Below are positions 1 to 64,000 of a stretch of DNA of 64,000 nt, piece after piece. Numbering within the stretch: position 1 is the first letter of the stretch; each line of letters begins with the position of its first letter. Below the pieces are notes generated by a model that had not been told where the DNA came from, made no database searches, and was given only the letters and a program-made list of their open reading frames with translations. Made by a program: the position numbers and the translations under genes. This DNA is from Liquorilactobacillus mali (lineage in GTDB: Bacteria > Bacillota > Bacilli > Lactobacillales > Lactobacillaceae): NCBI RefSeq assembly GCF_001437155.1, contig NZ_JQAR01000010.1:1-64000 (forward strand), in the 5' to 3' direction.

Positions 1-72
1 AAGAGACCCTACACATTTGATTTGTCGAAACTTTGTTCAGTTTTCAAAGGTCTACTTCTAGATATGACACAA
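1..72 (-). other. rRNA operon leader (5' part, pre-16S-like), operon off the left edge
   Basis: Read on the minus strand, this stretch holds a TTTGAAAACTGAACAAAG block followed by AATGTGTAGGG. Sequences of this kind are typical of the spacer or leader directly before rRNA genes in lactobacilli and bacilli. It lies downstream of two strong promoters that point off the left edge. No mature rRNA is visible in the window, so the rRNA operon itself is inferred. It could also be a leader of a tRNA cluster. Confidence 0.6.
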
Positions 73-78
73 GAAATT

Positions 79-107
79 ATTATACACACTATTCATTAAA
101 ATGTCAA
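79..107 (-). promoter_or_regulatory. Strong sigma-70 promoter (rrn P2-like)
   Basis: On the minus strand a perfect TTGACA (102-107) and a perfect TATAAT (79-84) are separated by exactly 17 bases. Transcription would start near position 72 and run off the left edge. A full-consensus promoter is rare outside stable RNA operons, which fits the rRNA-leader-like sequence just downstream. Confidence 0.85.
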
Positions 108-219
108 TAAGTTTTTAACTCAAATTGAATTTCAAAATTAATAATTTATTAAAATAACCTCACTATGTACATCCTTATCAAGAATAAAAAGACAAGCAAT
201 CTCCTTGACAACAATGAAT

Positions 220-248
220 ATCATACCAACTATTTTATATTGCGTCAA
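220..248 (-). promoter_or_regulatory. Second tandem promoter (rrn P1-like)
   Basis: On the minus strand TTGACG (243-248) and TATGAT (220-225) are separated by 17 bases, about 140 bases upstream of the second promoter. The tandem arrangement is the usual one for rRNA operons of lactobacilli. The stretch between the two promoters holds nothing else recognised. Confidence 0.7.
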
Positions 249-332
249 CAACTTTTTTTATTTTTATTCTCAACACTTTATATTACCAAATAACCTGTAT
301 CTTCTATATCATTAAAACCGTCACATCAAAAA

Positions 333-368
333 GGAGTCAGGCCAAAAGATAGCTTTTGACCTGACTCC
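333..368 (-). terminator. Bidirectional terminator after serS
   Basis: An inverted repeat with arms GGAGTCAGG and CCTGACTCC and an inner AAAAG/CTTTT extension is followed on the minus strand by a T-run. It ends serS transcription before the rRNA promoters. It belongs to a dispersed hairpin family also seen near 8985, 11571, 21798 and 37163. Confidence 0.85.
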
Positions 369-488
369 ACTATTTTATTTAGGTAGACCATGTTCCATAA
401 GTAAGGGTGTTCTACCTAGCCTCGAATTTCACCTGACTAAGCCACACTCCGTACTAGTTTAGTTTAGACGACAAATTCCAAATTACGT

Positions 489-1757
489 CTACTTAATAAC
501 CTCTAGTCCATTCATATATGGACGAAGTACTTCTGGTACGGTAACTGAGCCATCCTCATTTTGGCAGTTCTCTATAATCGCCGCCACCGTTCTTCCAACA
601 GCAAGTCCCGAGCCATTCAAGGTATGCACAAATTTCAGCTTGCCGTCTTCATCACGATACTGAATATGTGCCCTTCGTGCCTGAAAGTCTTCACAATTAG
701 AACAGCTTGAAATTTCACGATATACATGCTGTGAAGGCATCCAAACTTCAACATCATGAGTCATTGCTGCAGAAAAGCCCATGTCACCAGTTGAAAGTGT
801 AATCACATGATATGGAAGTCCCAGTTTATCAAGAATATTGCCAGCATTTAAAGTCATTTTTTCTAATTCATCATAAGAATCCTCTGGTTTACAATACTTA
901 ACCATTTCAACTTTGTTAAATTGATGCAGTCTTATCAATCCCCTTGTATCTCGACCAGCACTACCGGCTTCTGACCTGAAAGATGGTGATAGTGCAGTAA
1001 AGTATACTGGTAAATCTTCATCTGGAATAACTTCATCACGATAATAATTTGTCAAAGGTACTTCGGCGGTAGGAATTAAAGTTAGATCCTGTCCTTCAAT
1101 CTGAAAAACATCTTCTTTGAATTTTGGGAATTGTCCTGTGCCAAACATTGAAGCTCCATTTACCAAATAAGGTGGCAATACTTCCGTATAACCTTCCTTT
1201 GCATGCTCGTCTAACATGAAATTGTAAATAGCACGTTCCAGTCTAGCACCCCATCCTTTGTAATATAAGAATCGACTACCCGAAACTTTTGCTCCACGTT
1301 CAAAATCTAAAATTCCGAGTTTCTCTCCTATATCCCAATGTGCCTTTGGTTCAAAGGCAAACTTACGAGGTGTTCCAACAACTTTGATCTCTACATTAGC
1401 TGCTTCATCTGGTCCAACAGGAATCGTCGGGTTTGGTAAATTGGGTAGTCTCGCTGCCATATCAAGAACTTTGTCATTCACCACATTAAGCTGCTCATCA
1501 AGTTGTTTTATCTCATTACCAACTTCCTTCATTTCAGCAATAGCTGCCCCTGCATCTTCTTTATTTCTCTTCGCTTGAGCAATCGCTTGTGATACTTCAT
1601 TTCTTTTTTGTTTCAGCGTTTCTGTCTTAACGACCAATTCACGACGAATCTTATCTTGTTCAAGCAGTTCATCAATTGTTTCAGGTTTAACATTGCGTGT
1701 TGCCAATCTTGTTTTGACTTCATCTTCATTGAGACGAATCATCTTAATATCTAACAT
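489..1757 (-). CDS. serS: Seryl-tRNA synthetase
   Basis: Class II aminoacyl-tRNA synthetase that charges tRNA-Ser with serine in the cytoplasm. The N-terminal helical arm spans about residues 20-100 and is rich in charged heptad-like sequence. The catalytic part shows the TAEVP segment near 230, motif 2 ([14 protein letters not shown], about 260-273) and motif 3 ([14 protein letters not shown], about 381-394). At 422 residues it has the usual length. The ATG start at 1757 is preceded by GGAGGAG at a good distance. It is transcribed alone from a T-box leader, so expression should follow the charging state of tRNA-Ser. The stop codon is TAG, which matters for the amber codons discussed elsewhere. 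Confidence 0.97.
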
Positions 1758-1784
1758 TTGTGCTTCTCCTCCAATTTTTAATTA

Positions 1785-1995
1785 AAAAAGCCTTCCCATC
1801 CCATAATTGGGACGAAAAGACTTCATTCGCGGTACCACCCAAGTTCGATTTCAAAAAAAATCGCACTCAACTAAAATAACGGTCTCCCGTGCAGCATTAC
1901 CTGCCCACATAACGAACGCTGGAATTTCGACTTCATGGTTCTCACCAACCACCATGTCTCTGAAAGTCTACTTATAGGCGTACTCAAATGTTTTC
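1785..1995 (-). promoter_or_regulatory. T-box riboswitch leader of serS
   Basis: The minus strand carries the conserved T-box core (AACTTGGGTGGTACCGCG at 1828-1845), a stem I distal part containing GGTTGGTGAGAACC, and a final GC-containing hairpin with a T-run at about 1785-1823. Such leaders bind uncharged tRNA and switch from terminator to antiterminator. The stretch just 3' of the distal loop reads TTCCAGC, so both UCC (1921-1923) and AGC (1918-1920) serine codons are available as specifier. I cannot decide which is used without folding. Confidence 0.9.
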
Positions 1996-2055
1996 TGATA
2001 TTCTCATATATTATCTGTAGACAATAGTAATATTTTTTCAATAGAATTGCAACTA

Positions 2056-3519
2056 TTATTCAACTTTTTTACTTGCAATATCATGCGGTGTCAAATCAAC
2101 TTCCTGTAGTGGAATCATTTTTGTATGATACTTGATCTTATAATAGAGAAATAGAATCAAAAACAACGGAATACTCATGTAACTGACACCGATTGCCTGC
2201 CAGTCCCAGTTAGCAAATGACTTTAAATCTTGTCCGATTATCACCAGTACACACAAAACGAAAGAAAGTAAAGGGCCAAACGGAAACCACTTTGCACGAT
2301 ATCTCAAATTATCCAATGACATTCCTTGCACCTTAAAGGCTTTTCTAAAGCGATAATGTGAAATCGCAATTCCAAGCCAAGCGATAAATCCCGTTAACCC
2401 ACTCGCACTCAGTAAGAACGAATATATTCTAGTACCATACACACTTGCAAAAAAAGTCAGCAATCCAACTGCAGTTGTTCCCAACAATGCATAGAAGGGA
2501 ACTCCTCGTGTATTTAATTTATTAAATATTCGCGGAGCATTACCATGATGTGCTAGTGAAAAAAGCATTCTTGTAGAAGCATACATACCTGAATTTGCAG
2601 CAGAAATTACTGAAGTAAGGATTACTGCATTCATCACACTTGCAGCAGAAGCTAATCCTGCTCGCTTAAAAACAAGCGTAAATGGACTAATTGCAATATC
2701 ACTCGCACTTGAGCCTAATAGGTTAGAACTTGTATATGGTATCAAACAAGCAATTACAAAAATCGAAAGAATATAGAATAATAGAATTCTCCAAAATACT
2801 TGTTTAATCGCCTTGGGAATGCTCTTTTCAGGTGTAGCCGACTCACCAGCCGTAATCCCAATTAGTTCTGTTCCTTGAAATGAAAAACCCGCTACTACAA
2901 AGACACTTAACAGAGTTGGAATTCCTCCAACAAATGGTGCTTTATGATAGACAAAATTTTCAAGTCCTACAGCATGACCACCCATAATGCCAATTATCGT
3001 TAAAAAACCAACTACTAAGAAAATAATAACTGTAACTACCTTGATCAGTGACATCCAATACTCAGCCTCTCCAAATGACAAAACTGAAAAAGCATTAATG
3101 GCAAATATAATTAACAGAGCAACCATACTGAATATCCATGTAGGAATATGGGGAAACCAAAATTTCATCACTAAGGCAACTGTACTGACATCAACCGCCA
3201 GAGTGATTGCCCAATTGAACCAATAATTCCATCCCATTGCAAAGCCAAATGCAGGGTCGACAAATCTACTGGAATATGTTGCAAATGACCCTGTGACCGG
3301 CAAGTATGTTGCCATCTCACCTAGGCTAGTCATCAAAAAATAGACCATCACGCCTATACCTATGTAGGCTGCTAAAGCCCCACCAGGTCCTGCAGTACTA
3401 ATTGCAGAGCCACTTGCAACAAACAGACCAGTTCCAATACTTCCACCAAGGGCAATCATCGATAAATGTCTTGTCTTCAGCGTACGACTAACTTTTCTCG
3501 TAACTTTTTTTGCTTCCAT
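2056..3519 (-). CDS. lysP: Lysine-specific amino acid permease (APC family)
   Basis: Integral membrane amino acid:proton symporter of the amino acid-polyamine-organocation superfamily, probably importing lysine. The N-terminus shows the family motif GGSIGTGLF in the first membrane helix, followed by about 12 hydrophobic segments. The consensus LGEMATYLPVTGSF in helix 2 is typical of this family. The ATG at 3519 follows AGGAGGAAG. An upstream in-frame start at 3567 lacks such a site. The specificity call rests on overall LysP-like sequence plus the lysine riboswitch immediately upstream, which makes the pairing strong. The serS T-box leader lies just downstream. Confidence 0.88.
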   Translation of the reverse strand: MEAKKVTRKVSRTLKTRHLSMIALGGSIGTGLFVASGSAISTAGPGGALAAYIGIGVMVYFLMTSLGEMATYLPVTGSFATYSSRFVDPAFGFAMGWNYWFNWAITLAVDVSTVALVMKFWFPHIPTWIFSMVALLIIFAINAFSVLSFGEAEYWMSLIKVVTVIIFLVVGFLTIIGIMGGHAVGLENFVYHKAPFVGGIPTLLSVFVVAGFSFQGTELIGITAGESATPEKSIPKAIKQVFWRILLFYILSIFVIACLIPYTSSNLLGSSASDIAISPFTLVFKRAGLASAASVMNAVILTSVISAANSGMYASTRMLFSLAHHGNAPRIFNKLNTRGVPFYALLGTTAVGLLTFFASVYGTRIYSFLLSASGLTGFIAWLGIAISHYRFRKAFKVQGMSLDNLRYRAKWFPFGPLLSFVLCVLVIIGQDLKSFANWDWQAIGVSYMSIPLFLILFLYYKIKYHTKMIPLQEVDLTPHDIASKKVE

Positions 3520-3596
3520 TCTTCCTCCTAAATTTTCAAGAGGCAACCAAGCATGTGCTCCAGTCAACTAGCTTTTTAAACATAAATACAACATAA

Positions 3597-3841
3597 ATAA
3601 AAAAGTCTTACCGCTAACAGCAGCAAGACTTTTATAATTCATAAGTGTCAATAAAAAGTCATACTCGATAGCTCTCCGTGCAAACCTGCACGACAGTCCC
3701 CAACCTCTTAAGCTGAATCCCAACAACCAGCTGTTAAAGCAGCTAATCATTTCGGCAAAATCTCCTTTCACTGCAGCTCATCAACGCTTCAACATCTCAC
3801 TGCAGTTACTGATATCATTTGCAACCTCTTTTCGATATGAC
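3597..3841 (-). promoter_or_regulatory. Lysine riboswitch (L-box) with terminator
   Basis: On the minus strand the leader shows the L-box landmarks in order: AAAAGAGGTTGC, AGTAACTG, GAAAGGAGATTTTGCCGAAA, GCTGGTTGTTGGG, TGCACGGAGAGCTATCG. The closing helix P1 pairs GTCATA with TATGAC (3658-3663 and 3836-3841). A hairpin with arms AAAAGTCTT and AAGACTTTT and a T-run at about 3597-3633 is the expression platform. Lysine binding would favour termination and lower permease expression. The open frame that runs through this element (3568-3771) is a shadow. Confidence 0.9.
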
Positions 3842-3844
3842 TCA

Positions 3845-3872
3845 ATTATACGCCGTCCCAAATAAAAGACAA
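3845..3872 (-). promoter_or_regulatory. Promoter of the lysine riboswitch-lysP unit
   Basis: On the minus strand TTGTCT (3867-3872) and TATAAT (3845-3850) are separated by 16 bases, just before the 5' strand of riboswitch helix P1. The -35 box lies inside the 3' arm of the alsS terminator hairpin, so the two elements share bases. Confidence 0.65.
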
Positions 3873-3900
3873 CACCTATTAAAAATAAGTGTTGCCCTTT
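3864..3900 (-). terminator. Terminator after alsS
   Basis: The minus strand shows a hairpin with arms containing GGGCAACACTTA and TAGGTGTTGTCTTT followed by a T-rich stretch, 12 bases after the alsS stop codon. It overlaps the -35 region of the next promoter. Confidence 0.8.
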
Positions 3901-3912
3901 CTAAACTAATAA

Positions 3913-5595
3913 TTAATGAATTTGATCTTCTAAAATTTGTGTACCTAATTCGTGATTAAAGCTGTAGTCAACTGGAATATCGACCACAACTGGGCCCTTT
4001 GTTGCAAACGCCTTATCTAGAACTGCTTTGAGTTCACTTGCCCTTGTAACTTTCATCCCAGTAGCACCAAAGCTTTCAGCATACTTGGCAAAATCGACTG
4101 GCCCAAATTTTACACCAGCATCCTGCCCATACTTAAGCTCCTCTTGGAATTTAACCATATCGAAATTACCATCGTTCCAAATAATGTGCACAATATTTAA
4201 GTTAAGGCGAACCGCCGTTTCTAAATCTTGACTAGAAAATAAGAAACCACCATCACCAGAAACTGAGACAATTTGCGTATTTGGTCGAACTAGAGCTGCT
4301 GCAATTGCCCATGGCAAAGCAACACCTAGTGTCTGCATACCATTACTGAATAATAAATGACGAGGAGCATAACTTCTAAAATGACGCGCCATCCAAATAT
4401 AGAAACTACCTACGTCAACGGTCACTGTCATATCATCAGTTATGTGGCTTTGCATCTCACGAATGACACTTAATGGATGATTTAAAATTTGATCGTTTTT
4501 AACTGCTGGAGCTTCATCACGTTCTTCAAGCTTAACATGCAAATCTGCCAAGTACTTGCGTGATGTTTTGGGAACCTCGTAGCCCTTCATGTATGGTAAC
4601 AAGAAATCTAATGTTTGCTCAATATTACCAATTAGCTCGCGCTCAGGTTGGAAATTCTTATCTATTTGAGATTCGATTGTATCAATAACTACAATGTTTG
4701 CATCCCCAGTAGCATTCCAGTTTCTTGGTTCATATTCAATTGGATCATAACCAATTGCAACAACTAAGTCACTCTTTTTAAGTAAACGGTCACCTGGCTG
4801 ATTGCGGAATAACCCAACACGACCAAAGAAATCATTCTCCATATCACGGGGAATAATTCCTGCTCCTTGGAATGTTTCAACAACTGGTAAGTGTGTCTCT
4901 GCAATCAATGCTCGAATTGCCTTTGTTGCCTCTGGAGACGACGCACGCATCCCAACAAGCAAAACAGGCATTTGAGCCGCCTTGATTCTTTGTGCGAGTA
5001 ATGTAGACTCAACTGGACTCGCTGGTCCTAACTTGGGTGCAATCAACGGTTTGATTACCTTTGTATTCACTTCAGAGTCAACAACATCTTGAGGTACAGA
5101 AACGAACCCTGCTCCCTGTTTTCCTGCCTCTGCTTCACGATAAGCGTTAGCAACAACTTCAGAAATATTGTCAGGATCTTGCACTTCAGCACTATATTTT
5201 GTAATTGGTGCAAACAAAGCTGCATTGTCCATACTTTGATGTGTTAAGCGAAGTAAATCAGTTCTTTGAACCTGTCCTGAAATAGCTAAAACTGGATCTC
5301 CTTCAGCTGTTGCAGTAACAAGACCAGTTGCAAGGTTACTTGCACCAGGCCCTGAAGTCGTCAATACGACACCTGGTTTGCCAGTAATACGACCAATACC
5401 TGCAGCCATAAATGCAGCATTTTGCTCATGACGAGTTAAAATTAGTTTTGGTGCTTTTGAATTAGTTGGATGTTCAAGTCTTTCAAACACACGGTCAATT
5501 TTTGCACCAGGGATACCAAATACATATTCAACATCATGATTTGCAAGACTGTCAATTAATGCGTCGGCACCATAATATTTTTCCTTGTCTTCCAT
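3913..5595 (-). CDS. alsS: Acetolactate synthase, catabolic type
   Basis: Thiamine diphosphate enzyme that condenses two pyruvates to 2-acetolactate, the first step to acetoin and diacetyl, and a means of disposing of pyruvate and acid. The cofactor-activating glutamate lies in RHEQNA near residue 57, and the diphosphate-binding GDGG...N motif starts near residue 447. The 560-residue length fits the AlsS family. The ATG at 5595 is preceded by AAGGAG. The TTG of the longer frame overlaps that site and is rejected. No acetolactate decarboxylase gene is adjacent, so acetoin formation would need a distant alsD. A lone Rrf2-type regulator gene lies upstream on the same strand. Confidence 0.92.
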
Positions 5596-5643
5596 TGTAG
5601 TAAAACTCCTTCTCAATCAAATCATATTGACTTGTCTACATCA

Positions 5644-5705
5644 CTAGTAAATGATGCTAGTAAATTCAAGAATTATGATAGCATTAGGGGCTGTTAAATA
5701 CTAGT
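5644..5705. repeat. CTAGTAAAT repeats in the alsS upstream region
   Basis: CTAGTAAAT occurs twice in direct orientation (5644-5652 and 5657-5665, period 13), and a related ACTAGT lies at about 5700-5705 in the opposite context. They sit between the alsS start and the Rrf2 gene, where an activator or repressor site would be expected. No known regulator consensus was recognised. Nothing else stands out between 5666 and 5842. Confidence 0.4.
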
Positions 5706-5842
5706 TTGTTTTTTTCTTGTGAATAAAATAATTATTATTTATGTAAGCAATTACTTGTACTTATGGAATTATATAGATTAAAAAAATATGCTTTGTTAAA
5801 AATGTAACTTTGAAAAAAACCGCACCCAATTACCCTTTTATC

Positions 5843-6361
5843 TCAATATTTAATATCCTTCAACAGGTCTCCCAGTTCTTGATTTTTTGTCACATCAGGA
5901 TCATTCCAATCAACAAGCTTAAATTGTCGATTATCAAAAGTTTCTATGATGATATCGTAAACCGTTTTTTCACTTAAATATTCACACCATCGTTTATCAG
6001 CTTCTTGAAAAATTTCATCAATCACGTGTGTTGCTTCATGCGATATTGGCAAGAAGTCCTTAAAAACCAAGTCAAGAAAGCCTAATTCAGGATATGTCTT
6101 TATGTTTCCCTCAGTCGCATTCACAATTTGGAGCAAAGTTATCTCTTTTGGATCCTTTGCCAAAGAAAATCCGCCGCTATTTCCAGAAACAGATGTTATT
6201 AAACCTGCAACTACTAATTTACGCATTATTTTTTGCAAATAAGTTTGCGAACCCTTTATCCTTTCGTGAATCATCTGCGATGACAGTGGTATATCTCTTT
6301 TTTGAGTTGCTAAAAGTGCAATAATACACGCTGCCTGCTCAAAGCCCTTGGTTAACTGCAT
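5843..6361 (-). CDS. Rrf2-family transcriptional regulator
   Basis: Winged-helix DNA-binding regulator of the Rrf2 family. The N-terminal half shows the family pattern: a helix with ACIIALLA, a recognition region with SQTYLQKIMRKLVVAGLI, and the wing motif SGNSGGFSLAK. Only two cysteines are present and they are not in the three-cysteine cluster arrangement of IscR or NsrR, so iron-sulfur sensing is unlikely. The C-terminal tail (about residues 120-172) is longer than in many members. The ATG at 6361 has AAGGAG upstream. The gene overlaps the end of the preceding GNAT gene by 23 bases, suggesting translational coupling. It could control alsS, but only proximity supports that. Confidence 0.85.
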   Translation of the reverse strand: MQLTKGFEQAACIIALLATQKRDIPLSSQMIHERIKGSQTYLQKIMRKLVVAGLITSVSGNSGGFSLAKDPKEITLLQIVNATEGNIKTYPELGFLDLVFKDFLPISHEATHVIDEIFQEADKRWCEYLSEKTVYDIIIETFDNRQFKLVDWNDPDVTKNQELGDLLKDIKY

Positions 6362-6893
6362 ATTCAACTTCTCCTTTTCTTAAAATTTTTTCATAAGCTA
6401 TTACTTTATCGTTCATTAGTTGTGTATCAAAATATGGAACATCAATGATTGAAGAGACTGAAAATCCTACCTTTTCCAGCACACGCTGTGATGCAATATT
6501 CTGGTTAGTGACGTATGCCTCAATTACATCTATCTCCATTTTGTTATTCTTAATCCATTCAACTAGCAATATCAGTGCTTCAGACATATAACCCTTATTC
6601 CAATACTTATTATTGAGAGCATACCCTATTGCCACTCGTTTTTCAGTTTGTTTCGCAAAATCAAGTCCCTGTTCATATAAACAAACATTTCCAATAACTT
6701 TACCAGTTTTCAGAATTATTACCCAAGCTAGATCATTATCAAGTTCAGCGTAGAAATCCTTAGCTGCCGAATAATTCCCGCTTTGAATAAAGCCAGCTGC
6801 TTGAGCGACCTCTTTTTGAGAGCTGTACTCATATAAATCATCAACATCACCAAGTTGAACATGCCTTAATAGTATTTTATTTCCACTGATCAT
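6339..6893 (-). CDS. GNAT-family N-acetyltransferase (RimJ/RimL type)
   Basis: Acetyl-CoA-dependent N-acetyltransferase of about 184 residues. The beginning (GNKILLRHVQLGDVDDLYEY) and the later block YALNNKYWNKGYMSEAL, then NIASQRVLEKVGF, are the usual landmarks of RimJ/RimL-like proteins, the second being the acetyl-CoA loop. The substrate cannot be told from sequence and could be a ribosomal protein, an amino acid or a drug. The ATG at 6893 was preferred over a GTG three bases earlier because of its spacing to GGAG. It is co-transcribed with, and overlaps, the Rrf2 regulator. Confidence 0.85.
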   Translation of the reverse strand: MISGNKILLRHVQLGDVDDLYEYSSQKEVAQAAGFIQSGNYSAAKDFYAELDNDLAWVIILKTGKVIGNVCLYEQGLDFAKQTEKRVAIGYALNNKYWNKGYMSEALILLVEWIKNNKMEIDVIEAYVTNQNIASQRVLEKVGFSVSSIIDVPYFDTQLMNDKVIAYEKILRKGEVEYAVNQGL

Positions 6894-6924
6894 CACTAAT
6901 TCTCCGATACTGGATATAGTTTAT

Positions 6925-7596
6925 CTACTGCTTCTTATTGAAAGTATAACTCATATCACGCTTTGATTGGGGTAAAATTAGTAGTAAAAGTAACAAAAAG
7001 TCTCCAAACCCAAACAAAAATTTCATAAGTATCAAGATTCCTGGTAAACTGCAGTCATGAAGACGCCTTATTTGAGCAGTTGTAATTGAAATATAAATCA
7101 AAGTCATCCACAGGCTTATTGCGATTCGTTCTGTCAAATCTACAACGGCAGGATTAATTTCATTCACAATTACAAGTACTTCACCCAACACCAAGCCAAA
7201 TACCAATGACAGTGCAAACATGCCCGCAATTGACCACCAAAAGTCAGCTCTTCCCATTCTTTTTTGCAATACAAACATGTCTTTAATCATTAATTTCGTA
7301 GAAACAAAAATTCCGGGTTTTTCACTTTCATTCAGTGATAATTTTTTCTCCTTTGTCTCATCCGAATTTGGCCGTACTTTTTCCGCTGCTGCTTTTTCTG
7401 AAAAACTTTTTACATCAATAAAGGCTTGATCCTTCCCACAATATACGCAATAATTTGCATTAACTGGTATATCTTTTTTACAAAATTTACATTTTTTTGC
7501 TTCAAACCCATCTTCAAAAATTGCCTGTTTTGTTCCACAATGATTGCAATAATGTTCATTTTCCTCAATACTGTATCCGCAACTTTGACATTTCAT
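6925..7596 (-). CDS. Double zinc-ribbon membrane protein with DUF805 domain
   Basis: The N-terminus holds two short zinc ribbons, each with paired CxxC motifs (CQSC...CNHC and CKFC...CVYC, residues 3-55). A charged linker follows, then a membrane domain of about 110 residues with four hydrophobic stretches and the RRLHD motif between the second and third. That motif and layout match DUF805 (YhaH-like) proteins. The biochemical role of this family is unknown. The ribbons may bind zinc and mediate protein contacts at the cytoplasmic face. The gene stands alone, 28 bases from the GNAT gene on the same strand, so the two may be co-transcribed. Confidence 0.75.
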   Translation of the reverse strand: MKCQSCGYSIEENEHYCNHCGTKQAIFEDGFEAKKCKFCKKDIPVNANYCVYCGKDQAFIDVKSFSEKAAAEKVRPNSDETKEKKLSLNESEKPGIFVSTKLMIKDMFVLQKRMGRADFWWSIAGMFALSLVFGLVLGEVLVIVNEINPAVVDLTERIAISLWMTLIYISITTAQIRRLHDCSLPGILILMKFLFGFGDFLLLLLLILPQSKRDMSYTFNKKQ

Positions 7597-7924
7597 TAAT
7601 TAAACCACCTTGCCCCTTCTTTGGCATACACATCAATTAATTCGTTTGTTTCACCATTTTTAATTTTACTACAGTTTTTATTTCTTATATTTTTAAATAT
7701 TAACAAAAGTATTATCTTCATACCAAATCTTACCAAACATACATCATTTACACATGCTTTCCAATCAATAAATTGTTTTTAAACCGATGTCAGTACTTAT
7801 TTATTCGTAATTGTTTCATATTTACACCAATATAAGCCCTTTTCTTATTATTTTCTTAATTGGTCATAACTATTATTCTCTGTTAAAATTATAACTGTTA
7901 ATTCATCAGAGGAGATGAAATATT
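7597..7924. other. Intergenic region with divergent promoters
   Basis: This AT-rich stretch separates the zinc-ribbon gene (minus) from the LCP gene (plus). A plausible plus-strand promoter is TTGGTC (7860-7865) with TAAAAT (7884-7889), spacing 18. The ribosome site GAGGAG lies just before the GTG at 7925. No RNA gene, repeat or small ORF with a ribosome site was recognised. Confidence 0.45.
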
Positions 7925-8965
7925 GTGGTCAAAGAGCCAGAAGTAAAGCGCTCAGAAGTAAACAAAAGAAAAAGGCAAGCTGCTAAACCACGGAAACATA
8001 AATATTTTACGGCATTTCTATTTGTTTTCGTTGTTCTGCTTGGAATTTTCTTTCTGTATCTAGGACATCTCTATAAGGATGCCCAAAAAATGACGACCAA
8101 AATATACAGCTCAAGCAAGATAACAAAAGCTCGAAATACTCAAAATTTATTAAAAGAAGGTAAACCTATTTCCATTCTACTGATGGGAACAGATACTGGA
8201 GCTGTTGGCCGGAGTTTCAAGGGCAGGACTGATACCATGATTGTCCTAACATTAAATCCGCAAAAAAAGAAAATGACAATCGTTAGTCTTCCACGTGATG
8301 CCCTTGTTGCAGTGACAGGATATAAGCAATATTATCCCAGTAAGTTAAATTCAGCGTATGATTATGGCGGCTCCGGTACCGCAGTTAAAACCGTTCAAAA
8401 TTATTTAAATATCCCCATTGACTTCTATGCAACAATTAACATGGGTGGACTTGAAAACATGGTCAACGCTGTTGGTGGCATTACTATCAAGCCTATCTTG
8501 ACTTTTTCATACGATGGACATTCATTCGTTAAAAATAAAAAAACGCATATGAATGGCAGTGCAGCTCTTGCATACGTTAGAATGCGTCATTCTGATCCAT
8601 TAGGAGATTATGGACGGCAACAAAGACAGCGCCAAGTCTTAACGAAAGTTGCTCAGAATGGGACAAAATTAAAATCTCTCTTGAAAGAACGTTTCTTCAA
8701 AGAGATTCAGAAACAGCTAAAAACAGATATTACATTCAACGACATGATAATGCTGGCACTTAAATATCGCGTTGCAACACGTAATATGACTTCAGATCAC
8801 TTGCAAGGCGAGGCTGATTTGGTATCAGGCATATCCTTTGAAGCAGTTCCAGAAACTGAAAAGCAACGAATTACAAACTTGATTCGCTCTTCACTTAATC
8901 TTGAAACTGCAACAACTGGTAATACTTTACTAAATTCAAGTAGCATAAATACGACTGAAAAATAA
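7925..8965 (+). CDS. LytR-CpsA-Psr family cell-wall phosphotransferase
   Basis: Membrane-anchored enzyme expected to transfer wall teichoic acid or capsular polymers from a lipid carrier to peptidoglycan. A lysine- and arginine-rich cytoplasmic tail (about residues 1-28) precedes one membrane segment (about 29-48), then the extracellular LCP domain. Family motifs are visible: LLMGTDTG, then GRTDTM, SLPRDALV, and RMRHSDPLGDYGRQQRQR with the conserved arginines. It starts with GTG at 7925 behind GAGGAG. The serine- and threonine-rich C-terminus looks disordered. It is a single-gene unit ended by a strong bidirectional terminator. Confidence 0.93.
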   Translation: MVKEPEVKRSEVNKRKRQAAKPRKHKYFTAFLFVFVVLLGIFFLYLGHLYKDAQKMTTKIYSSSKITKARNTQNLLKEGKPISILLMGTDTGAVGRSFKGRTDTMIVLTLNPQKKKMTIVSLPRDALVAVTGYKQYYPSKLNSAYDYGGSGTAVKTVQNYLNIPIDFYATINMGGLENMVNAVGGITIKPILTFSYDGHSFVKNKKTHMNGSAALAYVRMRHSDPLGDYGRQQRQRQVLTKVAQNGTKLKSLLKERFFKEIQKQLKTDITFNDMIMLALKYRVATRNMTSDHLQGEADLVSGISFEAVPETEKQRITNLIRSSLNLETATTGNTLLNSSSINTTEK

Positions 8966-8984
8966 CATACTGCCGCATATAAAA

Positions 8985-9020
8985 GGGACTGGATCAAAAG
9001 CAGAATTTTGATCTAGTCCC
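8985..9020 (+). terminator. Bidirectional terminator between convergent genes
   Basis: Arms GGGACTGGATCAAAA and TTTTGATCTAGTCCC form a hairpin with runs of A before and T after it. It serves the LCP gene on the plus strand and probably the ABC operon coming from the right. It is a member of the dispersed hairpin family described in the findings. Confidence 0.85.
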
Positions 9021-9127
9021 TTTATTATTCCGTGTAACGTGTACTATGACTCACATTATCCGTTTGATTTTAAGCTAGTGCTCAAGTTTTATCACCTTAT
9101 ATCACACTTTATTTTTAATAATACACT

Positions 9128-9784
9128 CTAAACCTGTTCGAATTTCTTTTGGCGAAGTTCAATGATCGAATCACACTTTTGAGCAACATCAAATTCATGA
9201 GTTACGATAACCACACATTTATTTTGTTCATGCGCAATTTGTTTGAACAACTCCAGTACATCATTTGTACTATTTTCGTCAAGATTACCTGTTGGTTCAT
9301 CGGCCACTACGAATCTTGAATCACAACACATCGTACGTGCAATTGCCACTCTTTGCTGCTGCCCACCAGATAATTTCGTTACCTTTCTTTTGGCATTATC
9401 TTCATCAATGCCAATCTTATCAAGTAAGGACAAAGCATACTTTTTATCACCTGCATGCTTGGCACCAGTAATTGCCATTGCACATAATAAATTATCAAGC
9501 GCAGACATGTATGTTAATAGATTATATGATTGAAATACCATCGAGACGCATTTTTTTCGATAGTTCATCAAACCAATCTTCTTCAGTTCTTCTCCTTCAA
9601 ATTCAACCGTACCGCTTTTAGGAGTGTCAAGCCCAGCAATCAACGACAAGAATGTTGTTTTACCAGAACCGCTCTTTCCGATTATCGCGTACAGCTTTCC
9701 AGCATCAAATTGTAAATTAATATCTTCAAAGAGCTTTTCATCAGCATTGTCATACCAATATGCCAAATTTTTTGTTGTAATCAT
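9128..9784 (-). CDS. ABC transporter ATP-binding protein (MacB/LolD-like)
   Basis: Cytoplasmic ATPase of 218 residues. Walker A is GKSGSGKTT near residue 36-44, the signature is LSGGQQQR near 138, and Walker B is FVVADEPTGNLD near 158. It starts 10 bases after the end of the permease gene upstream, so the two form one operon and one transporter. ATPases of this subgroup drive mechanotransmission or efflux of peptides, antibiotics or lipoproteins, not import. The substrate is unknown. Confidence 0.9.
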   Translation of the reverse strand: MITTKNLAYWYDNADEKLFEDINLQFDAGKLYAIIGKSGSGKTTFLSLIAGLDTPKSGTVEFEGEELKKIGLMNYRKKCVSMVFQSYNLLTYMSALDNLLCAMAITGAKHAGDKKYALSLLDKIGIDEDNAKRKVTKLSGGQQQRVAIARTMCCDSRFVVADEPTGNLDENSTNDVLELFKQIAHEQNKCVVIVTHEFDVAQKCDSIIELRQKKFEQV

Positions 9785-9794
9785 ATTCTGCCTC

Positions 9795-11231
9795 CTATAA
9801 TATCAAAATTTTCTTTGGTTCTAATCGTAAGACATTGACGGTTCCTGCTAAAATGGCAATCAGGATAATTATTAATCCGAAGCCAAACAACTCAAATATT
9901 GACATCATATTGACTGATACTTCTAAGTTAGATAAGCTACTCTGTTGACTTCCAACACTCTGGCCTTGTTGTGTAGCACCTCCACCGCCTGGCATACCAC
10001 CTTGGGTTGGTGCGCCACCTTGGCTTTGGCCTTGACCACTGCTAACCGTCATCGTGCTTGTTGTAGAAGATGTAGATTGCGAGACGAGTTCCTTAGACAT
10101 GTAATTTCCAACAAATCCTCCACCAATTACCGCAATAATCGTCGAGAATATTAAGACAACAAACATTTCTGTGAAGAATTGAGAAATAACTTTCCATCTC
10201 TTCTCACCCATTGAAAGCAAAACTCCGATTTCGTATCTTCTTTCCCGAATCATTAAAATAACAATCAATGCAAGAATAATTGTACCTGCAATACTTACTA
10301 ACCATACAATCTTGTTGGCAAATGATTTAACATTGTTTAGCGGTGTCAACAATGATTGATAAGTGCTGTCATCAGTTGTCAGTGAAAATTTGCTTGTGCT
10401 AATCAGTTTTTTAGCTTGTTTAATGAATGTACTTGCTTTGGCAGGATTATTCATTGTAAAGGTTACTGATTCTGCTTTACCAGTCGTTCCCTTAACTTTA
10501 TTGACGTATTGTGCCGACGTGTAAATTGTGTTGCCTGGATCAGATTGTCCCATTCCGCCTGTGCTGGCAGTATTGGATGCTTTATATATCCCAACAACTT
10601 TCAAAGTACGAACCTTATCGTTCGTATCTTTAACTTTAATTGTTGAACCGACTTTTAAACTATTGTCCTTTGCTAATTCTTTTTCAATAACAACATTATT
10701 AGTATCAGCATCGCTGACTGTTAATCCGCGTCCAGAAACCAACTTTGCACTGCTGCTCGATAGGATAGTTGAAGTACTTGAAACTCCAGAAAGTGTAATG
10801 TCACCTTGACTAGAACTTGAACTTTGTGACTTGCTGTTCCCACCCATTGATGGTCCCTGATTACTTGAAGATGTCGTTATTGCAGTAAATGATTTTGCAT
10901 TTACAGTTGTGCTATTCGTGACATTATAGCTTTTAACATAACTAGACTTAGCTATCTTTTTAGCTGTAGCAATGCTGACGCTTGGTAAACTCAAAGTTGT
11001 CGGCTTAGACTTGCTCTTTCTTGTCTTCTTGAAAGCTTGTTCTCTGTTAGCGGTCAATGTAACCGTAGCATTTGAACTTTCTTTAGCTGTTGCAATTGCA
11101 CTCTTTGCCGCGTTTTGAATAATGATCCCAGATAATACAAATAATAATATTGCTGACATTACTAAGAGAAGTAATATCGATCTGCCTTTTTTCTCTTTAA
11201 TGTTGAGAAAAGCTCTTTTGATAAAATTCAT
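9795..11231 (-). CDS. MacB/FtsX-type ABC permease with low-complexity insert
   Basis: Membrane protein of 478 residues. The first membrane segment is close to the N-terminus (SILLLLVMSAILLFVLSGII). A large extracytoplasmic MacB-like domain follows, then three FtsX-type segments beginning near residue 310. The extracytoplasmic domain contains a serine-, glycine- and asparagine-rich stretch. A second run rich in Gly, Gln, Ser and Pro lies between the last two membrane segments (around residues 395-435). The ATG at 11231 follows GGAGG. The longer frame begins before that site. It pairs with the ATPase downstream as an efflux or signalling pump of unknown substrate. Confidence 0.85.
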   Translation of the reverse strand: MNFIKRAFLNIKEKKGRSILLLLVMSAILLFVLSGIIIQNAAKSAIATAKESSNATVTLTANREQAFKKTRKSKSKPTTLSLPSVSIATAKKIAKSSYVKSYNVTNSTTVNAKSFTAITTSSSNQGPSMGGNSKSQSSSSSQGDITLSGVSSTSTILSSSSAKLVSGRGLTVSDADTNNVVIEKELAKDNSLKVGSTIKVKDTNDKVRTLKVVGIYKASNTASTGGMGQSDPGNTIYTSAQYVNKVKGTTGKAESVTFTMNNPAKASTFIKQAKKLISTSKFSLTTDDSTYQSLLTPLNNVKSFANKIVWLVSIAGTIILALIVILMIRERRYEIGVLLSMGEKRWKVISQFFTEMFVVLIFSTIIAVIGGGFVGNYMSKELVSQSTSSTTSTMTVSSGQGQSQGGAPTQGGMPGGGGATQQGQSVGSQQSSLSNLEVSVNMMSIFELFGFGLIIILIAILAGTVNVLRLEPKKILIL

Positions 11232-11621
11232 TCTTTCGCCTCCATGTTTAAAGTGCCATAACACAATTTTTTGGCAGCTTCCTCCATTTTTTGTCTTATG
11301 CCTTACTAGTTGTTTCAGAAATTGTTTTCCTGCACTTCATTAATATTAATTGGAAGTTGTGAATAATTTTAGAATATTTCCCGACAAAAGATTCCATTAA
11401 ATTTGTTAATATCGTGAACTTCTTTTTCCAAATAAAAAGGAAGTGCGACATAAGTCAATAAAATTTGAATACTAATACGAAATCACTCATTACACATATT
11501 TTGCTGTAAGTCATTCGCAATTAAACAAAGAACTTTGACTTATGGAACACCTCTATACGAAGTAAATAAAGGAGCTGGGTCAGAATATAGCCCTTGACCC
11601 GGCTCCCTTATAAGTTAACAT
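11232..11621. other. Intergenic region upstream of the MacB-like operon
   Basis: About 390 AT-rich bases lie between the ABC permease start and the split ThrE genes. The part near 11571-11606 is a terminator hairpin. A weak hairpin (CTTCTTTTT with AAAAAGGAAG) occurs around 11418-11445. No clear promoter, RNA gene or protein-coding frame was recognised in the rest. Confidence 0.4.
11571..11606 (-). terminator. Terminator hairpin after the ThrE pair
   Basis: Arms GGAGCTGGGTCA (11571-11582) and TGACCCGGCTCC (11595-11606) pair perfectly apart from one wobble. It lies 16 bases beyond the stop codon of the small ThrE subunit. Same family as the hairpins near 333, 8985, 21798 and 37163. Confidence 0.8.
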
Positions 11622-12056
11622 TTAATGCTTTACAGTAATTCTAAAGTATGTTCTAGCGGCCAATTCTGAGACGAAAAATCCCATAGCAATTGCTCCAGCA
11701 ATCATCGCAACTTGTACCAAATTACTAATTGCCGCCAAGTCATTCCCAACGGCAAAATTGCGCACAGCCTTGTATGCCTGCCCACCAGGAACCAGTGGAA
11801 CAAGGCTTGGAATATTGAACAAAATCATTGGCATTTTTAACCTACGAGCCATAAAGATTGAACTAAGCCCTATCGCTAAAGCAGCCACCGCATTAGCCAG
11901 CATTGTCCCCCCATTGGCCATCTTAATCACCAGATAGGTCACCCAGCCTAAGACCCCTACCCAACCGCAAGAATTAAGTGCTCTATGTGGAATATTAACA
12001 ATAATGCCAAAACCAATTGTTGCTAAATAACTACAAATTATCTGTATTATCATCAT
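11622..12056 (-). CDS. Threonine/serine exporter family protein, small subunit
   Basis: Small membrane protein of about 144 residues with four to five hydrophobic segments and the motif PSLVPLVPGGQAY, which is characteristic of the DUF3815 (ThrE C-terminal) half of the threonine/serine exporter. In actinobacteria the two halves are fused in ThrE. Here they are separate genes 12 bases apart, the usual Firmicutes arrangement. The pair probably exports threonine, serine or related amino acids or acids. Actual substrate is not shown. Confidence 0.85.
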   Translation of the reverse strand: MMIIQIICSYLATIGFGIIVNIPHRALNSCGWVGVLGWVTYLVIKMANGGTMLANAVAALAIGLSSIFMARRLKMPMILFNIPSLVPLVPGGQAYKAVRNFAVGNDLAAISNLVQVAMIAGAIAMGFFVSELAARTYFRITVKH

Positions 12057-12068
12057 ATTGCACTCTCC

Positions 12069-12821
12069 TCATAAGAAACGGAAAACAAAAGCAATTCCCA
12101 TGCCTATTGCGCAAGCACTTAGAAGTGCCTCCATCGCACGGGCCATTCCACTAAGAAAATGCCCAGCAAATACATCCCGAACCGCGTTGGTGATTGGTAC
12201 TCCAGGTACCAGCGGCATTACACCACCAATAGTAATCATCCCAATCCGTGACCCTAATTGCAGCCGAACAAATAAAACAGCTATAACTCCTATAAGAAAA
12301 GACGCCAAAAATTCACTAACAAACCTGATTTTAAGTCGGTTATTAATTAGATAATAACAGCTGTATCCAAGCCCCCCTGCAAAAGCTGTCGCAATTATAT
12401 CACGCCAAGATCCGCCATACATTATCATCAGAGTTACACTCACAATCACGGCGGCTATCAGTTGTAACCAAAAAGAAAAAAACGGTGTTGAAATATTTAG
12501 TTTTACCAAGTTGTTGCGGAATTCGTTCAACGAGATTTGTCCGTCCTGAAAAGCTCTCGAATTCTGATTAACTAAAGAAACCTTCTCTAGATCAATCGTC
12601 CTCTTTTGAATAGGTTCGACCTGCGCAGCTGCTTGCTTTGGAATTGACATTAAAATTCCTGTAGTTGTTTCAAAAATCTTTGGATTATCAATTCCTGCAT
12701 TACGTGCAATTCGTGTTAGCGTATCATCGACCCTAGCCATATCTGCACCATTTTCAATCATGATCTTTCCTGCCATTAAAATTGTTTCAATAATAAGATC
12801 GTTTTTAGTCACAAACTTCAC
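12069..12821 (-). CDS. Threonine/serine exporter family protein, large subunit
   Basis: Membrane protein of 250 residues corresponding to the DUF1212 half of ThrE. The N-terminal soluble part (about residues 1-110) has the family motif IENGADMARVDDTL. The C-terminal half has about five hydrophobic segments and the LVPGVPITNAVRD motif. It is followed by the small subunit and a terminator, so the operon is just these two genes. Together they should form one secondary exporter for hydrophilic amino acids. Confidence 0.87.
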   Translation of the reverse strand: MKFVTKNDLIIETILMAGKIMIENGADMARVDDTLTRIARNAGIDNPKIFETTTGILMSIPKQAAAQVEPIQKRTIDLEKVSLVNQNSRAFQDGQISLNEFRNNLVKLNISTPFFSFWLQLIAAVIVSVTLMIMYGGSWRDIIATAFAGGLGYSCYYLINNRLKIRFVSEFLASFLIGVIAVLFVRLQLGSRIGMITIGGVMPLVPGVPITNAVRDVFAGHFLSGMARAMEALLSACAIGMGIAFVFRFL

Positions 12822-12865
12822 AACCTTTTTGGGAGAATTATCTAATACAATTATAAAAATTGCAA

Positions 12866-14035
12866 TTACTTTTTTAAATTAAAATAAGTAATTATTAGGC
12901 TGATGATTGTAAATACCAATACCAATAAAACTATTGTTTCAAACAATAATCCATATGAAAACATTTCAACTATCACACCGCCTAATAAAGGACCGACCGC
13001 ATGACCGGTTGAAGCTGCAATACTAACAAATCCTTGATATTTTCCTCTTTCAGAATCGCTACTCAGGTTTGCAACGATTGCTGGAATAACTGGGAATGCA
13101 ATTACTTCACCAAATGTTACTATTATCATTGAAATCATAAAATGTAGATAGTCTTTCGCAAAAATCAAAGATGCAAAAGCAATCACAAACATTACATAAC
13201 CTAGATATACTTTCTTGAAATCATTTATTCCGTACCTTTTGTCAAGAAAACTGATAATTGGCTGTCCAACTACCACAATTATTCCATTAACTGTCCATAA
13301 GTAACTGTACTTATTTAATCCAATTCCTAATGTTTGCATGTAAACAGACAGATTTGACTGCCACTGTGCGTACCCCATTTGAATCATTAAATACGTTAGC
13401 AATATTCCGCTGATGATAAGAATACTCCTGTTTGCTGTCTTTTGAGATATTTCTCCTTCAACTGAGCTTTTGTCCTTCTCAATTTTGATATTTTCAAACA
13501 CGTATTTTGTCGAAGCAATTACAAAGAAAACTATGTACAATAAAAGTGTCACAACGAAAATATATCTAATGTTTAATTTGACGATGAAACCTACGATTAA
13601 TGTTCCTAATACAACCCCAATATTCGCCATAAAATACATCATGTTGAACACATAACTTGCTTCGTGGTTCTTAATGGACGCGGCTAAAGCATTAATAATC
13701 GTATTTGCAATCGCTCCAGCGAAACCATTAACAATCAATAGTACTGGATATGCCGGCCATTTATTGAAAAAGACCAATAATAACAGTGCAGCAATCGAAA
13801 CCGTAATTGAAAATAGCATCCAAAAACGTCCACGGCCTTGGTCATATATGTACCCACCGATATAACTTCCACCAATCATAATTAGTGACTCTATAAATAA
13901 AACCATTCCTGCAAGTGCCAAGGATTTACCCAAATAGTCGTGCATATATACGGTTGTGAGCGGCCAAATGAAACTTGTTCCAGTACTTGAAATCAGGTTT
14001 CCAATTAGCAGCCATCTTAATTTTAAATTTTTCAT
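12866..14035 (-). CDS. MFS transporter (drug:proton antiporter-like)
   Basis: Twelve-segment major facilitator of 389 residues. The loop after the second segment carries GGYIYDQGRGRFWML, a motif A variant. The N-terminus shows SSTGTSFIWPLTTVYMHDYL. The function is probably efflux of a small molecule, but no substrate-specific signature was recognised. The ribosome site AGGAGAG lies directly behind the U-tract of the cspA terminator, so there is no room for a promoter of its own. Transcription therefore seems to depend on read-through from cspA, or on a promoter inside cspA. Confidence 0.85.
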   Translation of the reverse strand: MKNLKLRWLLIGNLISSTGTSFIWPLTTVYMHDYLGKSLALAGMVLFIESLIMIGGSYIGGYIYDQGRGRFWMLFSITVSIAALLLLVFFNKWPAYPVLLIVNGFAGAIANTIINALAASIKNHEASYVFNMMYFMANIGVVLGTLIVGFIVKLNIRYIFVVTLLLYIVFFVIASTKYVFENIKIEKDKSSVEGEISQKTANRSILIISGILLTYLMIQMGYAQWQSNLSVYMQTLGIGLNKYSYLWTVNGIIVVVGQPIISFLDKRYGINDFKKVYLGYVMFVIAFASLIFAKDYLHFMISMIIVTFGEVIAFPVIPAIVANLSSDSERGKYQGFVSIAASTGHAVGPLLGGVIVEMFSYGLLFETIVLLVLVFTIISLIITYFNLKK

Positions 14036-14047
14036 CTCTCTCCTAAC

Positions 14048-14084
14048 AAAAAAAACCGAAGCGAGACTGCTGTCTCGCTTCGGT
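14048..14084 (-). terminator. Strong terminator after cspA
   Basis: A 13-base-pair perfect stem (ACCGAAGCGAGAC with GTCTCGCTTCGGT) with a four-base loop is followed by eight T on the minus strand. The start codon of the MFS gene is only about 19 bases beyond the stem. Confidence 0.93.
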
Positions 14085-14101
14085 TGCTTTTCGACTTTAA
14101 A

Positions 14102-14302
14102 TTAGTCTTTTGTAACGTTAACTGCTTGTGGTCCGCGGTCGCTTTCTTCAACATCGAAAGTAACATGTTGGCCTTCATCTAAAGTTTTGAAACCGTCGCC
14201 TTGGATAGCTGAGAAATGAACGAATACATCGCTACCATCTTCGCGAGTAATAAAACCAAAACCTTTGTCTGCATTAAACCACTTTACTGTACCTTGTTCC
14301 AT
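14102..14302 (-). CDS. cspA: Cold-shock protein (CspA family)
   Basis: Single cold-shock domain of 66 residues that binds single-stranded RNA and DNA and melts RNA structure. The RNA-binding motifs KGFGFI and VFVHF are both present, as is the terminal NVTK. The acidic composition and length are standard. A leader of about 118 bases precedes the gene, as in other cold-shock genes. A terminator follows, and the MFS gene lies immediately beyond it. The paralogue letter cannot be assigned. Confidence 0.95.
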
Positions 14303-14426
14303 GAATAAACTCCTCCTTGTGCCTATCAGGCACTATCTAATAATAGTTGTAATTCTTGATCGGCACAAATGGGGAAAGTTATTTGAAACATTCTAACCAC
14401 GGTAACCTATACAAAAATACACCCTT

Positions 14427-14435
14427 AGTATATCA
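14427..14435 (-). promoter_or_regulatory. Extended -10 promoter of cspA
   Basis: On the minus strand TGATATACT gives an extended -10 element (TATACT at 14427-14432). No good -35 is seen. The start point would be near 14420, giving a 5' leader of about 118 bases before the ATG at 14302. Confidence 0.55.
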
Positions 14436-14443
14436 TGCCATCT

Positions 14444-14472
14444 TAAAAAAAGATAGTGCAGTATCACTATTT
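14444..14472 (-). terminator. Terminator overlapping the mntR stop codon
   Basis: On the minus strand ATAGTG, a short loop and CACTAT are followed by seven T. The TAG stop codon of the DtxR-type gene (14467-14469) lies inside the 5' arm. Confidence 0.7.
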
Positions 14473-15114
14473 TACAAAAATATAGTGTGCTGCTTTAAAG
14501 CTAACGCTCATTTCCTGCCCTGTTTCTGTAATCATAATCTTAATTGGTCCTTCAAAAGGAGAATGTCCTATTATTTTTAGCTCATCACCAATTTGCAGTT
14601 CAATATCATCTAAGTAAGTCAATAAATCATGATTATCAATGAAACGTTCGATTTTCACTACTTCTCCATCTTTTGCTTCAGCCAAAACGTTGTGTCCATC
14701 TTCCTTATAATCACCATTTTTATTTGGAATCACGCCGCCATGCGGACAATGTGTCGGATGATTTAAGAAAGCATCTAAATGCTCCATTAAGTTCTCACTA
14801 GCAATATGCTCGAGTACTTCAGCATCAGAATGAACATCTTGTAATTTATAGCCCAGTGCAGATACCAGAAATGTCTCCCATAAGCGATGTCTTCGTACTA
14901 ATTCTTCTGCAACCTTAATGCCCTCTTTAGTTAAAGAAATTCCTGCGTAAGGTGTATGTACAGCCAAGCCATCTTTAACTAATTTTGCCACCATTTCAGT
15001 GACAGACCCAGCCGCAACATTCAGGCTTAATGAAATCTGCTTATTTGAGACCTTTTTTTGAGTCCCACCCAATTCAAAAATGATTTTTAAATAGTCTTCT
15101 TTTTTTGGTGTCAA
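14467..15114 (-). CDS. mntR: DtxR/MntR-family metal-dependent regulator
   Basis: Metal-responsive repressor, probably for manganese or iron uptake genes. The N-terminal winged helix spans about residues 1-65 (with SLNVAAGSVTEMVAKL as recognition region). The dimerisation and metal-binding region contains RRHRLWETFL, the acidic EVLEHIASE and NHPTHCPHGG. The C-terminal 70 residues form an SH3-like FeoA domain, so this is the long IdeR/MntR type. The start is a TTG at 15114, preceded by AAAGGAG at 9 bases. An upstream GTG in the same frame has no ribosome site. It is transcribed alone. Manganese is the likelier metal in lactobacilli, which is an inference. Confidence 0.88.
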   Translation of the reverse strand: MTPKKEDYLKIIFELGGTQKKVSNKQISLSLNVAAGSVTEMVAKLVKDGLAVHTPYAGISLTKEGIKVAEELVRRHRLWETFLVSALGYKLQDVHSDAEVLEHIASENLMEHLDAFLNHPTHCPHGGVIPNKNGDYKEDGHNVLAEAKDGEVVKIERFIDNHDLLTYLDDIELQIGDELKIIGHSPFEGPIKIMITETGQEMSVSFKAAHYIFVK

Positions 15115-15165
15115 ACAGTTCCACTCCTTTAGCACCTTATAATTATGTTAATGCACTCATGCTAC

Positions 15166-15194
15166 ATTATAGCAAAAAAAAATTACCCTGCCAA
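15166..15194 (-). promoter_or_regulatory. Promoter of the mntR-type gene
   Basis: On the minus strand TTGGCA (15189-15194) and TATAAT (15166-15171) are 17 bases apart, with a run of nine T in the spacer. The start point lies about 45 bases before the TTG start codon. Confidence 0.75.
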
Positions 15195-15225
15195 AATAAT
15201 ATAAATATTTCCTTATCAAAGTACA

Positions 15226-16095
15226 CTATTTTTTCAAAGCTTGCCGCATATCTTCAGGCAAATCACACTCAATCTCAATATATTTTTGTGTGAATGGATC
15301 TAAAAATTTTAGTTTAAATGCATGCAATGCTTGTCTCGTTATCCTATCTAGATTACCAGCATACAATTCATCTCCGAGTAAAGAATGACCAATTGAGTTA
15401 AAGTGCACTCTAATCTGATGTGTTCTCCCTGTATGGAGCTTCACCAATACTAGTGAATTATCACTGGTACGTTCTCTCACCCAATATTCGGTAACAGCTT
15501 TTTTCCCTCCAGCCATAACTTCTCTGCGTATGTTGGAACCCTTCCTTCCAATCGGCCTATTAATAATTGCATGTTCTGATGACAAATGGCCCTCAACAAT
15601 TGCTAAATAATATTTTTCAAAGTCTTTGCGATCAATCTTATCGATCATTCCTTGGGCGACTTTATTCTTGGCAATTAAAACAATCCCGCTCGTAAAACGA
15701 TCAAGTCTTGTAATAATATGTGGTACTAGGTCATCCGAACCGGATTCAACTAAGTAGCCTTTTACATAATTGACAAGTGTTGTTTCTCGATTACTTGGCC
15801 CAGGAACAGTCGTCATCCCAGCTGTCTTATTAACAATCAGCCAATTCTTGTCCTCATATAATATTGTGAGTTTGCCTTGAGCCGCCACTATGTCATCATT
15901 ATTTTCATTTGGTAGTTTCAAGGTTACCACCTGACCACAAGGCACTATTGTTGTTATTTTACTAAGCCTTTCACCAACCAATACTTCTCCTTTTCCACGT
16001 CTGATTTGACTCAAAAGACGTTGGCTTATTCCATTAGCCAGTAACAGTTTCTTAACAGTCTGCTTAGCTTCGTTATTTACCCATGTATAATTCAT
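15226..16095 (-). CDS. RluD-family RNA pseudouridine synthase
   Basis: Converts uridine to pseudouridine in ribosomal or transfer RNA. The catalytic aspartate is in HIITRLDRFTSGIVL near residue 130. Other landmarks are NKTAGMTTVPGPS and LHTGRTHQIRVHF. The first 80 residues resemble a diverged S4-like RNA-binding region. At 289 residues the length is normal for the RluC/RluD/YjbO group. Exact target position cannot be assigned. It starts 11 bases after the preceding unknown membrane gene, so both are in one operon. Confidence 0.9.
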   Translation of the reverse strand: MNYTWVNNEAKQTVKKLLLANGISQRLLSQIRRGKGEVLVGERLSKITTIVPCGQVVTLKLPNENNDDIVAAQGKLTILYEDKNWLIVNKTAGMTTVPGPSNRETTLVNYVKGYLVESGSDDLVPHIITRLDRFTSGIVLIAKNKVAQGMIDKIDRKDFEKYYLAIVEGHLSSEHAIINRPIGRKGSNIRREVMAGGKKAVTEYWVRERTSDNSLVLVKLHTGRTHQIRVHFNSIGHSLLGDELYAGNLDRITRQALHAFKLKFLDPFTQKYIEIECDLPEDMRQALKK

Positions 16096-16106
16096 TAACT
16101 AAATTC

Positions 16107-16985
16107 CTATCTTATTATCTTTCTTAGTAATCCCAAAATGAGGAGCACAAAACCAATTGCAATTAACAGCAGCCCATAGCTTTGGATCTGTTCAAATGTA
16201 ATTTGCAACAAGGTCCCAATCAATCCGCTAGCCTGGTCTGCCATACTTGCAATTTTGTTTGGAATTTCTGAATTTCCAATTAAAAAGGCTACTGCGGCCA
16301 ACACAATACCACTCCATATTGCCGAAATACCCAAATAATATGCAATTCTAAAAATATTTCGATCGTGAATTATTAATAATAATGATAGAACAATAAATGA
16401 AATAATCCCAATGATGAATATCAGGCTATTTGTCTTTTTGACATTTGCAATTACCTTTGCCAGCTTTGCCGCTGGCGTTGCACTTATTTTGCTGGTAATA
16501 TAAGAACTCATCCCACTCAAAAATGTATTCTGAGCAGACTGATAAACAGCATTATCGGTAGAAATACCGGCACTTTCAGCTTTTTTTGTAAGATTTTGCT
16601 CAATTTGTTTCTTAATCAACGCACTATCAATTATCTCGCTTTTCCCAGCATAAATATTACGTGTAACACTTGCTAAGTCTGTTTTAACTTGACTCTCAGT
16701 AACTAGATTAGATGTTAAAGAAGATGGTATATTATTTTGAGATGCTAAAGCAGCCACAACACTATTTAGAGTGGTTGTAGCCTGCTTGACATAAACTGTT
16801 TTAGTAACCTCTGAAACAGCTACCTTGACGTTCAGTATTGTATTTTTCAGTGCATATGTACCAGCAATCATCATCAATGCTATACCGATAAAAAATACTA
16901 AGTACCGGCTCACACTCTTTCCTGGTTCATTTGTATACCGTTCTTTTCCAGTACGTCTGTATGTTTGTCCTGGTTCAATCAACAT
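16107..16985 (-). CDS. Membrane protein of unknown function
   Basis: I do not recognise this protein. It has 292 residues. A basic cytoplasmic start is followed by one membrane segment (about residues 28-46), then an external, polar, alanine-, serine- and threonine-rich domain of about 140 residues. Three further membrane segments follow (about 187-205, 215-235 and 268-287). The first outer part is predicted to be largely helical. The ribosome site AAAGG precedes the ATG at 16985. It shares an operon with the pseudouridine synthase, which gives no clear hint. A stress-sensing or envelope role is possible but unproven. Confidence 0.6.
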   Translation of the reverse strand: MLIEPGQTYRRTGKERYTNEPGKSVSRYLVFFIGIALMMIAGTYALKNTILNVKVAVSEVTKTVYVKQATTTLNSVVAALASQNNIPSSLTSNLVTESQVKTDLASVTRNIYAGKSEIIDSALIKKQIEQNLTKKAESAGISTDNAVYQSAQNTFLSGMSSYITSKISATPAAKLAKVIANVKKTNSLIFIIGIISFIVLSLLLIIHDRNIFRIAYYLGISAIWSGIVLAAVAFLIGNSEIPNKIASMADQASGLIGTLLQITFEQIQSYGLLLIAIGFVLLILGLLRKIIR

Positions 16986-17059
16986 AAAACACCAACCTTT
17001 TAAAGTTATCTAAAATCCTACTATCAGTATAACCCAAAAAATCAGATTAAAAACAACAT

Positions 17060-17851
17060 CTACTCATTCTTAATCTTAAAGTGTTTCATTACAGCATAAC
17101 TTCCAAGTAGACAGACTATACCCGTTAGTATGGCCACAACAAATGGCATAGTTGGATTCCAGTCCCCTACCTTTACATTAGTTCCACCATACCCAATAAT
17201 AAAATGAAGAAAAGAGTCAGCATTTTTGATAGCATTTCGCATATGGTCATTTTGTGCGGCCATCGAAATCCAATTAATAAAGACCACGCCCATTACAAAA
17301 AGCCCAATAAAGATATACACTTTAGCCTTTTTAGTGAATAAACTGAAAATACTACCTACCATGATTGCACCAATCATTACAACCGATGTTGAAATTAAAA
17401 TAAAGCATAACCCCATAAAAGAATTCATTGCTGTACTGCCAAAATACTTGCCATACACCTGCATATACAGAGAGTTTCCTTGCCATGAATGGTGTGTGTA
17501 TGGATTTAAAAGTGCTACGACAATTGCGATTAACTGTCCCAAAATACTAATAGCTAAAAAGGAAAGTATTCTTGCCTTCCAAAATGTCTTGCGTGATATT
17601 CCATTTTGAATTAATAATTTAAAATCATTGTAAGGAAAAAGTGCAATTCCTGAAATAAGAATGGCAAGAATTGGACCTACTTCAGTGTTTTTTAAAGCAT
17701 TATTTACAGAAAGATTCTCAACATTAAATCCATTAAATACCCAGGGGAAGAATAGTGACGAAAAGATTAACCAAACTAACATATAGCCAAGTTTTCTAAG
17801 TGTATTCTTAAAAAAATAATTGGTAACACTAATTTCTTTTTTTGTCATCAT
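17060..17851 (-). CDS. ABC-2 type permease of a GntR-linked transporter
   Basis: Polytopic membrane protein of 263 residues with about six hydrophobic segments and no ATPase motif. Its start overlaps the end of the ATPase gene upstream by four bases (ATGA-type junction), so the two products should form a complex. A sequence like FNGFNVENLSVNNALKN forms the first external loop. Transporters in this gene order (GntR, ATPase, permease) resemble the YtrA or BcrA type and are often induced by cell-wall antibiotics. The substrate here is unknown. Confidence 0.75.
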   Translation of the reverse strand: MMTKKEISVTNYFFKNTLRKLGYMLVWLIFSSLFFPWVFNGFNVENLSVNNALKNTEVGPILAILISGIALFPYNDFKLLIQNGISRKTFWKARILSFLAISILGQLIAIVVALLNPYTHHSWQGNSLYMQVYGKYFGSTAMNSFMGLCFILISTSVVMIGAIMVGSIFSLFTKKAKVYIFIGLFVMGVVFINWISMAAQNDHMRNAIKNADSFLHFIIGYGGTNVKVGDWNPTMPFVVAILTGIVCLLGSYAVMKHFKIKNE

Positions 17852-18723
17852 TTCTTAGTCTCCTCCATATTAGTAAGATTAACGAAGAGTTTTTGCAAAT
17901 CCATCCTCTCAACAGAAACAGTATCTGGCAAGATCCGATTATCATCCAAATTACCATAAACATAATTTCCATGAATGCTTCCCAGATTCTCTTTACCTAT
18001 TATGTTGAGACCACGACAATAATCATCAACATCTTTTTGTGGTCCGGCTATCAAGTATGCCTTTTTTAATACATCTTCGACATCACCATCAATCACGATC
18101 TCCCCATGACAAAGAATAAAGACATGTTCGAGCATATTCGTGATTTCTTCAATGATATGCGTTGAGATTATAAACGTTTTTTGTGTTTTGACATAATTGT
18201 CAAGTAGCTCACGATAGAAAAGTTCACGATGATTTGCATCCAACCCTAAAATAGGTTCGTCTAAAAAAATATATCTTGCGGGGACAGCCAAAGCAATAAT
18301 CAACTTAAAAATACTTCGATAGCCTGTTGATAATTTACCGAATTTTTGCTTTACATCTAAGCCAAACTTGTTAGCTAACTCATTAGCATAATCATAATTG
18401 AATGAACCATAAAAAAGTTCCGTCAATTTGAAGATTCTCTCAATCTTCGCTCCTTCAGGATAAAGATTACGTTCACTCATCAAATAAATTTGGCCTAATG
18501 CCTCATCATGGTCAAAAACACTTTTACCATCCAATAATACATCGCCAGAATCCGAAAATATTCTGTTGGCCATGATACTTAGCAAAGTACTCTTCCCTGC
18601 ACCATTTCGTCCAAGGAGGCCATATATCTTTCCAGGTTCTAATTCTAAACTAACATCGGATAAGATTTTCTTTTTATTAAAACTTTTTTGAATATTCTTA
18701 ACTTCAATTCCCATATCAATCAA
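17848..18723 (-). CDS. ABC transporter ATP-binding protein (YtrB/BcrA-like)
   Basis: ATPase of 291 residues. Walker A GRNGAGKST is near residue 37. The signature is degenerate (LSTGYRSIFKL near 132), and Walker B IFLDEPILGLD is near 155. This weak signature is typical of the YtrB-like group, which handles envelope stress. The start overlaps the GntR regulator gene by four bases and the end overlaps the permease gene by four bases, giving a tightly coupled three-gene operon. Confidence 0.88.
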   Translation of the reverse strand: MIDMGIEVKNIQKSFNKKKILSDVSLELEPGKIYGLLGRNGAGKSTLLSIMANRIFSDSGDVLLDGKSVFDHDEALGQIYLMSERNLYPEGAKIERIFKLTELFYGSFNYDYANELANKFGLDVKQKFGKLSTGYRSIFKLIIALAVPARYIFLDEPILGLDANHRELFYRELLDNYVKTQKTFIISTHIIEEITNMLEHVFILCHGEIVIDGDVEDVLKKAYLIAGPQKDVDDYCRGLNIIGKENLGSIHGNYVYGNLDDNRILPDTVSVERMDLQKLFVNLTNMEETKK

Positions 18724-19082
18724 AACCCCCGTTTGATTAAATCTAGTAGTTCTTCCTTCGATATCTGTAACCTTTTAGCCTCATCAACAACTTGAACAAT
18801 CTTATCTTGATAAAATAATTCCCGTCGTTTCCTTACAAGTTTTTCGTATGCACCTTGAGCAACAAACATCCCAATCCCGCGCTTTTTTTCAACCAAGCCG
18901 TCACTTACCAATAGATTAATTCCCTTAAGCACTGTTGCAGGATTGATATGAAAATCCCGCGAAATTTCAGTGGTCGAAGGAATCTGCTCTTCTTCGGCAT
19001 AGTTTTTAGTAAAAATAGCTTCCTCAATCTGACTGGCGACCTGCAAATAGATTGGTTCCGTGCTGTTAAAATTAAATTGCAT
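18720..19082 (-). CDS. GntR-family regulator (YtrA subfamily)
   Basis: Small regulator of 120 residues: a winged helix with STEPIYLQVASQIEEAI at the start and FHINPATVLKGINLLVSDGLVEKKRG in the recognition region, then a short C-terminal helix. The short form without an effector domain is the YtrA type, usually repressing its own ABC operon. The ATG at 19082 follows GAGGTG. The longer frame from 19136 would place translation before a plausible -35 (TTGACA at 19141-19146), so the short start is preferred. Confidence 0.87.
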   Translation of the reverse strand: MQFNFNSTEPIYLQVASQIEEAIFTKNYAEEEQIPSTTEISRDFHINPATVLKGINLLVSDGLVEKKRGIGMFVAQGAYEKLVRKRRELFYQDKIVQVVDEAKRLQISKEELLDLIKRGF

Positions 19083-19142
19083 CTTTTTCACCTCATCATC
19101 ATCAACCGTAAACTCAAGGATACTAACTTTAGTCATTAATTG

Positions 19143-20936
19143 TCAAATCTTCTTTAGTACAATCCTTTGATACATGAAGAGCACTATGAAATAGTATAGT
19201 AGATATAATACGGCAAATATCGTAAATGGCAGCCAAATACCATAGTATGGATTAATCAGTATCCCCTTAAACAAGTTCAAGCCAATTAAAACATGTACAA
19301 CACCTACAACTGCCGGTAAAACGAACAATATTCCAATTTCCTTAGCAATTGCTCCTTGCAGTAATGACTTACGCACGCCCAATTTAGCCAACATCGAATA
19401 CCTTCTGACATCTTCAAATGCACCTGAGAGAATTTTAAACATCAAGCAGCTTGCTAACATTGCCAAAAAAGCAATTCCAAGGAAGATTCCCATAAACTCT
19501 AGTCCTGAATAAAGTGGCTTTACCACATAAATTTTTGCATCATAGTTTCCCTGAATCGCATCTGTCCTATCTTTCTGTTTACTTTTTGCATATTCAAGAT
19601 TTGAGATTTGCGAAAGAATACTCTGTGCATCAGGTGTATCTTTTGCTCTAAAGAATAAAGCAGTCTGTTGTTGCCCCTGAATTGCAGTAAATTTTTGTGC
19701 ATCTACGAGCACGACCTGCCTGTTAGGCTGTATGCTCTCTGTAAATTTTTGCAATGGATAGCTGTCTTTTTTGAGTTCAGCAACACTTAACTTTGCATAA
19801 CTTGAAGTAAAACTTTTGCTATTAAATTTAACAGTTTGAAATGGCTGTTTTTCAAACTGTGTTTCTTCGAAATAAACAGCATTTCCCGAAACCTTATATG
19901 AATAACTTGATTGCTGTTCAATGTCTAATTTTTTGATTAGGGTCCGTTGTTTCGAAGTTGGCTGGAATAGGCCAAAGGTATATGCAGATTGTGCTTCTGC
20001 CGTCTTGTCTGTAATATTATTGAAACCAATACCCGTTGTTATCGCACCGAGTGCTAGTGCCAATAGCATTGTAACTACTGTTAAAATTTTGGTATAGTCG
20101 TGTACTCGAAACTCTAGTTGTCCCAAAGTAAATCCATTTAAGTTTTTCTTTGCTAAGTTTGTTTTACGCAACAAACTAATTCCAACTGTCACAATCGAAT
20201 TAAAGACAAAAAATGTTCCAAAGGTAATTGTAAATAAACTAATCGGAATGGTCTTACTCCCATATTTAACTGCATTTTGGATTACCCCATATCCAATCGT
20301 GAGCAAAATAATACCAATTAGAGCTTGGATAAACTGCATCCACATAGGAAGCTGTTTTTTTGCAGCTTTTTGCTGACTCTTTAATAATTTGAGTGCAGGT
20401 TTCCTTGTCATTAAGAAAGTATTGTAAATTGCTGCCAAGAAGAATAGACCAAGATATAGGATGAAGGTCCAAAGAATTGCTTTCCACCAAATGGGTGCAT
20501 AATATCTTGCAGTTAAGCCTAAAGACTTTATAACGATATTTTGCATTCCTGTACTCAACACAATGCCAACAATAACACCAACGACTGTCGATAAAAAACC
20601 AATCAACATTGTTTCTATCCAAATTAATTGTCCAATTTTCCCCTTGCGTGCTCCCAACATCATGAATAATCCATAATCTCTTTGCCGCATACTTAACAAG
20701 AAATTGTTTGCATAGTTAATATATACAAGCGTGATCAACGTTAATAAGATAGAACCAAAGGCAAATATATATCCTATCATGCTGACTATTGCACCATTTT
20801 CTTTCAAGTATCTTCCATTCGTTGAGAGTGTCTCAAACAAATAAAAAATGGAGCTTGAAATTACCAATCCTGAAAAAAGTACTAAGTAATCTTTCCAACG
20901 ATTTTTAATACCATTTACCGCTAACTTTTGTAGCAT
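19143..20936 (-). CDS. BceB-type ABC transporter permease
   Basis: Permease of 597 residues. Four membrane segments occupy the N-terminal half with FtsX-like spacing, then further segments near 200-310. An external domain of about 170 residues (about 315-490) follows, rich in Gln, Lys and Phe, and three C-terminal segments close the protein. This is the architecture of BceB/VraG-like permeases that protect against or sense lipid II-binding peptides such as bacitracin. It follows the ATPase gene by 17 bases. No BceRS-type kinase and regulator are beside it, which is unusual for this family. Confidence 0.85.
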   Translation of the reverse strand: MLQKLAVNGIKNRWKDYLVLFSGLVISSSIFYLFETLSTNGRYLKENGAIVSMIGYIFAFGSILLTLITLVYINYANNFLLSMRQRDYGLFMMLGARKGKIGQLIWIETMLIGFLSTVVGVIVGIVLSTGMQNIVIKSLGLTARYYAPIWWKAILWTFILYLGLFFLAAIYNTFLMTRKPALKLLKSQQKAAKKQLPMWMQFIQALIGIILLTIGYGVIQNAVKYGSKTIPISLFTITFGTFFVFNSIVTVGISLLRKTNLAKKNLNGFTLGQLEFRVHDYTKILTVVTMLLALALGAITTGIGFNNITDKTAEAQSAYTFGLFQPTSKQRTLIKKLDIEQQSSYSYKVSGNAVYFEETQFEKQPFQTVKFNSKSFTSSYAKLSVAELKKDSYPLQKFTESIQPNRQVVLVDAQKFTAIQGQQQTALFFRAKDTPDAQSILSQISNLEYAKSKQKDRTDAIQGNYDAKIYVVKPLYSGLEFMGIFLGIAFLAMLASCLMFKILSGAFEDVRRYSMLAKLGVRKSLLQGAIAKEIGILFVLPAVVGVVHVLIGLNLFKGILINPYYGIWLPFTIFAVLYLLYYFIVLFMYQRIVLKKI

Positions 20937-20953
20937 TAATTCTCCCCCCCACT

Positions 20954-21712
20954 CTATTGCTCAAACGTTCCTAAAAGGTCTAAGACCTCTTGGTAGAAAT
21001 TACTCCGATTTTGATTATCTTCTCTGATTAGTTCACGTTCAATCCTGCCATCTTTAATAAAAATTATTCTTTTGCAAAAACTTGCTGAAAAGGCATCATG
21101 GGTAACCATCAAAATTGAAGTTCCCATATTTTTATTGACTTCTGACATAAGCTCCAATAATTCGCGGGCAGACTTTGAATCAAGTGCCCCTGTTGGTTCA
21201 TCACCAAATAAAATTGCTGGATTATGTACCAAAGCTCGCGCGCACGCAACTCTTTGCTTTTGCCCACCGGAAAGTTCACTTGGATACTTTTTTAATAGCT
21301 CAAAGATACCAAGTTCACTAGCAACCTTTGTTATAATCGCATCAATCCTCTTAGCTGAGACTCCTTGTAAAGATAGCGGCAAGCCTATATTTTCTGCAGC
21401 AGTTAAATTCTCAAGAAGGTTAAAGTCCTGAAAGATGAATCCAATTCTACTAGCACGAAAATCAGCAAGTGCATTTCCTTTTAACTTTGCTATTTCTTCG
21501 CCCTTTATCTTTACTGAACCACTAGTTGGCTTGTCAAAAGTTGCAAGCATGTTCAAAAGAGTTGTTTTTCCTGAACCAGAAGCTCCCATGATTCCAACAA
21601 ATTCTCCATCTTTGACACTAAAATTAACTGCTTTTAATGCTTCATATTGTTTTTCATTCTTTTTACCATATATTTTTCTCAGATTATTGACTTCGATAAT
21701 TGTTTCTTGCAT
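20954..21712 (-). CDS. BceA-type ABC transporter ATP-binding protein
   Basis: ATPase of 252 residues, the standard length of BceA/SalX proteins. Walker A GASGSGKTT is near residue 41, the signature LSGGQKQR near 144, and Walker B ILFGDEPTGALD near 164. The ATG at 21712 follows GGAGG. The longer frame includes this site in its coding part and was rejected. The partner permease follows. A role in peptide antibiotic detoxification or sensing is inferred from family membership. Confidence 0.92.
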   Translation of the reverse strand: MQETIIEVNNLRKIYGKKNEKQYEALKAVNFSVKDGEFVGIMGASGSGKTTLLNMLATFDKPTSGSVKIKGEEIAKLKGNALADFRASRIGFIFQDFNLLENLTAAENIGLPLSLQGVSAKRIDAIITKVASELGIFELLKKYPSELSGGQKQRVACARALVHNPAILFGDEPTGALDSKSARELLELMSEVNKNMGTSILMVTHDAFSASFCKRIIFIKDGRIERELIREDNQNRSNFYQEVLDLLGTFEQ

Positions 21713-21731
21713 CCTTATCTCCTCCATTTTT

Positions 21732-21761
21732 GTTAATCGGTTAATCACTTGTGTAACTAAC
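21732..21761. promoter_or_regulatory. Repeats between promoter and start of the BceA-type gene
   Basis: GTTAATC occurs twice in tandem (21732-21738 and 21740-21746). The second copy begins an imperfect inverted repeat that runs to 21761 (GTTAATCAC with GTAACTAAC). The position, just downstream of the -10, suggests a repressor operator. No known regulator was matched. Confidence 0.35.
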
Positions 21762-21788
21762 CATATCACTAACGAACTGTTGAGTCAA
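21760..21788 (-). promoter_or_regulatory. Promoter of the BceAB-type operon
   Basis: On the minus strand TTGACT (21783-21788) and TATGGT (21760-21765) are 17 bases apart, about 48 bases before the ATPase start codon. Confidence 0.6.
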
Positions 21789-21797
21789 TCAAAAAAA

Positions 21798-21833
21798 GGG
21801 ATTAGGTCAAAAATTGAATTTTGATCTAATCCC
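21798..21833 (-). terminator. Terminator hairpin upstream of the BceAB-type operon
   Basis: Arms GGGATTAGGTCAAAA and TTTTGATCTAATCCC pair fully and are flanked by A and T runs. It ends transcription arriving from the chemoreceptor gene. Member of the dispersed hairpin family. Confidence 0.85.
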
Positions 21834-21890
21834 TTATTGATTCTAAATAACCAAAGTATATTTCATAAATTAAGCAGTTAAAAACAACTA

Positions 21891-21922
21891 GCAGGCTCTT
21901 TGCTCATGAGCAAAGAGCCTGC
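21891..21922. repeat. Perfect 32-base palindrome
   Basis: Two 16-base arms (GCAGGCTCTTTGCTCA and its exact complement) meet without any loop. It lies between the chemoreceptor stop codon and the family terminator. On the minus strand a TTGTTTTT stretch begins about five bases after the arm. It may therefore be a first terminator for the chemoreceptor gene, or a protein-binding or cruciform site. Confidence 0.7.
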
Positions 21923-22029
21923 CACATTCGAAATCTAGCGACTTTATTACATTTCCTGCCTTTTTTAATCACAAGAAAATTATAAAATCTACCGCAAAAA
22001 AGACGTAGTACTTCATCATAATGAATATC

Positions 22030-24081
22030 CTATTTTATGATTTTGAACTTCTCGGCCAAATTCGTTTTTAATTTCTTTGAACTGTTCTGTAATTCTGCAA
22101 CATTACCTGTAAATTCTTCCATTGTTGCCAAAACCTCCTCGGAATTGGCTGAAACTTCCTCAGTTCCGGCAGCATTCTCTTCGGTCGAGGCAGAAATACT
22201 TTCTAAATTACTTAAAACACGAGTTTGAATCTCTTCAATACTCTTACTTGCAGTTTCTACATCTTCAATCTTCTTAGCAACATCCTTATTTTTGTTAAAG
22301 ACTTGCCTTGATGAATCAATTGCTTCCTTTATCAGAGCTGATTGCTTCTCTCCACCCGCTAAAGATTCATTGGTCTGTTGTGCCATCTCTGCAGACTGCT
22401 CAGTGATCATTCCGATTATTTTTTCAATTTCATTTGTTGATTCTTTGGTCTGTTCTGAGAGTTTCCTAATCTCACTAGCGACAACTGAGAACCCCTTTCC
22501 GGCTTCCCCAGCACTTGCAGCCTCGATCGAGGCATTTAGAGCCAGCAAGTTCGTCTGCTGTGAAATCCCATTTATTACACTTATTATTTTATCAATATTC
22601 TTAACATCTTCATTCATTTCGTTCATTGCATGATTTAATTTCTTCATTCTTGCCAATTCCTGGTTCCAATTACTATCGACATTTCCTGCAGCTTTGATAC
22701 TCTCGCTATTCAAATCAGATGCCTCTGTCGATTTTTGAGTCATCTCAGTTACATTTCCCCGTAATTCTTGTACAACCTTAGATAAGCCTTTTACCTGTTC
22801 CACACTCTTTCCAGTTTCTTGTGCCTGAACACTGGTCACTTCCGCGATTCCCGTGATCGTTTTTGAAACTTCTTCTGTTGCCGTTTCAGTCTGTTGTGCC
22901 AAAGTAAACAATGTATCCGACTTTTGAGCAACATTGTCGCCTTCTTGCTGGATTTTTACGATAAGTTCAGAAATCGAATTAACCATCTTATTAAAGCTTG
23001 CACTTAAAATTTGAATTTCATTCCCCGATTCATCAGGTTTTATCATGGACTTTGTAGCTCTGAATAATTTAGCATTATTTAATTTTTTGTTATCAATTAT
23101 TTCCAGCTCTCCATTCCCAGCCTTTTCAAAGTAGTCTTTTAAGTCACGGAAAACTTGCTTGATTATTTTTGTTGTCATAATCGATATCACAATAACGGCG
23201 ACAACCATGATTAATGAAATAACGATTGAATTTCTTACTAGTGCACCTAACTCCAGATTCAATTCACTTGCTTTTGTTTGCGCAACAGCAAAGGTTTGGT
23301 TGCTATCTCCCTTATCAAAATAAGCTTCTTGAATTTTTGACTGTCCCTTAGGAAGTACGCTACCCTTTGTCTTCGAAGAACCCACGACTGCCTTAAATAG
23401 AGCTGTCTTCTTAATATTTTTACCAATTAACTTTTTATTTTTTGAAGCAACTACAATGCCATCATCCGAAACTAGCATCACGTTACCAGTACGTCCAACC
23501 TTCGTATTTTCTATACCACTCTGGACGATGCTGTATGAAACATTGAAAGATAACACTCCCACCTGTCCATATTTATTTTTTATAACCTTAGATACACTTG
23601 TCGTATATTGATTTGTCTTAGCCGTAGCAGTTAAAAAAGGTTTTGAAAAAAAAGTTGCACCATTTTTTGTTATAGCTCCTTTAAACCATGGTCGAACTGT
23701 TGGATCGAAATTACTCGTCAACTTGTTACTGTTAGCTACAAAATCACCATTTTTCTCTGAGAAGATAGCGCCTTCAATTATCTTATTACTATCTTCAGCA
23801 CTTCTGATACTTTCCTTAATGGCCTTTAAATCGAATTTTTCTTTAAAAGCCTTTTGCTTTGCAATTCCATCTAAGGCATCACTAGCTTGTTTCGTTAATT
23901 CTTTTCGTGTACTTATCGCAGTATTAACCGCACCAGTTTTACTGGCATCGTTTCTTTGCACTAATAAGCTATATGTATTAACATACGAGCTCAGCAACAT
24001 AACCAAGATTGGTGTGATTGTTACAAAAATTAAGACCGCTGCACACACACGCCCGATACTTTTATTTTTTCCCTTTGTCAT
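22030..24081 (-). CDS. Methyl-accepting chemotaxis protein with Cache sensor domain
   Basis: Transmembrane chemoreceptor of 683 residues. The first membrane segment spans about residues 12-34, and an external Cache-type domain follows, with VRPWFKGAI and the [17 protein letters not shown] block. The second membrane segment is near 278-302. A HAMP-like linker and a long coiled-coil signalling domain complete the protein. The signalling tip shows [20 protein letters not shown] and the following [18 protein letters not shown]. The usual arginine in EAARAGEAG is replaced (EAASAGEAG). The ATG at 24081 follows GGAGGGG. A sigma-28-like promoter lies upstream. It implies a chemotaxis system and a motile host. 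Confidence 0.93.
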
Positions 24082-24126
24082 TACTGCATTCCCCTCCAAA
24101 ATTTTAGGTTTTTAGTTCTATTGTTT

Positions 24127-24153
24127 TGAATCGGAAAAAAAGCAGGACATTTA
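24127..24153 (-). promoter_or_regulatory. Putative sigma-28 (flagellar) promoter of the chemoreceptor gene
   Basis: On the minus strand TAAA (24150-24153) is followed after 14 bases by TCCGATTC, close to the sigma-D/FliA consensus TAAA-N14-16-GCCGATAT. The distance to the start codon is about 45 bases. The -35 part lies within the loop of the preceding ABC operon terminator. Confidence 0.6.
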
Positions 24154-24171
24154 AGTATGTCCTGCTTTTTA
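24134..24171 (-). terminator. Terminator after the NatAB-like operon
   Basis: On the minus strand AAAAAGCAGGACAT and ATGTCCTGCTTTTTTT form a stem with a five- to six-base loop and a T-run. It lies about 20 bases after the permease stop codon. Confidence 0.88.
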
Positions 24172-24191
24172 TTGCAATAAATCTAAAATAT

Positions 24192-25412
24192 TTATTTAAT
24201 TTTACTTGCTCGTTTGAAACTGTTGATAATACCAACATCGTCCGTCTGTAAAATCAATCCTGAATATAACCTGCCAACATATATTGCTAAGCCAAAAGTC
24301 GCAGCTAACAATACGAGTAATGATAATCCCACTTGAATAAAGCTGACATCACTGTATATCAAACGCATTGGCATAAAGAACGATGAGATAAATGGAATGA
24401 AGGATGCGACTTTTACAATAATGTTATTCGCATTTTGGCCAAATACCAATGATCCGATAAATCCAACCAGGACAACATAGAGCACTGGCTGGACCGCCTT
24501 TGAAGTATCTTCGGGACGAACAACGAGTGCCCCGCATAATGCTGCCAAAATTGTAAAAATAATTACCCCCAACAAAACATAAATCAAATTAACTGATAAC
24601 AGATTGCTTACTACTTTACCAATCATTGTATTATATTCTGCGAACATTTTTTTGGAAATTTCCATTTTTGGTAAAATCAGATACATGGCTCCCCCGCCAA
24701 CCAGATAAATCAAAAGATGCGTTGCAATTACAGCAAAAGTTCCAAGTATTTTACCGTAAAAATATCTCTGAGCCGGCATACTAGAAAACACCATTTCCAT
24801 AATTTTTGTTCCTTTTTCGGATGCAATATCTTGCGCTACAGTTGTCGTATAGGTAATCAAGATAAAATACATCAGAAAAATTGTAATTGTGAATGAAATG
24901 GTTTTGATTGTTTCGTCAGACTCTCCTTTTTTAGATACCTGCTGCTCTAAAATTGCTTGTCTTGCGAGTGCTTTTAGTTGTCCCGATGTCAGTTGTGCCT
25001 CTAGGACATTTAGATTCTGCTGATTTACCTGCAGTACTTGCTGAAAATGAGTTTTTTGTGTAATACTGAGTTTTTCTTTTCCAACATATTTGGCTGACAA
25101 TTGACTATTTTTTTGATTGACTACCAAATAGCCCTTTATTTTTTCTTTTTTTAATGCATTTTGAGCACTCTTTTGTGAATGATACTTAAGTGTCATTTCG
25201 TCTTTATCATACCTTAGCTGTTTAGCTATTTTCTTATTAGTTGAAACAATTGCAATCTGATCACTGCTACTCTCACCAAGTGTACTGCTTAAATAGCCAA
25301 ATCCAAATGAGATAAAGATAAATATAAAGGGTGATATTACAAGCAAAATGAAACTCCAGCTCTTAACCTGTCTTCTATACGTCTCCATAAGAACTAATAA
25401 AATCTGTTTCAT
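24192..25412 (-). CDS. ABC-2 type exporter permease (NatB-like)
   Basis: Permease of 406 residues. One N-terminal membrane segment (about 20-42) is followed by an external domain of about 130 residues with Lys- and Gln-rich sequence, then five or six membrane segments from about residue 175. This is the NatB/YhaP layout of ABC-2 exporters for sodium, drugs or other small molecules. The start codon comes one base after the ATPase stop codon, so translation is coupled. The substrate is not known. Confidence 0.85.
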   Translation of the reverse strand: MKQILLVLMETYRRQVKSWSFILLVISPFIFIFISFGFGYLSSTLGESSSDQIAIVSTNKKIAKQLRYDKDEMTLKYHSQKSAQNALKKEKIKGYLVVNQKNSQLSAKYVGKEKLSITQKTHFQQVLQVNQQNLNVLEAQLTSGQLKALARQAILEQQVSKKGESDETIKTISFTITIFLMYFILITYTTTVAQDIASEKGTKIMEMVFSSMPAQRYFYGKILGTFAVIATHLLIYLVGGGAMYLILPKMEISKKMFAEYNTMIGKVVSNLLSVNLIYVLLGVIIFTILAALCGALVVRPEDTSKAVQPVLYVVLVGFIGSLVFGQNANNIIVKVASFIPFISSFFMPMRLIYSDVSFIQVGLSLLVLLAATFGLAIYVGRLYSGLILQTDDVGIINSFKRASKIK

Positions 25413-25413
25413 C

Positions 25414-26301
25414 TCACTTACCCGCCTTCATTTTAAATATTTCATTCAATGTTGGCGGTTGCTGATCAAAGGTTTTTACATAATGTCCGCCCGTAACTTC
25501 ATTAAATATTTCTTTACCGTATTTTTCATCTTCAATATCTAAGCGATACGTTCCAAACTTAGTTTTCTCCACAGCTGTCACATGGGCCAAGTTTTGGAGC
25601 TCCTCTTGCGTCATTTCAGTTTGTACAAAAATTCTGGTACTTCCGAAACTAAGACGCAGTGCTTGAATCTCACCATCTAAAACTACTTGTCCAGCGCTGA
25701 TCATTACAAGTTTGTCACAAAGTTCCTCAACATTAGTCATGTCGTGATCAGAAAAAATAATTGTCGCACCTCGCTTTTTTTCAGCTAAAATGACTTCCTT
25801 TAATAAATCAGTATTAACCGGATCTAGACCGCTAAAAGGTTCATCCAAAATGATCAGCATTGGTTGATGGATTAGTGTACATATTAATTGTACCTTTTGC
25901 TGATTTCCTTTAGACAAGCTTTTTATTTTATCATCTATTTTCCCCTTAACCTCAAGCTTATCCATCCATTTAAGCAATTCTTTTCGTGTGACATTTGCAG
26001 CCATCCCCTTTAAGCTTGCCAAAAATCTAACTTGTTGAAAGACCGTCAGCTTCGGCATTAGGCTTCTTTCTTCTGGTAAGTAGCCGATACTCTTATATGT
26101 TTTATCCGTGATTTGAGTATCGTCAAATACTATTGAGCCGTCAGACTTAACAAAATTCAAAATACTATGAAAAATCGTTGTTTTTCCTGCCCCATTCTTG
26201 CCAATCAGTCCAGTAATCTCACCTGAATCCGCAGAAAAGTTAATATCTTTCAAAACCTGTTTATTCCCAAAGTTCTTACTTAATTGGGTTATTTTTAACA
26301 T
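25414..26301 (-). CDS. ABC transporter ATP-binding protein (NatA-like)
   Basis: ATPase of 295 residues. Walker A is GKNGAGKTT near residue 36, the signature is LSKGNQQKVQ near 132, and Walker B is LIILDEPFSGLDPV near 152. The variant LSKGNQQK signature and the C-terminal extension of about 80 residues match NatA/YhaQ-type exporters. It is the first gene of a two-gene operon with the permease downstream. An AT-rich gap of 67 bases separates it from the LysR gene. Confidence 0.88.
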   Translation of the reverse strand: MLKITQLSKNFGNKQVLKDINFSADSGEITGLIGKNGAGKTTIFHSILNFVKSDGSIVFDDTQITDKTYKSIGYLPEERSLMPKLTVFQQVRFLASLKGMAANVTRKELLKWMDKLEVKGKIDDKIKSLSKGNQQKVQLICTLIHQPMLIILDEPFSGLDPVNTDLLKEVILAEKKRGATIIFSDHDMTNVEELCDKLVMISAGQVVLDGEIQALRLSFGSTRIFVQTEMTQEELQNLAHVTAVEKTKFGTYRLDIEDEKYGKEIFNEVTGGHYVKTFDQQPPTLNEIFKMKAGK

Positions 26302-26368
26302 CTACTTGCCCCTTATCTTCTATAAATATTATGTATTCCTAACACTATACCGATATTTAACTTTTTTT

Positions 26369-27259
26369 TCACTCGTTTTTAATAAGTGTTTCCCTAATAT
26401 TGTCTAGAATAGACTGTTGCAACTTATTGAAAACATGCGACCGCCGATAAGCAATACTCGTTACGAACATAGGAACATCTGTATCCAACAATTCAACTTT
26501 GACAATATCTTCACGCGTGGGATTCACAACTGCTGTCAAGAATCCTATTCCAACCCCATCAGCAATCAGGTTCATCAAACTGTGTGTGCCATTCGACCTG
26601 AAAACAATGTGTGGTCGAAAATAGTTACGTGCAGCGAGCAAATCAAATGCATGATTATGCACAAATCCATTTTTGAACAACACAAAATCTTCACCTCTTA
26701 GATCTTTGAACCACACTTTTTTTCTTTGTGCCAATGGATGGTTTCTAGCTACAAATATCTCAAAAGGTTGGCGATCAAATTCCTCTGTCATAATTAATTC
26801 ATCACTTAATGGATCAATTGAACCCAGCAATGCCATATCAATTTCGCCATTTTGTAGTGCTTTCAAAGTTGTTCTTGAGCCATACTCCATTGTCTGAATC
26901 TTGTCTAATAAACCAACTTTTTTTAAATTTTTAGCAACTCTAGGAAAATAATTGTTTTCAATAATAGGTGGCAGTCCCATTGACAGCATTTTTAACCGAC
27001 TACTCGTAATTTCTTTTTGAGCCAAATTATAATGCAGCAGCATCCTCTTAGCATGATTTAATAATTGCTCCCCACTATCAGTTATCATTAATCCTCCTTG
27101 CGCACGATGCCTGATAATTAAGCGTGAATTAACTTCTTCTTCCAATCTCTTTAGTGCAAAAGTGATTGTGGGCTGGCTAACTCCAAATTCTTGCGCAACT
27201 TTTGAAAAATTTTTAATTTCTGTCAGCCTTATAAAATATTCAAGATCCCTCGTGTTCAT
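26369..27259 (-). CDS. mleR: LysR-family regulator, likely of malolactic genes
   Basis: LysR-type activator of 296 residues. The N-terminal helix-turn-helix shows EYFIRLTEIKNFSKVAQEFG and SQPTITFALKRLEEEV. The rest is a two-lobed effector-binding domain. The ATG at 27259 is preceded by AGGAGG. The longer frame has no such site. It is transcribed divergently from the malolactic enzyme gene, the same arrangement as mleR-mleA in wine lactobacilli, where malate is the inducer. The gene name rests on this synteny. Confidence 0.85.
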   Translation of the reverse strand: MNTRDLEYFIRLTEIKNFSKVAQEFGVSQPTITFALKRLEEEVNSRLIIRHRAQGGLMITDSGEQLLNHAKRMLLHYNLAQKEITSSRLKMLSMGLPPIIENNYFPRVAKNLKKVGLLDKIQTMEYGSRTTLKALQNGEIDMALLGSIDPLSDELIMTEEFDRQPFEIFVARNHPLAQRKKVWFKDLRGEDFVLFKNGFVHNHAFDLLAARNYFRPHIVFRSNGTHSLMNLIADGVGIGFLTAVVNPTREDIVKVELLDTDVPMFVTSIAYRRSHVFNKLQQSILDNIRETLIKNE

Positions 27260-27334
27260 AAAAAGTTCCTCCTCCCCTTGATAAAGCAGCATTCTAAAAC
27301 TCATTATAAGAAATTATTATTAAAAAAATATTTT

Positions 27335-27364
27335 TTGACTATAAAAAACCAATAGATCTATTCT
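27335..27364 (+). promoter_or_regulatory. mleA promoter with palindromic operator
   Basis: TTGACT (27335-27340) and TATTCT (27359-27364) are 18 bases apart on the plus strand. Within the spacer lies the perfect palindrome AATAGATCTATT (27351-27362), which overlaps the -10. A LysR-type activator site in this divergent region is expected, and this palindrome is one candidate. The weak -10 fits an activated promoter. Confidence 0.45.
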
Positions 27365-27398
27365 ATGTATATCTTAACAAAAGGAAGGTCTAAATAAC

Positions 27399-29018
27399 AT
27401 GGGAATGAATATTTTAAATGATCCGTTCAAAAACAAAGGTACAGCTTTTACATTAGAAGAACGTAAAGAACTCGGCTTAGAAGGTCTCTTGCCTCCATAT
27501 GTTCAGACACTTGACCAACAAGTTGCTCAAACATATGCACAATTCCAAACAAAACCAACTGATCTTGAAAAGCGCATGTTTTTAATGGAAATTTTCAATG
27601 AAAATCATGTACTCTTCTACAAACTTTTTAGTGAACATGTAGTTGAATTCATGCCAATTGTCTACGATCCAACGATTGCAGATACCATTGAAAACTACAG
27701 TGAATTATACGTACAGTCTCAAAATGCTACTTTCTTATCCATCGATAATCTCGATGCTATTGAAAACTCACTTAAAAATGCCGCTAATGGCCGCAACATT
27801 AGATTGATTGTTGTGACTGATGCCGAAGGAATACTTGGTATTGGCGATTGGGGAACAAATGGCGTTGATATTGCCGTTGGTAAGTTGATGGTCTACACCG
27901 CAGCTGCCGGAATTGATCCTAGTCAAGTATTACCTGTTGTTTTAGATGCTGGTACAAACAATGACAAGCTTTTAAATGATCCACTTTATCTCGGTAATCA
28001 TCATAGCCGTATCACCGGTGACAAGTATTACGAATTTGTTGATAAGTTTGTTGAATCTGCTGAACGCTTATTCCCAAATCTGTATCTTCACTTTGAAGAT
28101 TTTGGTCGTGATAACGCTGCTAACTTGCTTAATAAATATAAAGACAAAATTACAACGTTCAATGATGATATTCAAGGTACAGGGATTATTACTCTTGCTG
28201 GAATTCTTGGTGCATTGAACATCTCCAAACAAAAAATGACTGATCAAATTTATCTTTGCTTTGGTGCTGGTACTGCAGGAGCTGGAATTACAAAACGAAT
28301 TTATGATGAGTTTATTCAAGAAGGTCTAAGCGAGGAAGAAGCTCGTAAACATTTCTATATGGTCGACAAGCAAGGCCTGTTGTTCGATGATGATACAACT
28401 TTGACACCAGAACAAAAACCTTTTGCTCGTTCAAGGAGTGAATTTGATAATGCTGATGAATTAACAAACCTTTTGGCAGTCGTAAAAGCAGTTCATCCAA
28501 CGATTCTTGTTGGTACATCTACACAGCCAGGTGCATTCACAGAAGATGTCGTTCGCGAAATGGCTGCTCACACTGAGAGACCTGTTATCTTCCCACTTTC
28601 TAACCCAACCAAACTAGCAGAAGCTAAGGCTCATGATTTGATTGAATGGACTGAAGGACGTGCACTTGTCGCTACTGGTATTCCAGCTCCTGATGTTGAA
28701 TTCAATGGTGTATCATATCATATCGGTCAGGCAAATAATGCTCTCGTATATCCTGGGCTTGGACTAGGTGTGATTGCTTCAACTGCAACAGTATTGAATG
28801 ACGAAATGATTTCAGCTGCTGCTCATTCACTAGGTGGTATCGTTGACCCTGAAGAGGCTGGAGCTGCTGTTTTACCTCCTGTTTCAAAACTTGATCGTTT
28901 TTCAACCACAGTTGCTCTCGCAGTTGCTGAGAGTGCCAAGATTCAAGGATTAACAAGAGAAAAAATAGATGATGTTGCTACTGCCATAAATGATGCCAAA
29001 TGGGCACCTGAATACTAA
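27399..29018 (+). CDS. mleA: Malolactic enzyme
   Basis: NAD-dependent enzyme that converts L-malate to L-lactate and carbon dioxide, deacidifying the medium and generating proton motive force together with a malate transporter. The 539-residue length is right for malolactic enzymes. Landmarks are [22 protein letters not shown], the catalytic-lysine region, [11 protein letters not shown], then FNDDIQGTG, the nucleotide loop GAGTAGAGI and SNPT. True malic enzymes look very similar. The match to malolactic enzymes is supported by the LysR partner and the transporter gene immediately downstream. SD AAGGAAGG is present upstream. Confidence 0.93.
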
Positions 29019-29034
29019 GGAGGACTTAGGTATC

Positions 29035-30450
29035 TTGGCTACAAAAATAAATTATAAGAAGTTTATTATTCCCATCGTTGTAGCACTAGTTATTTGGTTA
29101 GCAACTCCTTTCCGTCCTGAGAGCGTCTCGATTGCCGCGTGGCATATGCTGGCAATATTTGTTGCTACCATCATTGGCTGTATCACACAACCACTACCAA
29201 TTGGTGCAGTTGCAATTTTGGGATTTACTACAACCGTTATTACACATGAAGTTCCTATTGATACTGCAGTTGCAGGATTCGGTAATAACAGTATCTGGTT
29301 AATTGCAATGGCATTCTTCATTTCAAGAGGGTTCATCAAAACCGGATTAGGACGCAGAATTGCTCTCGGATTTGTAAGAATTTTTGGTAAAAAAACGCTT
29401 GGACTTGCATACTCATTAATTGGTGTTGATTTGATTCTTGCACCTGCTACACCAAGTAACACCGCCCGTGCAGGTGGCATCATGTACCCAATTATCAATT
29501 CTTTGTCTAGGTCCTTTGGTTCTGCTCCTGAGGATAATACTCAACGTAAAGTTGGATCATTTTTGACCTTTGCTGAATTTCACGGAAATATGATTACCGC
29601 CGCAATGTTCTTAACTGCAATGGCAGGCAATCCGTTAGCACAGTCTCTAGCAAAAAGTGCGCATATCAATATTTCCTGGATGGGATAGTTTATCGCTGCA
29701 CTTGTTCCTGGAGTAATAAGCTTAATCCTTGTTCCGTTTATTATATACAAGCTTTATCCACCTGAAATAAAAGAGACTCCTAACGCTAAAAACTGGGCTG
29801 ATGAACAGCTTGCAGAAATGGGTAAGATGTCCTTACCTGAAAAGTTTATGGCTGGAATATTCGTTATTGCCCTGATTCTTTGGGTTTTAGGCGACACATT
29901 AAATGTAGATGCGACTTTGACTGCATTTATTGCTCTTTCTCTTCTATTATTAACTGGTGTACTTAGCTGGAGTGATATCTTACAAGAAAAAGGTGCATGG
30001 AACACATTAACGTGGTTTTCTATACTGGTAATGATGGCTAATGAACTGAATGTACTTGGTTTTATTCCATGGCTAAGTAAGACTATTGCAAGTTGTGTAC
30101 ATGGCTTGTCATGGCCTCTTGTCTTGATTGTTCTAATCTTGTTCTATTTCTACTCACATTACCTCTTTGCAAGTGCAACAGCACATGTTAGTGCAATGTA
30201 TTCTGCTTTGTTAGGTGTAGCTGTCGCTTCTGGTGTTCCACCCTTGTTGGCGGCACTATTCCTTGGTTTCTTTGGTAATCTATTTGCATCCACTACTCAT
30301 TACAGTAATGGTCCAGCACCTATTCTTTTCTCAGCAGGATATGTTTCACAGAAAGATTGGTGGCGTCTGAATGCAATATTAGGTATCGTCTATCTGGTTG
30401 TTTGGCTCGGACTAGGCAGCTTATGGATGAAAATTTGTGGAATTTATTAG
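29035..30450 (+). pseudogene. DASS-family anion (malate/citrate-type) transporter, interrupted by TAG
   Basis: The frame encodes about 471 residues of a divalent anion:sodium symporter-like protein with about 11 membrane segments. Landmarks are AFFISRGFIKTGLGRRIA, the APATPSNTARAGG motif and, in the second half, ATAHVSAMYSALLGVA. The reading frame is identical before and after a single TAG at 29686-29688 (context SWMG-stop-FIAALVPG). The start is TTG at 29035 behind AAGGAGG. Related carriers commonly have tryptophan at this position, so a TGG to TAG change is likely. If not suppressed, malate uptake through this protein is lost. It follows mleA by 16 bases, which suggests malate as substrate. 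Confidence 0.82.
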
Positions 30451-30484
30451 CATAATCTATTAGTTGATAAAATAATTCATTTAA

Positions 30485-30528
30485 GATAAAAAAGCGCAGA
30501 TTGAGCAAAAAAGTTCAATTTGTGCTTT
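30485..30528 (+). terminator. Terminator of the mleA operon
   Basis: AAAAAGC with inner CAGATTGA, a loop, TTCAATTTGTGC and TTTTTA form a stem of about 16 pairs with a T-run, 35 bases after the transporter frame. Confidence 0.85.
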
Positions 30529-30784
30529 TTATTACCTAAAATATCTCAAATAATTTCTTCTTGCAAACTTATTATAAATAATATTTAATAAATAAATATT
30601 CACTTTATTTTTCAAAGAAAACTGCTACATACAGCTAATTAAATAATTAAAAACCCCGGTTTCTATAATTTAAATGAGGTTTTAGTTAAATTCTATTTAA
30701 AAAGTTCTCAATAACCGTTACTTTATTAAATATGAAGTTTATAAAAATTCGAAATTTATTTCAGCATAATTAGAGGTGTTAAAG
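30529..30784 (+). other. Intergenic region upstream of the 5-oxoproline operon
   Basis: About 250 very AT-rich bases hold the promoter region of the seven-gene operon. A short imperfect repeat AAATTCGAAATTT near 30746-30758 and a weak CCCCGG-centred repeat near 30653-30660 were noted. No convincing -35/-10 pair, riboswitch or RNA gene was recognised. SD AGAGG (30772-30776) precedes the GTG start. Confidence 0.35.
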
Positions 30785-31513
30785 GTGATAGCTTACAAAT
30801 ATGATTTTGTACCTGCGGGTGAACAGGCTCTCCATATTGCTTTCCCTGAACAGATTGACGTTTCAGAAAACCAATTGATCCAAGAGTTAGCTCAACAACT
30901 GCAGTCTCGCTTTATTTATGAAATCACAGATATTGTTCCTGCATATAGGACGTTAACCATCAGTTTTGACATCAGAAAAACAACTTATTACGAATTCAGC
31001 TCCAAGTTAAAGGTTTTTTTGACCCATTATGTTCCAGATACAAAAAATGATCACGGTCGTATATTTGAAGTTCCTGTTTGTTATGACCCCGAGTTTGGGA
31101 TAGATCTCGAAGATGTTGCTGCTTTTGGGAATATAAGCGTCGAAGAATTAATCAAACTTCATTCGGCTAATAATTATTTTATTTATATGATGGGATTCCT
31201 GCCAGGATTTGCCTTTATGGGAAATGTTCCAGATCGAATTGCAATGCCTAGGCTTTCTGCTCCACGAGCTTCAATTGCTCCTGGAAGCGTAGCAATTGCA
31301 GGAAAGCAGGCCGGAATGTATCCTGTCGATTCACCAGGCGGTTGGCGAATTCTTGGTAGGACTCCAATTACACTTTATACTCCAAATAATCCACTGCCAC
31401 CATTCCAAGCAGGGGATTGGATCAAGTTTTCTCAAATTGACCGAACTGATTATTCAGCGATAAAAGAACTTGATGCTCATGGTGAATATCAGCTTAAAAT
31501 AATTTCAGAATGA
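30785..31513 (+). CDS. pxpB: 5-oxoprolinase subunit B / AHS1-domain protein (KipI family)
   Basis: Cytoplasmic protein of 242 residues. In known systems PxpB acts with PxpA and PxpC to hydrolyse 5-oxo-L-proline (pyroglutamate) to glutamate with ATP. The fold also forms one half of the carboxyltransferase part of urea carboxylase. Family motifs are GFLPGFAFMG, APRASIAPGSVAIAGKQ and YPVDSPGGWRILGRTP, all in the C-terminal half. The GTG at 30785 has AGAGG eight bases upstream. It is the first gene of the operon and is followed by pxpC after 12 bases. Confidence 0.92.
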   Translation: MIAYKYDFVPAGEQALHIAFPEQIDVSENQLIQELAQQLQSRFIYEITDIVPAYRTLTISFDIRKTTYYEFSSKLKVFLTHYVPDTKNDHGRIFEVPVCYDPEFGIDLEDVAAFGNISVEELIKLHSANNYFIYMMGFLPGFAFMGNVPDRIAMPRLSAPRASIAPGSVAIAGKQAGMYPVDSPGGWRILGRTPITLYTPNNPLPPFQAGDWIKFSQIDRTDYSAIKELDAHGEYQLKIISE

Positions 31514-31525
31514 AAGGAGAAAATT

Positions 31526-32536
31526 ATGCCACATATTGAGATTATTAATTCAGGCTTGGCCGCAACTATCCAAGACCTTGGGCGTACCGGTCACCAAGCA
31601 AAAGGCATCCCTGTTTCAGGTGCTATTGATCAATATTCACATCGGTTAGCTAACATTCTGGTAAATAATTCTGAAAAATCCGCAACCTTAGAATTTAGTA
31701 TTCTTGGACCTACCATAGAGTTCAATGTTGAAACATTCATTGCAATTACCGGTGGCGATTCTGCTCCTATACTCAATGATTCAAATATCAGCTTAAATAC
31801 TACATATCCAGTAAAAAAAGGTGATATCTTAGCATTTCATCCCATGAAGAGCGGCCGTTTTGGCTATATTGCTTTTGCTGGTAATGGGCTTCAAGTTGAA
31901 CCTATTCTTGGAAGCCGTTCTACTAATACAAGACTTAATCTCGGTGGATATCATGGACGAGCACTTGCAAAAGGAGATTGTTTAACCATCGACAACTGCT
32001 ATCAAATGCCAAGTCTAGCAAACCGTAGCCTGCCTTGGAGCAAACCGACTGGAAATTCGATTCGTTTTATCAAGGGACCACAATGGAACCTATTTTCCGA
32101 AAGTGCAAAACAAGTGTTTAAAGATGGACCATTTACCATTTCAACACAAGCCGATCGCATGGGATTCAGATTAGATGGACCGACTCTTGAGATACCACAA
32201 AAAAACATGCTGTCTGAAGGTGCTGTTCTAGGAAATATCCAAATAACTAGGGCCGGTCAACCAATTGTTTTGTTAGCGGATCGCCAAACTGCAGGCGGTT
32301 ATCCAGTAATTGCAACAATAATTGGTGCCGATCTTGGTAAATTTGTTCAATTTGCTTCAAACAGCCCACTTCTTTTTGAAGAAGTTTCACTCAAGAAAGC
32401 CACTGCCGCCCTTCGCAGCCAGTACCGTTTCTTGGGTGAACTGGCAGATTCCATTTATCAAAAAAGGTATCAATATCCTATTGGCCCTATTAGAAAAACA
32501 AGTAAAAAGATTGAAGAAATGATTTTCAATAGTTAA
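31526..32536 (+). CDS. pxpC: 5-oxoprolinase subunit C / AHS2-domain protein (KipA family)
   Basis: Protein of 336 residues annotated in databases as biotin-dependent carboxyltransferase-like. Landmarks are ATIQDLGRTGHQAKG near the start, FIAITGGDSAP, RFGYIAFAGNG, and the C-terminal EGAVLGNIQITRAGQPIVLLAD. With PxpB it forms the heteromer that resembles the carboxyltransferase domain of urea carboxylase. Ribosome site AAAGGAG lies before ATG 31526. The biotin carrier gene follows after 14 bases. Confidence 0.92.
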   Translation: MPHIEIINSGLAATIQDLGRTGHQAKGIPVSGAIDQYSHRLANILVNNSEKSATLEFSILGPTIEFNVETFIAITGGDSAPILNDSNISLNTTYPVKKGDILAFHPMKSGRFGYIAFAGNGLQVEPILGSRSTNTRLNLGGYHGRALAKGDCLTIDNCYQMPSLANRSLPWSKPTGNSIRFIKGPQWNLFSESAKQVFKDGPFTISTQADRMGFRLDGPTLEIPQKNMLSEGAVLGNIQITRAGQPIVLLADRQTAGGYPVIATIIGADLGKFVQFASNSPLLFEEVSLKKATAALRSQYRFLGELADSIYQKRYQYPIGPIRKTSKKIEEMIFNS

Positions 32537-32550
32537 AGGAGACTTCTGTT

Positions 32551-32970
32551 ATGGAAATACCAAGTTTGGATGAACTGATTAACAAATTTCAAGAGGCAGG
32601 TCTTACACATCTTGAGATTAAAAATGGCGAAGATAAAATTGTTTTGAAAAAGGAAATAACAGCCTCCTCTCCTATTAATTCAGTTGCAAGCGAACAAAAA
32701 CCTGCAGTTAATGTAAAGCCTGCAGAAAGTAAGAAACTCACAATAAATGCTCCATTCGTTGGAACCTTCTACACATCACCAAGTCCACAAGAAGATTCCT
32801 TCGTCAAGGTTGGAGACAAAATTCAAAAGGGACAAGTCGTTGGCATCATAGAAGCTATGAAGATGATGACTGAAGTTAAGTCTGAGGTTGCTGGTACTAT
32901 TACAGACATTCTAGTTGCTAATGAGAGTACCGTTGAATACAATACGCCCCTCATTGCACTTAAGAATTGA
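32551..32970 (+). CDS. Biotin carboxyl carrier protein
   Basis: Carrier of 139 residues. An N-terminal helix is joined by a Lys-, Ala- and Pro-rich linker to a biotinyl domain from about residue 65. The biotin attachment motif EAMKMM is present near residue 105, and the surrounding FVGTFYTSPSP and KVGDKIQKGQVVGIIEAM are typical of AccB-type carriers. It carries carboxy-biotin between the carboxylase downstream and a carboxyltransferase. Its position beside pxpB and pxpC, not beside accD and accA, argues that it serves this operon and not fatty acid synthesis. The SD AAAGGAG is well placed. Confidence 0.92.
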   Translation: MEIPSLDELINKFQEAGLTHLEIKNGEDKIVLKKEITASSPINSVASEQKPAVNVKPAESKKLTINAPFVGTFYTSPSPQEDSFVKVGDKIQKGQVVGIIEAMKMMTEVKSEVAGTITDILVANESTVEYNTPLIALKN

Positions 32971-32980
32971 GGTGTTGGTT

Positions 32981-34300
32981 TTGAAAAAAGTTCTTGTTGC
33001 TAATCGTGGAGAGATTGCTGTTCGAATCATCCGCGCCTGTCATAATCTTGGTTTAAAGGCAGTAGCCGTATACTCCACTGCTGATAAAAATAGTTTACAT
33101 GTTCAATTAGCGGATGAGGCTATCTGTATTGGACCAGCTGAACCAAATAAAAGTTATTTAAACATTCACGAAATAATCGCGGCTGCAGAGATCACCCAAT
33201 CGGACGCTATTCATCCAGGATATGGTTTCTTATCCGAAAATGAAGAATTTGCTAAAAAATGCGAAGATGAAAAAATCACTTTTATTGGTCCTCAGTCACA
33301 TGTGATTGCACTAATGGGTGAGAAATCTCGTGCACGTGAAACGATGTTGGCGGCGGATGTTCCTGTCGTTCCAGGAGGAGATACCGAATTTACTGACGTA
33401 ATCAGTGGTTTAGCATATGCTAAAAAGATTGGCTTTCCAGTTATGCTAAAGGCAAGTGCCGGTGGTGGCGGTAAGGGAATGCGCGTGATTAAAAGTGCTG
33501 ATCTCTTCGCCAAAGAATTTGGTTTGGCCCAAAGTGAGGCCCAACACGCCTTTAATGATAATCATATGTATCTTGAAAAATATCTCCCTCATCCACGTCA
33601 TATTGAAGTTCAAATCATTGCTGATCAACAAGGCAATGTAACAGCAGTTGGTGAACGGGACTGCACCATCCAACAGCATCACCAAAAAGTAATTGAAGAA
33701 GCCCCTGCAATCGCATTGCCAGAAGAAACTCGGCAAAAAATGTTTGCTGTTTCTGTGAAGGCTGCAAAAAAAATTGGTTATATTGGTGCAGGAACGATGG
33801 AATTCTTATTAGATGACCCAGAACATTTTTATTTTATGGAGATGAACACTCGCATACAGGTTGAGCATCCCGTCAGTGAATTAACAAGTGGACTTGATCT
33901 TGTTGAATTGCAGTTGCTCGTTGCTCAGGGCAAATCTCTCCCTTTTAAGCAGGAACGTATCTCAGCAAATGGGTTTGCATTGGAATGTCGTATAAATGCT
34001 TTAACTGCAGGTAAAATATCGGGCTTACATCTTCCAGCTGGATATGGGATCCGTGTAGACACAGGTCTCTATCAGGGATATGTTGTTCCTCCTAACTATG
34101 ACTCAATGATTGCTAAAATCATTACTTTTGCCCCCTCAAGGCAAAAGGCGATTACTTTAATGAAAAATGCACTTGATGAAACAGTCATCTCAGGTGTGAA
34201 TACAAACCTTGATTTTCTAATGCAGTTATTAAATGAATCTGATTATGTTGGAAATAAGACCGATATTAATTGGTTGGATAAATTAACTACCACAATCTAA
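32981..34300 (+). CDS. Biotin carboxylase
   Basis: ATP-grasp enzyme of 439 residues that carboxylates biotin on its carrier with bicarbonate. The N-terminal Rossmann part begins KKVLVANRGEIAVRIIRA. The ATP-grasp glycine loop is KASAGGGGKGMRVI. Further landmarks are HPRHIEVQI, ERDCTIQQHHQKVIEEAPA and MEMNTRIQVEHPVSEL. The start is TTG at 32981 with GAGGTG six bases upstream and overlapping the end of the carrier gene. The longer frame begins inside the carrier gene and is not used. Gene context suggests a special-purpose carboxylase, see the operon finding. Confidence 0.93.
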   Translation: MKKVLVANRGEIAVRIIRACHNLGLKAVAVYSTADKNSLHVQLADEAICIGPAEPNKSYLNIHEIIAAAEITQSDAIHPGYGFLSENEEFAKKCEDEKITFIGPQSHVIALMGEKSRARETMLAADVPVVPGGDTEFTDVISGLAYAKKIGFPVMLKASAGGGGKGMRVIKSADLFAKEFGLAQSEAQHAFNDNHMYLEKYLPHPRHIEVQIIADQQGNVTAVGERDCTIQQHHQKVIEEAPAIALPEETRQKMFAVSVKAAKKIGYIGAGTMEFLLDDPEHFYFMEMNTRIQVEHPVSELTSGLDLVELQLLVAQGKSLPFKQERISANGFALECRINALTAGKISGLHLPAGYGIRVDTGLYQGYVVPPNYDSMIAKIITFAPSRQKAITLMKNALDETVISGVNTNLDFLMQLLNESDYVGNKTDINWLDKLTTTI

Positions 34301-34315
34301 TTTGGAGGTGTTCTC

Positions 34316-35116
34316 ATGGATATACTAAAAGATATAGCATCATTATCACCAGTTGAAGTCCGTCATCTGATTCGCGCTGGAAAATTTACTAAACCCACTA
34401 GTGGATTAGCTTCAGGATATACCCAAGCAAATTTAGTAATCTTACCAAAGGTCTTGGCATATGACTTTCTATTGTTTGCTCAAAGGAATCCTCGTCCTTG
34501 TCCTATCTTGGAAGTTAGTGATGTAGGAAGCCGCGAGTTACATAAATTCGCCCAAGATATTGATCTAGCAAACGACTTTCCTCGTTACCGTATCTACCGA
34601 AACGGTATCTTTACCGATGAAGTCACCAGTGTTGCAGATTATTGGCAAGATGATCTAGTAAGTTTCTTAATTGGTTGCAGTTTTTCCTTTGAATCAGAGC
34701 TAATCGCCGCTGGAATCGAAATTCGTCATATAACTGAAGGCGTAAATGTTCCAATGTACAATACCTCCATTCCGCTTGAATCTGCAGGTGAATTTCATGG
34801 CAACATGGTTGTCAGTATGCGTCCAATCCCTGAAAACCAGGTAGTGACAGCCGTCAACGTAACTGCTGCCATGCCAAAGGTTCATGGTGCACCAATTCAA
34901 ATTGGTGATCCTGAATCGATAGGTATTACAGATATTTCGAAACCGGATTATGGCGATCCTGTCACAATAAAGCCTGGAGAGATTCCTGTCTTTTGGCCGT
35001 GTGGTGTTACTCCACAGAATGCAATTATGCAGGTAAAACCAGAATTCGTAATTACCCATGCACCTGGTCATATGCTGGTAACAGATATCAAAAATACAGT
35101 ACTAAAATATGAATAG
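34316..35116 (+). CDS. DUF1445 protein (YcsI family, putative hydro-lyase)
   Basis: Protein of 266 residues of the DUF1445 family. Relatives include Bacillus YcsI and the D-glutamate cyclase-like enzymes. Landmarks are HLIRAGKFTKPTSGLASGY, the FLIGCSFSFESEL segment and GEFHGNMVVSMRP, then HGAPIQIGDP and PVFWPCGVTPQNA. Since a D-glutamate cyclase forms 5-oxo-D-proline, a role on cyclic glutamate is plausible. This is inference from family reports and operon context. The ATG at 34316 follows GGAGGTG. It sits between the carboxylase and pxpA, as ycsI sits beside ycsF and kipIA in Bacillus. Confidence 0.85.
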   Translation: MDILKDIASLSPVEVRHLIRAGKFTKPTSGLASGYTQANLVILPKVLAYDFLLFAQRNPRPCPILEVSDVGSRELHKFAQDIDLANDFPRYRIYRNGIFTDEVTSVADYWQDDLVSFLIGCSFSFESELIAAGIEIRHITEGVNVPMYNTSIPLESAGEFHGNMVVSMRPIPENQVVTAVNVTAAMPKVHGAPIQIGDPESIGITDISKPDYGDPVTIKPGEIPVFWPCGVTPQNAIMQVKPEFVITHAPGHMLVTDIKNTVLKYE

Positions 35117-35128
35117 GAGTTGATCTTA

Positions 35129-35878
35129 GTGACAAAAATTGATTTAAACAGTGATTTAGGTGAAAGCTTTGGTCGTTACAGTCTAGGCAAAGACAAAGAA
35201 ATCATTCAACTTGTGACTTCTGTCAATATTGCTTGTGGATTCCATGCTAGTGATCCTGATGTGATGGCTAAGACAGTTGCTCTGGCCGAAGCAGCCGGTG
35301 TCGGTGTCGGTGCCCATCCGGGTTATCCAGATCTGCAAGGCTTTGGCAGACGAAAAATGCAGCTACAGCCCTCAGAGGTTGAACACTTAGTAACCTATCA
35401 GATTGGCGCACTTCAAGCTTTTACATCTTCCAAAAAGCTCCACCATGTTAAACCCCATGGTGCACTCTATAATATGGCAGCTAAGGACTATGAGCTCTCA
35501 TTGGCAATCTGCCGAGCTATTAAGTCGGTTGACCCTGATCTCCCAATCTATGCCCTTGCAGGCAGCAAAACAGTTCAAGCTGCGGAAACAATTGGCATAC
35601 GTTGTGCACAGGAAGTGTTCGGAGATAGAAACTATCTGCCCGATGGCAACCTGGTACCAAGGAGTGAAGCGAATGCCGTAATTACTGATCCAGCAAAAGT
35701 TGCTGATCATGTAATTGAAATGATAAAGAATAAGTCAGTAACTGCTATCGATGGTTCAACGGTTCCATTACAGGCTGATTCTATCTGTGTCCACGGTGAT
35801 AATGCAGCAGCATTGACAATTGTTGCCAGCCTCCGTGAAACACTGCAGAATAATAACATTGCGCTTCAGGCTTTTTAA
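35129..35878 (+). CDS. pxpA: 5-oxoprolinase subunit A (LamB/YcsF family)
   Basis: Cytoplasmic enzyme of about 249 residues and the third subunit of the ATP-dependent 5-oxoprolinase. Landmarks are DLNSDLGESFGRYSLG, VNIACGFHASDPDVM, GVGAHPGYPDLQGFGRR and HVKPHGALYN, with conserved histidines and aspartates that form the likely metal-dependent active site. The GTG at 35129 sits nine bases after AGGAG. The longer TTG start directly abuts that site and was rejected. It lies between the DUF1445 gene and the NRAMP-like transporter. Confidence 0.92.
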   Translation: MTKIDLNSDLGESFGRYSLGKDKEIIQLVTSVNIACGFHASDPDVMAKTVALAEAAGVGVGAHPGYPDLQGFGRRKMQLQPSEVEHLVTYQIGALQAFTSSKKLHHVKPHGALYNMAAKDYELSLAICRAIKSVDPDLPIYALAGSKTVQAAETIGIRCAQEVFGDRNYLPDGNLVPRSEANAVITDPAKVADHVIEMIKNKSVTAIDGSTVPLQADSICVHGDNAAALTIVASLRETLQNNNIALQAF

Positions 35879-35908
35879 AGAAAACATACAGAGAGAAGGA
35901 ATTGTAAT

Positions 35909-37138
35909 ATGATGAATAAATCAAAAGATTCTAACAACATGCCTGATTTAAATGGGCCTAAAGCTTCACCACGCAGTATTGCTATGGGTGCTGCATTCTT
36001 AATGGCCATGGCTGCCGTAGGGCCAGGGTTCTTAACACAAACTGCTACATTTACTGGTCAAATGGGAGCCGATTTTGGTTTTGCAATCCTGATTTGTATT
36101 ATTTTTGATATTATCGTTCAAATGAATGTTTGGCGTATCATTGTCGTCAGTGGTAAAAAAGCACAAGTAATTGCAAATGAAATCTTCCCTGGCCTTGGAT
36201 ATGTACTTTCATTTCTTGTTGCGGTTGGTGGCCTCTTCTTCAATATTGGGAATGTTGGTGGAGCGGGACTTGGCCTCAACGTACTTTTCGGTATTTCACC
36301 CGAAAATGGTGCCGTAATTGCCGGCGCCCTTGCAATTATTATCTTTGTTGTCAAAAATGCTTTGACTGTTATGGATCGTACCGTTCAAGTCCTCGCTGTT
36401 GTTAAAGTTGCAATCCTACTTTACATTATATTCATCATGGCTGTACCTTATCAGTCAGCAGTTCAACATACTTTTATGCCTACAAAAGTTGATTTTTATT
36501 CTATTGTCACAATCGTTGGTGGAACTGTTGGTGGTTATATTTCATTTTCCGGTGGCCATCGCTTAATTGAAGGCGGCATGAAAGGCAAACAAAACATTAA
36601 GTACGTTAATGAAGGTGCCTTGACAGGAATTGGGATTGCCTCTGTTATCCGTGTACTGCTCTTCTTAGCCGGTCTTGCCGTTGTTGTGACAGGTTACAAG
36701 CTTGATCCTACTAATCCGGCAGCTTCAATCTTTAAGTATGCCGCAGGTAACTTTGGATATAAGTTCTTTGGCTTATTGCTCTTCGCAGCTGGAATGACTT
36801 CAATCCTTGGCTCGACATTTACATCAACTTCTTTCTTAGATTTTGCAGTCAAGTCGAAAAACGGGTTACAAAAATCACGTAAAGTACTAATAATCAGTTT
36901 TATTGTAATCTCAACTGTTATCTTTTATGTTGTTGGTAGTCCCGCAAAGGTTCTTGTCTTTGTTGGTGCTGCAAACGGATTTGTGCTTCCAATTGCATTA
37001 GCGATTCTCTTGATTGCAAGTGTCTCCAAAAAAATTGTTGGTGACTACAATCACCCAAAATGGTTAATCATTGCCGGTTGGTTCGTCGTTGCTTTCATGG
37101 CTTTCGCAAGTATCAAGACAGTTATCGGACTATTTTAA
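35909..37138 (+). CDS. NRAMP-family transporter (YcsG-like)
   Basis: Integral membrane protein of 409 residues with about 11 hydrophobic segments and a short polar N-terminus. It starts with MGAAFLMAMAAVGPGFLTQT and contains the FSGGHRLIEGG loop and TSILGSTFTSTSFLD. It belongs to the NRAMP-like group that includes YcsG, which sits beside ycsF in Bacillus. Canonical NRAMP metal-binding residues (DPGN and MPH) are not evident, so it may carry the organic substrate of the operon instead of manganese. It is the last gene, followed by a strong bidirectional terminator. The ATG 35909 follows AAGGA. Confidence 0.83.
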   Translation: MMNKSKDSNNMPDLNGPKASPRSIAMGAAFLMAMAAVGPGFLTQTATFTGQMGADFGFAILICIIFDIIVQMNVWRIIVVSGKKAQVIANEIFPGLGYVLSFLVAVGGLFFNIGNVGGAGLGLNVLFGISPENGAVIAGALAIIIFVVKNALTVMDRTVQVLAVVKVAILLYIIFIMAVPYQSAVQHTFMPTKVDFYSIVTIVGGTVGGYISFSGGHRLIEGGMKGKQNIKYVNEGALTGIGIASVIRVLLFLAGLAVVVTGYKLDPTNPAASIFKYAAGNFGYKFFGLLLFAAGMTSILGSTFTSTSFLDFAVKSKNGLQKSRKVLIISFIVISTVIFYVVGSPAKVLVFVGAANGFVLPIALAILLIASVSKKIVGDYNHPKWLIIAGWFVVAFMAFASIKTVIGLF

Positions 37139-37162
37139 GGCAAATTAATATTGTTCTACAAA

Positions 37163-37206
37163 AAGGAAGACTGAGTCAAAATTTAACTTTTGATTCAGCC
37201 TTCCTT
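37163..37206 (+). terminator. Bidirectional terminator after the 5-oxoproline operon
   Basis: Arms GGAAGACTGAGTCAAAA and TTTTGATTCAGCCTTCC with an A-run before and T-run after. It lies between convergent units and serves both the plus-strand operon and the peroxidase gene on the minus strand. Member of the dispersed hairpin family. Confidence 0.88.
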
Positions 37207-37256
37207 TTTGATTACATATGAATATATTCCACAAATCAAAATATCTTACTAATAAG

Positions 37257-37742
37257 TTATTCTGTATGTGGTAACGCCTCTTGAATTTCTTTTTCAAATG
37301 TCTTGGGTTTTGTCTTCGGAGCAAATCGCTGTAAGACTTTACCACTAGGATCCACTAAAAACTTAGTAAAATTCCATTTAATTGAATTTCCTAACTCGCC
37401 AGGTGCCTCTTTTTTCAGATATTGGAATAATGGAGCAGTTTCCTTTCCGTTTACCACAGTCAGTTCATGCATTGGAAATGACACTCCATACGTTGCTCGA
37501 CACGCCTGTGCAGCTTCCTGTCCATTGGCAAGTTCCTGCTTAAATTGATTGGATGGGAAACCTAAAATAACCAAACCAGCATCTTTATACTTTTCATAAA
37601 GTTCTTCCAACTCTGCGAATTGTGGAGCCAACCCGCATTTTGTAGCCGTATTAACAACCAGCATTGTTTTTCCTTCATACTTTGAGAGCCGATACTTTTC
37701 TCCGTTTTCACGTGAGACTTCAAAATCATATATTGTAGCCAT
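37257..37742 (-). CDS. Glutathione peroxidase-family thiol peroxidase
   Basis: Cytoplasmic peroxidase of 161 residues that reduces hydroperoxides. The cysteine form of the catalytic site is NTATKCGLAPQF near residue 36. The second motif FPSNQF and the third WNFTKFLVD are both present, as is a candidate resolving cysteine in AQACRATYG. Bacterial members often use thioredoxin rather than glutathione. The gene stands alone and ends close to the shared terminator. Confidence 0.92.
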   Translation of the reverse strand: MATIYDFEVSRENGEKYRLSKYEGKTMLVVNTATKCGLAPQFAELEELYEKYKDAGLVILGFPSNQFKQELANGQEAAQACRATYGVSFPMHELTVVNGKETAPLFQYLKKEAPGELGNSIKWNFTKFLVDPSGKVLQRFAPKTKPKTFEKEIQEALPHTE

Positions 37743-37825
37743 TTCTGTGTCATCTCCTTCTTACACTCAAGTATAGGCTTTAATTCTTATTTTGATAAGA
37801 TATTAGATTGCTCTTCAATTGTCTT

Positions 37826-38440
37826 TCATAACCACTTATTACGTTGAGCCATTTTAATTGCCTCAATTCTATTATGTACCCCCAACTTGCTGAAGATCGC
37901 AGACAGATAATTACGTACTGTTCCTTCTGACAAGAAAAGTTGTTTCGCTATTTGTTTCGTTGTAATTCCCGATTCTGCTACTGCAAGAACTTCCATTTCT
38001 CTTGTACTAAGTGGATTATTTTCCACAGAAATCATGTTTACTACAAGCTCCGGTGCAAAAATAGTTTTGCCCTCAAATACATCTCTAATTGCCGTAATAA
38101 GTTCATCACTGGGACTATCCTTCAACAAGTATCCTGCGACATTTGCTGCAACTGCTTGTTCAAAATATGCCTTTTGTGCAAATGTAGTCAAAATAATAAC
38201 CTTTTCATCCAATTTCTTTTTATTTACTCTTGAAGCAACTTCCAGTCCAGTCATTTTAGGCATTTCAATGTCTAAAATTGCAATATTTGGTTTTAGTATT
38301 TGCAGATCCTGCCACGCTTTCGCTCCATCAACAGCACTACCAACGACCTGAAAATCATCTTCTAAGTCTAATAATTGTGTTAACGCACTATTTAACAAGC
38401 TCTGATCTTCCGCTAAATATATTTTAATCATCGTCTTCAT
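37826..38440 (-). CDS. NarL/LuxR-type response regulator of an ABC-linked two-component system
   Basis: Response regulator of 204 residues. The receiver domain holds the phospho-acceptor aspartate in NIAILDIEMPKMTG near residue 57 and the lysine of VAGYLLKDSP near 108. The C-terminal helix-turn-helix shows LSTREMEVLAVAESGITTKQ and LFLSEGTVRNYLSAI. It overlaps the end of the kinase gene. Gene order (ATPase, permease, kinase, regulator) resembles LnrLMN-JK and DesKR-type systems that sense membrane-active compounds. It probably binds the palindrome upstream of the ABC genes. Confidence 0.92.
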   Translation of the reverse strand: MKTMIKIYLAEDQSLLNSALTQLLDLEDDFQVVGSAVDGAKAWQDLQILKPNIAILDIEMPKMTGLEVASRVNKKKLDEKVIILTTFAQKAYFEQAVAANVAGYLLKDSPSDELITAIRDVFEGKTIFAPELVVNMISVENNPLSTREMEVLAVAESGITTKQIAKQLFLSEGTVRNYLSAIFSKLGVHNRIEAIKMAQRNKWL

Positions 38441-39536
38441 TCGCTTTCCTTTGGGTCAATATCACATGTGTACCATGATGATCATGATAGATCTCAAATT
38501 CTCCATTTGCTTGGTGCATTCGTTCGCGCATTCCGCTAATCCCATTGCCGCCTTCTCTTACAAATTTTTTCCCAACACCATCGTCAATTACTTCAACTTT
38601 GTATAGGTCCTCATTAGCAAAGAAAATCAATTGAACTTGATGCGCTTTGGCATGGTGTAAAATATTGCTGATTGCCTCAGTCAGAGCAATTCCAAACCTG
38701 GCCTGAATTTGTGTGGGCCAATTGATGGCTTCTGTCTCACCCTTTGTAAGCAGCAAAATATTCGCTGTCGCAAGATTTTTACCCTGTTCTAACAAAACTT
38801 CATTTAGGGATTGTTGGTGTAAATTATTAACAATTGAACGTACTAACTGTAAGTTCTGACGGCTGGTTTGTTCGATATCGTTTAACTCTGCAGATACCCT
38901 TTCCGAGTCCTTGGACAAAAGTTTTTTTGCTAATTCTGTTTTAATCGTGATCATTGAGAAACTCTGTCCTAGAGTATCATGTAGGTCACGTGCAATTCTT
39001 TCGCGTTCACCGCGCTGAATAATCGTCTCCAACCTGCGATTAGTTTGATTTAACTGATGCTGCTTGAATGATGAAGTTGCCATTATGTTGGCTATTATTG
39101 GTGATACTAATGGAAAAAGCAATCCCATTGCTGCACTATCCATCCAAAATGCTGGGTACCTTGTTTGGATTCTTGCCAAAGCTACTCCAATTATGAAATA
39201 GTAGGCCAACATAAAATATTTTTGGTACTTTCTTTGATAATGTATTAGTATCCACGGAACTTGCCATGCAGGAAAAATAATCAAATATAGATTAAAATTA
39301 AAAACTGCAAAAATTCCTGTCACTAATAATTCAAGTGGAATCGTAAGATAACGATAATCTCTTATCTCATTAACTATGATATACAGTATCAAAAATAGCC
39401 CTGATAATGCTAACCAATATACATCTTTAATGCTTTTAACTGGGATAAACTGGATCAGTGTATATGGTAAATACACTAGCTAAACATATGAAATCCAATC
39501 TATTTTTCTAATCTTGCTAAAGCCATTAAGCTTCAC
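38424..39536 (-). pseudogene. DesK-type sensor histidine kinase with in-frame amber near the 5' end
   Basis: The longest intact frame is 38424-39476 (350 residues, GTG start, no ribosome site). Five or six membrane segments fill about residues 1-130. Then come the dimerisation region with RERIARDLHDTLGQSF (phospho-acceptor histidine) and the ATPase domain with EAISNILHHAKAHQ and DDGVGKKF. The same reading frame continues upstream across a TAG (39480-39482) to a GTG at 39536 behind AAAGGGG, adding MKLNGFSKIRKIDWISYV before the TAG. The residue after the TAG joins the membrane motif YLPYTLIQF, so the true start is probably 39536 and TAG replaces a TGG. Reinitiation at 39476 may still make a nearly full kinase. 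Confidence 0.75.
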
Positions 39537-40290
39537 TATTTCTTAGCCCCTTTTTTTGCTGTATCTTTATAACTAATATTGTCATACACCCCATGAGTAC
39601 TATCCACGTAATAATACCATAAAAGCCCTCTAAATCTAATTGATCATGAAGCATCGCTTTTCCCAATAAATTATTTGCAAAATAAGTTGGCATGACCTTG
39701 CCAATGCCTTGCAGCCAACTTGGCATAGTACTGATTGGCCACCATAATCCGCTAACTATTGATAGCGGAAAAACAACTAAATTGCAGGCAACACTCAAAG
39801 TTTCTTGTGTCTTAAAATATGACATCATTGTCCCCAATAACAGCATCGGAACTTGACCGACTAATACGATCAGCAAAATCATAAAATATTGTTTTAAGCT
39901 TAGATCAATATTGTTAAATATTCTCGCAAGCACACCCAAAACCATCACAGCACAAAGATTTAGCAGCATCGTGATTGTATATATAGAAATGTAATAATTC
40001 TTACTCCCAGATGGTGTCATTTGAAGCAACAAAATCAGGCCTTTATCACGATCATTTTTGAGAATTGTCGCTACACCGAAGATGGCACCAATTACTCCAC
40101 TGTAGATTGTCATGCTACCCATATAGGTCATGTAAAATTGATGCATTTCTGGATTGCTTCCAACAACCATTACTTTCGTAAACAATAAATAAAATCCAGC
40201 AGGCATCAGCAATGTAAAAAACAAAAAAGATTTATTGCGAATTACCAATCTTAATGCATCAAATTTTAACTGTTTCATAATCTTTATCAT
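39526..40290 (-). CDS. ABC-2 type permease of two-component-linked transporter
   Basis: Permease of 254 residues with about six hydrophobic segments. Its N-terminus, MKQLKFDALRLVIRNKSFLF, and the external loop near SNPEMHQFYMTYMGS are like those of LnrM/DrrB-type exporters. It starts two bases after the ATPase gene and ends overlapping the predicted 5' end of the kinase gene by 11 bases. The transporter probably extrudes a membrane-active compound, sensed by the adjacent kinase. Substrate not known. Confidence 0.85.
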   Translation of the reverse strand: MIKIMKQLKFDALRLVIRNKSFLFFTLLMPAGFYLLFTKVMVVGSNPEMHQFYMTYMGSMTIYSGVIGAIFGVATILKNDRDKGLILLLQMTPSGSKNYYISIYTITMLLNLCAVMVLGVLARIFNNIDLSLKQYFMILLIVLVGQVPMLLLGTMMSYFKTQETLSVACNLVVFPLSIVSGLWWPISTMPSWLQGIGKVMPTYFANNLLGKAMLHDQLDLEGFYGIITWIVLMGCMTILVIKIQQKKGLRNSEA

Positions 40291-40292
40291 CT

Positions 40293-41180
40293 TTACTGTT
40301 GCTCCTTATCTGTTGTCATCTGCAAGAATATTTTTTCCAATGTTTCATGTTCAACTGCTATATTTGAAACATCTGGATATTTTGACAATAACTGTTTGAG
40401 CGTATTGTCCCCATCAACTGTCTTAATTACAACCTGACTACTATTTTTTTCAATATTGATGATGCCAGTCAATTCCGCAAAAACACATTTTTCGTATTCA
40501 CTGGTGAATGTAATTACTGTTTGTTTATGCCTGTCTTGTAATTCCTTCAGTGTTCCTTGAAAGATAAACTTTCCCTTTTGCAAAACAATTAAGCGACTGG
40601 CAACTTGTTGGATTTCTTCCAAATAGTGGCTAGTAATAATCATCGTCTTGCCCTGTTCTCTGAGCTTCTCAATCAGTTCCCAGAAAATATGTCTTGCCTG
40701 TGCATCCATTCCAACAGTTGGTTCATCCAAAAAAATCAAATCAGGATTGTTCAACACGGCTTGCGCAAATGTGACCCTGCGCATCAGTCCTCCTGATAAC
40801 TCCTTCAAGAATTTATGTCGATGCTTTTTTAAGTCCAACTGTTCTAATATTTGTTCCAAAGGGATTGAATTGCTGTATTGCATCGCAACTTCTTCTAAGA
40901 ATTCATCGACCCTGACACTTGACAGTACTAAATCACCTTGTAGCATTGATCCTATCTTTTTTCTTGCAACCAGTGAACCTGGCCGATTTCCAAAGACTTG
41001 TACATTATTTTTACTTGGCAGCAGGCCTAGTAAGATATTCAACAAGGTTGTCTTACCCGCACCATTTTCGCCAATTAGTCCAATAATTTCCCCTTTATTT
41101 ATAGTCAAATTAATTTTTTTTAGGATTTCGGTTTCACCGTAACTAAAGTTCAAGTTTTTAACACTTATAATCTGTTTCAT
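40293..41180 (-). CDS. ABC transporter ATP-binding protein of two-component-linked system
   Basis: ATPase of 295 residues. Walker A GENGAGKTT is near residue 37, the signature is LSGGLMRRVTFAQAV near 124, and Walker B is LIFLDEPTVGMDAQ near 145. LSGG-type signature with RR variants is common in the LnrL/DrrA class. It is the first gene of the operon ATPase-permease-kinase-regulator and lies behind a palindrome that may be the regulator's binding site. Confidence 0.9.
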   Translation of the reverse strand: MKQIISVKNLNFSYGETEILKKINLTINKGEIIGLIGENGAGKTTLLNILLGLLPSKNNVQVFGNRPGSLVARKKIGSMLQGDLVLSSVRVDEFLEEVAMQYSNSIPLEQILEQLDLKKHRHKFLKELSGGLMRRVTFAQAVLNNPDLIFLDEPTVGMDAQARHIFWELIEKLREQGKTMIITSHYLEEIQQVASRLIVLQKGKFIFQGTLKELQDRHKQTVITFTSEYEKCVFAELTGIINIEKNSSQVVIKTVDGDNTLKQLLSKYPDVSNIAVEHETLEKIFLQMTTDKEQQ

Positions 41181-41223
41181 GATGCACCCCCATGTAATCC
41201 TATCTTAGAACGGGATAATAAAA

Positions 41224-41255
41224 ATTCCCAGTCATGATTGTAATTGGCTGGGAAT
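41224..41255 (-). terminator. Terminator after the second GNAT gene
   Basis: On the minus strand ATTCCCAG, a loop and CTGGGAAT are followed by a T-run, about 22 bases after the GNAT stop codon. Confidence 0.8.
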
Positions 41256-41267
41256 GACAAATGTCAT
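41254..41267. promoter_or_regulatory. Palindrome ATGACA-AA-TGTCAT, likely response-regulator site
   Basis: A 14-base interrupted palindrome sits about 75 bases upstream of the ABC operon start. Regulators of the DesR/LnrK class bind ATGACA/TGTCAT-type palindromes in the promoters of their ABC operons. This makes it the best candidate site for the adjacent regulator. Binding is not shown here. Confidence 0.5.
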
Positions 41268-41276
41268 AACTTTATA

Positions 41277-41744
41277 TTATTTTCCGGTGAATTTAGCCAT
41301 CAAGATAAATGGATACACGCCACCATTTGTTTCTTGATTGTGGTGGTTCACAACTTTGAAACCAAGCTTTTGATACAATTTCCGTGCACGAACGTTGAAT
41401 TCTGCAACGTCAAATAAAACTTTTTGAGGGTTTTTTAACTGAATTACATAATTCAATATTGCGGTGGCAAAAGCAAAACCCTTTCCCTTGCCAATCAACT
41501 CTGGAGCCATTCCAAGACCAATCTCAATGGCCTCTTCGTCATTGGTATCCTCGACCGCAAAGAAGCCGACCAGTTTCCCCGCCTGGATAACTTGATAATA
41601 ACTATCACCACGTGATTCTTCACTCAGTAGCTCTTGATAATCTTCTGGATCAGCCGTCATATCATAAAATTCATACTCACCTTGATAATGCCATTGTGCA
41701 ATCAACAATGCATTTGGAGAGGTCAATCTTTCAATCTTAAACAT
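41277..41744 (-). CDS. GNAT-family N-acetyltransferase
   Basis: Small acetyl-CoA-dependent transferase of about 155 residues. The acetyl-CoA loop is EIGLGMAPELIGKGKGFAFA near residue 78-97, followed by FDVAEFNVRARKLYQKLGF. Substrate cannot be told. The ATG at 41744 follows GAGGTG. A GTG three bases earlier is less well spaced. The gene ends at a terminator and starts 60 bases from the PTS IIA gene. Confidence 0.85.
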   Translation of the reverse strand: MFKIERLTSPNALLIAQWHYQGEYEFYDMTADPEDYQELLSEESRGDSYYQVIQAGKLVGFFAVEDTNDEEAIEIGLGMAPELIGKGKGFAFATAILNYVIQLKNPQKVLFDVAEFNVRARKLYQKLGFKVVNHHNQETNGGVYPFILMAKFTGK

Positions 41745-41804
41745 CACTTATTCACCTCAAAAACGATTGTATCTTACACTTTAAAAAGCAGCAAGAAGTT
41801 TATT

Positions 41805-42125
41805 TTATTTATTTTCAGCAAGTTTACGATACACATCGACCAGCTCTCCGGCTAAATCTCGGAAAGTAATTGCATTCATAATGTGATCTTGTGCATGAAC
41901 CATTAATAAATTAACTTCCGCATGTTCACCATTAGCTTCCGCAGTCAGCATCCCTGTTTGTGCATTATGAGCCTGTGCCATAAACTCATCTGCGGTTTTT
42001 AACTTCTTATCTGCTGTCTCAAAGTCACCTTCTTTAGCAGCCCTAATCGCTTCAAATGCTGCCCCTTTAGCATTCCCGCCATTTATGATTAAACCCATGA
42101 TCGTTTCTTGTTGCTTTTCATCCAT
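41805..42125 (-). CDS. PTS lactose/cellobiose-type IIA component
   Basis: Soluble phosphocarrier of 106 residues. It receives phosphate from HPr and passes it to a IIB component. The active histidine lies in LLMVHAQDHIMN around residue 78, and the conserved AAKEGDFE and ANGEHAEVNL segments are present. It follows the GH1 gene by 16 bases and belongs to that operon. The cognate IIB is not in this window. Confidence 0.92.
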   Translation of the reverse strand: MDEKQQETIMGLIINGGNAKGAAFEAIRAAKEGDFETADKKLKTADEFMAQAHNAQTGMLTAEANGEHAEVNLLMVHAQDHIMNAITFRDLAGELVDVYRKLAENK

Positions 42126-42141
42126 TCAAATCATCTCCGAT

Positions 42142-43611
<1,470 letters not shown>

Positions 43612-43636
43612 TTACACTCTTTGCTTCAGACACAAG

Positions 43637-43650
43637 TGAAAGCGTTTGAT
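43637..43650 (-). promoter_or_regulatory. cre-like catabolite control site
   Basis: TGAAAGCGTTTGAT matches the CcpA consensus TGWAARCGYTWNCW at all but one base of the 14. It lies about 47 bases upstream of the GH1 start codon and suggests glucose repression of the hydrolase and IIA genes. Confidence 0.6.
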
Positions 43651-43709
43651 ATTTATTGATAATTTATATTTTGAACCAACATTCTCAAAAAGGCCCTAGA
43701 GCCCCAAAA

Positions 43710-43739
43710 ATAATGAGCCCCCCGAGGAGAGCCCATTAT
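43710..43739 (-). terminator. Terminator between IIC and GH1 genes
   Basis: On the minus strand ATAATGGGCT, a GC-rich loop and GGCTCATTAT form a ten-pair stem followed by TTTTT. The IIC gene is therefore separable from the GH1 and IIA genes, which have their own cre-containing control region. Confidence 0.75.
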
Positions 43740-43823
43740 GGTTCATCATAATAATTCTCATTAACCAAAAGGGACTTCTTTGCAACTCATGACCTCGTTT
43801 TTTTAATTATCTACTAATTCTTA

Positions 43824-45170
43824 TTATTCTTTCTGAGCTTGCTCTTGTTCTTGTTTTAACAAGACCTTATCATAATGCCTGATAAATGGATACCACACGA
43901 TAAATGCAACTGCCGCACAAATGATTGCCAGTATTCCACCTTTCCAACTTGCCGTAGCTATAAATCCACCCAATCCGATTGGTGTAGGCCACGGCTGTTG
44001 AGCAATAATCTTATCTACCAAATGCGTAGTAACTGCAAAGTACCCAACTATCCCGGAAACTAATGGTGCACAAACGAACGGAATAAATAGCTGGACATTA
44101 TAGACAATTGGTAATCCAAAAAGTATCGGTTCATTAATATTAAAGAAAGCGGGTACAATTTCTGCCTTCCCAATTTCTCGTAACTGAACTGATTTAGCTC
44201 TAGAAACCAACCATATAGTCATTCCTAAAGTTGCACCAGAACCACCAATAATAACAAAAGCATTCATTGGATCACCAGCGAAGAAATGGTCGGCCCCCAA
44301 CTTATTAGATGCCATATTGGCTAGAACGATTGGAGTATAAAATGAACTCATGATTGTTGCACCATGGATTCCAAACCACCAAAGAAAATGAATTAAGAAA
44401 ATAATTACCAAGAATCCCCACCATGTATCTGCGATATTGCTAACAAATGAGAATGGAATGTAGAGTACCTTGAAAATATCTGTTCCTACAAAAATAAGCA
44501 ACATATTGAGTACTGAAACAACAATTGCAACACAGAATCCTGGAATCAAAGAACTGAATGAATTGGCCACACCAGCTGGGACTGCGGCTGGCATTTTAAT
44601 AGCCCAGTTATGCTTTATAGTAAACCGATAAATCTGTACTGTGAGCCAACCAACAACTAAACCTGTGAAAATTCCGACAGCAGCTATCCTAGTAACACCA
44701 GAAGTTGAAACCGCATATCCTCCACCAATAATGTTTGTTTTGCTAAGAGATTGCACAAATTCAATAGAGCCGTTCTTCCACACCAACTGTGGGACAGTAA
44801 TAAACATCGCCATCACAAACATGAACAAACTACTAAGTGGATTTAAATTAAGATGTTCTTCTTCTTGATAGATTTTGGTATAGCTATAAGTGAATGTTCC
44901 TGCAAAAACAAGAGCTAAAATTCCCATTGTTGAATTATAAATAACTTGGAAAATGTTCGTAAAATGCCCAACGGTATTAGCATATAACTCAGCAAACCCT
45001 GGTATTTGAAATGCTTGCGGCAAAATTTGTAAAATTAAAAATACAGCACCAATAATTGAAAATGCAATAACACTATAACCAGCATCCATAATTGCTCGGA
45101 CAAAACGCGAACCAGCAAATTTACCAACCTTCTCCGTTACACTTTCTTTAAAAGAATCAGAAATTTTCAT
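43824..45170 (-). CDS. PTS cellobiose-type IIC permease
   Basis: Integral membrane sugar permease of 448 residues with about ten membrane segments. The characteristic GIHGATIMSSFY and FNINEPILFG segments are present, the second being the conserved NEP motif near the sugar-binding site. The ATG at 45170 is preceded by AGAGGCG. The longer frame has no such site. It is transcribed away from the RpiR regulator gene. Probable substrates are cellobiose and other beta-glucosides, inferred from the GH1 gene and IIA. A IIB gene is not adjacent. Confidence 0.92.
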   Translation of the reverse strand: MKISDSFKESVTEKVGKFAGSRFVRAIMDAGYSVIAFSIIGAVFLILQILPQAFQIPGFAELYANTVGHFTNIFQVIYNSTMGILALVFAGTFTYSYTKIYQEEEHLNLNPLSSLFMFVMAMFITVPQLVWKNGSIEFVQSLSKTNIIGGGYAVSTSGVTRIAAVGIFTGLVVGWLTVQIYRFTIKHNWAIKMPAAVPAGVANSFSSLIPGFCVAIVVSVLNMLLIFVGTDIFKVLYIPFSFVSNIADTWWGFLVIIFLIHFLWWFGIHGATIMSSFYTPIVLANMASNKLGADHFFAGDPMNAFVIIGGSGATLGMTIWLVSRAKSVQLREIGKAEIVPAFFNINEPILFGLPIVYNVQLFIPFVCAPLVSGIVGYFAVTTHLVDKIIAQQPWPTPIGLGGFIATASWKGGILAIICAAVAFIVWYPFIRHYDKVLLKQEQEQAQKE

Positions 45171-45577
45171 TAGATCAACGCCTCTTTTCACGAATTTTTC
45201 TATTTTCAATATAGTTAATCTGTAACATACATACTAATTACCTCTGGAGTTATATCAAGAAATTGAAATTATTATCAGGGCCAATCCGTACTCTTTAAAA
45301 CTATTACTATTTCTTAACTAATAGTCCCCAGAATTCTTGTTCCATAATTACTTACATTTGCCAACAAGCTCATAAATCACACTAATTACCATTTTTCATC
45401 ATCATTAACCATATTTCTTCTTGGAATTAATTATCCTAGCAACACTTTTTTATTTAACCCCTCCTAACTAAATTTATAATTTGATACACAACAACGCTTT
45501 TTATCTCACCTACCTTTACTCATTTCATCTACCAACTACATTTTACCGAAAAAGAATACTATTTGCTACAAATAAAA

Positions 45578-45619
45578 GAAAACGGTTACATTATACAGAT
45601 AATGAAACATTTACTGTTT
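45578..45619. promoter_or_regulatory. cre-like site and inverted repeat upstream of the RpiR gene
   Basis: AGAAAACGGTTACA (45578-45591) matches the CcpA consensus at 12 of 14 positions. Beside it lies AAACA-N5-TGTTT (45605-45619), an inverted repeat that could bind the RpiR regulator. Both sit between the divergent IIC and regulator genes. Confidence 0.4.
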
Positions 45620-45648
45620 TTGTAATTTTTTAAATGTTATTGTATAAT
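45620..45648 (+). promoter_or_regulatory. Promoter of the RpiR-type regulator gene
   Basis: TTGTAA (45620-45625) and TATAAT (45643-45648) are 17 bases apart. The start point near 45655 lies inside the longest frame and so excludes its first start codon at 45653. Confidence 0.7.
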
Positions 45649-45688
45649 CCAGTTGTTACCCACTTTGAATAAAAGGTTGGATTATGAA

Positions 45689-46426
45689 ATGATTGATTTA
45701 AAGGGATTTACCCCAACAGAAATTTTAATCTACAATTATTTGATTGCCCATCCCGATGAGGCGCTTAGCCTGAGCATTCGCCAATTGGGCAGTGTTATTC
45801 ACGTTTCTTCTGCCTCTATCATTAGATGTATTAAAAAGATGGGTTATGATAGTTTCTATGAATTTAAGTACAATCTGAAACAGCAACAGATGAATTTGCA
45901 AACAAAGAAATTAGGGGCTGATTATGATACTAAAATTATTAATATAGCGAGCACTTTTTTTAGGCGTCCTCTTTTACAACAATATTCACATGAATTAGTA
46001 TCTTTCAAAAAACTAATTTCCAGTGCAGACAGTGTCTTGTTCTTTGGTATTGGTACATCAGGAATCCTTGCTCAATATGGTGCTCGGCAATTTTCTAATT
46101 TTGGAATCAATTCTATTTATAATGTTGATCCTTTTTATCCTTTACCTCAAGGAAAGCATAATAGCAATACTAATCAGATTGCTATTATGCTTTCGGTTAG
46201 CGGTGAAACTCCTGAAATTGTTGACAGAGCTGTTAGCTTAAAGGCTGATAATTTTCACATTATATCCATTACAAATAACAATTACTCTACCTTAGCTAAG
46301 GTTTCTGAAATCAACTTTTCGTACAATGTTAAGCCTGAAGTCATCAAGGAAACATTAAATATTACCACTCAAATCCCAGTAATTTTTATTCTAGAATCAC
46401 TTGCAAGAAATATTGAACAGAATTAA
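45689..46426 (+). CDS. MurR/RpiR-family transcriptional regulator
   Basis: Sugar-phosphate-responsive regulator of 245 residues. The N-terminal helix-turn-helix spans about residues 1-75 (with RQLGSVIHVSSASIIRCIKK). The C-terminal SIS domain starts near residue 110 with VLFFGIGTSGILAQYGARQF and binds a phosphosugar. The ATG at 45689 was chosen because the promoter's start point removes the earlier start. Divergent orientation from the PTS IIC gene suggests it controls beta-glucoside uptake. A terminator follows. Confidence 0.88.
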   Translation: MIDLKGFTPTEILIYNYLIAHPDEALSLSIRQLGSVIHVSSASIIRCIKKMGYDSFYEFKYNLKQQQMNLQTKKLGADYDTKIINIASTFFRRPLLQQYSHELVSFKKLISSADSVLFFGIGTSGILAQYGARQFSNFGINSIYNVDPFYPLPQGKHNSNTNQIAIMLSVSGETPEIVDRAVSLKADNFHIISITNNNYSTLAKVSEINFSYNVKPEVIKETLNITTQIPVIFILESLARNIEQN

Positions 46427-46438
46427 CTAAGGTGCAAT

Positions 46439-46489
46439 TAAAAAGTTCTGGCAGTCATCGGTTTTCGCTGATTTCCGCCAGAACTTTTT
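46439..46489 (+). terminator. Bidirectional terminator after the RpiR gene
   Basis: AAAAAGTTCTGGC and GCCAGAACTTTTT form a 13-pair outer stem with a further inner pairing. A and T runs on either side allow termination in both directions, between the regulator gene and the amino acid permease gene. Confidence 0.9.
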
Positions 46490-46601
46490 AGATTATTTTT
46501 AACATACTCATCTGAATCCCAAAACTATCTATCATCAGTGTTGACCAACATTATTCCCAATTTATTAGTGTATAATTTTTCCAAAAATACACTCAACTAG
46601 C

Positions 46602-47993
46602 CTACTTTGTTTCTCTCCTATTTCTATGCCGTACACTGTAAACGGTTGTTGCGAAAATCAAGACTGCTGCCCCAACAATCACTGAAACACGTGTATCTAG
46701 ATTAATAAACATGAAGAAGACAATCACAACAAGCATTATGAGTGCAAAATAATTTGAAAACGGGTATAGCGGTAGTTTAAAGGGATGTTCTGCCATCAGC
46801 TGTGGGTTATTCTTGCGAAAGCGAAGTTCTGCCAACAAAATTACAAACCATGGTATCATGCCAGGAAGAACCGATGAACTAAAGACAATCACAAACATAT
46901 CGGATGTTGACTTACTATATGCGCTTGCAATAATATCAATAACAAATCCAATTAAGATTCCGCTGGAAATCCCAAGAATGGCAATATTTGGCACGATTCT
47001 CTTAGACAAACGACCAAATATTTTGGGTGCATCCCCCTCATGTGCTAATTTAAAAAGCATTCTACTTGAAGAATAAATTCCCGAATTTGCACCCGACAAA
47101 GCCGCGGTCAAAACCACAAAGTTGATAATTGAAGCCGCAGCCGTAATACCTACTTTAGCAAATGTCGAAACAAATGGCGAACCAACTGAACTTAACTGGT
47201 TCCATGGATAGATTGTCACAATCACAAAAATTGCACCAACGTAAAAAATTAAGATTCTAAATAGGACAGACTTGACTGACTTAACAATCGCTTTTTGCGG
47301 ATTAGCAACTTCCCCGGCCGAGATACCCAACAATTCAATTCCTTGGTAAGAACCAACGATAATTGACATTGAGAAGAAGAAACCTGTAAAACCACCGGTA
47401 AAGAAACCTCCATGACTCCACAAATTGCTGAGACCGATAGGGTGACCATTATTACCAAAGCCAAAAAAGATTACCATGAATCCTAAGATGATCATCATAA
47501 TAATTGTAATCACCTTAATCATTGCAAACCAAAATTCTAATGAACCATACGCTTTAGCACTAGCAAGATTAGCTAATAGCAAAAATGCGATAATAATAAT
47601 TCCAGAGAAAAATGGATTAATATTTGGCCACCAATACTTCAAATATTCGGTAGCAGCAACAACCTCTGACATTCCGACAACTATGTATTCAAAGACATTC
47701 GCCCATTTAGCAAGATAACCAGCTAGTGGATGTACATATTCCGTTGCATAGTCTGCGAAAGAACCAGTACCTGGATTAATGTAAATCATTTCACCCAAGG
47801 CGCGCATTACTATGTATAGAATCAGGCCAACAAACATGTATGCCAGCAAAACCGACGGTCCCGTCCATTTAATAGTTGAAGTTGCACCCATGAACAAACC
47901 GACCCCAATAGCCCCTCCAAGTGAAATCATTTCCATTTGTCCAGCGGTCATGGAACGCTTTAAATCAGGCGCATCATTTGATTCTTGTTTCAT
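46602..47993 (-). CDS. Amino acid permease (APC family, AAT type)
   Basis: Proton-coupled amino acid symporter of 463 residues with 12 membrane segments. The family motif GGAIGVGLFMGA lies in the first segment, then RALGEMIYINPGTGSFADYA in the loop after the second. QGIELLGISAGE marks the middle of the protein. The AAT family covers serine, alanine, glycine, aromatic and histidine permeases, and the exact substrate cannot be assigned. The ATG at 47993 follows GGAGG. The longer frame begins upstream of that site. It has its own unit, with an inverted repeat upstream. Confidence 0.9.
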   Translation of the reverse strand: MKQESNDAPDLKRSMTAGQMEMISLGGAIGVGLFMGATSTIKWTGPSVLLAYMFVGLILYIVMRALGEMIYINPGTGSFADYATEYVHPLAGYLAKWANVFEYIVVGMSEVVAATEYLKYWWPNINPFFSGIIIIAFLLLANLASAKAYGSLEFWFAMIKVITIIMMIILGFMVIFFGFGNNGHPIGLSNLWSHGGFFTGGFTGFFFSMSIIVGSYQGIELLGISAGEVANPQKAIVKSVKSVLFRILIFYVGAIFVIVTIYPWNQLSSVGSPFVSTFAKVGITAAASIINFVVLTAALSGANSGIYSSSRMLFKLAHEGDAPKIFGRLSKRIVPNIAILGISSGILIGFVIDIIASAYSKSTSDMFVIVFSSSVLPGMIPWFVILLAELRFRKNNPQLMAEHPFKLPLYPFSNYFALIMLVVIVFFMFINLDTRVSVIVGAAVLIFATTVYSVRHRNRRETK

Positions 47994-48012
47994 TATTTTC
48001 CCTCCAAAAAAA

Positions 48013-48040
48013 CTGTGACAAAATGATTGTGATGTCACAG
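48013..48040. promoter_or_regulatory. Inverted repeat upstream of the amino acid permease gene
   Basis: CTGTGACA (48013-48020) and TGTCACAG (48033-48040) form an 8-base inverted repeat with a 12-base centre, 20 bases upstream of the start codon. It could be an operator or an mRNA hairpin near the ribosome site. No regulator was matched. Confidence 0.45.
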
Positions 48041-48246
48041 CATTGCACACTGTAAAACGAAAAATAAACTAGTAATTTCTTAGTTTCATCTTCGTCATAC
48101 CTTAATATTTATTCTATTCATACAACACAACACGAATAATTATAGATAATTTAAATAACAAGCGCAACCTTTTAGGAAAATTAAGTCTATAAACTTTTAA
48201 TTATTTTCCCCGAATAAAGCCCTATTACAGTATTTAATTTTCATTT

Positions 48247-49737
48247 TTAAAAATTTGTAGGATATAAAAATTTAAATTTATTGTTATTTTCAAATAGTTT
48301 CGCAATCTGCAATAATAATTGCTCTTGCCCCTTACCAGTCTCAAATTGAATCCCAAGAGGCAATCCCTCAGCCGTAACATGCGTGGGTAAACTTATTGCT
48401 GGATTCCCAGTCAAATTTGCTTGCTGCGTGAACGGTGAAAGAGTCAGCGCGGGTAACCATTGATCCCAAATTAATTGTTTTTGTTCCTTGGAACTTAACT
48501 CTTTGATCTGCTTCATTTTAAGTAAATTTGCCTTGCTAACTAGCGGGTCATCTATTTGAGGTGCTGCATAGGCTGTTGCTGGTGTCAAAATCACTGAGTA
48601 TTTTTCATGCAGTAGTGACATTTGATAAGCAGCATTATCCCAACTATTTAAAGCTTTGCTATATTCAGCAGCAGAAAGATTTTTCCCCGTTTGGTATAAT
48701 GCCCACGTTAATGGCTCCATGTCATTTATCGTTAATTCACGTCGCATAGATTGTTGTATCGAATCAAATACCGCAGCCGTTTCACCTTCATTCATTGCAT
48801 AGTAGGCCTGCATCAAACGAACACCATCCGTTGGCAAATCAATTTCTTTAGTATTGAATCCTTGGTCAGTTAGAAAAGAAACAGCATTTTCTACTGCTTT
48901 TATTGCTTCTGCATCAACTGGTGTACCAACCGGTGATTTAGTTGTATAGCCAACAGTTACCTTATACGGCTCTAACCTAGGGCCATTTAGAAAACCATAA
49001 GTATTCATTGGTACTTGAAAAACTCCTGCAGGTTGAATAGTCTGTAACGAGTTAAGAAGGGCAGCTGTATCATCAACACTTCTAGTTAATGCAAAATTCA
49101 CAGAAGCTCCTTGCCATGAACGCCAGTCAGTTGGTCCAACAGGTACTCGGCCACGTGTTGGTTTCAATCCAATAGTTCCAGACCAGGAAGCTGGTATTCT
49201 AATTGAACCCCCGCCATCATTGCCTGCTGCAAGCGGTAACATTCCATCTGCCACTACTGCACCCGCTCCTCCTGATGAGCCGCCTGCTTGATAATTTATA
49301 TCCCAAGGATTACGTGTTAGCCCATAAATCTTAGAATCAGTAATATTCTTCAAACCAAATTCTGGAAAATTAGTTTGGCCAATAATGATAAAGCCGCTGC
49401 GCTGCAATGCTTTAACATAATTATTTGTCAGCTGCGCTTTATTATTCTTAAACATTATGTTCCCAAAAGTTTCTGGTTCTCCTCTAAGTGCCTGTCCTAA
49501 TCCCTTAAGCAGCAACGGTACACCGAAAAAGGGTTGTCCTTTATCCTCTAGCTGGGAGACTTCTTTTAAAGCTGCTTCCTTCCTAGTTGAAATAACGGCA
49601 TTTAGTTGAGAATTATCATTTGCTATCTTAGCTAATGTTATTTCAATTAATTCAGACGAACTAATTTTCTTTTTTCGAATTAACTTGGCTAGCTCTAGCG
49701 CAGGTTTTAATAGTAATTTTTGCTTGTCATCAACCAT
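48247..49737 (-). CDS. Amidase-signature hydrolase
   Basis: Serine-type amidase of 496 residues with the Ser-cisSer-Lys triad of the amidase signature family. The lysine is in PLLLKGLGQ near residue 78, the cis-serine in AGGSSGGAGA near 154, and the nucleophile in NDGGGSIRIPAS near 178. It releases ammonia from an amide or acts as an aryl acylamidase. Gene context (MFS exporter upstream, 47 bases apart) gives no clear substrate. It is not GatA, because that gene sits beside gatC and gatB, which are absent here. Confidence 0.87.
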   Translation of the reverse strand: MVDDKQKLLLKPALELAKLIRKKKISSSELIEITLAKIANDNSQLNAVISTRKEAALKEVSQLEDKGQPFFGVPLLLKGLGQALRGEPETFGNIMFKNNKAQLTNNYVKALQRSGFIIIGQTNFPEFGLKNITDSKIYGLTRNPWDINYQAGGSSGGAGAVVADGMLPLAAGNDGGGSIRIPASWSGTIGLKPTRGRVPVGPTDWRSWQGASVNFALTRSVDDTAALLNSLQTIQPAGVFQVPMNTYGFLNGPRLEPYKVTVGYTTKSPVGTPVDAEAIKAVENAVSFLTDQGFNTKEIDLPTDGVRLMQAYYAMNEGETAAVFDSIQQSMRRELTINDMEPLTWALYQTGKNLSAAEYSKALNSWDNAAYQMSLLHEKYSVILTPATAYAAPQIDDPLVSKANLLKMKQIKELSSKEQKQLIWDQWLPALTLSPFTQQANLTGNPAISLPTHVTAEGLPLGIQFETGKGQEQLLLQIAKLFENNNKFKFLYPTNF

Positions 49738-49784
49738 TTTAGACCTCCTTAGATTGTCTTAGTTTTAGTTACTAATTTTCTTTC

Positions 49785-51176
49785 TTAATTTGTTTTTGTA
49801 TTCAAATTCAATAAATGATGAAATAAATAAAAGATAATCACTCCAAATATAACCAGCAAAATGAATGCCATCGTACTCCCCGCACTAATATTTTCTGCAT
49901 GTGTATATCCTGCACGATTAACTGAATCCATTATCAAAGCCAAGACAGTAGTTCCAATTGCTCCTGTGACTTGCTGTCCTGTGTTATAAAGTGCATTCGC
50001 ATCATTGCGAAACTTCTTATCAATATGTTTTAAACCGTAAGCTACCGAATTTCCAAAAGCCATTGAGCGACCAATTGCAAATACTAGATACGCTAAGGTT
50101 ATGCCCCAAATGCCTAATTGTGAACCACCAAATGCAAGTCCAATAAGTGAAAATGTAAATAAGATATCACCTATGTATAATGGCATCTTGCCGCCAAATC
50201 GATCTAGCATCCATCCATAAATAGGCTGGCCAAAACAATTAAACATACTGCCTGGCAGGAGAATTAAGCCCCCAATTAATGATGTTGCCTGAAAAACTTC
50301 CTGCACATAATTGGGTAATAAGAAATTGATTCCAACATTTGAAAATTGCAACATAATGTATGGCAAAAAGCTAAACAAAAAGGCTTTTTCTTTAAAAACT
50401 GATAGTGAAAAAAGTGCCTTGGTTGCTGAACTTGAAAGCCTGACAAATATTCCCGTTAAAATTATGCTTGCAGCTGATAAAACAGCAAAAATAATATATG
50501 AATGCGAGCCAAGATCATTCAGTCCGATGATCAAGCAAATCAAAGCAGCCCCTAAAATCAAGAATCTCAGCCAGTCAAACGCATACTTTCCTTCGACTGG
50601 TGCATACTGCCTAATTCTTTTAGTACCCATTGCTAACAAGATAAGTGCTAATGGTAAGGTTAACCAAAATATCACACGCCAACTTGCAAAAGCTACAACT
50701 GCTCCACCAAAAGTCGGGCCTAATGCTGGTGCAACCAGTATAATCAAATTTGCTAAACCAATATATGTTCCAAGTTTTATTGCTGGAACAACGTCAAGAA
50801 TAATATTAACCATTAATGGTGTACAAATCCCAACACAACCTGCTTGAATCACGCGGCCTGCTAATAACATCCAGAAATTAAACGCACTTCCGCAAATGAT
50901 ATCTCCTAGACTAAAAAGAATAACCGCTATAATAAATAACTGTCGATTTGTAAATCTCCGTTTCATATAAGCAGAAGTCAGCATGACCAACGCTGCCATC
51001 AATAGGTATCCGGATGTCACCCACTGAACTGTACTCAAAGACTCATTAAATTCGCGCATTAAAGCAGGAAATGTAACATTCATCGATGTTTCCGTCAATA
51101 CCCCCATAAATGACATTAGCGCAACAATCGCAACAACGAACATAGGATTCTCTTGTTTTACTGCTGGTGCTTGCAT
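49785..51176 (-). CDS. MFS multidrug exporter (DHA2/EmrB-QacA type)
   Basis: Major facilitator of 463 residues with about 13-14 membrane segments. Landmarks are the N-terminal TETSMNVTFPALMREF, the QWVTSGYLLMAALVMLTSAY stretch and, later, GRVIQAGCVGICTPLM. It probably exports drugs or metabolites by proton antiport. It starts behind AAAGGGAG and precedes the amidase gene. A divergent hydrolase gene begins about 280 bases away. Confidence 0.88.
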   Translation of the reverse strand: MQAPAVKQENPMFVVAIVALMSFMGVLTETSMNVTFPALMREFNESLSTVQWVTSGYLLMAALVMLTSAYMKRRFTNRQLFIIAVILFSLGDIICGSAFNFWMLLAGRVIQAGCVGICTPLMVNIILDVVPAIKLGTYIGLANLIILVAPALGPTFGGAVVAFASWRVIFWLTLPLALILLAMGTKRIRQYAPVEGKYAFDWLRFLILGAALICLIIGLNDLGSHSYIIFAVLSAASIILTGIFVRLSSSATKALFSLSVFKEKAFLFSFLPYIMLQFSNVGINFLLPNYVQEVFQATSLIGGLILLPGSMFNCFGQPIYGWMLDRFGGKMPLYIGDILFTFSLIGLAFGGSQLGIWGITLAYLVFAIGRSMAFGNSVAYGLKHIDKKFRNDANALYNTGQQVTGAIGTTVLALIMDSVNRAGYTHAENISAGSTMAFILLVIFGVIIFYLFHHLLNLNTKTN

Positions 51177-51456
51177 TCTAATTCTCCCTTTAATAATTTA
51201 TATTGTATTAAACTGTTCCATTAAATGTACACAGTTTAATGCGACCGTGATAATTATAGTGCAAAAATACGAAATACGGAAAATAAGTTTTCTATCCTAA
51301 AATTTTTCCTAGAAGGATTCAAACTCATTAGATAATTAACTATCTTCAAGAAACATGATATAGTCTCATAGTAAACTATGAATAAAATTTCTATCCCACT
51401 CTGAGCCAACTTAATGATCACTAAATCATTCAAAAAAATATAGGAGGAGACATCAA

Positions 51457-51954
51457 ATGCCGCTAGCAGATGCTCTATTAACAATTGATTTTCAAAATGG
51501 CGTATGTAAAGGTCCGACACCAGTCGTTGATTTAGAAAATTGTATATATAAGATCAACAAAAGAATTGCACTATATCGACAATCTGAAAAACCAATTATC
51601 TTTGTTCAACATAATGATAATGAACTAGTAAAAGATCAACGAGACTGGTTAATTATAAATGAACTAAACACTAAAAATGACGATTACTATGTTCAAAAAA
51701 GACATGCCAATTCCTTTTACAAAACAACTTTAAAGACAATTTTAGATGAAAATACTGTTAATACAATAGAAATCTGTGGTGCCCAAACTGAATACTGCGT
51801 GGATACAACCATCAAAATGGCCCACGGTCTGGGTTATAAATTACAAATGGTCCGCGGTACTGCAACAACCATTGCTAATGATTACATGGACGCAAAAACA
51901 ACCAATTTGTTTTATGAAAACATCTGGAATCACAGATTTCTAGAGTTTGTATAA
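51457..51954 (+). CDS. Isochorismatase-like cysteine hydrolase
   Basis: Hydrolase of 165 residues. The catalytic triad is visible as Asp in LTIDFQNG near residue 9, Lys in VQKRHANSF near 82, and Cys in GAQTEYCVDTTIKMA near 114. Family members act as nicotinamidases, N-carbamoyl amidases or isochorismatases. This short form without extra domain could act on a small amide. The ATG at 51457 is preceded by AGGAGGAG. It is divergent from the MFS-amidase operon and ended by a strong terminator. Confidence 0.88.
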   Translation: MPLADALLTIDFQNGVCKGPTPVVDLENCIYKINKRIALYRQSEKPIIFVQHNDNELVKDQRDWLIINELNTKNDDYYVQKRHANSFYKTTLKTILDENTVNTIEICGAQTEYCVDTTIKMAHGLGYKLQMVRGTATTIANDYMDAKTTNLFYENIWNHRFLEFV

Positions 51955-52005
51955 TTTTAGTTTTATATCCAGTATCGTTTGTAAATTTATATTATTTCTT
52001 ACGAC

Positions 52006-52043
52006 AAAAAGAGACCTCCTACTGTTCCAGGAGATCTCTTTTT
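52006..52043 (+). terminator. Bidirectional terminator between convergent genes
   Basis: AAAAAGAGACCTCCT and AGGAGATCTCTTTTT form a 14-pair stem with flanking A and T runs, between the hydrolase gene (plus) and the MFS gene (minus). Confidence 0.9.
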
Positions 52044-52077
52044 GTTATGTCATCATGGCAGTCCATTATTTAGCCTA

Positions 52078-53277
52078 TTAAATTCTTTTTTGCCTTGTAA
52101 CCATCAGGAAAAATAAATAGGCAAGACACGCAAAACCGCCAAATAAGAAGAAAGGAAATTTAGGATCCAACTGATAAACAAATGATCCTAGTAACGGTGA
52201 AACAATTCCCGCAATACCTTGAATCATCGCAACAGTCCCAGCTACTGCACCCTGTTGACTTTCAGAAACAGCTAAGGAACATCCTGCAGATAATGAACTC
52301 ATGCCTAAGCCTGCACCCGCACCAATAAGAATGTAACTAACAAAAATTAAATAATATGCACTCGTTATAGTTGCAAGAAGCAAACCAACAATCATCAGTG
52401 GTATCCCCACCATCATCATCGTCTTGGCTGTCCATTGTAACACTTTCATTTGAAGGACCTGAACAAGCATTAAAGCAATCCCAAGTACAAAAAATAATAG
52501 CGCTGCAGTTTGTGCACTTTGGGTAACCGTTTGTTCAAAAACATCATGTAAATATAGTGAAGTAATCAGTTGCAGTACAACAACTACTAACATAACTGCA
52601 CATCCTGCTAGTAACCATCCTACCAACTCCAATGAAAAGAAATTTCTTTTTGATTTTTTTTGCTGCAATGTATTCGTTAATGCTTTTTCAGGAGACTTCA
52701 TTCCCTGTTGTCGTGGTAAAGCAGCAACCATTACAAATGAAAAAATCAATAATCCTATGATAGTTAAGTAAAAAGGTGTATATAAGTTACCAATCGTGGA
52801 AACAGCACCACCAATAATTGGTCCTAGTACCATAGCAGGCCCCGTTGCAAATCCAAGTGAGGCCATATCTTTGGAACGATCCTGTGGTGACGAAATGTCA
52901 GCCATATATGCACTGGCAGCCGTAGGAGTAGTTGTCATGAATATTCCTAACAAAAATCTCGTTCCCATTAGACTATAAACCAGTACATTGACCGCTTTGC
53001 CAGTCGAAATAGATAAATGAAAGAGAAAAACGTATAGTATAAAAAAGATGCCCATTCCAGATAATCCAGTAATAATAACCATCCGACGGCCTAATTTATC
53101 ACTGATTTTCCCCCAAACTGGAGCGAATAAAAGCATTGCAAAGGCTCCACATGAAATCATTACCCCAATTTGGCTGGGAATCATATGTGCTTTGGTCGAA
53201 ATTGCAGACAAAATTGGCATAGTAACGTATATTCCTAAGTATGATACTAGTGTTGCTAAAAAAAGTTTGTTCTTCAT
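52078..53277 (-). CDS. MFS transporter (DHA1 type)
   Basis: Twelve-segment major facilitator of 399 residues. Motif A is GKISDKLGRRMVIITG near residue 61, and the TAASAYMADIS region and the GFATGPAMVLGPIIGGAV block (motif C-like) are clear. It is likely an exporter of small hydrophobic molecules. Together with the AraC regulator and the two ABC half-transporters to the right it reproduces the ybtA-P-Q-X gene set of siderophore loci, where the MFS member may export siderophores. That is an analogy, not proof. Confidence 0.85.
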   Translation of the reverse strand: MKNKLFLATLVSYLGIYVTMPILSAISTKAHMIPSQIGVMISCGAFAMLLFAPVWGKISDKLGRRMVIITGLSGMGIFFILYVFLFHLSISTGKAVNVLVYSLMGTRFLLGIFMTTTPTAASAYMADISSPQDRSKDMASLGFATGPAMVLGPIIGGAVSTIGNLYTPFYLTIIGLLIFSFVMVAALPRQQGMKSPEKALTNTLQQKKSKRNFFSLELVGWLLAGCAVMLVVVVLQLITSLYLHDVFEQTVTQSAQTAALLFFVLGIALMLVQVLQMKVLQWTAKTMMMVGIPLMIVGLLLATITSAYYLIFVSYILIGAGAGLGMSSLSAGCSLAVSESQQGAVAGTVAMIQGIAGIVSPLLGSFVYQLDPKFPFFLFGGFACLAYLFFLMVTRQKRI

Positions 53278-53465
53278 GGCTAATTCTCCTCATGCTAATT
53301 TTTTTCACCAATTAACATTCTATACACAGCAGCTCTCTTTCTCTGCTCCAAGAGGACAAGAATAACCTTAAAAATATTTCATACTAATATCTTTCCGAAA
53401 TGGCCGAGTAACATGGTTCCCTAATTTGTGTCGCAGTCACAATTCCTATTTGACACAACTAATCA

Positions 53466-53509
53466 AAAAAACTGACACCTGGAAAATACAATGCATTCCA
53501 TGGTCAGTT
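53466..53509 (-). terminator. Terminator after the AraC-type regulator
   Basis: On the minus strand AACTGAC and GTCAGTT with inner GGAA/TTCC pairing are followed by seven T. It lies about 37 bases after the AraC stop codon and separates that operon from the MFS gene. Confidence 0.8.
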
Positions 53510-53545
53510 CTACACTCAAATACTTCAATATATTCTCTACTCTCC

Positions 53546-54475
53546 TTAATATCGATACAAACTACGATATTTTGAAGGTGTTATCTTCTTATTCTTCTTA
53601 AACATTGCTGTAAATTTACTTGGATTCGTATAGCCAACTTCATTTGCAATTCGTGCCACATGATAATTCGTTTTCTTGAGTAACTCGCAAGCCTTTTCAA
53701 TTCGTTTTTCTCTCAAATAAACATGAATTGATGCTCCATAAAATTCACGGTATCCTTTTTTCATCGCCGTAGTGGAAACTTCAAATTTGTGAGAGAGCAT
53801 TTCTAAACTAAGTTGTTTTGTAAAATTTTGATCTAGATACTGCCGTAAGCGACGAATCTTATCTAATATTCCCACAGAAATGATTTCTTTGGGACAATTA
53901 TTTTTTGCTATTGTCTTAGAAGAAAGATAAATCAGCAATTCGGCGACTTTCAAACGCAGATAGGTTATTGAGTGCTCCAAAGTTGGCGTACGGAGATCTT
54001 CAAAAAGTCTATCGATAAAAGCCGTCTTTAAAAAAACATAATCTCCATTTTTACGATAATTATCGCTAATTGTATCTAAATTGAATCTCCCTCCGGTCAT
54101 TTGTACAAGTGTTTCTTCTTTTGCCTTTTTGTTGATTATAATTGTTACCCCACTGTATTGATGAGATGGAAAGAGATATTTCATATTTTGTTTTTCACGC
54201 CAATCAAGCTTTAAAAAACCAGGTTCAAAAAAAACATTCTGCTTATCTACAGTGGCGTAATCAACATGTCCGGTATAGCAATAATCCAAACGTAAGCTGC
54301 CAGCAACAACCTTTAATGGTGATTCAAATTTACCAAAATTATATTGATGAAAGAAGATTGAAACTCCCTCAAAAAGAGTAAGATAATCTGTTTGTAATAC
54401 ATCCTCCTTATTAACAAGAGACAGTGTCTTGGTTTCTTCATGTTCATCTTTCTTCCATCCTATTTGCTCTTTCAT
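53546..54475 (-). CDS. AraC-family transcriptional regulator
   Basis: Regulator of 309 residues. The N-terminal half (about 1-190) is an effector domain of unknown ligand. The C-terminal 100 residues form two helix-turn-helix motifs, with LEMLSHKFEVSTTAMKKGYR and then HVARIANEVGYTNPSKFTAM. It resembles siderophore-sensing regulators of the YbtA/PchR kind only in C-terminal layout and context. It is encoded directly downstream of two ABC half-transporters, 31 bases from the last. Confidence 0.87.
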   Translation of the reverse strand: MKEQIGWKKDEHEETKTLSLVNKEDVLQTDYLTLFEGVSIFFHQYNFGKFESPLKVVAGSLRLDYCYTGHVDYATVDKQNVFFEPGFLKLDWREKQNMKYLFPSHQYSGVTIIINKKAKEETLVQMTGGRFNLDTISDNYRKNGDYVFLKTAFIDRLFEDLRTPTLEHSITYLRLKVAELLIYLSSKTIAKNNCPKEIISVGILDKIRRLRQYLDQNFTKQLSLEMLSHKFEVSTTAMKKGYREFYGASIHVYLREKRIEKACELLKKTNYHVARIANEVGYTNPSKFTAMFKKNKKITPSKYRSLYRY

Positions 54476-54506
54476 TTATCATCACCAACCTTTTACCTTA
54501 CCCTTT

Positions 54507-56249
54507 TTATAGCTGCCACTCTTTTGCTTTCTCCTTGATTTCGACAAAATCACGATAAATTCCAGGCTGTTTCATCAGTTGCTGATGCTTCCCTTTTTGG
54601 ACTATTTTTCCTGCATCCAAAACTACGATCTGATCTGCATTTTGAATAGTCGCCAATCGATGAGCGATTGTTATAATTGTTTTATGCGCAACCAAAGAAG
54701 TGATAGCCCTTTGTAAAACCTGCTCATTTTCAGGATCAATACTGGCCATTGCTTCATCTAAAATAATGATCGGTGCATCTTTCAAAATAGCTCTAGCTAT
54801 AGATAAGCGCTGTTTCTGTCCTCCCGATAACGAATTACCACCCTCATCAAGTACCGTGTCATATTGTTGGGGCAATTGCATAATAAAATCATGACAACAT
54901 GCCTTTTTACTTGCATCTACTATTTCGGCCATAGTTGCATTTTTCTTACCGAATAGAAGATTATTTTTAATCGTATCATGAAACAAGTACGGCTTTTGAA
55001 AAACGATACTTATATTCTTTATCAAACTACTATACGAGAATTCTTTTACTTCATGTCCCCCTATAAAGATTTGTCCTTCATCACAATCATAGAAGCGTGC
55101 AATCATCTTACAAAGAGTACTTTTCCCACTACCCGAAGGCCCAATAATTGCTGTAGTCTTATTCTCTGGAATAGTAAGTGAAATATCATGCAATACTTCT
55201 GGCTTGCCTTTATCATATCCAAAAGTAACATGCTTGAATTCAATTTCAAAGTTTTTGAGATTCATATCTGAGCCATCCGTATCAAGTAATGGCATTTTTT
55301 CCAATTGCTGTAAGTGATGCAGATTGTTATCAATTGCACCTAAAATATGTGTAGCATCTGTCATTTCCTTAATACCATTAAAAAGAATATAAGCAAAAAA
55401 CATCAATGTCACAAAAAAGTCCAATGATAGTCGACCACTTTGCTGATTGGCTACACAAATTGCCATAACGGCAACAGTAGCAATATCTAACAGCAGTAAC
55501 AATAAACAATTGAAAAAAGCAAACTTAGACTGTATCTTTAAACGGATTTGTTTGCTTTGTTTAAAAACAGATTTTAAACTATCCAAAACTGTACTTTCTT
55601 GCCCATATGTTTTGGCAACATTAATTCCTTTAACAAATTCAACTACACTGTTTGACATTCTTGTCTGAACCTGATTAGATACCTGTGAATTTTCTCGACT
55701 TCTTTTATTGATCAATTCTATTATTACCGTTCCTAAAATAAGTGCAATGAAGACGACGATTCCAATACGCATATCAACCACAAACATGAATAGACTCATC
55801 ACGAAAAAATTAATATAACCATTTATAATTAAATCAATCATCTTCGTGCTTTGTAGTTCGAGCATTGACAATTCAGTTGTAACCGCGTTCAGCAGGCTAC
55901 CAATATTATTTTTACTAAAATATCCCATAGAAGTTTTCTTCAATCTTTGCGCAATTTCAAGCCTTGATTTTGCGGCAATTTGAAATCCAATGCTTTCTTG
56001 TGATTTAGCTTTTAGATATAGAAATAAAAATCTTAACCCACAACATAGTGCAAGTACACAAAATAAAGAAAATGCAGTCTTGGCTGGTGAAACATCTTTA
56101 TTTTCGTAGGTTGAAATTACTGCATGCGCGGCTATCCAAAAAGGAATAGCTGCAAACATTGAAGCGATGAAAGAGTACAAGAAACCACGATACAATTGTT
56201 TCTTGTAACCACTGCTCCATTGCATGATACCTTTAATAGTATTAAACAT
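54507..56249 (-). CDS. ABC half-transporter, YbtQ/IrtB-like
   Basis: Six-membrane-segment exporter-fold protein of 580 residues with C-terminal ATPase. Walker A GPSGSGKST is near residue 373, the signature LSGGQKQR near 475, and Walker B IIILDEAMASID near 495. The catalytic glutamate is retained but the usual DEATA reads DEAMA. It forms a likely heterodimer with the neighbouring half-transporter, 11 bases upstream. Exporter-fold proteins of this pair (YbtPQ, IrtAB) import metal-siderophore complexes, which contrasts with their fold. Drug export is the alternative. Confidence 0.88.
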   Translation of the reverse strand: MFNTIKGIMQWSSGYKKQLYRGFLYSFIASMFAAIPFWIAAHAVISTYENKDVSPAKTAFSLFCVLALCCGLRFLFLYLKAKSQESIGFQIAAKSRLEIAQRLKKTSMGYFSKNNIGSLLNAVTTELSMLELQSTKMIDLIINGYINFFVMSLFMFVVDMRIGIVVFIALILGTVIIELINKRSRENSQVSNQVQTRMSNSVVEFVKGINVAKTYGQESTVLDSLKSVFKQSKQIRLKIQSKFAFFNCLLLLLLDIATVAVMAICVANQQSGRLSLDFFVTLMFFAYILFNGIKEMTDATHILGAIDNNLHHLQQLEKMPLLDTDGSDMNLKNFEIEFKHVTFGYDKGKPEVLHDISLTIPENKTTAIIGPSGSGKSTLCKMIARFYDCDEGQIFIGGHEVKEFSYSSLIKNISIVFQKPYLFHDTIKNNLLFGKKNATMAEIVDASKKACCHDFIMQLPQQYDTVLDEGGNSLSGGQKQRLSIARAILKDAPIIILDEAMASIDPENEQVLQRAITSLVAHKTIITIAHRLATIQNADQIVVLDAGKIVQKGKHQQLMKQPGIYRDFVEIKEKAKEWQL

Positions 56250-56260
56250 ACTTTTCCCTC

Positions 56261-58009
56261 CTAGTGATTGTCAATGTGCCATCCTTCAGTTTGAGTATAG
56301 GAAGCCCATAACCGCTGATAAGTTGGACAGCTTTCCAATAACTCTGCATGCTTTCCATGCCCAACAATTTTTCCAGTATCTAAAACTATAATCTGATCTG
56401 CATTTTTGATTGTACCTAATCGATGCGCTACCATGATTACCGTCTTATTTTTTGTTAATTTTAATAATGACTCTTGAATCTGTTGTTCATTTTCAAGATC
56501 AATACTTGCAGTAGGTTCATCTAAAATAATGATGGGAGCATCCTTTAAAATTGCACGTGCAATAGAGAGCCGTTGTTGCTGTCCCCCAGAAAGCTGCCCG
56601 TTACCAAAAGAAATTTCAGTCTGAAAGCCTTGTGGTAACTTATTAATAAAGTCCATGCAGCGTGCTGCTCGTGCCGCTGCTCTAACTTCTTTTTCAGTCG
56701 CATTCGGATTTCCCATTCTAATATTATCAGCAATTGTTCCTTTAAAAATAAAACTATCCTGTGTAACATAGCTAATGATGCTGTTAAGTTGATGGAGCGT
56801 TAAGTCCTGCAATGCAACATTACCAATCATGATGCTTCCTGTTTGAATATCCCAAAATCTAGTCAACAACTGAAGCAGAGTTGATTTTCCACTTCCGGAA
56901 GGCCCCACAATGGCACAAAAACTATTATTTGGAATTTTTAGATTAATTCCAGTTAAGACAGGGGTGCTTGAGGTATAACTAAAATCAACGTTAGCAACTT
57001 CGACACTGTTATCAATAACTTGACCAATTTCTTTTTTATTAAAGACAAGCACCGGTAGTTCTAAAAACCTCTGCGTATCAATAACACTTTGCTTCATGGC
57101 ACTAAAATCATTTGCAAATAAAGAAAGCTTATTCAACGGACTACTTAATCCAATTGCTAGTGATAGTCCCAACAATAACTGATTCAAATTCAGGCTTCCA
57201 TCCAGATATAACCAAATTCCGACAGGTAAGACACCTAGAAGAGTAAATGGTAGTAATGCAAAAACTAAATTTTGTGTTTTCCATGCAGTTCTTAACCAGT
57301 CAAGAGTATAGTCTTTAAATCCTGTGACAGCGCTCGAAAACTTTCTGAAAGAAGAACCTGTCTGATTGAATGTCTTAATGACTTCGATTCCTTCAATATA
57401 TTCCACCATAACATTGTTAACTTCATTGTTAGCTTGCATGTATGCCTGATATTTTGCTTCAAAGTTTCTCATTAATAAAAATAAAGGGATACTAGCTAAT
57501 GGAATGGTTAATAAAGCCGAGAGTGCCAAACGAAAATCTAATATAAACAAATAAATTACTGTTACGATAATTAAAAGTATATTGGCCGAAAGTTCAGGGA
57601 TCATGTGTGCTAACGGAATTTCGACTTCCTCTGTACGGTCAAGAATTGCGTTTTTAATACTACCAGCCGAAAAGTGTTTGACTATTCCCAAAGAAGTCAG
57701 CATTAGTCTATTTGTAATAGCATTTCGCAGATTATTTAAGGTATTATATGCGGCATGATGTGAAAGTTTCGTTGAAATTCCATAAAAAATCGTTTTTAAC
57801 ACAAATGCAAGCAGCATTAATCCAAAAAGTGCGATAAATTCCTGGTAACTTTTTTGTTTCATAACTATCATTGCTATTAACCGTGCACCAATTACATAGG
57901 GAACAATTCCAGCAAAAACACTTAGAACTGAAAAAAGGATGGACCAAATAAATAAAAATTTATGCTCCTTAGCAAAATGAAATAGTATTTGCAACCAATT
58001 TTTCTTCAT
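56261..58009 (-). CDS. ABC half-transporter, YbtP/IrtA-like
   Basis: Six membrane segments and an ATPase domain in 582 residues. Walker A GPSGSGKST is near residue 376, the signature LSGGQQQR near 475, and Walker B IIILDEPTASID near 495. It lacks the extra N-terminal siderophore-interacting domain of mycobacterial IrtA. The first gene of a likely operon: this gene, its partner, then the AraC regulator. No siderophore synthesis genes are in the window, so it would take up a compound made elsewhere, if the analogy holds. Confidence 0.88.
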   Translation of the reverse strand: MKKNWLQILFHFAKEHKFLFIWSILFSVLSVFAGIVPYVIGARLIAMIVMKQKSYQEFIALFGLMLLAFVLKTIFYGISTKLSHHAAYNTLNNLRNAITNRLMLTSLGIVKHFSAGSIKNAILDRTEEVEIPLAHMIPELSANILLIIVTVIYLFILDFRLALSALLTIPLASIPLFLLMRNFEAKYQAYMQANNEVNNVMVEYIEGIEVIKTFNQTGSSFRKFSSAVTGFKDYTLDWLRTAWKTQNLVFALLPFTLLGVLPVGIWLYLDGSLNLNQLLLGLSLAIGLSSPLNKLSLFANDFSAMKQSVIDTQRFLELPVLVFNKKEIGQVIDNSVEVANVDFSYTSSTPVLTGINLKIPNNSFCAIVGPSGSGKSTLLQLLTRFWDIQTGSIMIGNVALQDLTLHQLNSIISYVTQDSFIFKGTIADNIRMGNPNATEKEVRAAARAARCMDFINKLPQGFQTEISFGNGQLSGGQQQRLSIARAILKDAPIIILDEPTASIDLENEQQIQESLLKLTKNKTVIMVAHRLGTIKNADQIIVLDTGKIVGHGKHAELLESCPTYQRLWASYTQTEGWHIDNH

Positions 58010-58176
58010 TAATTTCTCCCCTAACTTCCAAAGTATCCCTTGAAGTTTAAGTCCCCTTCACAGTTTTCAGTAATCCATTTGGACAAAAATGTTCTATTTA
58101 GACAATTACTTTTGTAGATTGAATGAGTCGTATGATAAAAGAAGGAAAAAATTACAAAACTGAACACAAAACAAAA

Positions 58177-58196
58177 AGCCCTCCGAAGAGAGCTTA
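58177..58196 (-). terminator. Terminator after the MsmK-type gene
   Basis: On the minus strand AAGCTCTC-TTCG-GAGGGCTT is followed by TTTTTGTTTT. The UUCG tetraloop is a stabilising one. It lies about 70 bases after the ATPase gene stop codon and ends the sugar operon. Confidence 0.85.
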
Positions 58197-58265
58197 ATTA
58201 TTTTTAATAACCGAATTGGCCTTTAATGATTCATCTTATGATATTAATCAAATTCTTGTATTAAA

Positions 58266-59372
58266 CTAAAGTATGCTTTTTTGAGTTTGTGAATCAAAAA
58301 AATGTGAATTATTCAAGTCAAAGCCTAACTCTACAGTCTGACCAGGATCTAGATAATCACGTGCATCCACTTTGGAAACGAATTCATTTTCACCGACTTT
58401 CGTATATAAAATGGATTCAGAACCCAATAATTCAGAAACTACCACTTTAGCTTTAACGGTTGCATTTGGAAAAGTCTCAATAAAAGCCTGTTCAGTGTGA
58501 ATATGTTCAGGTCTTACTCCTAAAATGAGTTTTTCACCTTCATAACCTTTTTGTTTCAGTATTTTATAAACACCTTCAGGTACAGCTAAGTTAAAATTTT
58601 TCTCTTCAGTTTTAATGTGACCATCCTGCAGAATAACATTAAAAAAGTTAGTTGCCGGAGCACCTATAAAGTCTGCCACAAAAACATTTACTGGTTTTTG
58701 ATAAACTTCTTTTGGTGTCCCTACCTGCTGAATTTCACCATCACGCATCACTACTATCCTATCAGCCATTGTCATTGCCTCTGTCTGATCATGAGTGACA
58801 TAAATCGTTGTTGTCTGTAAACTTCTATGGAGTTTTGCAATTTCAGCACGCATTGAAATACGTAATTTAGCATCCAAGTTTGATAAAGGTTCATCCATCA
58901 GAAAAATAGGTGCATCTCGGACTATTGCTCGTCCTAGTGCTACCCTCTGACGCTGTCCTCCTGATAATGCAGCTGGCTTACGTTTCAAAAAATCTGTCAA
59001 TCCTAAAATCTTTGCAGCATTTTGAACTCTTTTTTCTATTTCTATTCGATCATATTTTCTTAATTTCAATCCAAAAGCCATATTATCAAAAACTGTCATG
59101 TGCGGATAAAGAGCATAATTTTGGAAAACCATCGCAATATCTCGATCCTTAGGTGCTTCATCATTCACCATCTTTTCGTCTATATATAAGTTGCCTTGTG
59201 TAATTCCCTCAAGCCCTGCAATCATCCTCAAGGTCGTTGATTTTCCACAACCAGATGGTCCAACAAAAACAATGAACTCTTTGTCCTTTACATTTAGGTT
59301 AAAGTTTTTTACCGAATAATCTTTGGCCCCTGTATATTTTTTTGAAATATGTTCTAACTTTATTTCTACCAC
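58266..59372 (-). CDS. Sugar ABC transporter ATP-binding protein (MsmK/UgpC type)
   Basis: MalK-like ATPase of 368 residues that energises oligosaccharide uptake. Walker A GPSGCGKST is near residue 39, the signature LSGGQRQRVALGRA near 137, and Walker B FLMDEPLSNLD near 157. The C-terminal 120 residues form the regulatory OB-fold domain of MalK proteins. Such ATPases often serve several sugar transporters. It is the last gene of the operon, 22 bases after the esterase. Confidence 0.93.
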   Translation of the reverse strand: MVEIKLEHISKKYTGAKDYSVKNFNLNVKDKEFIVFVGPSGCGKSTTLRMIAGLEGITQGNLYIDEKMVNDEAPKDRDIAMVFQNYALYPHMTVFDNMAFGLKLRKYDRIEIEKRVQNAAKILGLTDFLKRKPAALSGGQRQRVALGRAIVRDAPIFLMDEPLSNLDAKLRISMRAEIAKLHRSLQTTTIYVTHDQTEAMTMADRIVVMRDGEIQQVGTPKEVYQKPVNVFVADFIGAPATNFFNVILQDGHIKTEEKNFNLAVPEGVYKILKQKGYEGEKLILGVRPEHIHTEQAFIETFPNATVKAKVVVSELLGSESILYTKVGENEFVSKVDARDYLDPGQTVELGFDLNNSHFFDSQTQKSIL

Positions 59373-59394
59373 TTTTTAACACCCTCTATCTTAA

Positions 59395-60147
59395 TTATTC
59401 TGGCTCAGAAATTAATTCTCTGATCTCTGCAATCACTTTAATAATTGCCTTATCCCAAACTTCCCAAGAATGGTTTCCTTCAACTTCTACAAACAAATTT
59501 TTGTAGCCATTTTCCTTAAGGTGTTTACTAAAGGAATAATTTTCTTGATAAAATGGATCATCTCGACCACATAATTGCCAGATATATGGTTTAATGGTTG
59601 TTTTATCCCCATTTTCAATCAGACTAAATAAGTCATTCTCAGAATTTTTCAGTTTTTGAAGCGACCCGAATAAAGTCTTATACCACATCTCACGTTCTTT
59701 GTTTCGTTCCCAGCTTTGGAGCATATTCAAAGAAGCAGAAATAAGAAAAGCACTCTTATATATTTCTGGATGTAATAATACTGCTTTTGCCGCACCAAAG
59801 CCTCCCATAGATAGCCCTCCAATAAAGGTGTGCTCCATATCTCTGCTCAAATTAAACCATCCACGACATTTGGCAAGTAACTCTATACAGATGTAATCGA
59901 AATATTTTTGACCTGCTAGCCCGTTCTGATAGTAACTTCTCTCGGCCCTTGGGATAATTACCGCCAAAGATTCTTGTCCAACATACCGCTCAAGTGGTGT
60001 TTGTGTAACCCAACTACTCTCATCATCTCCGAGGCCATGCAGTAAAACAAGAACTGTTAAGGGCCCCTGAGGTTCATCGGGTAACAAAACGTTAATTCCT
60101 GTCTTCATCTTCAAACAGTTAGAATAAAAATCAATGTGTGACAGCAT
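59395..60147 (-). CDS. Alpha/beta-hydrolase esterase (EstA/D type)
   Basis: Esterase of 250 residues. The nucleophile serine is in FIGGLSMGGFGAA near residue 120, the oxyanion region is LHGLGDDESSW near 38, and Asp and His are in GRDDPFYQ and EGNHSWEVWD. This is the EstA/S-formylglutathione hydrolase-like family. Several members deacetylate or cleave ester groups on plant oligosaccharides. The ATG at 60147 follows GGAGG. Location between the LacI regulator and the sugar ATPase suggests deacylation of the imported sugar, which is an inference. Confidence 0.88.
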   Translation of the reverse strand: MLSHIDFYSNCLKMKTGINVLLPDEPQGPLTVLVLLHGLGDDESSWVTQTPLERYVGQESLAVIIPRAERSYYQNGLAGQKYFDYICIELLAKCRGWFNLSRDMEHTFIGGLSMGGFGAAKAVLLHPEIYKSAFLISASLNMLQSWERNKEREMWYKTLFGSLQKLKNSENDLFSLIENGDKTTIKPYIWQLCGRDDPFYQENYSFSKHLKENGYKNLFVEVEGNHSWEVWDKAIIKVIAEIRELISEPE

Positions 60148-60168
60148 TTTCAGATTTTCCTCCAAATT

Positions 60169-61134
60169 TTATTTTTTTAGAGACCCTCTACTAATTAACT
60201 TGGTTGTAACAACTTCATTTCTAATAGATTCATTTTCTATCATGTCTAAGAGCACTTCTGCTGCCTTTTTCCCCCATTGATGCTTTGAGTAGTCAACAGT
60301 TGCAAGCTGTGGAGTGACATATTTTCCTATAAGATCGTTGTCGTATCCAACTATTTTAATATTCTTTCCTGGGACAATATTATATTTCTTCAGTCCCTCA
60401 TACAATCCAATTGCCATTTCATCATTCAGTGCAAAAACCCCAATACTTTGTCTTTTTATTTTAACAATTTCGTCTGCTGCCTTCTTTCCACCTTCAATTG
60501 TAAAATCGCTTGGAATTACGACCACAGTCTGATTACCCTTAGCTTGAAATTCATTCAAAGCCGCTTCAAGTCTCTTCTTTCCATCATATGATGTATTTGG
60601 TCCTGTTAAAACAGCAAACATCTCAGTTTTCGTCTCAACTAAAGCATCGACCGCTTCCTTTACCCCTTTTTTATTATCTAAAAGGACATGACTTACTGAT
60701 GATATACTTAGTTTCCGGTCCATTAATACCAACTTGTTACCAGTCCTAGATAACTCCTCAATTTCATTATCTGGGAAGGTTGGATCGAGGATAATAGCAC
60801 CATCAACTAAACCTTGTGAAATAAATGATCGCGCTTGTCTTCCACCAGACGAAACAATTAGTTCGTATCCCTTACTTTTTAAGACTTCTGCGACTCCTGC
60901 TAATAGATGACCATAGAAATAACCACCAAAGTCTGGAACATACATTTCAACCAACTTCGTTTTTTGCCTTTTTAAACTCCGTCCCGCTAAATTTGGTGTA
61001 TAGTGGAGCTCTTCAGCTATTTTTAAAATTTTTTCGCGTGTTTCCTTAGTAATTTTGTTACTATTATTTAGGGCATATGACACTGTTGAAATCGAAACTC
61101 CAGCCTTTTTAGCTATTTCTTTAATACCAGCCAT
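60169..61134 (-). CDS. LacI-family regulator
   Basis: Repressor of 321 residues. The helix-turn-helix is IKEIAKKAGVSISTVSYALN (about 4-23), with the hinge helix TPNLAGRSLK near 51-60. The remaining part is the periplasmic-binding-protein-like effector domain. It sits inside the sugar operon, downstream of the two permeases, so it probably controls that operon. Its sugar ligand is unknown. Confidence 0.92.
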   Translation of the reverse strand: MAGIKEIAKKAGVSISTVSYALNNSNKITKETREKILKIAEELHYTPNLAGRSLKRQKTKLVEMYVPDFGGYFYGHLLAGVAEVLKSKGYELIVSSGGRQARSFISQGLVDGAIILDPTFPDNEIEELSRTGNKLVLMDRKLSISSVSHVLLDNKKGVKEAVDALVETKTEMFAVLTGPNTSYDGKKRLEAALNEFQAKGNQTVVVIPSDFTIEGGKKAADEIVKIKRQSIGVFALNDEMAIGLYEGLKKYNIVPGKNIKIVGYDNDLIGKYVTPQLATVDYSKHQWGKKAAEVLLDMIENESIRNEVVTTKLISRGSLKK

Positions 61135-61154
61135 AATATTTTCTTCCTTACTTA

Positions 61155-61985
61155 TTATTTGTCCATTTGAATATTAAATCCTTGCAAAATATATTTTTGA
61201 AAAATCACAAAAATTATTACTATAGGAATAACCATAAAAGAAGAACCAGCCATTTGCAACCCATAATCCGAAGTGTGCTGTCCTTGCAGCAATTGTAATC
61301 CTACTGATAACGTATAGTACTTCTGATCATTTGCAATAATCAATGGCCACAAAAAGGCATTCCAGCCGCCAATAAAGGTCAATATTCCTTGTACCGCCAA
61401 TACTGGCTTAGAAATTGGTAAAATCAAGTGAAAAAATATATACCATTCTCCTGCTCCATCTAGTCTTGCTGCTTCAACAATTGAATCTGGGATATTAGAC
61501 ATGAACTGGCGAAATAAGAAAATTCCAAATGCCCCAACTAACCCCGGCAAAACTATTCCTAATAAAGTATTAGTTAATTGCATCTGATTAAGTATCAAAT
61601 AAACGGGAATCATGGTCACTTGTCCAGGAATCATCATGGTAGCTAAGACTGCCATGAATAAAAATTTTCTACCTTTAAAATCAAATTTAGCAAAACCGTA
61701 TCCTGCCATAGCATTTAAAAACAAACCTATAAATGAGGCCATAGTAATAATCAAGGTATTCTTAATATAAATACCAAAGCTTCCATTCGTAAAAAGATTT
61801 TCATAATTGTCTATTGTCCAATGTTTTGGCCAAAAGCTCTGTGATAATGAAATTTCTGTACTAGTTTTGAATGATGACAAGAACATCCAAAGGAAAGGAA
61901 GAATCATTAAAAAACCAAGTATCATCAATACAATGCCAACAAGTATCTTAGAAGTTTTGCTTATATCTTGCATTCCTGTATCCAT
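61155..61985 (-). CDS. Sugar ABC transporter permease (MalG family)
   Basis: Inner permease of 276 residues with six membrane segments. The conserved EAA loop, EAARLDGAGEWYIFFHLILP, is near residues 166-185 and contacts the ATPase. The FKTSTEISLSQSFWP segment after the first membrane span is typical of the MalG/UgpE/LacG subgroup. ATG 61985 follows a GGGGGG-containing site. It begins 14 bases after the partner permease gene. Confidence 0.93.
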   Translation of the reverse strand: MDTGMQDISKTSKILVGIVLMILGFLMILPFLWMFLSSFKTSTEISLSQSFWPKHWTIDNYENLFTNGSFGIYIKNTLIITMASFIGLFLNAMAGYGFAKFDFKGRKFLFMAVLATMMIPGQVTMIPVYLILNQMQLTNTLLGIVLPGLVGAFGIFLFRQFMSNIPDSIVEAARLDGAGEWYIFFHLILPISKPVLAVQGILTFIGGWNAFLWPLIIANDQKYYTLSVGLQLLQGQHTSDYGLQMAGSSFMVIPIVIIFVIFQKYILQGFNIQMDK

Positions 61986-61999
61986 TCTGTTTTCCCCCC

Positions 62000-62890
62000 T
62001 TATTCCCCACGCTGTTTTTCTTGTAACTTAAACTGGATTAATGTTGCCACAATGATGGCCACAAACATTACAAAAGAACCCGCAGCAGCATATCCAAAAT
62101 TACTATTTTGGAAACCATTTTGGTAAACAAAAAGGGCAACAGAGTTAGTACTGTTTAGTGGTCCTCCCTTTGTCATAATAAATGGTTCATCAAAGAACTG
62201 AAACCATCCAATCAATGTTGTTACTGTTACAAAAAAGATAGAAAATTTAAGTGAGGGCAATGTTATATGCCGCGTCTGTTCCCAGTAATTTGCCCCATCT
62301 AGTTCAGCTGCTTCATATAAAGAACGTGGTACTCCTTGCAAAGCAGCTAGAAAAATCAACATGTTAAGTCCAACTGCTTTCCAAACAGCTAGAATAATTA
62401 GAGAGAATTTAGCAACATTGGGGTCTGTCAACCATCCAATTGGACCAACTCCTACTTTAGCTAATAAAGTATTAAACAATCCAAGACTTGGATTATAAAG
62501 ATATGTCCATACGACAGCAATAGCAACGGTATTTGTTATTGAGGGTGTATAAAAAACAAGTCGCATCATTTTGAAAAAACCATTTCTACCACTATTAATT
62601 AAAATGGCAATTGTCAACGAGATAACGATTACCAGTGGAACTCCAACCAAAACATAAACTACTGTATTCATGATTGATTGCAGAAATGCACTATCTTGGA
62701 ACAACTGTAAATAATTTGAAAATCCTATAAACTTAATTTGTGACCAGTCACCTAATCCGGTAATGTCTAAACCCGTAAAGCTAATTAGTAAAGCTATGAC
62801 AATTGGAATAAGTGAGAAGATTGCCAAAAGAAGCAGCGCGGGAAAAACAAATGTGTATGGAACAATTTTTTTCAAAAAACTGCTGTGCAT
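62000..62890 (-). CDS. Sugar ABC transporter permease (MalF/LacF family)
   Basis: Permease of 296 residues with six membrane segments. The EAA loop is YEAAELDGANYWEQTRHITL near 205-224, followed by a later segment FDEPFIMTKGGPLNSTNSVA, which is typical of the LacF/UgpA group. It pairs with the MalG-type permease downstream. The ATG at 62890 is preceded by GGGAGG. Confidence 0.93.
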   Translation of the reverse strand: MHSSFLKKIVPYTFVFPALLLLAIFSLIPIVIALLISFTGLDITGLGDWSQIKFIGFSNYLQLFQDSAFLQSIMNTVVYVLVGVPLVIVISLTIAILINSGRNGFFKMMRLVFYTPSITNTVAIAVVWTYLYNPSLGLFNTLLAKVGVGPIGWLTDPNVAKFSLIILAVWKAVGLNMLIFLAALQGVPRSLYEAAELDGANYWEQTRHITLPSLKFSIFFVTVTTLIGWFQFFDEPFIMTKGGPLNSTNSVALFVYQNGFQNSNFGYAAAGSFVMFVAIIVATLIQFKLQEKQRGE

Positions 62891-62945
62891 CTTACTACCT
62901 CCCTTACGATAGGCCTTATCAACATAATCGACATGGCTCTAAATC

Positions 62946-64000
62946 CTATTTATCAATCAATTGCTGTGTTTCTTTATTAAACTTATCCATTGCCTCTTTA
63001 ATGTTATTATTCTTCAAAGCTATTGGTTCCCATACTTTCAAATAATTTTGACCAATTTCTTCCCACTGTTTCAGTGCTGGCATTGCTTCAGAATTATTCA
63101 ACTGTTTTCTAAAAACTTGAATTTTTTCACTTTTAAGTGAACTATCTGTCCATGCAGATTTTAATGTAGGCATTGAATTACTATTCTTGTAGTACGTCAG
63201 CTGGTTCTCTCGTTTAGAAAGAAACTTCAAGAGTTTGACAGCATTTGTTTTATTCTTGCTGTACTGAAAGACGGCTATATTGCCCCCACCGGTGACCGAC
63301 ATATTATTTGCTTTTCCCTTTGGTAACTCTGCAACAGCCCACTGACTATCCTTTAATCCAGCCTCCTCCTTAATAGTTGACAACATCCATGGTCCCGATA
63401 TAAACATTGGAATTGGTGCTTTCCCACCAAATGACTGGGCAATAGTCAATTTTTGATCTTGTTTAGGTGATACTCCGTTTTGAATAAACTTATTTAAGTA
63501 TTCTAATGAGCTCACCATTTCCGAGCTATTGAATTGTGTTTTCCCATTTTTTACCAACTGTGCTCCATTTTGACGTGCAAACATGAACCCAAAAGTAGGT
63601 TCGCTACCATCAACATTAAAACCGTACATATTTTTCCCTCGTTTTGAAAGCTTTGACGCAACTTCATAAAGTTCGCTCCACGTCCTCGGTGCATGATCAT
63701 AACCTACACTTTTAAGAATATCCTTTCTGTAATAGAGCACCCGTGTTTCAACATACCAAGGGACAGCATAATATTTCCCACTAAACTTGGTAGTATTTTC
63801 TGATCCACTAAAGAAATTATTTGGATTCAAAGCTTTATCATTTTTTACATATTTAGAAATATCCAACAGTGACTTCGAGCTGACAAAATTTGCCATCTGT
63901 GTCGTCCCCATTAACAATACATCTGGGCCATTTTTTGATGAAGCGGCTGTCAACAACTTATCATTATATTGGCTCCAAGGAATACTTTGAATTTTAACTG
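62946..64000 (-). CDS. Sugar ABC transporter substrate-binding protein (5' end beyond the window)
   Basis: Extracellular sugar-binding lipoprotein. The frame remains open to the window end, so the start codon, signal peptide and lipobox are missing. At least 351 residues are present, including PWSQYNDKLLTAASSKNGPD, VRVLYYRKDILKSVGY-like binding-protein motifs and the C-terminal TQQLI. Matches cluster 1 carbohydrate-binding proteins (MalE/MsmE). It is the first gene of the operon visible here and serves the two permeases downstream. Confidence 0.9.
   Translation of the reverse strand, partial: VKIQSIPWSQYNDKLLTAASSKNGPDVLLMGTTQMANFVSSKSLLDISKYVKNDKALNPNNFFSGSENTTKFSGKYYAVPWYVETRVLYYRKDILKSVGYDHAPRTWSELYEVASKLSKRGKNMYGFNVDGSEPTFGFMFARQNGAQLVKNGKTQFNSSEMVSSLEYLNKFIQNGVSPKQDQKLTIAQSFGGKAPIPMFISGPWMLSTIKEEAGLKDSQWAVAELPKGKANNMSVTGGGNIAVFQYSKNKTNAVKLLKFLSKRENQLTYYKNSNSMPTLKSAWTDSSLKSEKIQVFRKQLNNSEAMPALKQWEEIGQNYLKVWEPIALKNNNIKEAMDKFNKETQQLIDK

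Follow-up and report, generated by a model that had tools for sequence, protein, structure and literature searches.

A conserved Liquorilactobacillus mali operon that joins pxpABC to a biotin carboxylase and its carrier probably encodes a biotin-dependent 5-oxoprolinase

The window, that is the whole 64,000-nucleotide stretch of Liquorilactobacillus mali DNA analysed here, contains an operon identified by ORF calling at positions 30776-37138 of the + strand, with the gene order pxpB-pxpC-accB-accC-DUF1445-pxpA-Nramp-like. All seven ORFs lie on that strand with zero internal stops and are separated by gaps of, in order, 12, 14, 7, 15, 3, and 30 bases, and these calls, with the family and Pfam matches described below, confirm the tight set of seven same-strand genes described in an earlier note on this DNA. 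The features are:

30776..31513, + strand: pxpB, carboxyltransferase subdomains C/D (PF02682), start GTG 30776 or GTG 30785
31526..32536, + strand: pxpC, carboxyltransferase subdomains A/B (PF02626)
32551..32970, + strand: accB, biotin carboxyl carrier protein with the motif EAMKMM
32978..34300, + strand: accC, biotin carboxylase; an alternative start, TTG 32915, would overlap accB
34316..35116, + strand: DUF1445/UPF0317 protein, Pfam D-Glu_cyclase, YcsI-like
35120..35878, + strand: pxpA, LamB/YcsF, 5-oxoprolinase subunit A
35909..37138, + strand: Nramp-like transporter lacking the metal motifs DPGN and MPH; it resembles PxpT/YcsG in its position
37171..37198, + strand: terminator-like hairpin 3' of the operon, a consensus match only

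The pxpB start given previously, GTG 30785, is possible, and the GTG farther upstream at 30776 is also in frame. The hairpin is weak evidence, because the region has 10 terminator-like sites vs 6.1 +/- 2.3 in shuffled sequence, and promoter-like sites in the operon region were no more frequent than expected by chance. That the operon itself is not a chance arrangement is indicated by the recurrence of the identical gene order across the genus and beyond. Besides the operon, the L. mali genome has a separate fatty-acid accB-accC-accD set.

Scores above the cut-offs of NCBI models were obtained for PxpB (TIGR00370), PxpC (domain model TIGR00724), BCCP (TIGR00531), AccC (subfamily model NF006367), the DUF1445 protein (hydro-lyase, NF003969), and PxpA (NF003814). 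The PxpC equivalog model NF045499 (240.9 vs 500 bits) and, by a small difference, the accC model TIGR00514 (625.2 vs 626.5 bits) fell below cut-off, and the operon Nramp-like protein reached the cut-off of neither Nramp model. Pfam domains in the operon are CT_C_D, CT_A_B, Biotin_lipoyl, three biotin-carboxylase domains, D-Glu_cyclase, LamB_YcsF, and Nramp, with no accA or accD among the genes, and the nearest solved chain to PxpC is YbgK (5dud). PxpA, PxpB, and PxpC are thus encoded together, as expected of a PxpABC 5-oxoprolinase, alongside the sequence features of a biotin carboxylase (intact BC, biotinyl lysine, and carboxyltransferase domains). These matches support the earlier view that the biotin carboxylase, carrier, and carboxyltransferase modules are all present as separate genes, with PxpA added to them, and the EAMKMM motif is present in AccB as had been stated. 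The operon AccC keeps 14/14 of the positions checked, which we take to be the catalytic positions of E. coli AccC.

To place the operon in context we surveyed 251 genomes of the Lactobacillaceae (family f1, a label resting on the match to named loci, four in the contig scan), counting neighbours within 7 kb of pxpC. The gene pxpC was present in 42 of the 251 genomes, at 43 loci, and accC was within 7 kb at all 43 (40 full length, 3 partial), so that the search for co-occurrence suggested by the earlier note did find the pxp genes and accB/accC recurring together. The other partners at these 43 loci were accB (38), pxpA (42), the Nramp-like gene (42), and DUF1445 (29). The 58 full-length AccC proteins linked to pxp genes all share the same residue at 13 of 14 catalytic positions, and the lysine of the MK motif is present in 58/58 AccB proteins of pxp loci. 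The same seven genes also occur on plasmids of L. plantarum, including the pLPBLS41_3 type, and of L. brevis, adjoining transposases. By this comparison of gene content the seven genes form a conserved unit which is also mobile on plasmids.

In six genomes, belonging to g130, g154, and g119, accB and/or accC are lost or broken, and each of the six has open reading frames for pxpA, pxpB, and pxpC. At the g130 loci accC is present (3/3) and accB was not found (0/3), at the g154 loci accC is without its middle part (2/2; no ATP-grasp domain was found in that of locus L085) and accB was not found (0/2), and the g119 accC is split into three pieces. These genomes are the main counter-evidence to a biotin-dependent reading of the operon. 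All six retain fatty-acid AccC and AccD, and it is therefore possible that the biotin proteins are putatively supplied in trans.

The genus g121 consists mostly of genomes without biotin enzymes, and we compared its 36 genomes for PxpC, AccC, AccD, and BirA. Eleven of the 36 have PxpC and AccC, and in all 11 the BirA gene lies 1953-2830 bases from accC, with no other AccC and no close AccD found in any of them; at locus L063, birA and the Nramp-like gene are convergent and only 3 bases apart. Among the genomes without PxpC, two have AccC, AccD, and BirA and one has BirA alone, and 22 of these 25 gave no clear match for PxpC, AccC, AccD, or BirA (Fisher p 6e-7 for the association, not corrected for kinship). 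In the g121 genomes where the operon is the only AccC-type system, biotin ligase is present (11/11). The comparison shows a predicted biotin ligase kept beside the operon where little else would need it, and this pattern of gene content is the sharpest evidence for biotin use, a use which the earlier note had proposed and which the 11 genomes support. On the other side of the argument, a distant AccD-like protein of 555-562 aa was found in G482, G532, and G301, the last of which is without BirA. The genome of the L. mali window itself does have AccD.

In the AccC tree (9/99 rows dropped, partial AccC left out), the operon AccC proteins form one clade of 48 rows from the Lactobacillaceae, f14, f44, and f3 (support 98/94; f14 is tentatively named Staphylococcus and f3 streptococcus-like, both guesses), and 20 fatty-acid AccC proteins of Lactobacillales form a separate clade (support 99/95). 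As judged by this tree, the operon AccC is no strayed duplicate of the fatty-acid AccC and belongs to an operon-specific clade; it does not show the combination expected of acetyl-CoA carboxylase, in which AccC would group with the fatty-acid proteins of the order and AccD would be encoded in the same genome. The earlier note would have given up its proposal had AccB and AccC fallen within the acetyl-CoA carboxylase clade with no other accBC in the genome, and this is not the case, because the genome has a separate accB-accC-accD set and the tree puts the operon AccC apart from the fatty-acid proteins. On a quick tree of PxpC, 11 changes are required to explain the accC label, and starred branches force at least 7 of them.

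With urea carboxylase (K. lactis 3va7 and the fused bacterial proteins L097 and L194) the operon shares BC, BCCP, and the same carboxyltransferase domains, but urea carboxylase is one polypeptide with other core residues and a separate branch. At alignment positions P136, G137, Q171, and G173 of PxpB and S228 of PxpC, 42/42 Lactobacillaceae rows carry the residue named (39/42 for D208 of PxpC), and all of these positions differ in 2/2 fused urea carboxylases. The window PxpB and PxpC have this 5-oxoprolinase-type core, the operon has neither a single fused polypeptide nor urea-carboxylase CT sequence, and PxpB and PxpC branch apart from the fused forms in the tree. The operon is thus not a urea carboxylase in pieces, as the earlier note might suggest, because it keeps a 5-oxoprolinase core absent from the fused forms and branches separately; no pxpA was found beside L097 or L194 within the stretches fetched. 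PxpC residue 261 (after GGYP; alignment position 259) at first seemed informative for Lactobacillaceae, the 'double' loci described below, and urea carboxylase, being V/L/M in 42/42 Lactobacillaceae and K/R in 41/49 accC-free rows (8 further accC-free rows, orphans, L092, and L120, set aside). We rejected it as diagnostic of biotin use, because K/R is retained in accC-linked rows of f14/f44 (9/9) and others (5/5) and is missing from several accC-free rows (e.g., L155, which has V and adjoins the Lactobacillaceae clade with support 88).

The known PxpABC 5-oxoprolinases (B. subtilis, E. coli pxpBCA, C. glutamicum pxpTABC) share PxpA, PxpB, and PxpC, and often the Nramp-like and DUF1445 proteins, with the operon; the E. 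coli K-12 locus is without biotin genes, whereas the L. mali operon has accB and accC inside it. The known enzyme recycles 5-oxoproline, a cyclic by-product derived from glutamate. B. subtilis PxpABC was reportedly active upon mixing the three recombinant proteins in the work of Niehaus in 2017, which counts against a need for biotin, and the 5-oxoprolinase work of 2017 is said to have favoured 'something else' than a biotin carboxylase partnership for B. subtilis and E. coli. A 2011 survey, in the part consulted, left open whether the widespread split urea-carboxylase CT homologues work with biotin carboxylases or do something else (PMC3199775), and excerpts of an article indicate that the field assumes phosphorylation of 5-oxoproline by PxpBC (PMC13274462). 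Our literature searches, confined to open-licence PMC papers, turned up no experiment that tested a PxpBC system for biotin.

The pairing of pxp and accBC genes is not unique to L. mali, as an S. aureus operon is already published: excerpts of that article name pxpB, pxpC, pxpA, accB, and accC, the five genes shared with L. mali, within one six-gene operon bound by CcpE, and present no enzyme role for the biotin genes (PMC11315280). Our f14 loci have the order pxpB-pxpC-accB-accC-pxpA-Nramp, with DUF1445 absent from the operon at the accC-linked loci. According to its chain lists, PDB entry 9yx5, presumably mycobacterial, has PxpB/PxpC-like chains together with AccA3, a protein named there as the acyl-CoA carboxylase alpha3 subunit; BC and BCCP are there in one protein, vs separate accB and accC in L. 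mali, and no PxpA chain was found in the entry. Plasmids of Rubrobacter, Halostagnicola, and Ensifer and the 'double' loci of Bacilli also bring together pxpA, PxpB-/PxpC-like proteins, a Biotin_lipoyl protein, and AccC, in other gene orders and with short carriers (77-80 aa on plasmids; ORFs of 87-119 aa in Bacilli), and the accC-linked 'double' loci branch with the urea carboxylase domain (support 95).

The Nramp-like proteins of pxp loci have DPG in 0/70 and MPH in 0/70, and thus are without the motifs DPGN and MPH that we take to be those of Nramp metal transporters. As for a role in metal import, overproduced YcsG raised cell Mn in B. subtilis, according to part of PMC10448178, and C. glutamicum PxpT is described in PMC13274462, as excerpted, as needed for growth on 5-oxoproline. 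The DUF1445 protein is an optional partner that may interconvert D-glutamate and 5-oxo-D-proline.

From these observations we consider it probable that the operon encodes a biotin-dependent 5-oxoprolinase. The biotin of AccB would first be carboxylated by AccC at the expense of ATP and bicarbonate. PxpB and PxpC, which have the same carboxyltransferase domains as urea carboxylase, would then transfer the carboxyl to 5-oxoproline, most simply to the lactam nitrogen, and PxpA would hydrolyse the ring thus activated. Decarboxylation of the resulting N-carboxyglutamate would yield glutamate, so that bicarbonate would be recycled and one ATP would drive ring opening, and the Nramp-like protein would import 5-oxoproline. 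In this scheme we infer the substrate, the carboxylated intermediate, the transporter cargo, and the role of DUF1445.

Other explanations deserve consideration. AccB and AccC score as acetyl-CoA carboxylase subunits, and they could be extra copies that boost fatty-acid synthesis with AccAD, linked to a biotin-free PxpABC only for co-regulation, in keeping with partial accounts that place the S. aureus operon accBC under fatty-acid synthesis (PMC11315280) and call an extra BCCP/BC pair of Lp. pentosus an additional ACC copy (PMC12427679). We think this very unlikely, since the operon is without accA and accD, its AccC forms its own clade, the accC label has switched several times together with pxpC along the tree, and the 11 g121 operon genomes have an adjoining biotin ligase without a close AccD or other AccC. 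A biotin-free PxpABC beside an AccBC with an unrelated or regulatory job, or AccBC as relics, would fit the six genomes with decayed accB/accC and the 57/84 PxpC rows outside the family without accBC (hand-picked loci), but is equally improbable: conserved catalytic residues and biotin lysine are unexpected for relics, and in g121 biotin ligase adjoins the operon. Because the catalytic residues are conserved, we reject accB and accC as relics for most loci, with real decay in a few genomes.

It is also conceivable, if on balance unlikely, that biotin-dependent carboxylation by PxpBC is real and its substrate is another cyclic amide or a urea-like compound, with PxpA as its ring-opener. Urea carboxylase is among the PxpBC homologues and the accC-linked 'double' loci group there, the strict PxpC model was missed, and the presence of DUF1445 and an Nramp-like protein does not settle what the substrate is. 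Against this, the window PxpB and PxpC have the 5-oxoprolinase-type core, and the operon on which C. glutamicum depends for growth on 5-oxoproline likewise contains PxpA and a related transporter, as excerpted from PMC13274462. The operon-specific AccC clade, the linkage of pxpC and accC, the g121 ligase, and the plasmid cassettes together make it most likely that AccB and AccC work for PxpBC, which as a biotin-dependent carboxyltransferase would activate 5-oxoproline before opening by PxpA.

We regard the odds as even that the operon represents a separate class of 5-oxoprolinase. In such an enzyme the lactam would be activated by CO2 carried on biotin and not by phosphate, bicarbonate would serve as a recycled cofactor, PxpBC would be a genuine carboxyltransferase, and the intermediate would be N-carboxy-5-oxoproline. 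Biotin-dependent lactam opening may be widespread and unrecognised, because actinomycete, alphaproteobacterium, and haloarchaeon plasmid loci show the same pairing, and in the boldest form of the proposal other PxpBC may also borrow fatty-acid AccBC. The operons suggest that lactobacilli, and probably staphylococci, run split CT homologues with biotin, and the g121 genomes and plasmid cassettes are small, self-contained systems for testing this. If true, the present annotation of such genes as a second acetyl-CoA carboxylase is wrong, and these bacteria would recycle 5-oxoproline only as far as their supply of biotin allows.

In the Liquorilactobacillus mali window the operon is a + strand run of seven genes with intergenic gaps of 3-30 bases (pxpB, pxpC, accB, accC, DUF1445, pxpA and an Nramp-like gene), all assigned by family searches, and the packed one-strand pxp/acc operon described in the earlier note is thus borne out. 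The 2.44 Mb host genome encodes a second AccC on contig C34, 51% identical to the operon AccC and adjoining a second AccB (42% identical) with AccD next to the pair, and contig C1 has a BC-domain frame of 1162 residues, matching pyruvate carboxylase in length; the operon is therefore not the sole source of these subunits. A lone second pxpB lies at 6696-7421 of locus L011 (contig C10), with no pxpA or pxpC in the 9.9 kb fetched around it, and the host genome shows one PxpC match only. At 28990-30450 of the window, a DASS/Na_sulph_symp transporter gene adjoining a malolactic enzyme gene is broken by one in-frame stop; the same gene is a single intact ORF (476-486 residues) in L047, L048, L049 and L050.

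The AccC tree, produced by a careful method, comprised 90 sequences, 9 of 99 having been left out as long-branched or of another type. Operon AccC (48 rows: 38 from Lactobacillaceae, seven from f14, guessed to be Staphylococcus, two from f44 and one from f3, guessed to be streptococcus-like) occupied one side of a branch with support of 98/94, and the 20 fatty-acid AccC of Lactobacillaceae and f3 lay on a separate side of another branch (99/95); eight further pxp-linked AccC were placed elsewhere. The earlier note had considered the case of an operon AccC within the acetyl-CoA carboxylase clade and no other accBC in the genome, and neither is what we found, as the clades are separate and accB-accC-accD is present on C34. 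Judged by its phylogenetic position, the operon AccC is distinct from the fatty-acid AccC and probably a dedicated subunit. In a PxpC tree of 127 rows built by a quick method, 42 Lactobacillaceae PxpC formed a single group (support 99), and the accC label required 11 changes, at least seven of them forced by starred branches, a count that the long rows make readable only as "several times" and that does not separate gain from loss of accC.

PxpC was present in 42 of 251 Lactobacillaceae genomes, that of the window counted, and in 219 of 299 genomes at class level. The 43 Lactobacillaceae loci read (the window and 42 other places fetched, with partner genes sought within 7 kb) all contained pxpB and accC (40 full length, three partial), together with pxpA in 42, the Nramp-like gene in 42, accB in 38 and DUF1445 in 29; L088 is a locus of a different type, without pxpA. 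Outside this family, 84 PxpC rows from 35 families, a hand-picked and non-random sample, included 23 linked to accC (22 full length), two with accB only, 57 with neither and two fused urea carboxylases, with an accC-linked locus in 10 of the 35 families. Neither accB nor accC was matched, tblastn included, in the stretches read of E. coli K-12, a Fusobacterium record, or the Pseudomonas, Rhizobium tumorigenes and Methylobacterium plasmid loci. On plasmids of Rubrobacter, Halostagnicola and Ensifer, by contrast, the loci combine accC with a Biotin_lipoyl protein of 77-80 residues.

Other arrangements were also seen. L132, L146, L161 and L192 each combine two PxpBC pairs with AccC, PxpA and a short carrier, and their PxpC group with urea carboxylase; L132 additionally has a two-component pair as well as a sigma-54 activator. 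In L150 and L165, pxpB-pxpC-pxpA precede a biotin-carrier ORF of 91 residues, and accC was not found in the fetched stretch. L103, L105, L115, L118 and L119 (f14, f44) hold orphan PxpC-like genes with a degraded core motif and no pxpA or pxpB nearby.

The seven-gene set is a mobile unit. All seven genes, in unchanged order, are on the L. plantarum plasmids pLPBLS41_3 and SRCM103357 unnamed2 (the cassettes read in two of 12 Lactiplantibacillus records counted), each flanked upstream by an IS256 transposase and downstream by a transposase, and on L. brevis pUCCLB556_C, where IS110 and IS6 transposases follow the cassette. In an L. fermentum record of 760 kb the set lacks DUF1445.

In genus g121 most genomes lack acetyl-CoA carboxylase. 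Its 36 genomes were searched with one joined query (PxpC, AccC, BirA and AccD), which would miss any biotin decarboxylase that lacks a BC domain. PxpC and operon-type AccC were found in 11, all with BirA 1953-2830 bases from accC, and this search gave no other AccC, pyruvate carboxylase or close AccD in them. G564 and G500 have AccC, AccD and BirA and no PxpC, G568 has a BirA match only, and the matches listed for the other 22 are weak (E 1e-12 or higher) and fall on other proteins of ATP-grasp type, G368 also having a weak AccD-like match. BirA was detected in G482 and G532, and not in G301, in a separate search too; the AccD profile found in these three only a distant protein of 555-562 residues (E about 1e-16), which need not use biotin as G301 is without BirA. 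The Fisher p of 6e-7 for the pattern overstates independence, because the genomes are mutually related. In L063 the biotin-protein ligase (11768-12526, 252 residues) is convergent with the Nramp-like gene and ends 3 bases from it; Pfam shows just the ligase and C-terminal (BPL) domains, with no DNA-binding domain detected. The operon is thus paired with an AccB-biotinylating enzyme where there is no ordinary acetyl-CoA carboxylase to serve.

Against dedicated biotin use stand six operons with decayed or missing subunits. accB is absent from all three g130 loci (L057, L060 and L068), where accC directly follows pxpC; both g154 loci have lost ~110 central residues of accC and accB was not found; and g119 (G366) has accC split into three pieces and the Nramp-like gene into two. 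PxpA, PxpB and PxpC are open in all six genomes, and fatty-acid AccC and AccD are present in all six. Either fatty-acid AccBC can substitute, or PxpABC can act alone, or the six operons are decaying. The g130 arrangement looks as if the carrier were supplied by the fatty-acid set. A single-residue signature for biotin use was rejected, being inconsistent across loci.

Parts of this system are in print. The CcpE targets described in S. aureus include a six-gene operon containing pxpB, pxpC, pxpA, accB and accC, its accBC put under fatty-acid synthesis (PMC11315280), and a Lp. pentosus genome paper lists pxpB/pxpC apart from an additional BCCP/BC copy (PMC12427679); we infer that the two belong to one operon. 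The question of split-homologue function was raised in a 2011 survey (PMC3199775), and we found no biotin test in a PxpBC-type system in the open-licence PMC literature.

PxpB (Pfam CT_C_D) and PxpC (CT_A_B) each correspond to one half of the carboxyltransferase of urea carboxylase, but retain the residues of the 5-oxoprolinase branch. The chain list of PDB 9yx5, for which our literature search found no paper, includes AccA3 and PxpB/PxpC-like proteins, suggesting that a biotin carboxylase can form an assembly with pairs of this kind. Ring closure of 5-oxoproline is favoured (Keq about 0.035; PMC13274462), so any model requires ATP-driven activation. In the simplest chemistry, the lactam would be carboxylated, PxpA would hydrolyse the carboxylated lactam and CO2 would then be lost. 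Dedicated biotin use by the operon is, in our judgment, very probable; the fuller reading, in which the substrate is 5-oxoproline and the biotin-dependent chemistry is N-carboxylation, is one we favour modestly.
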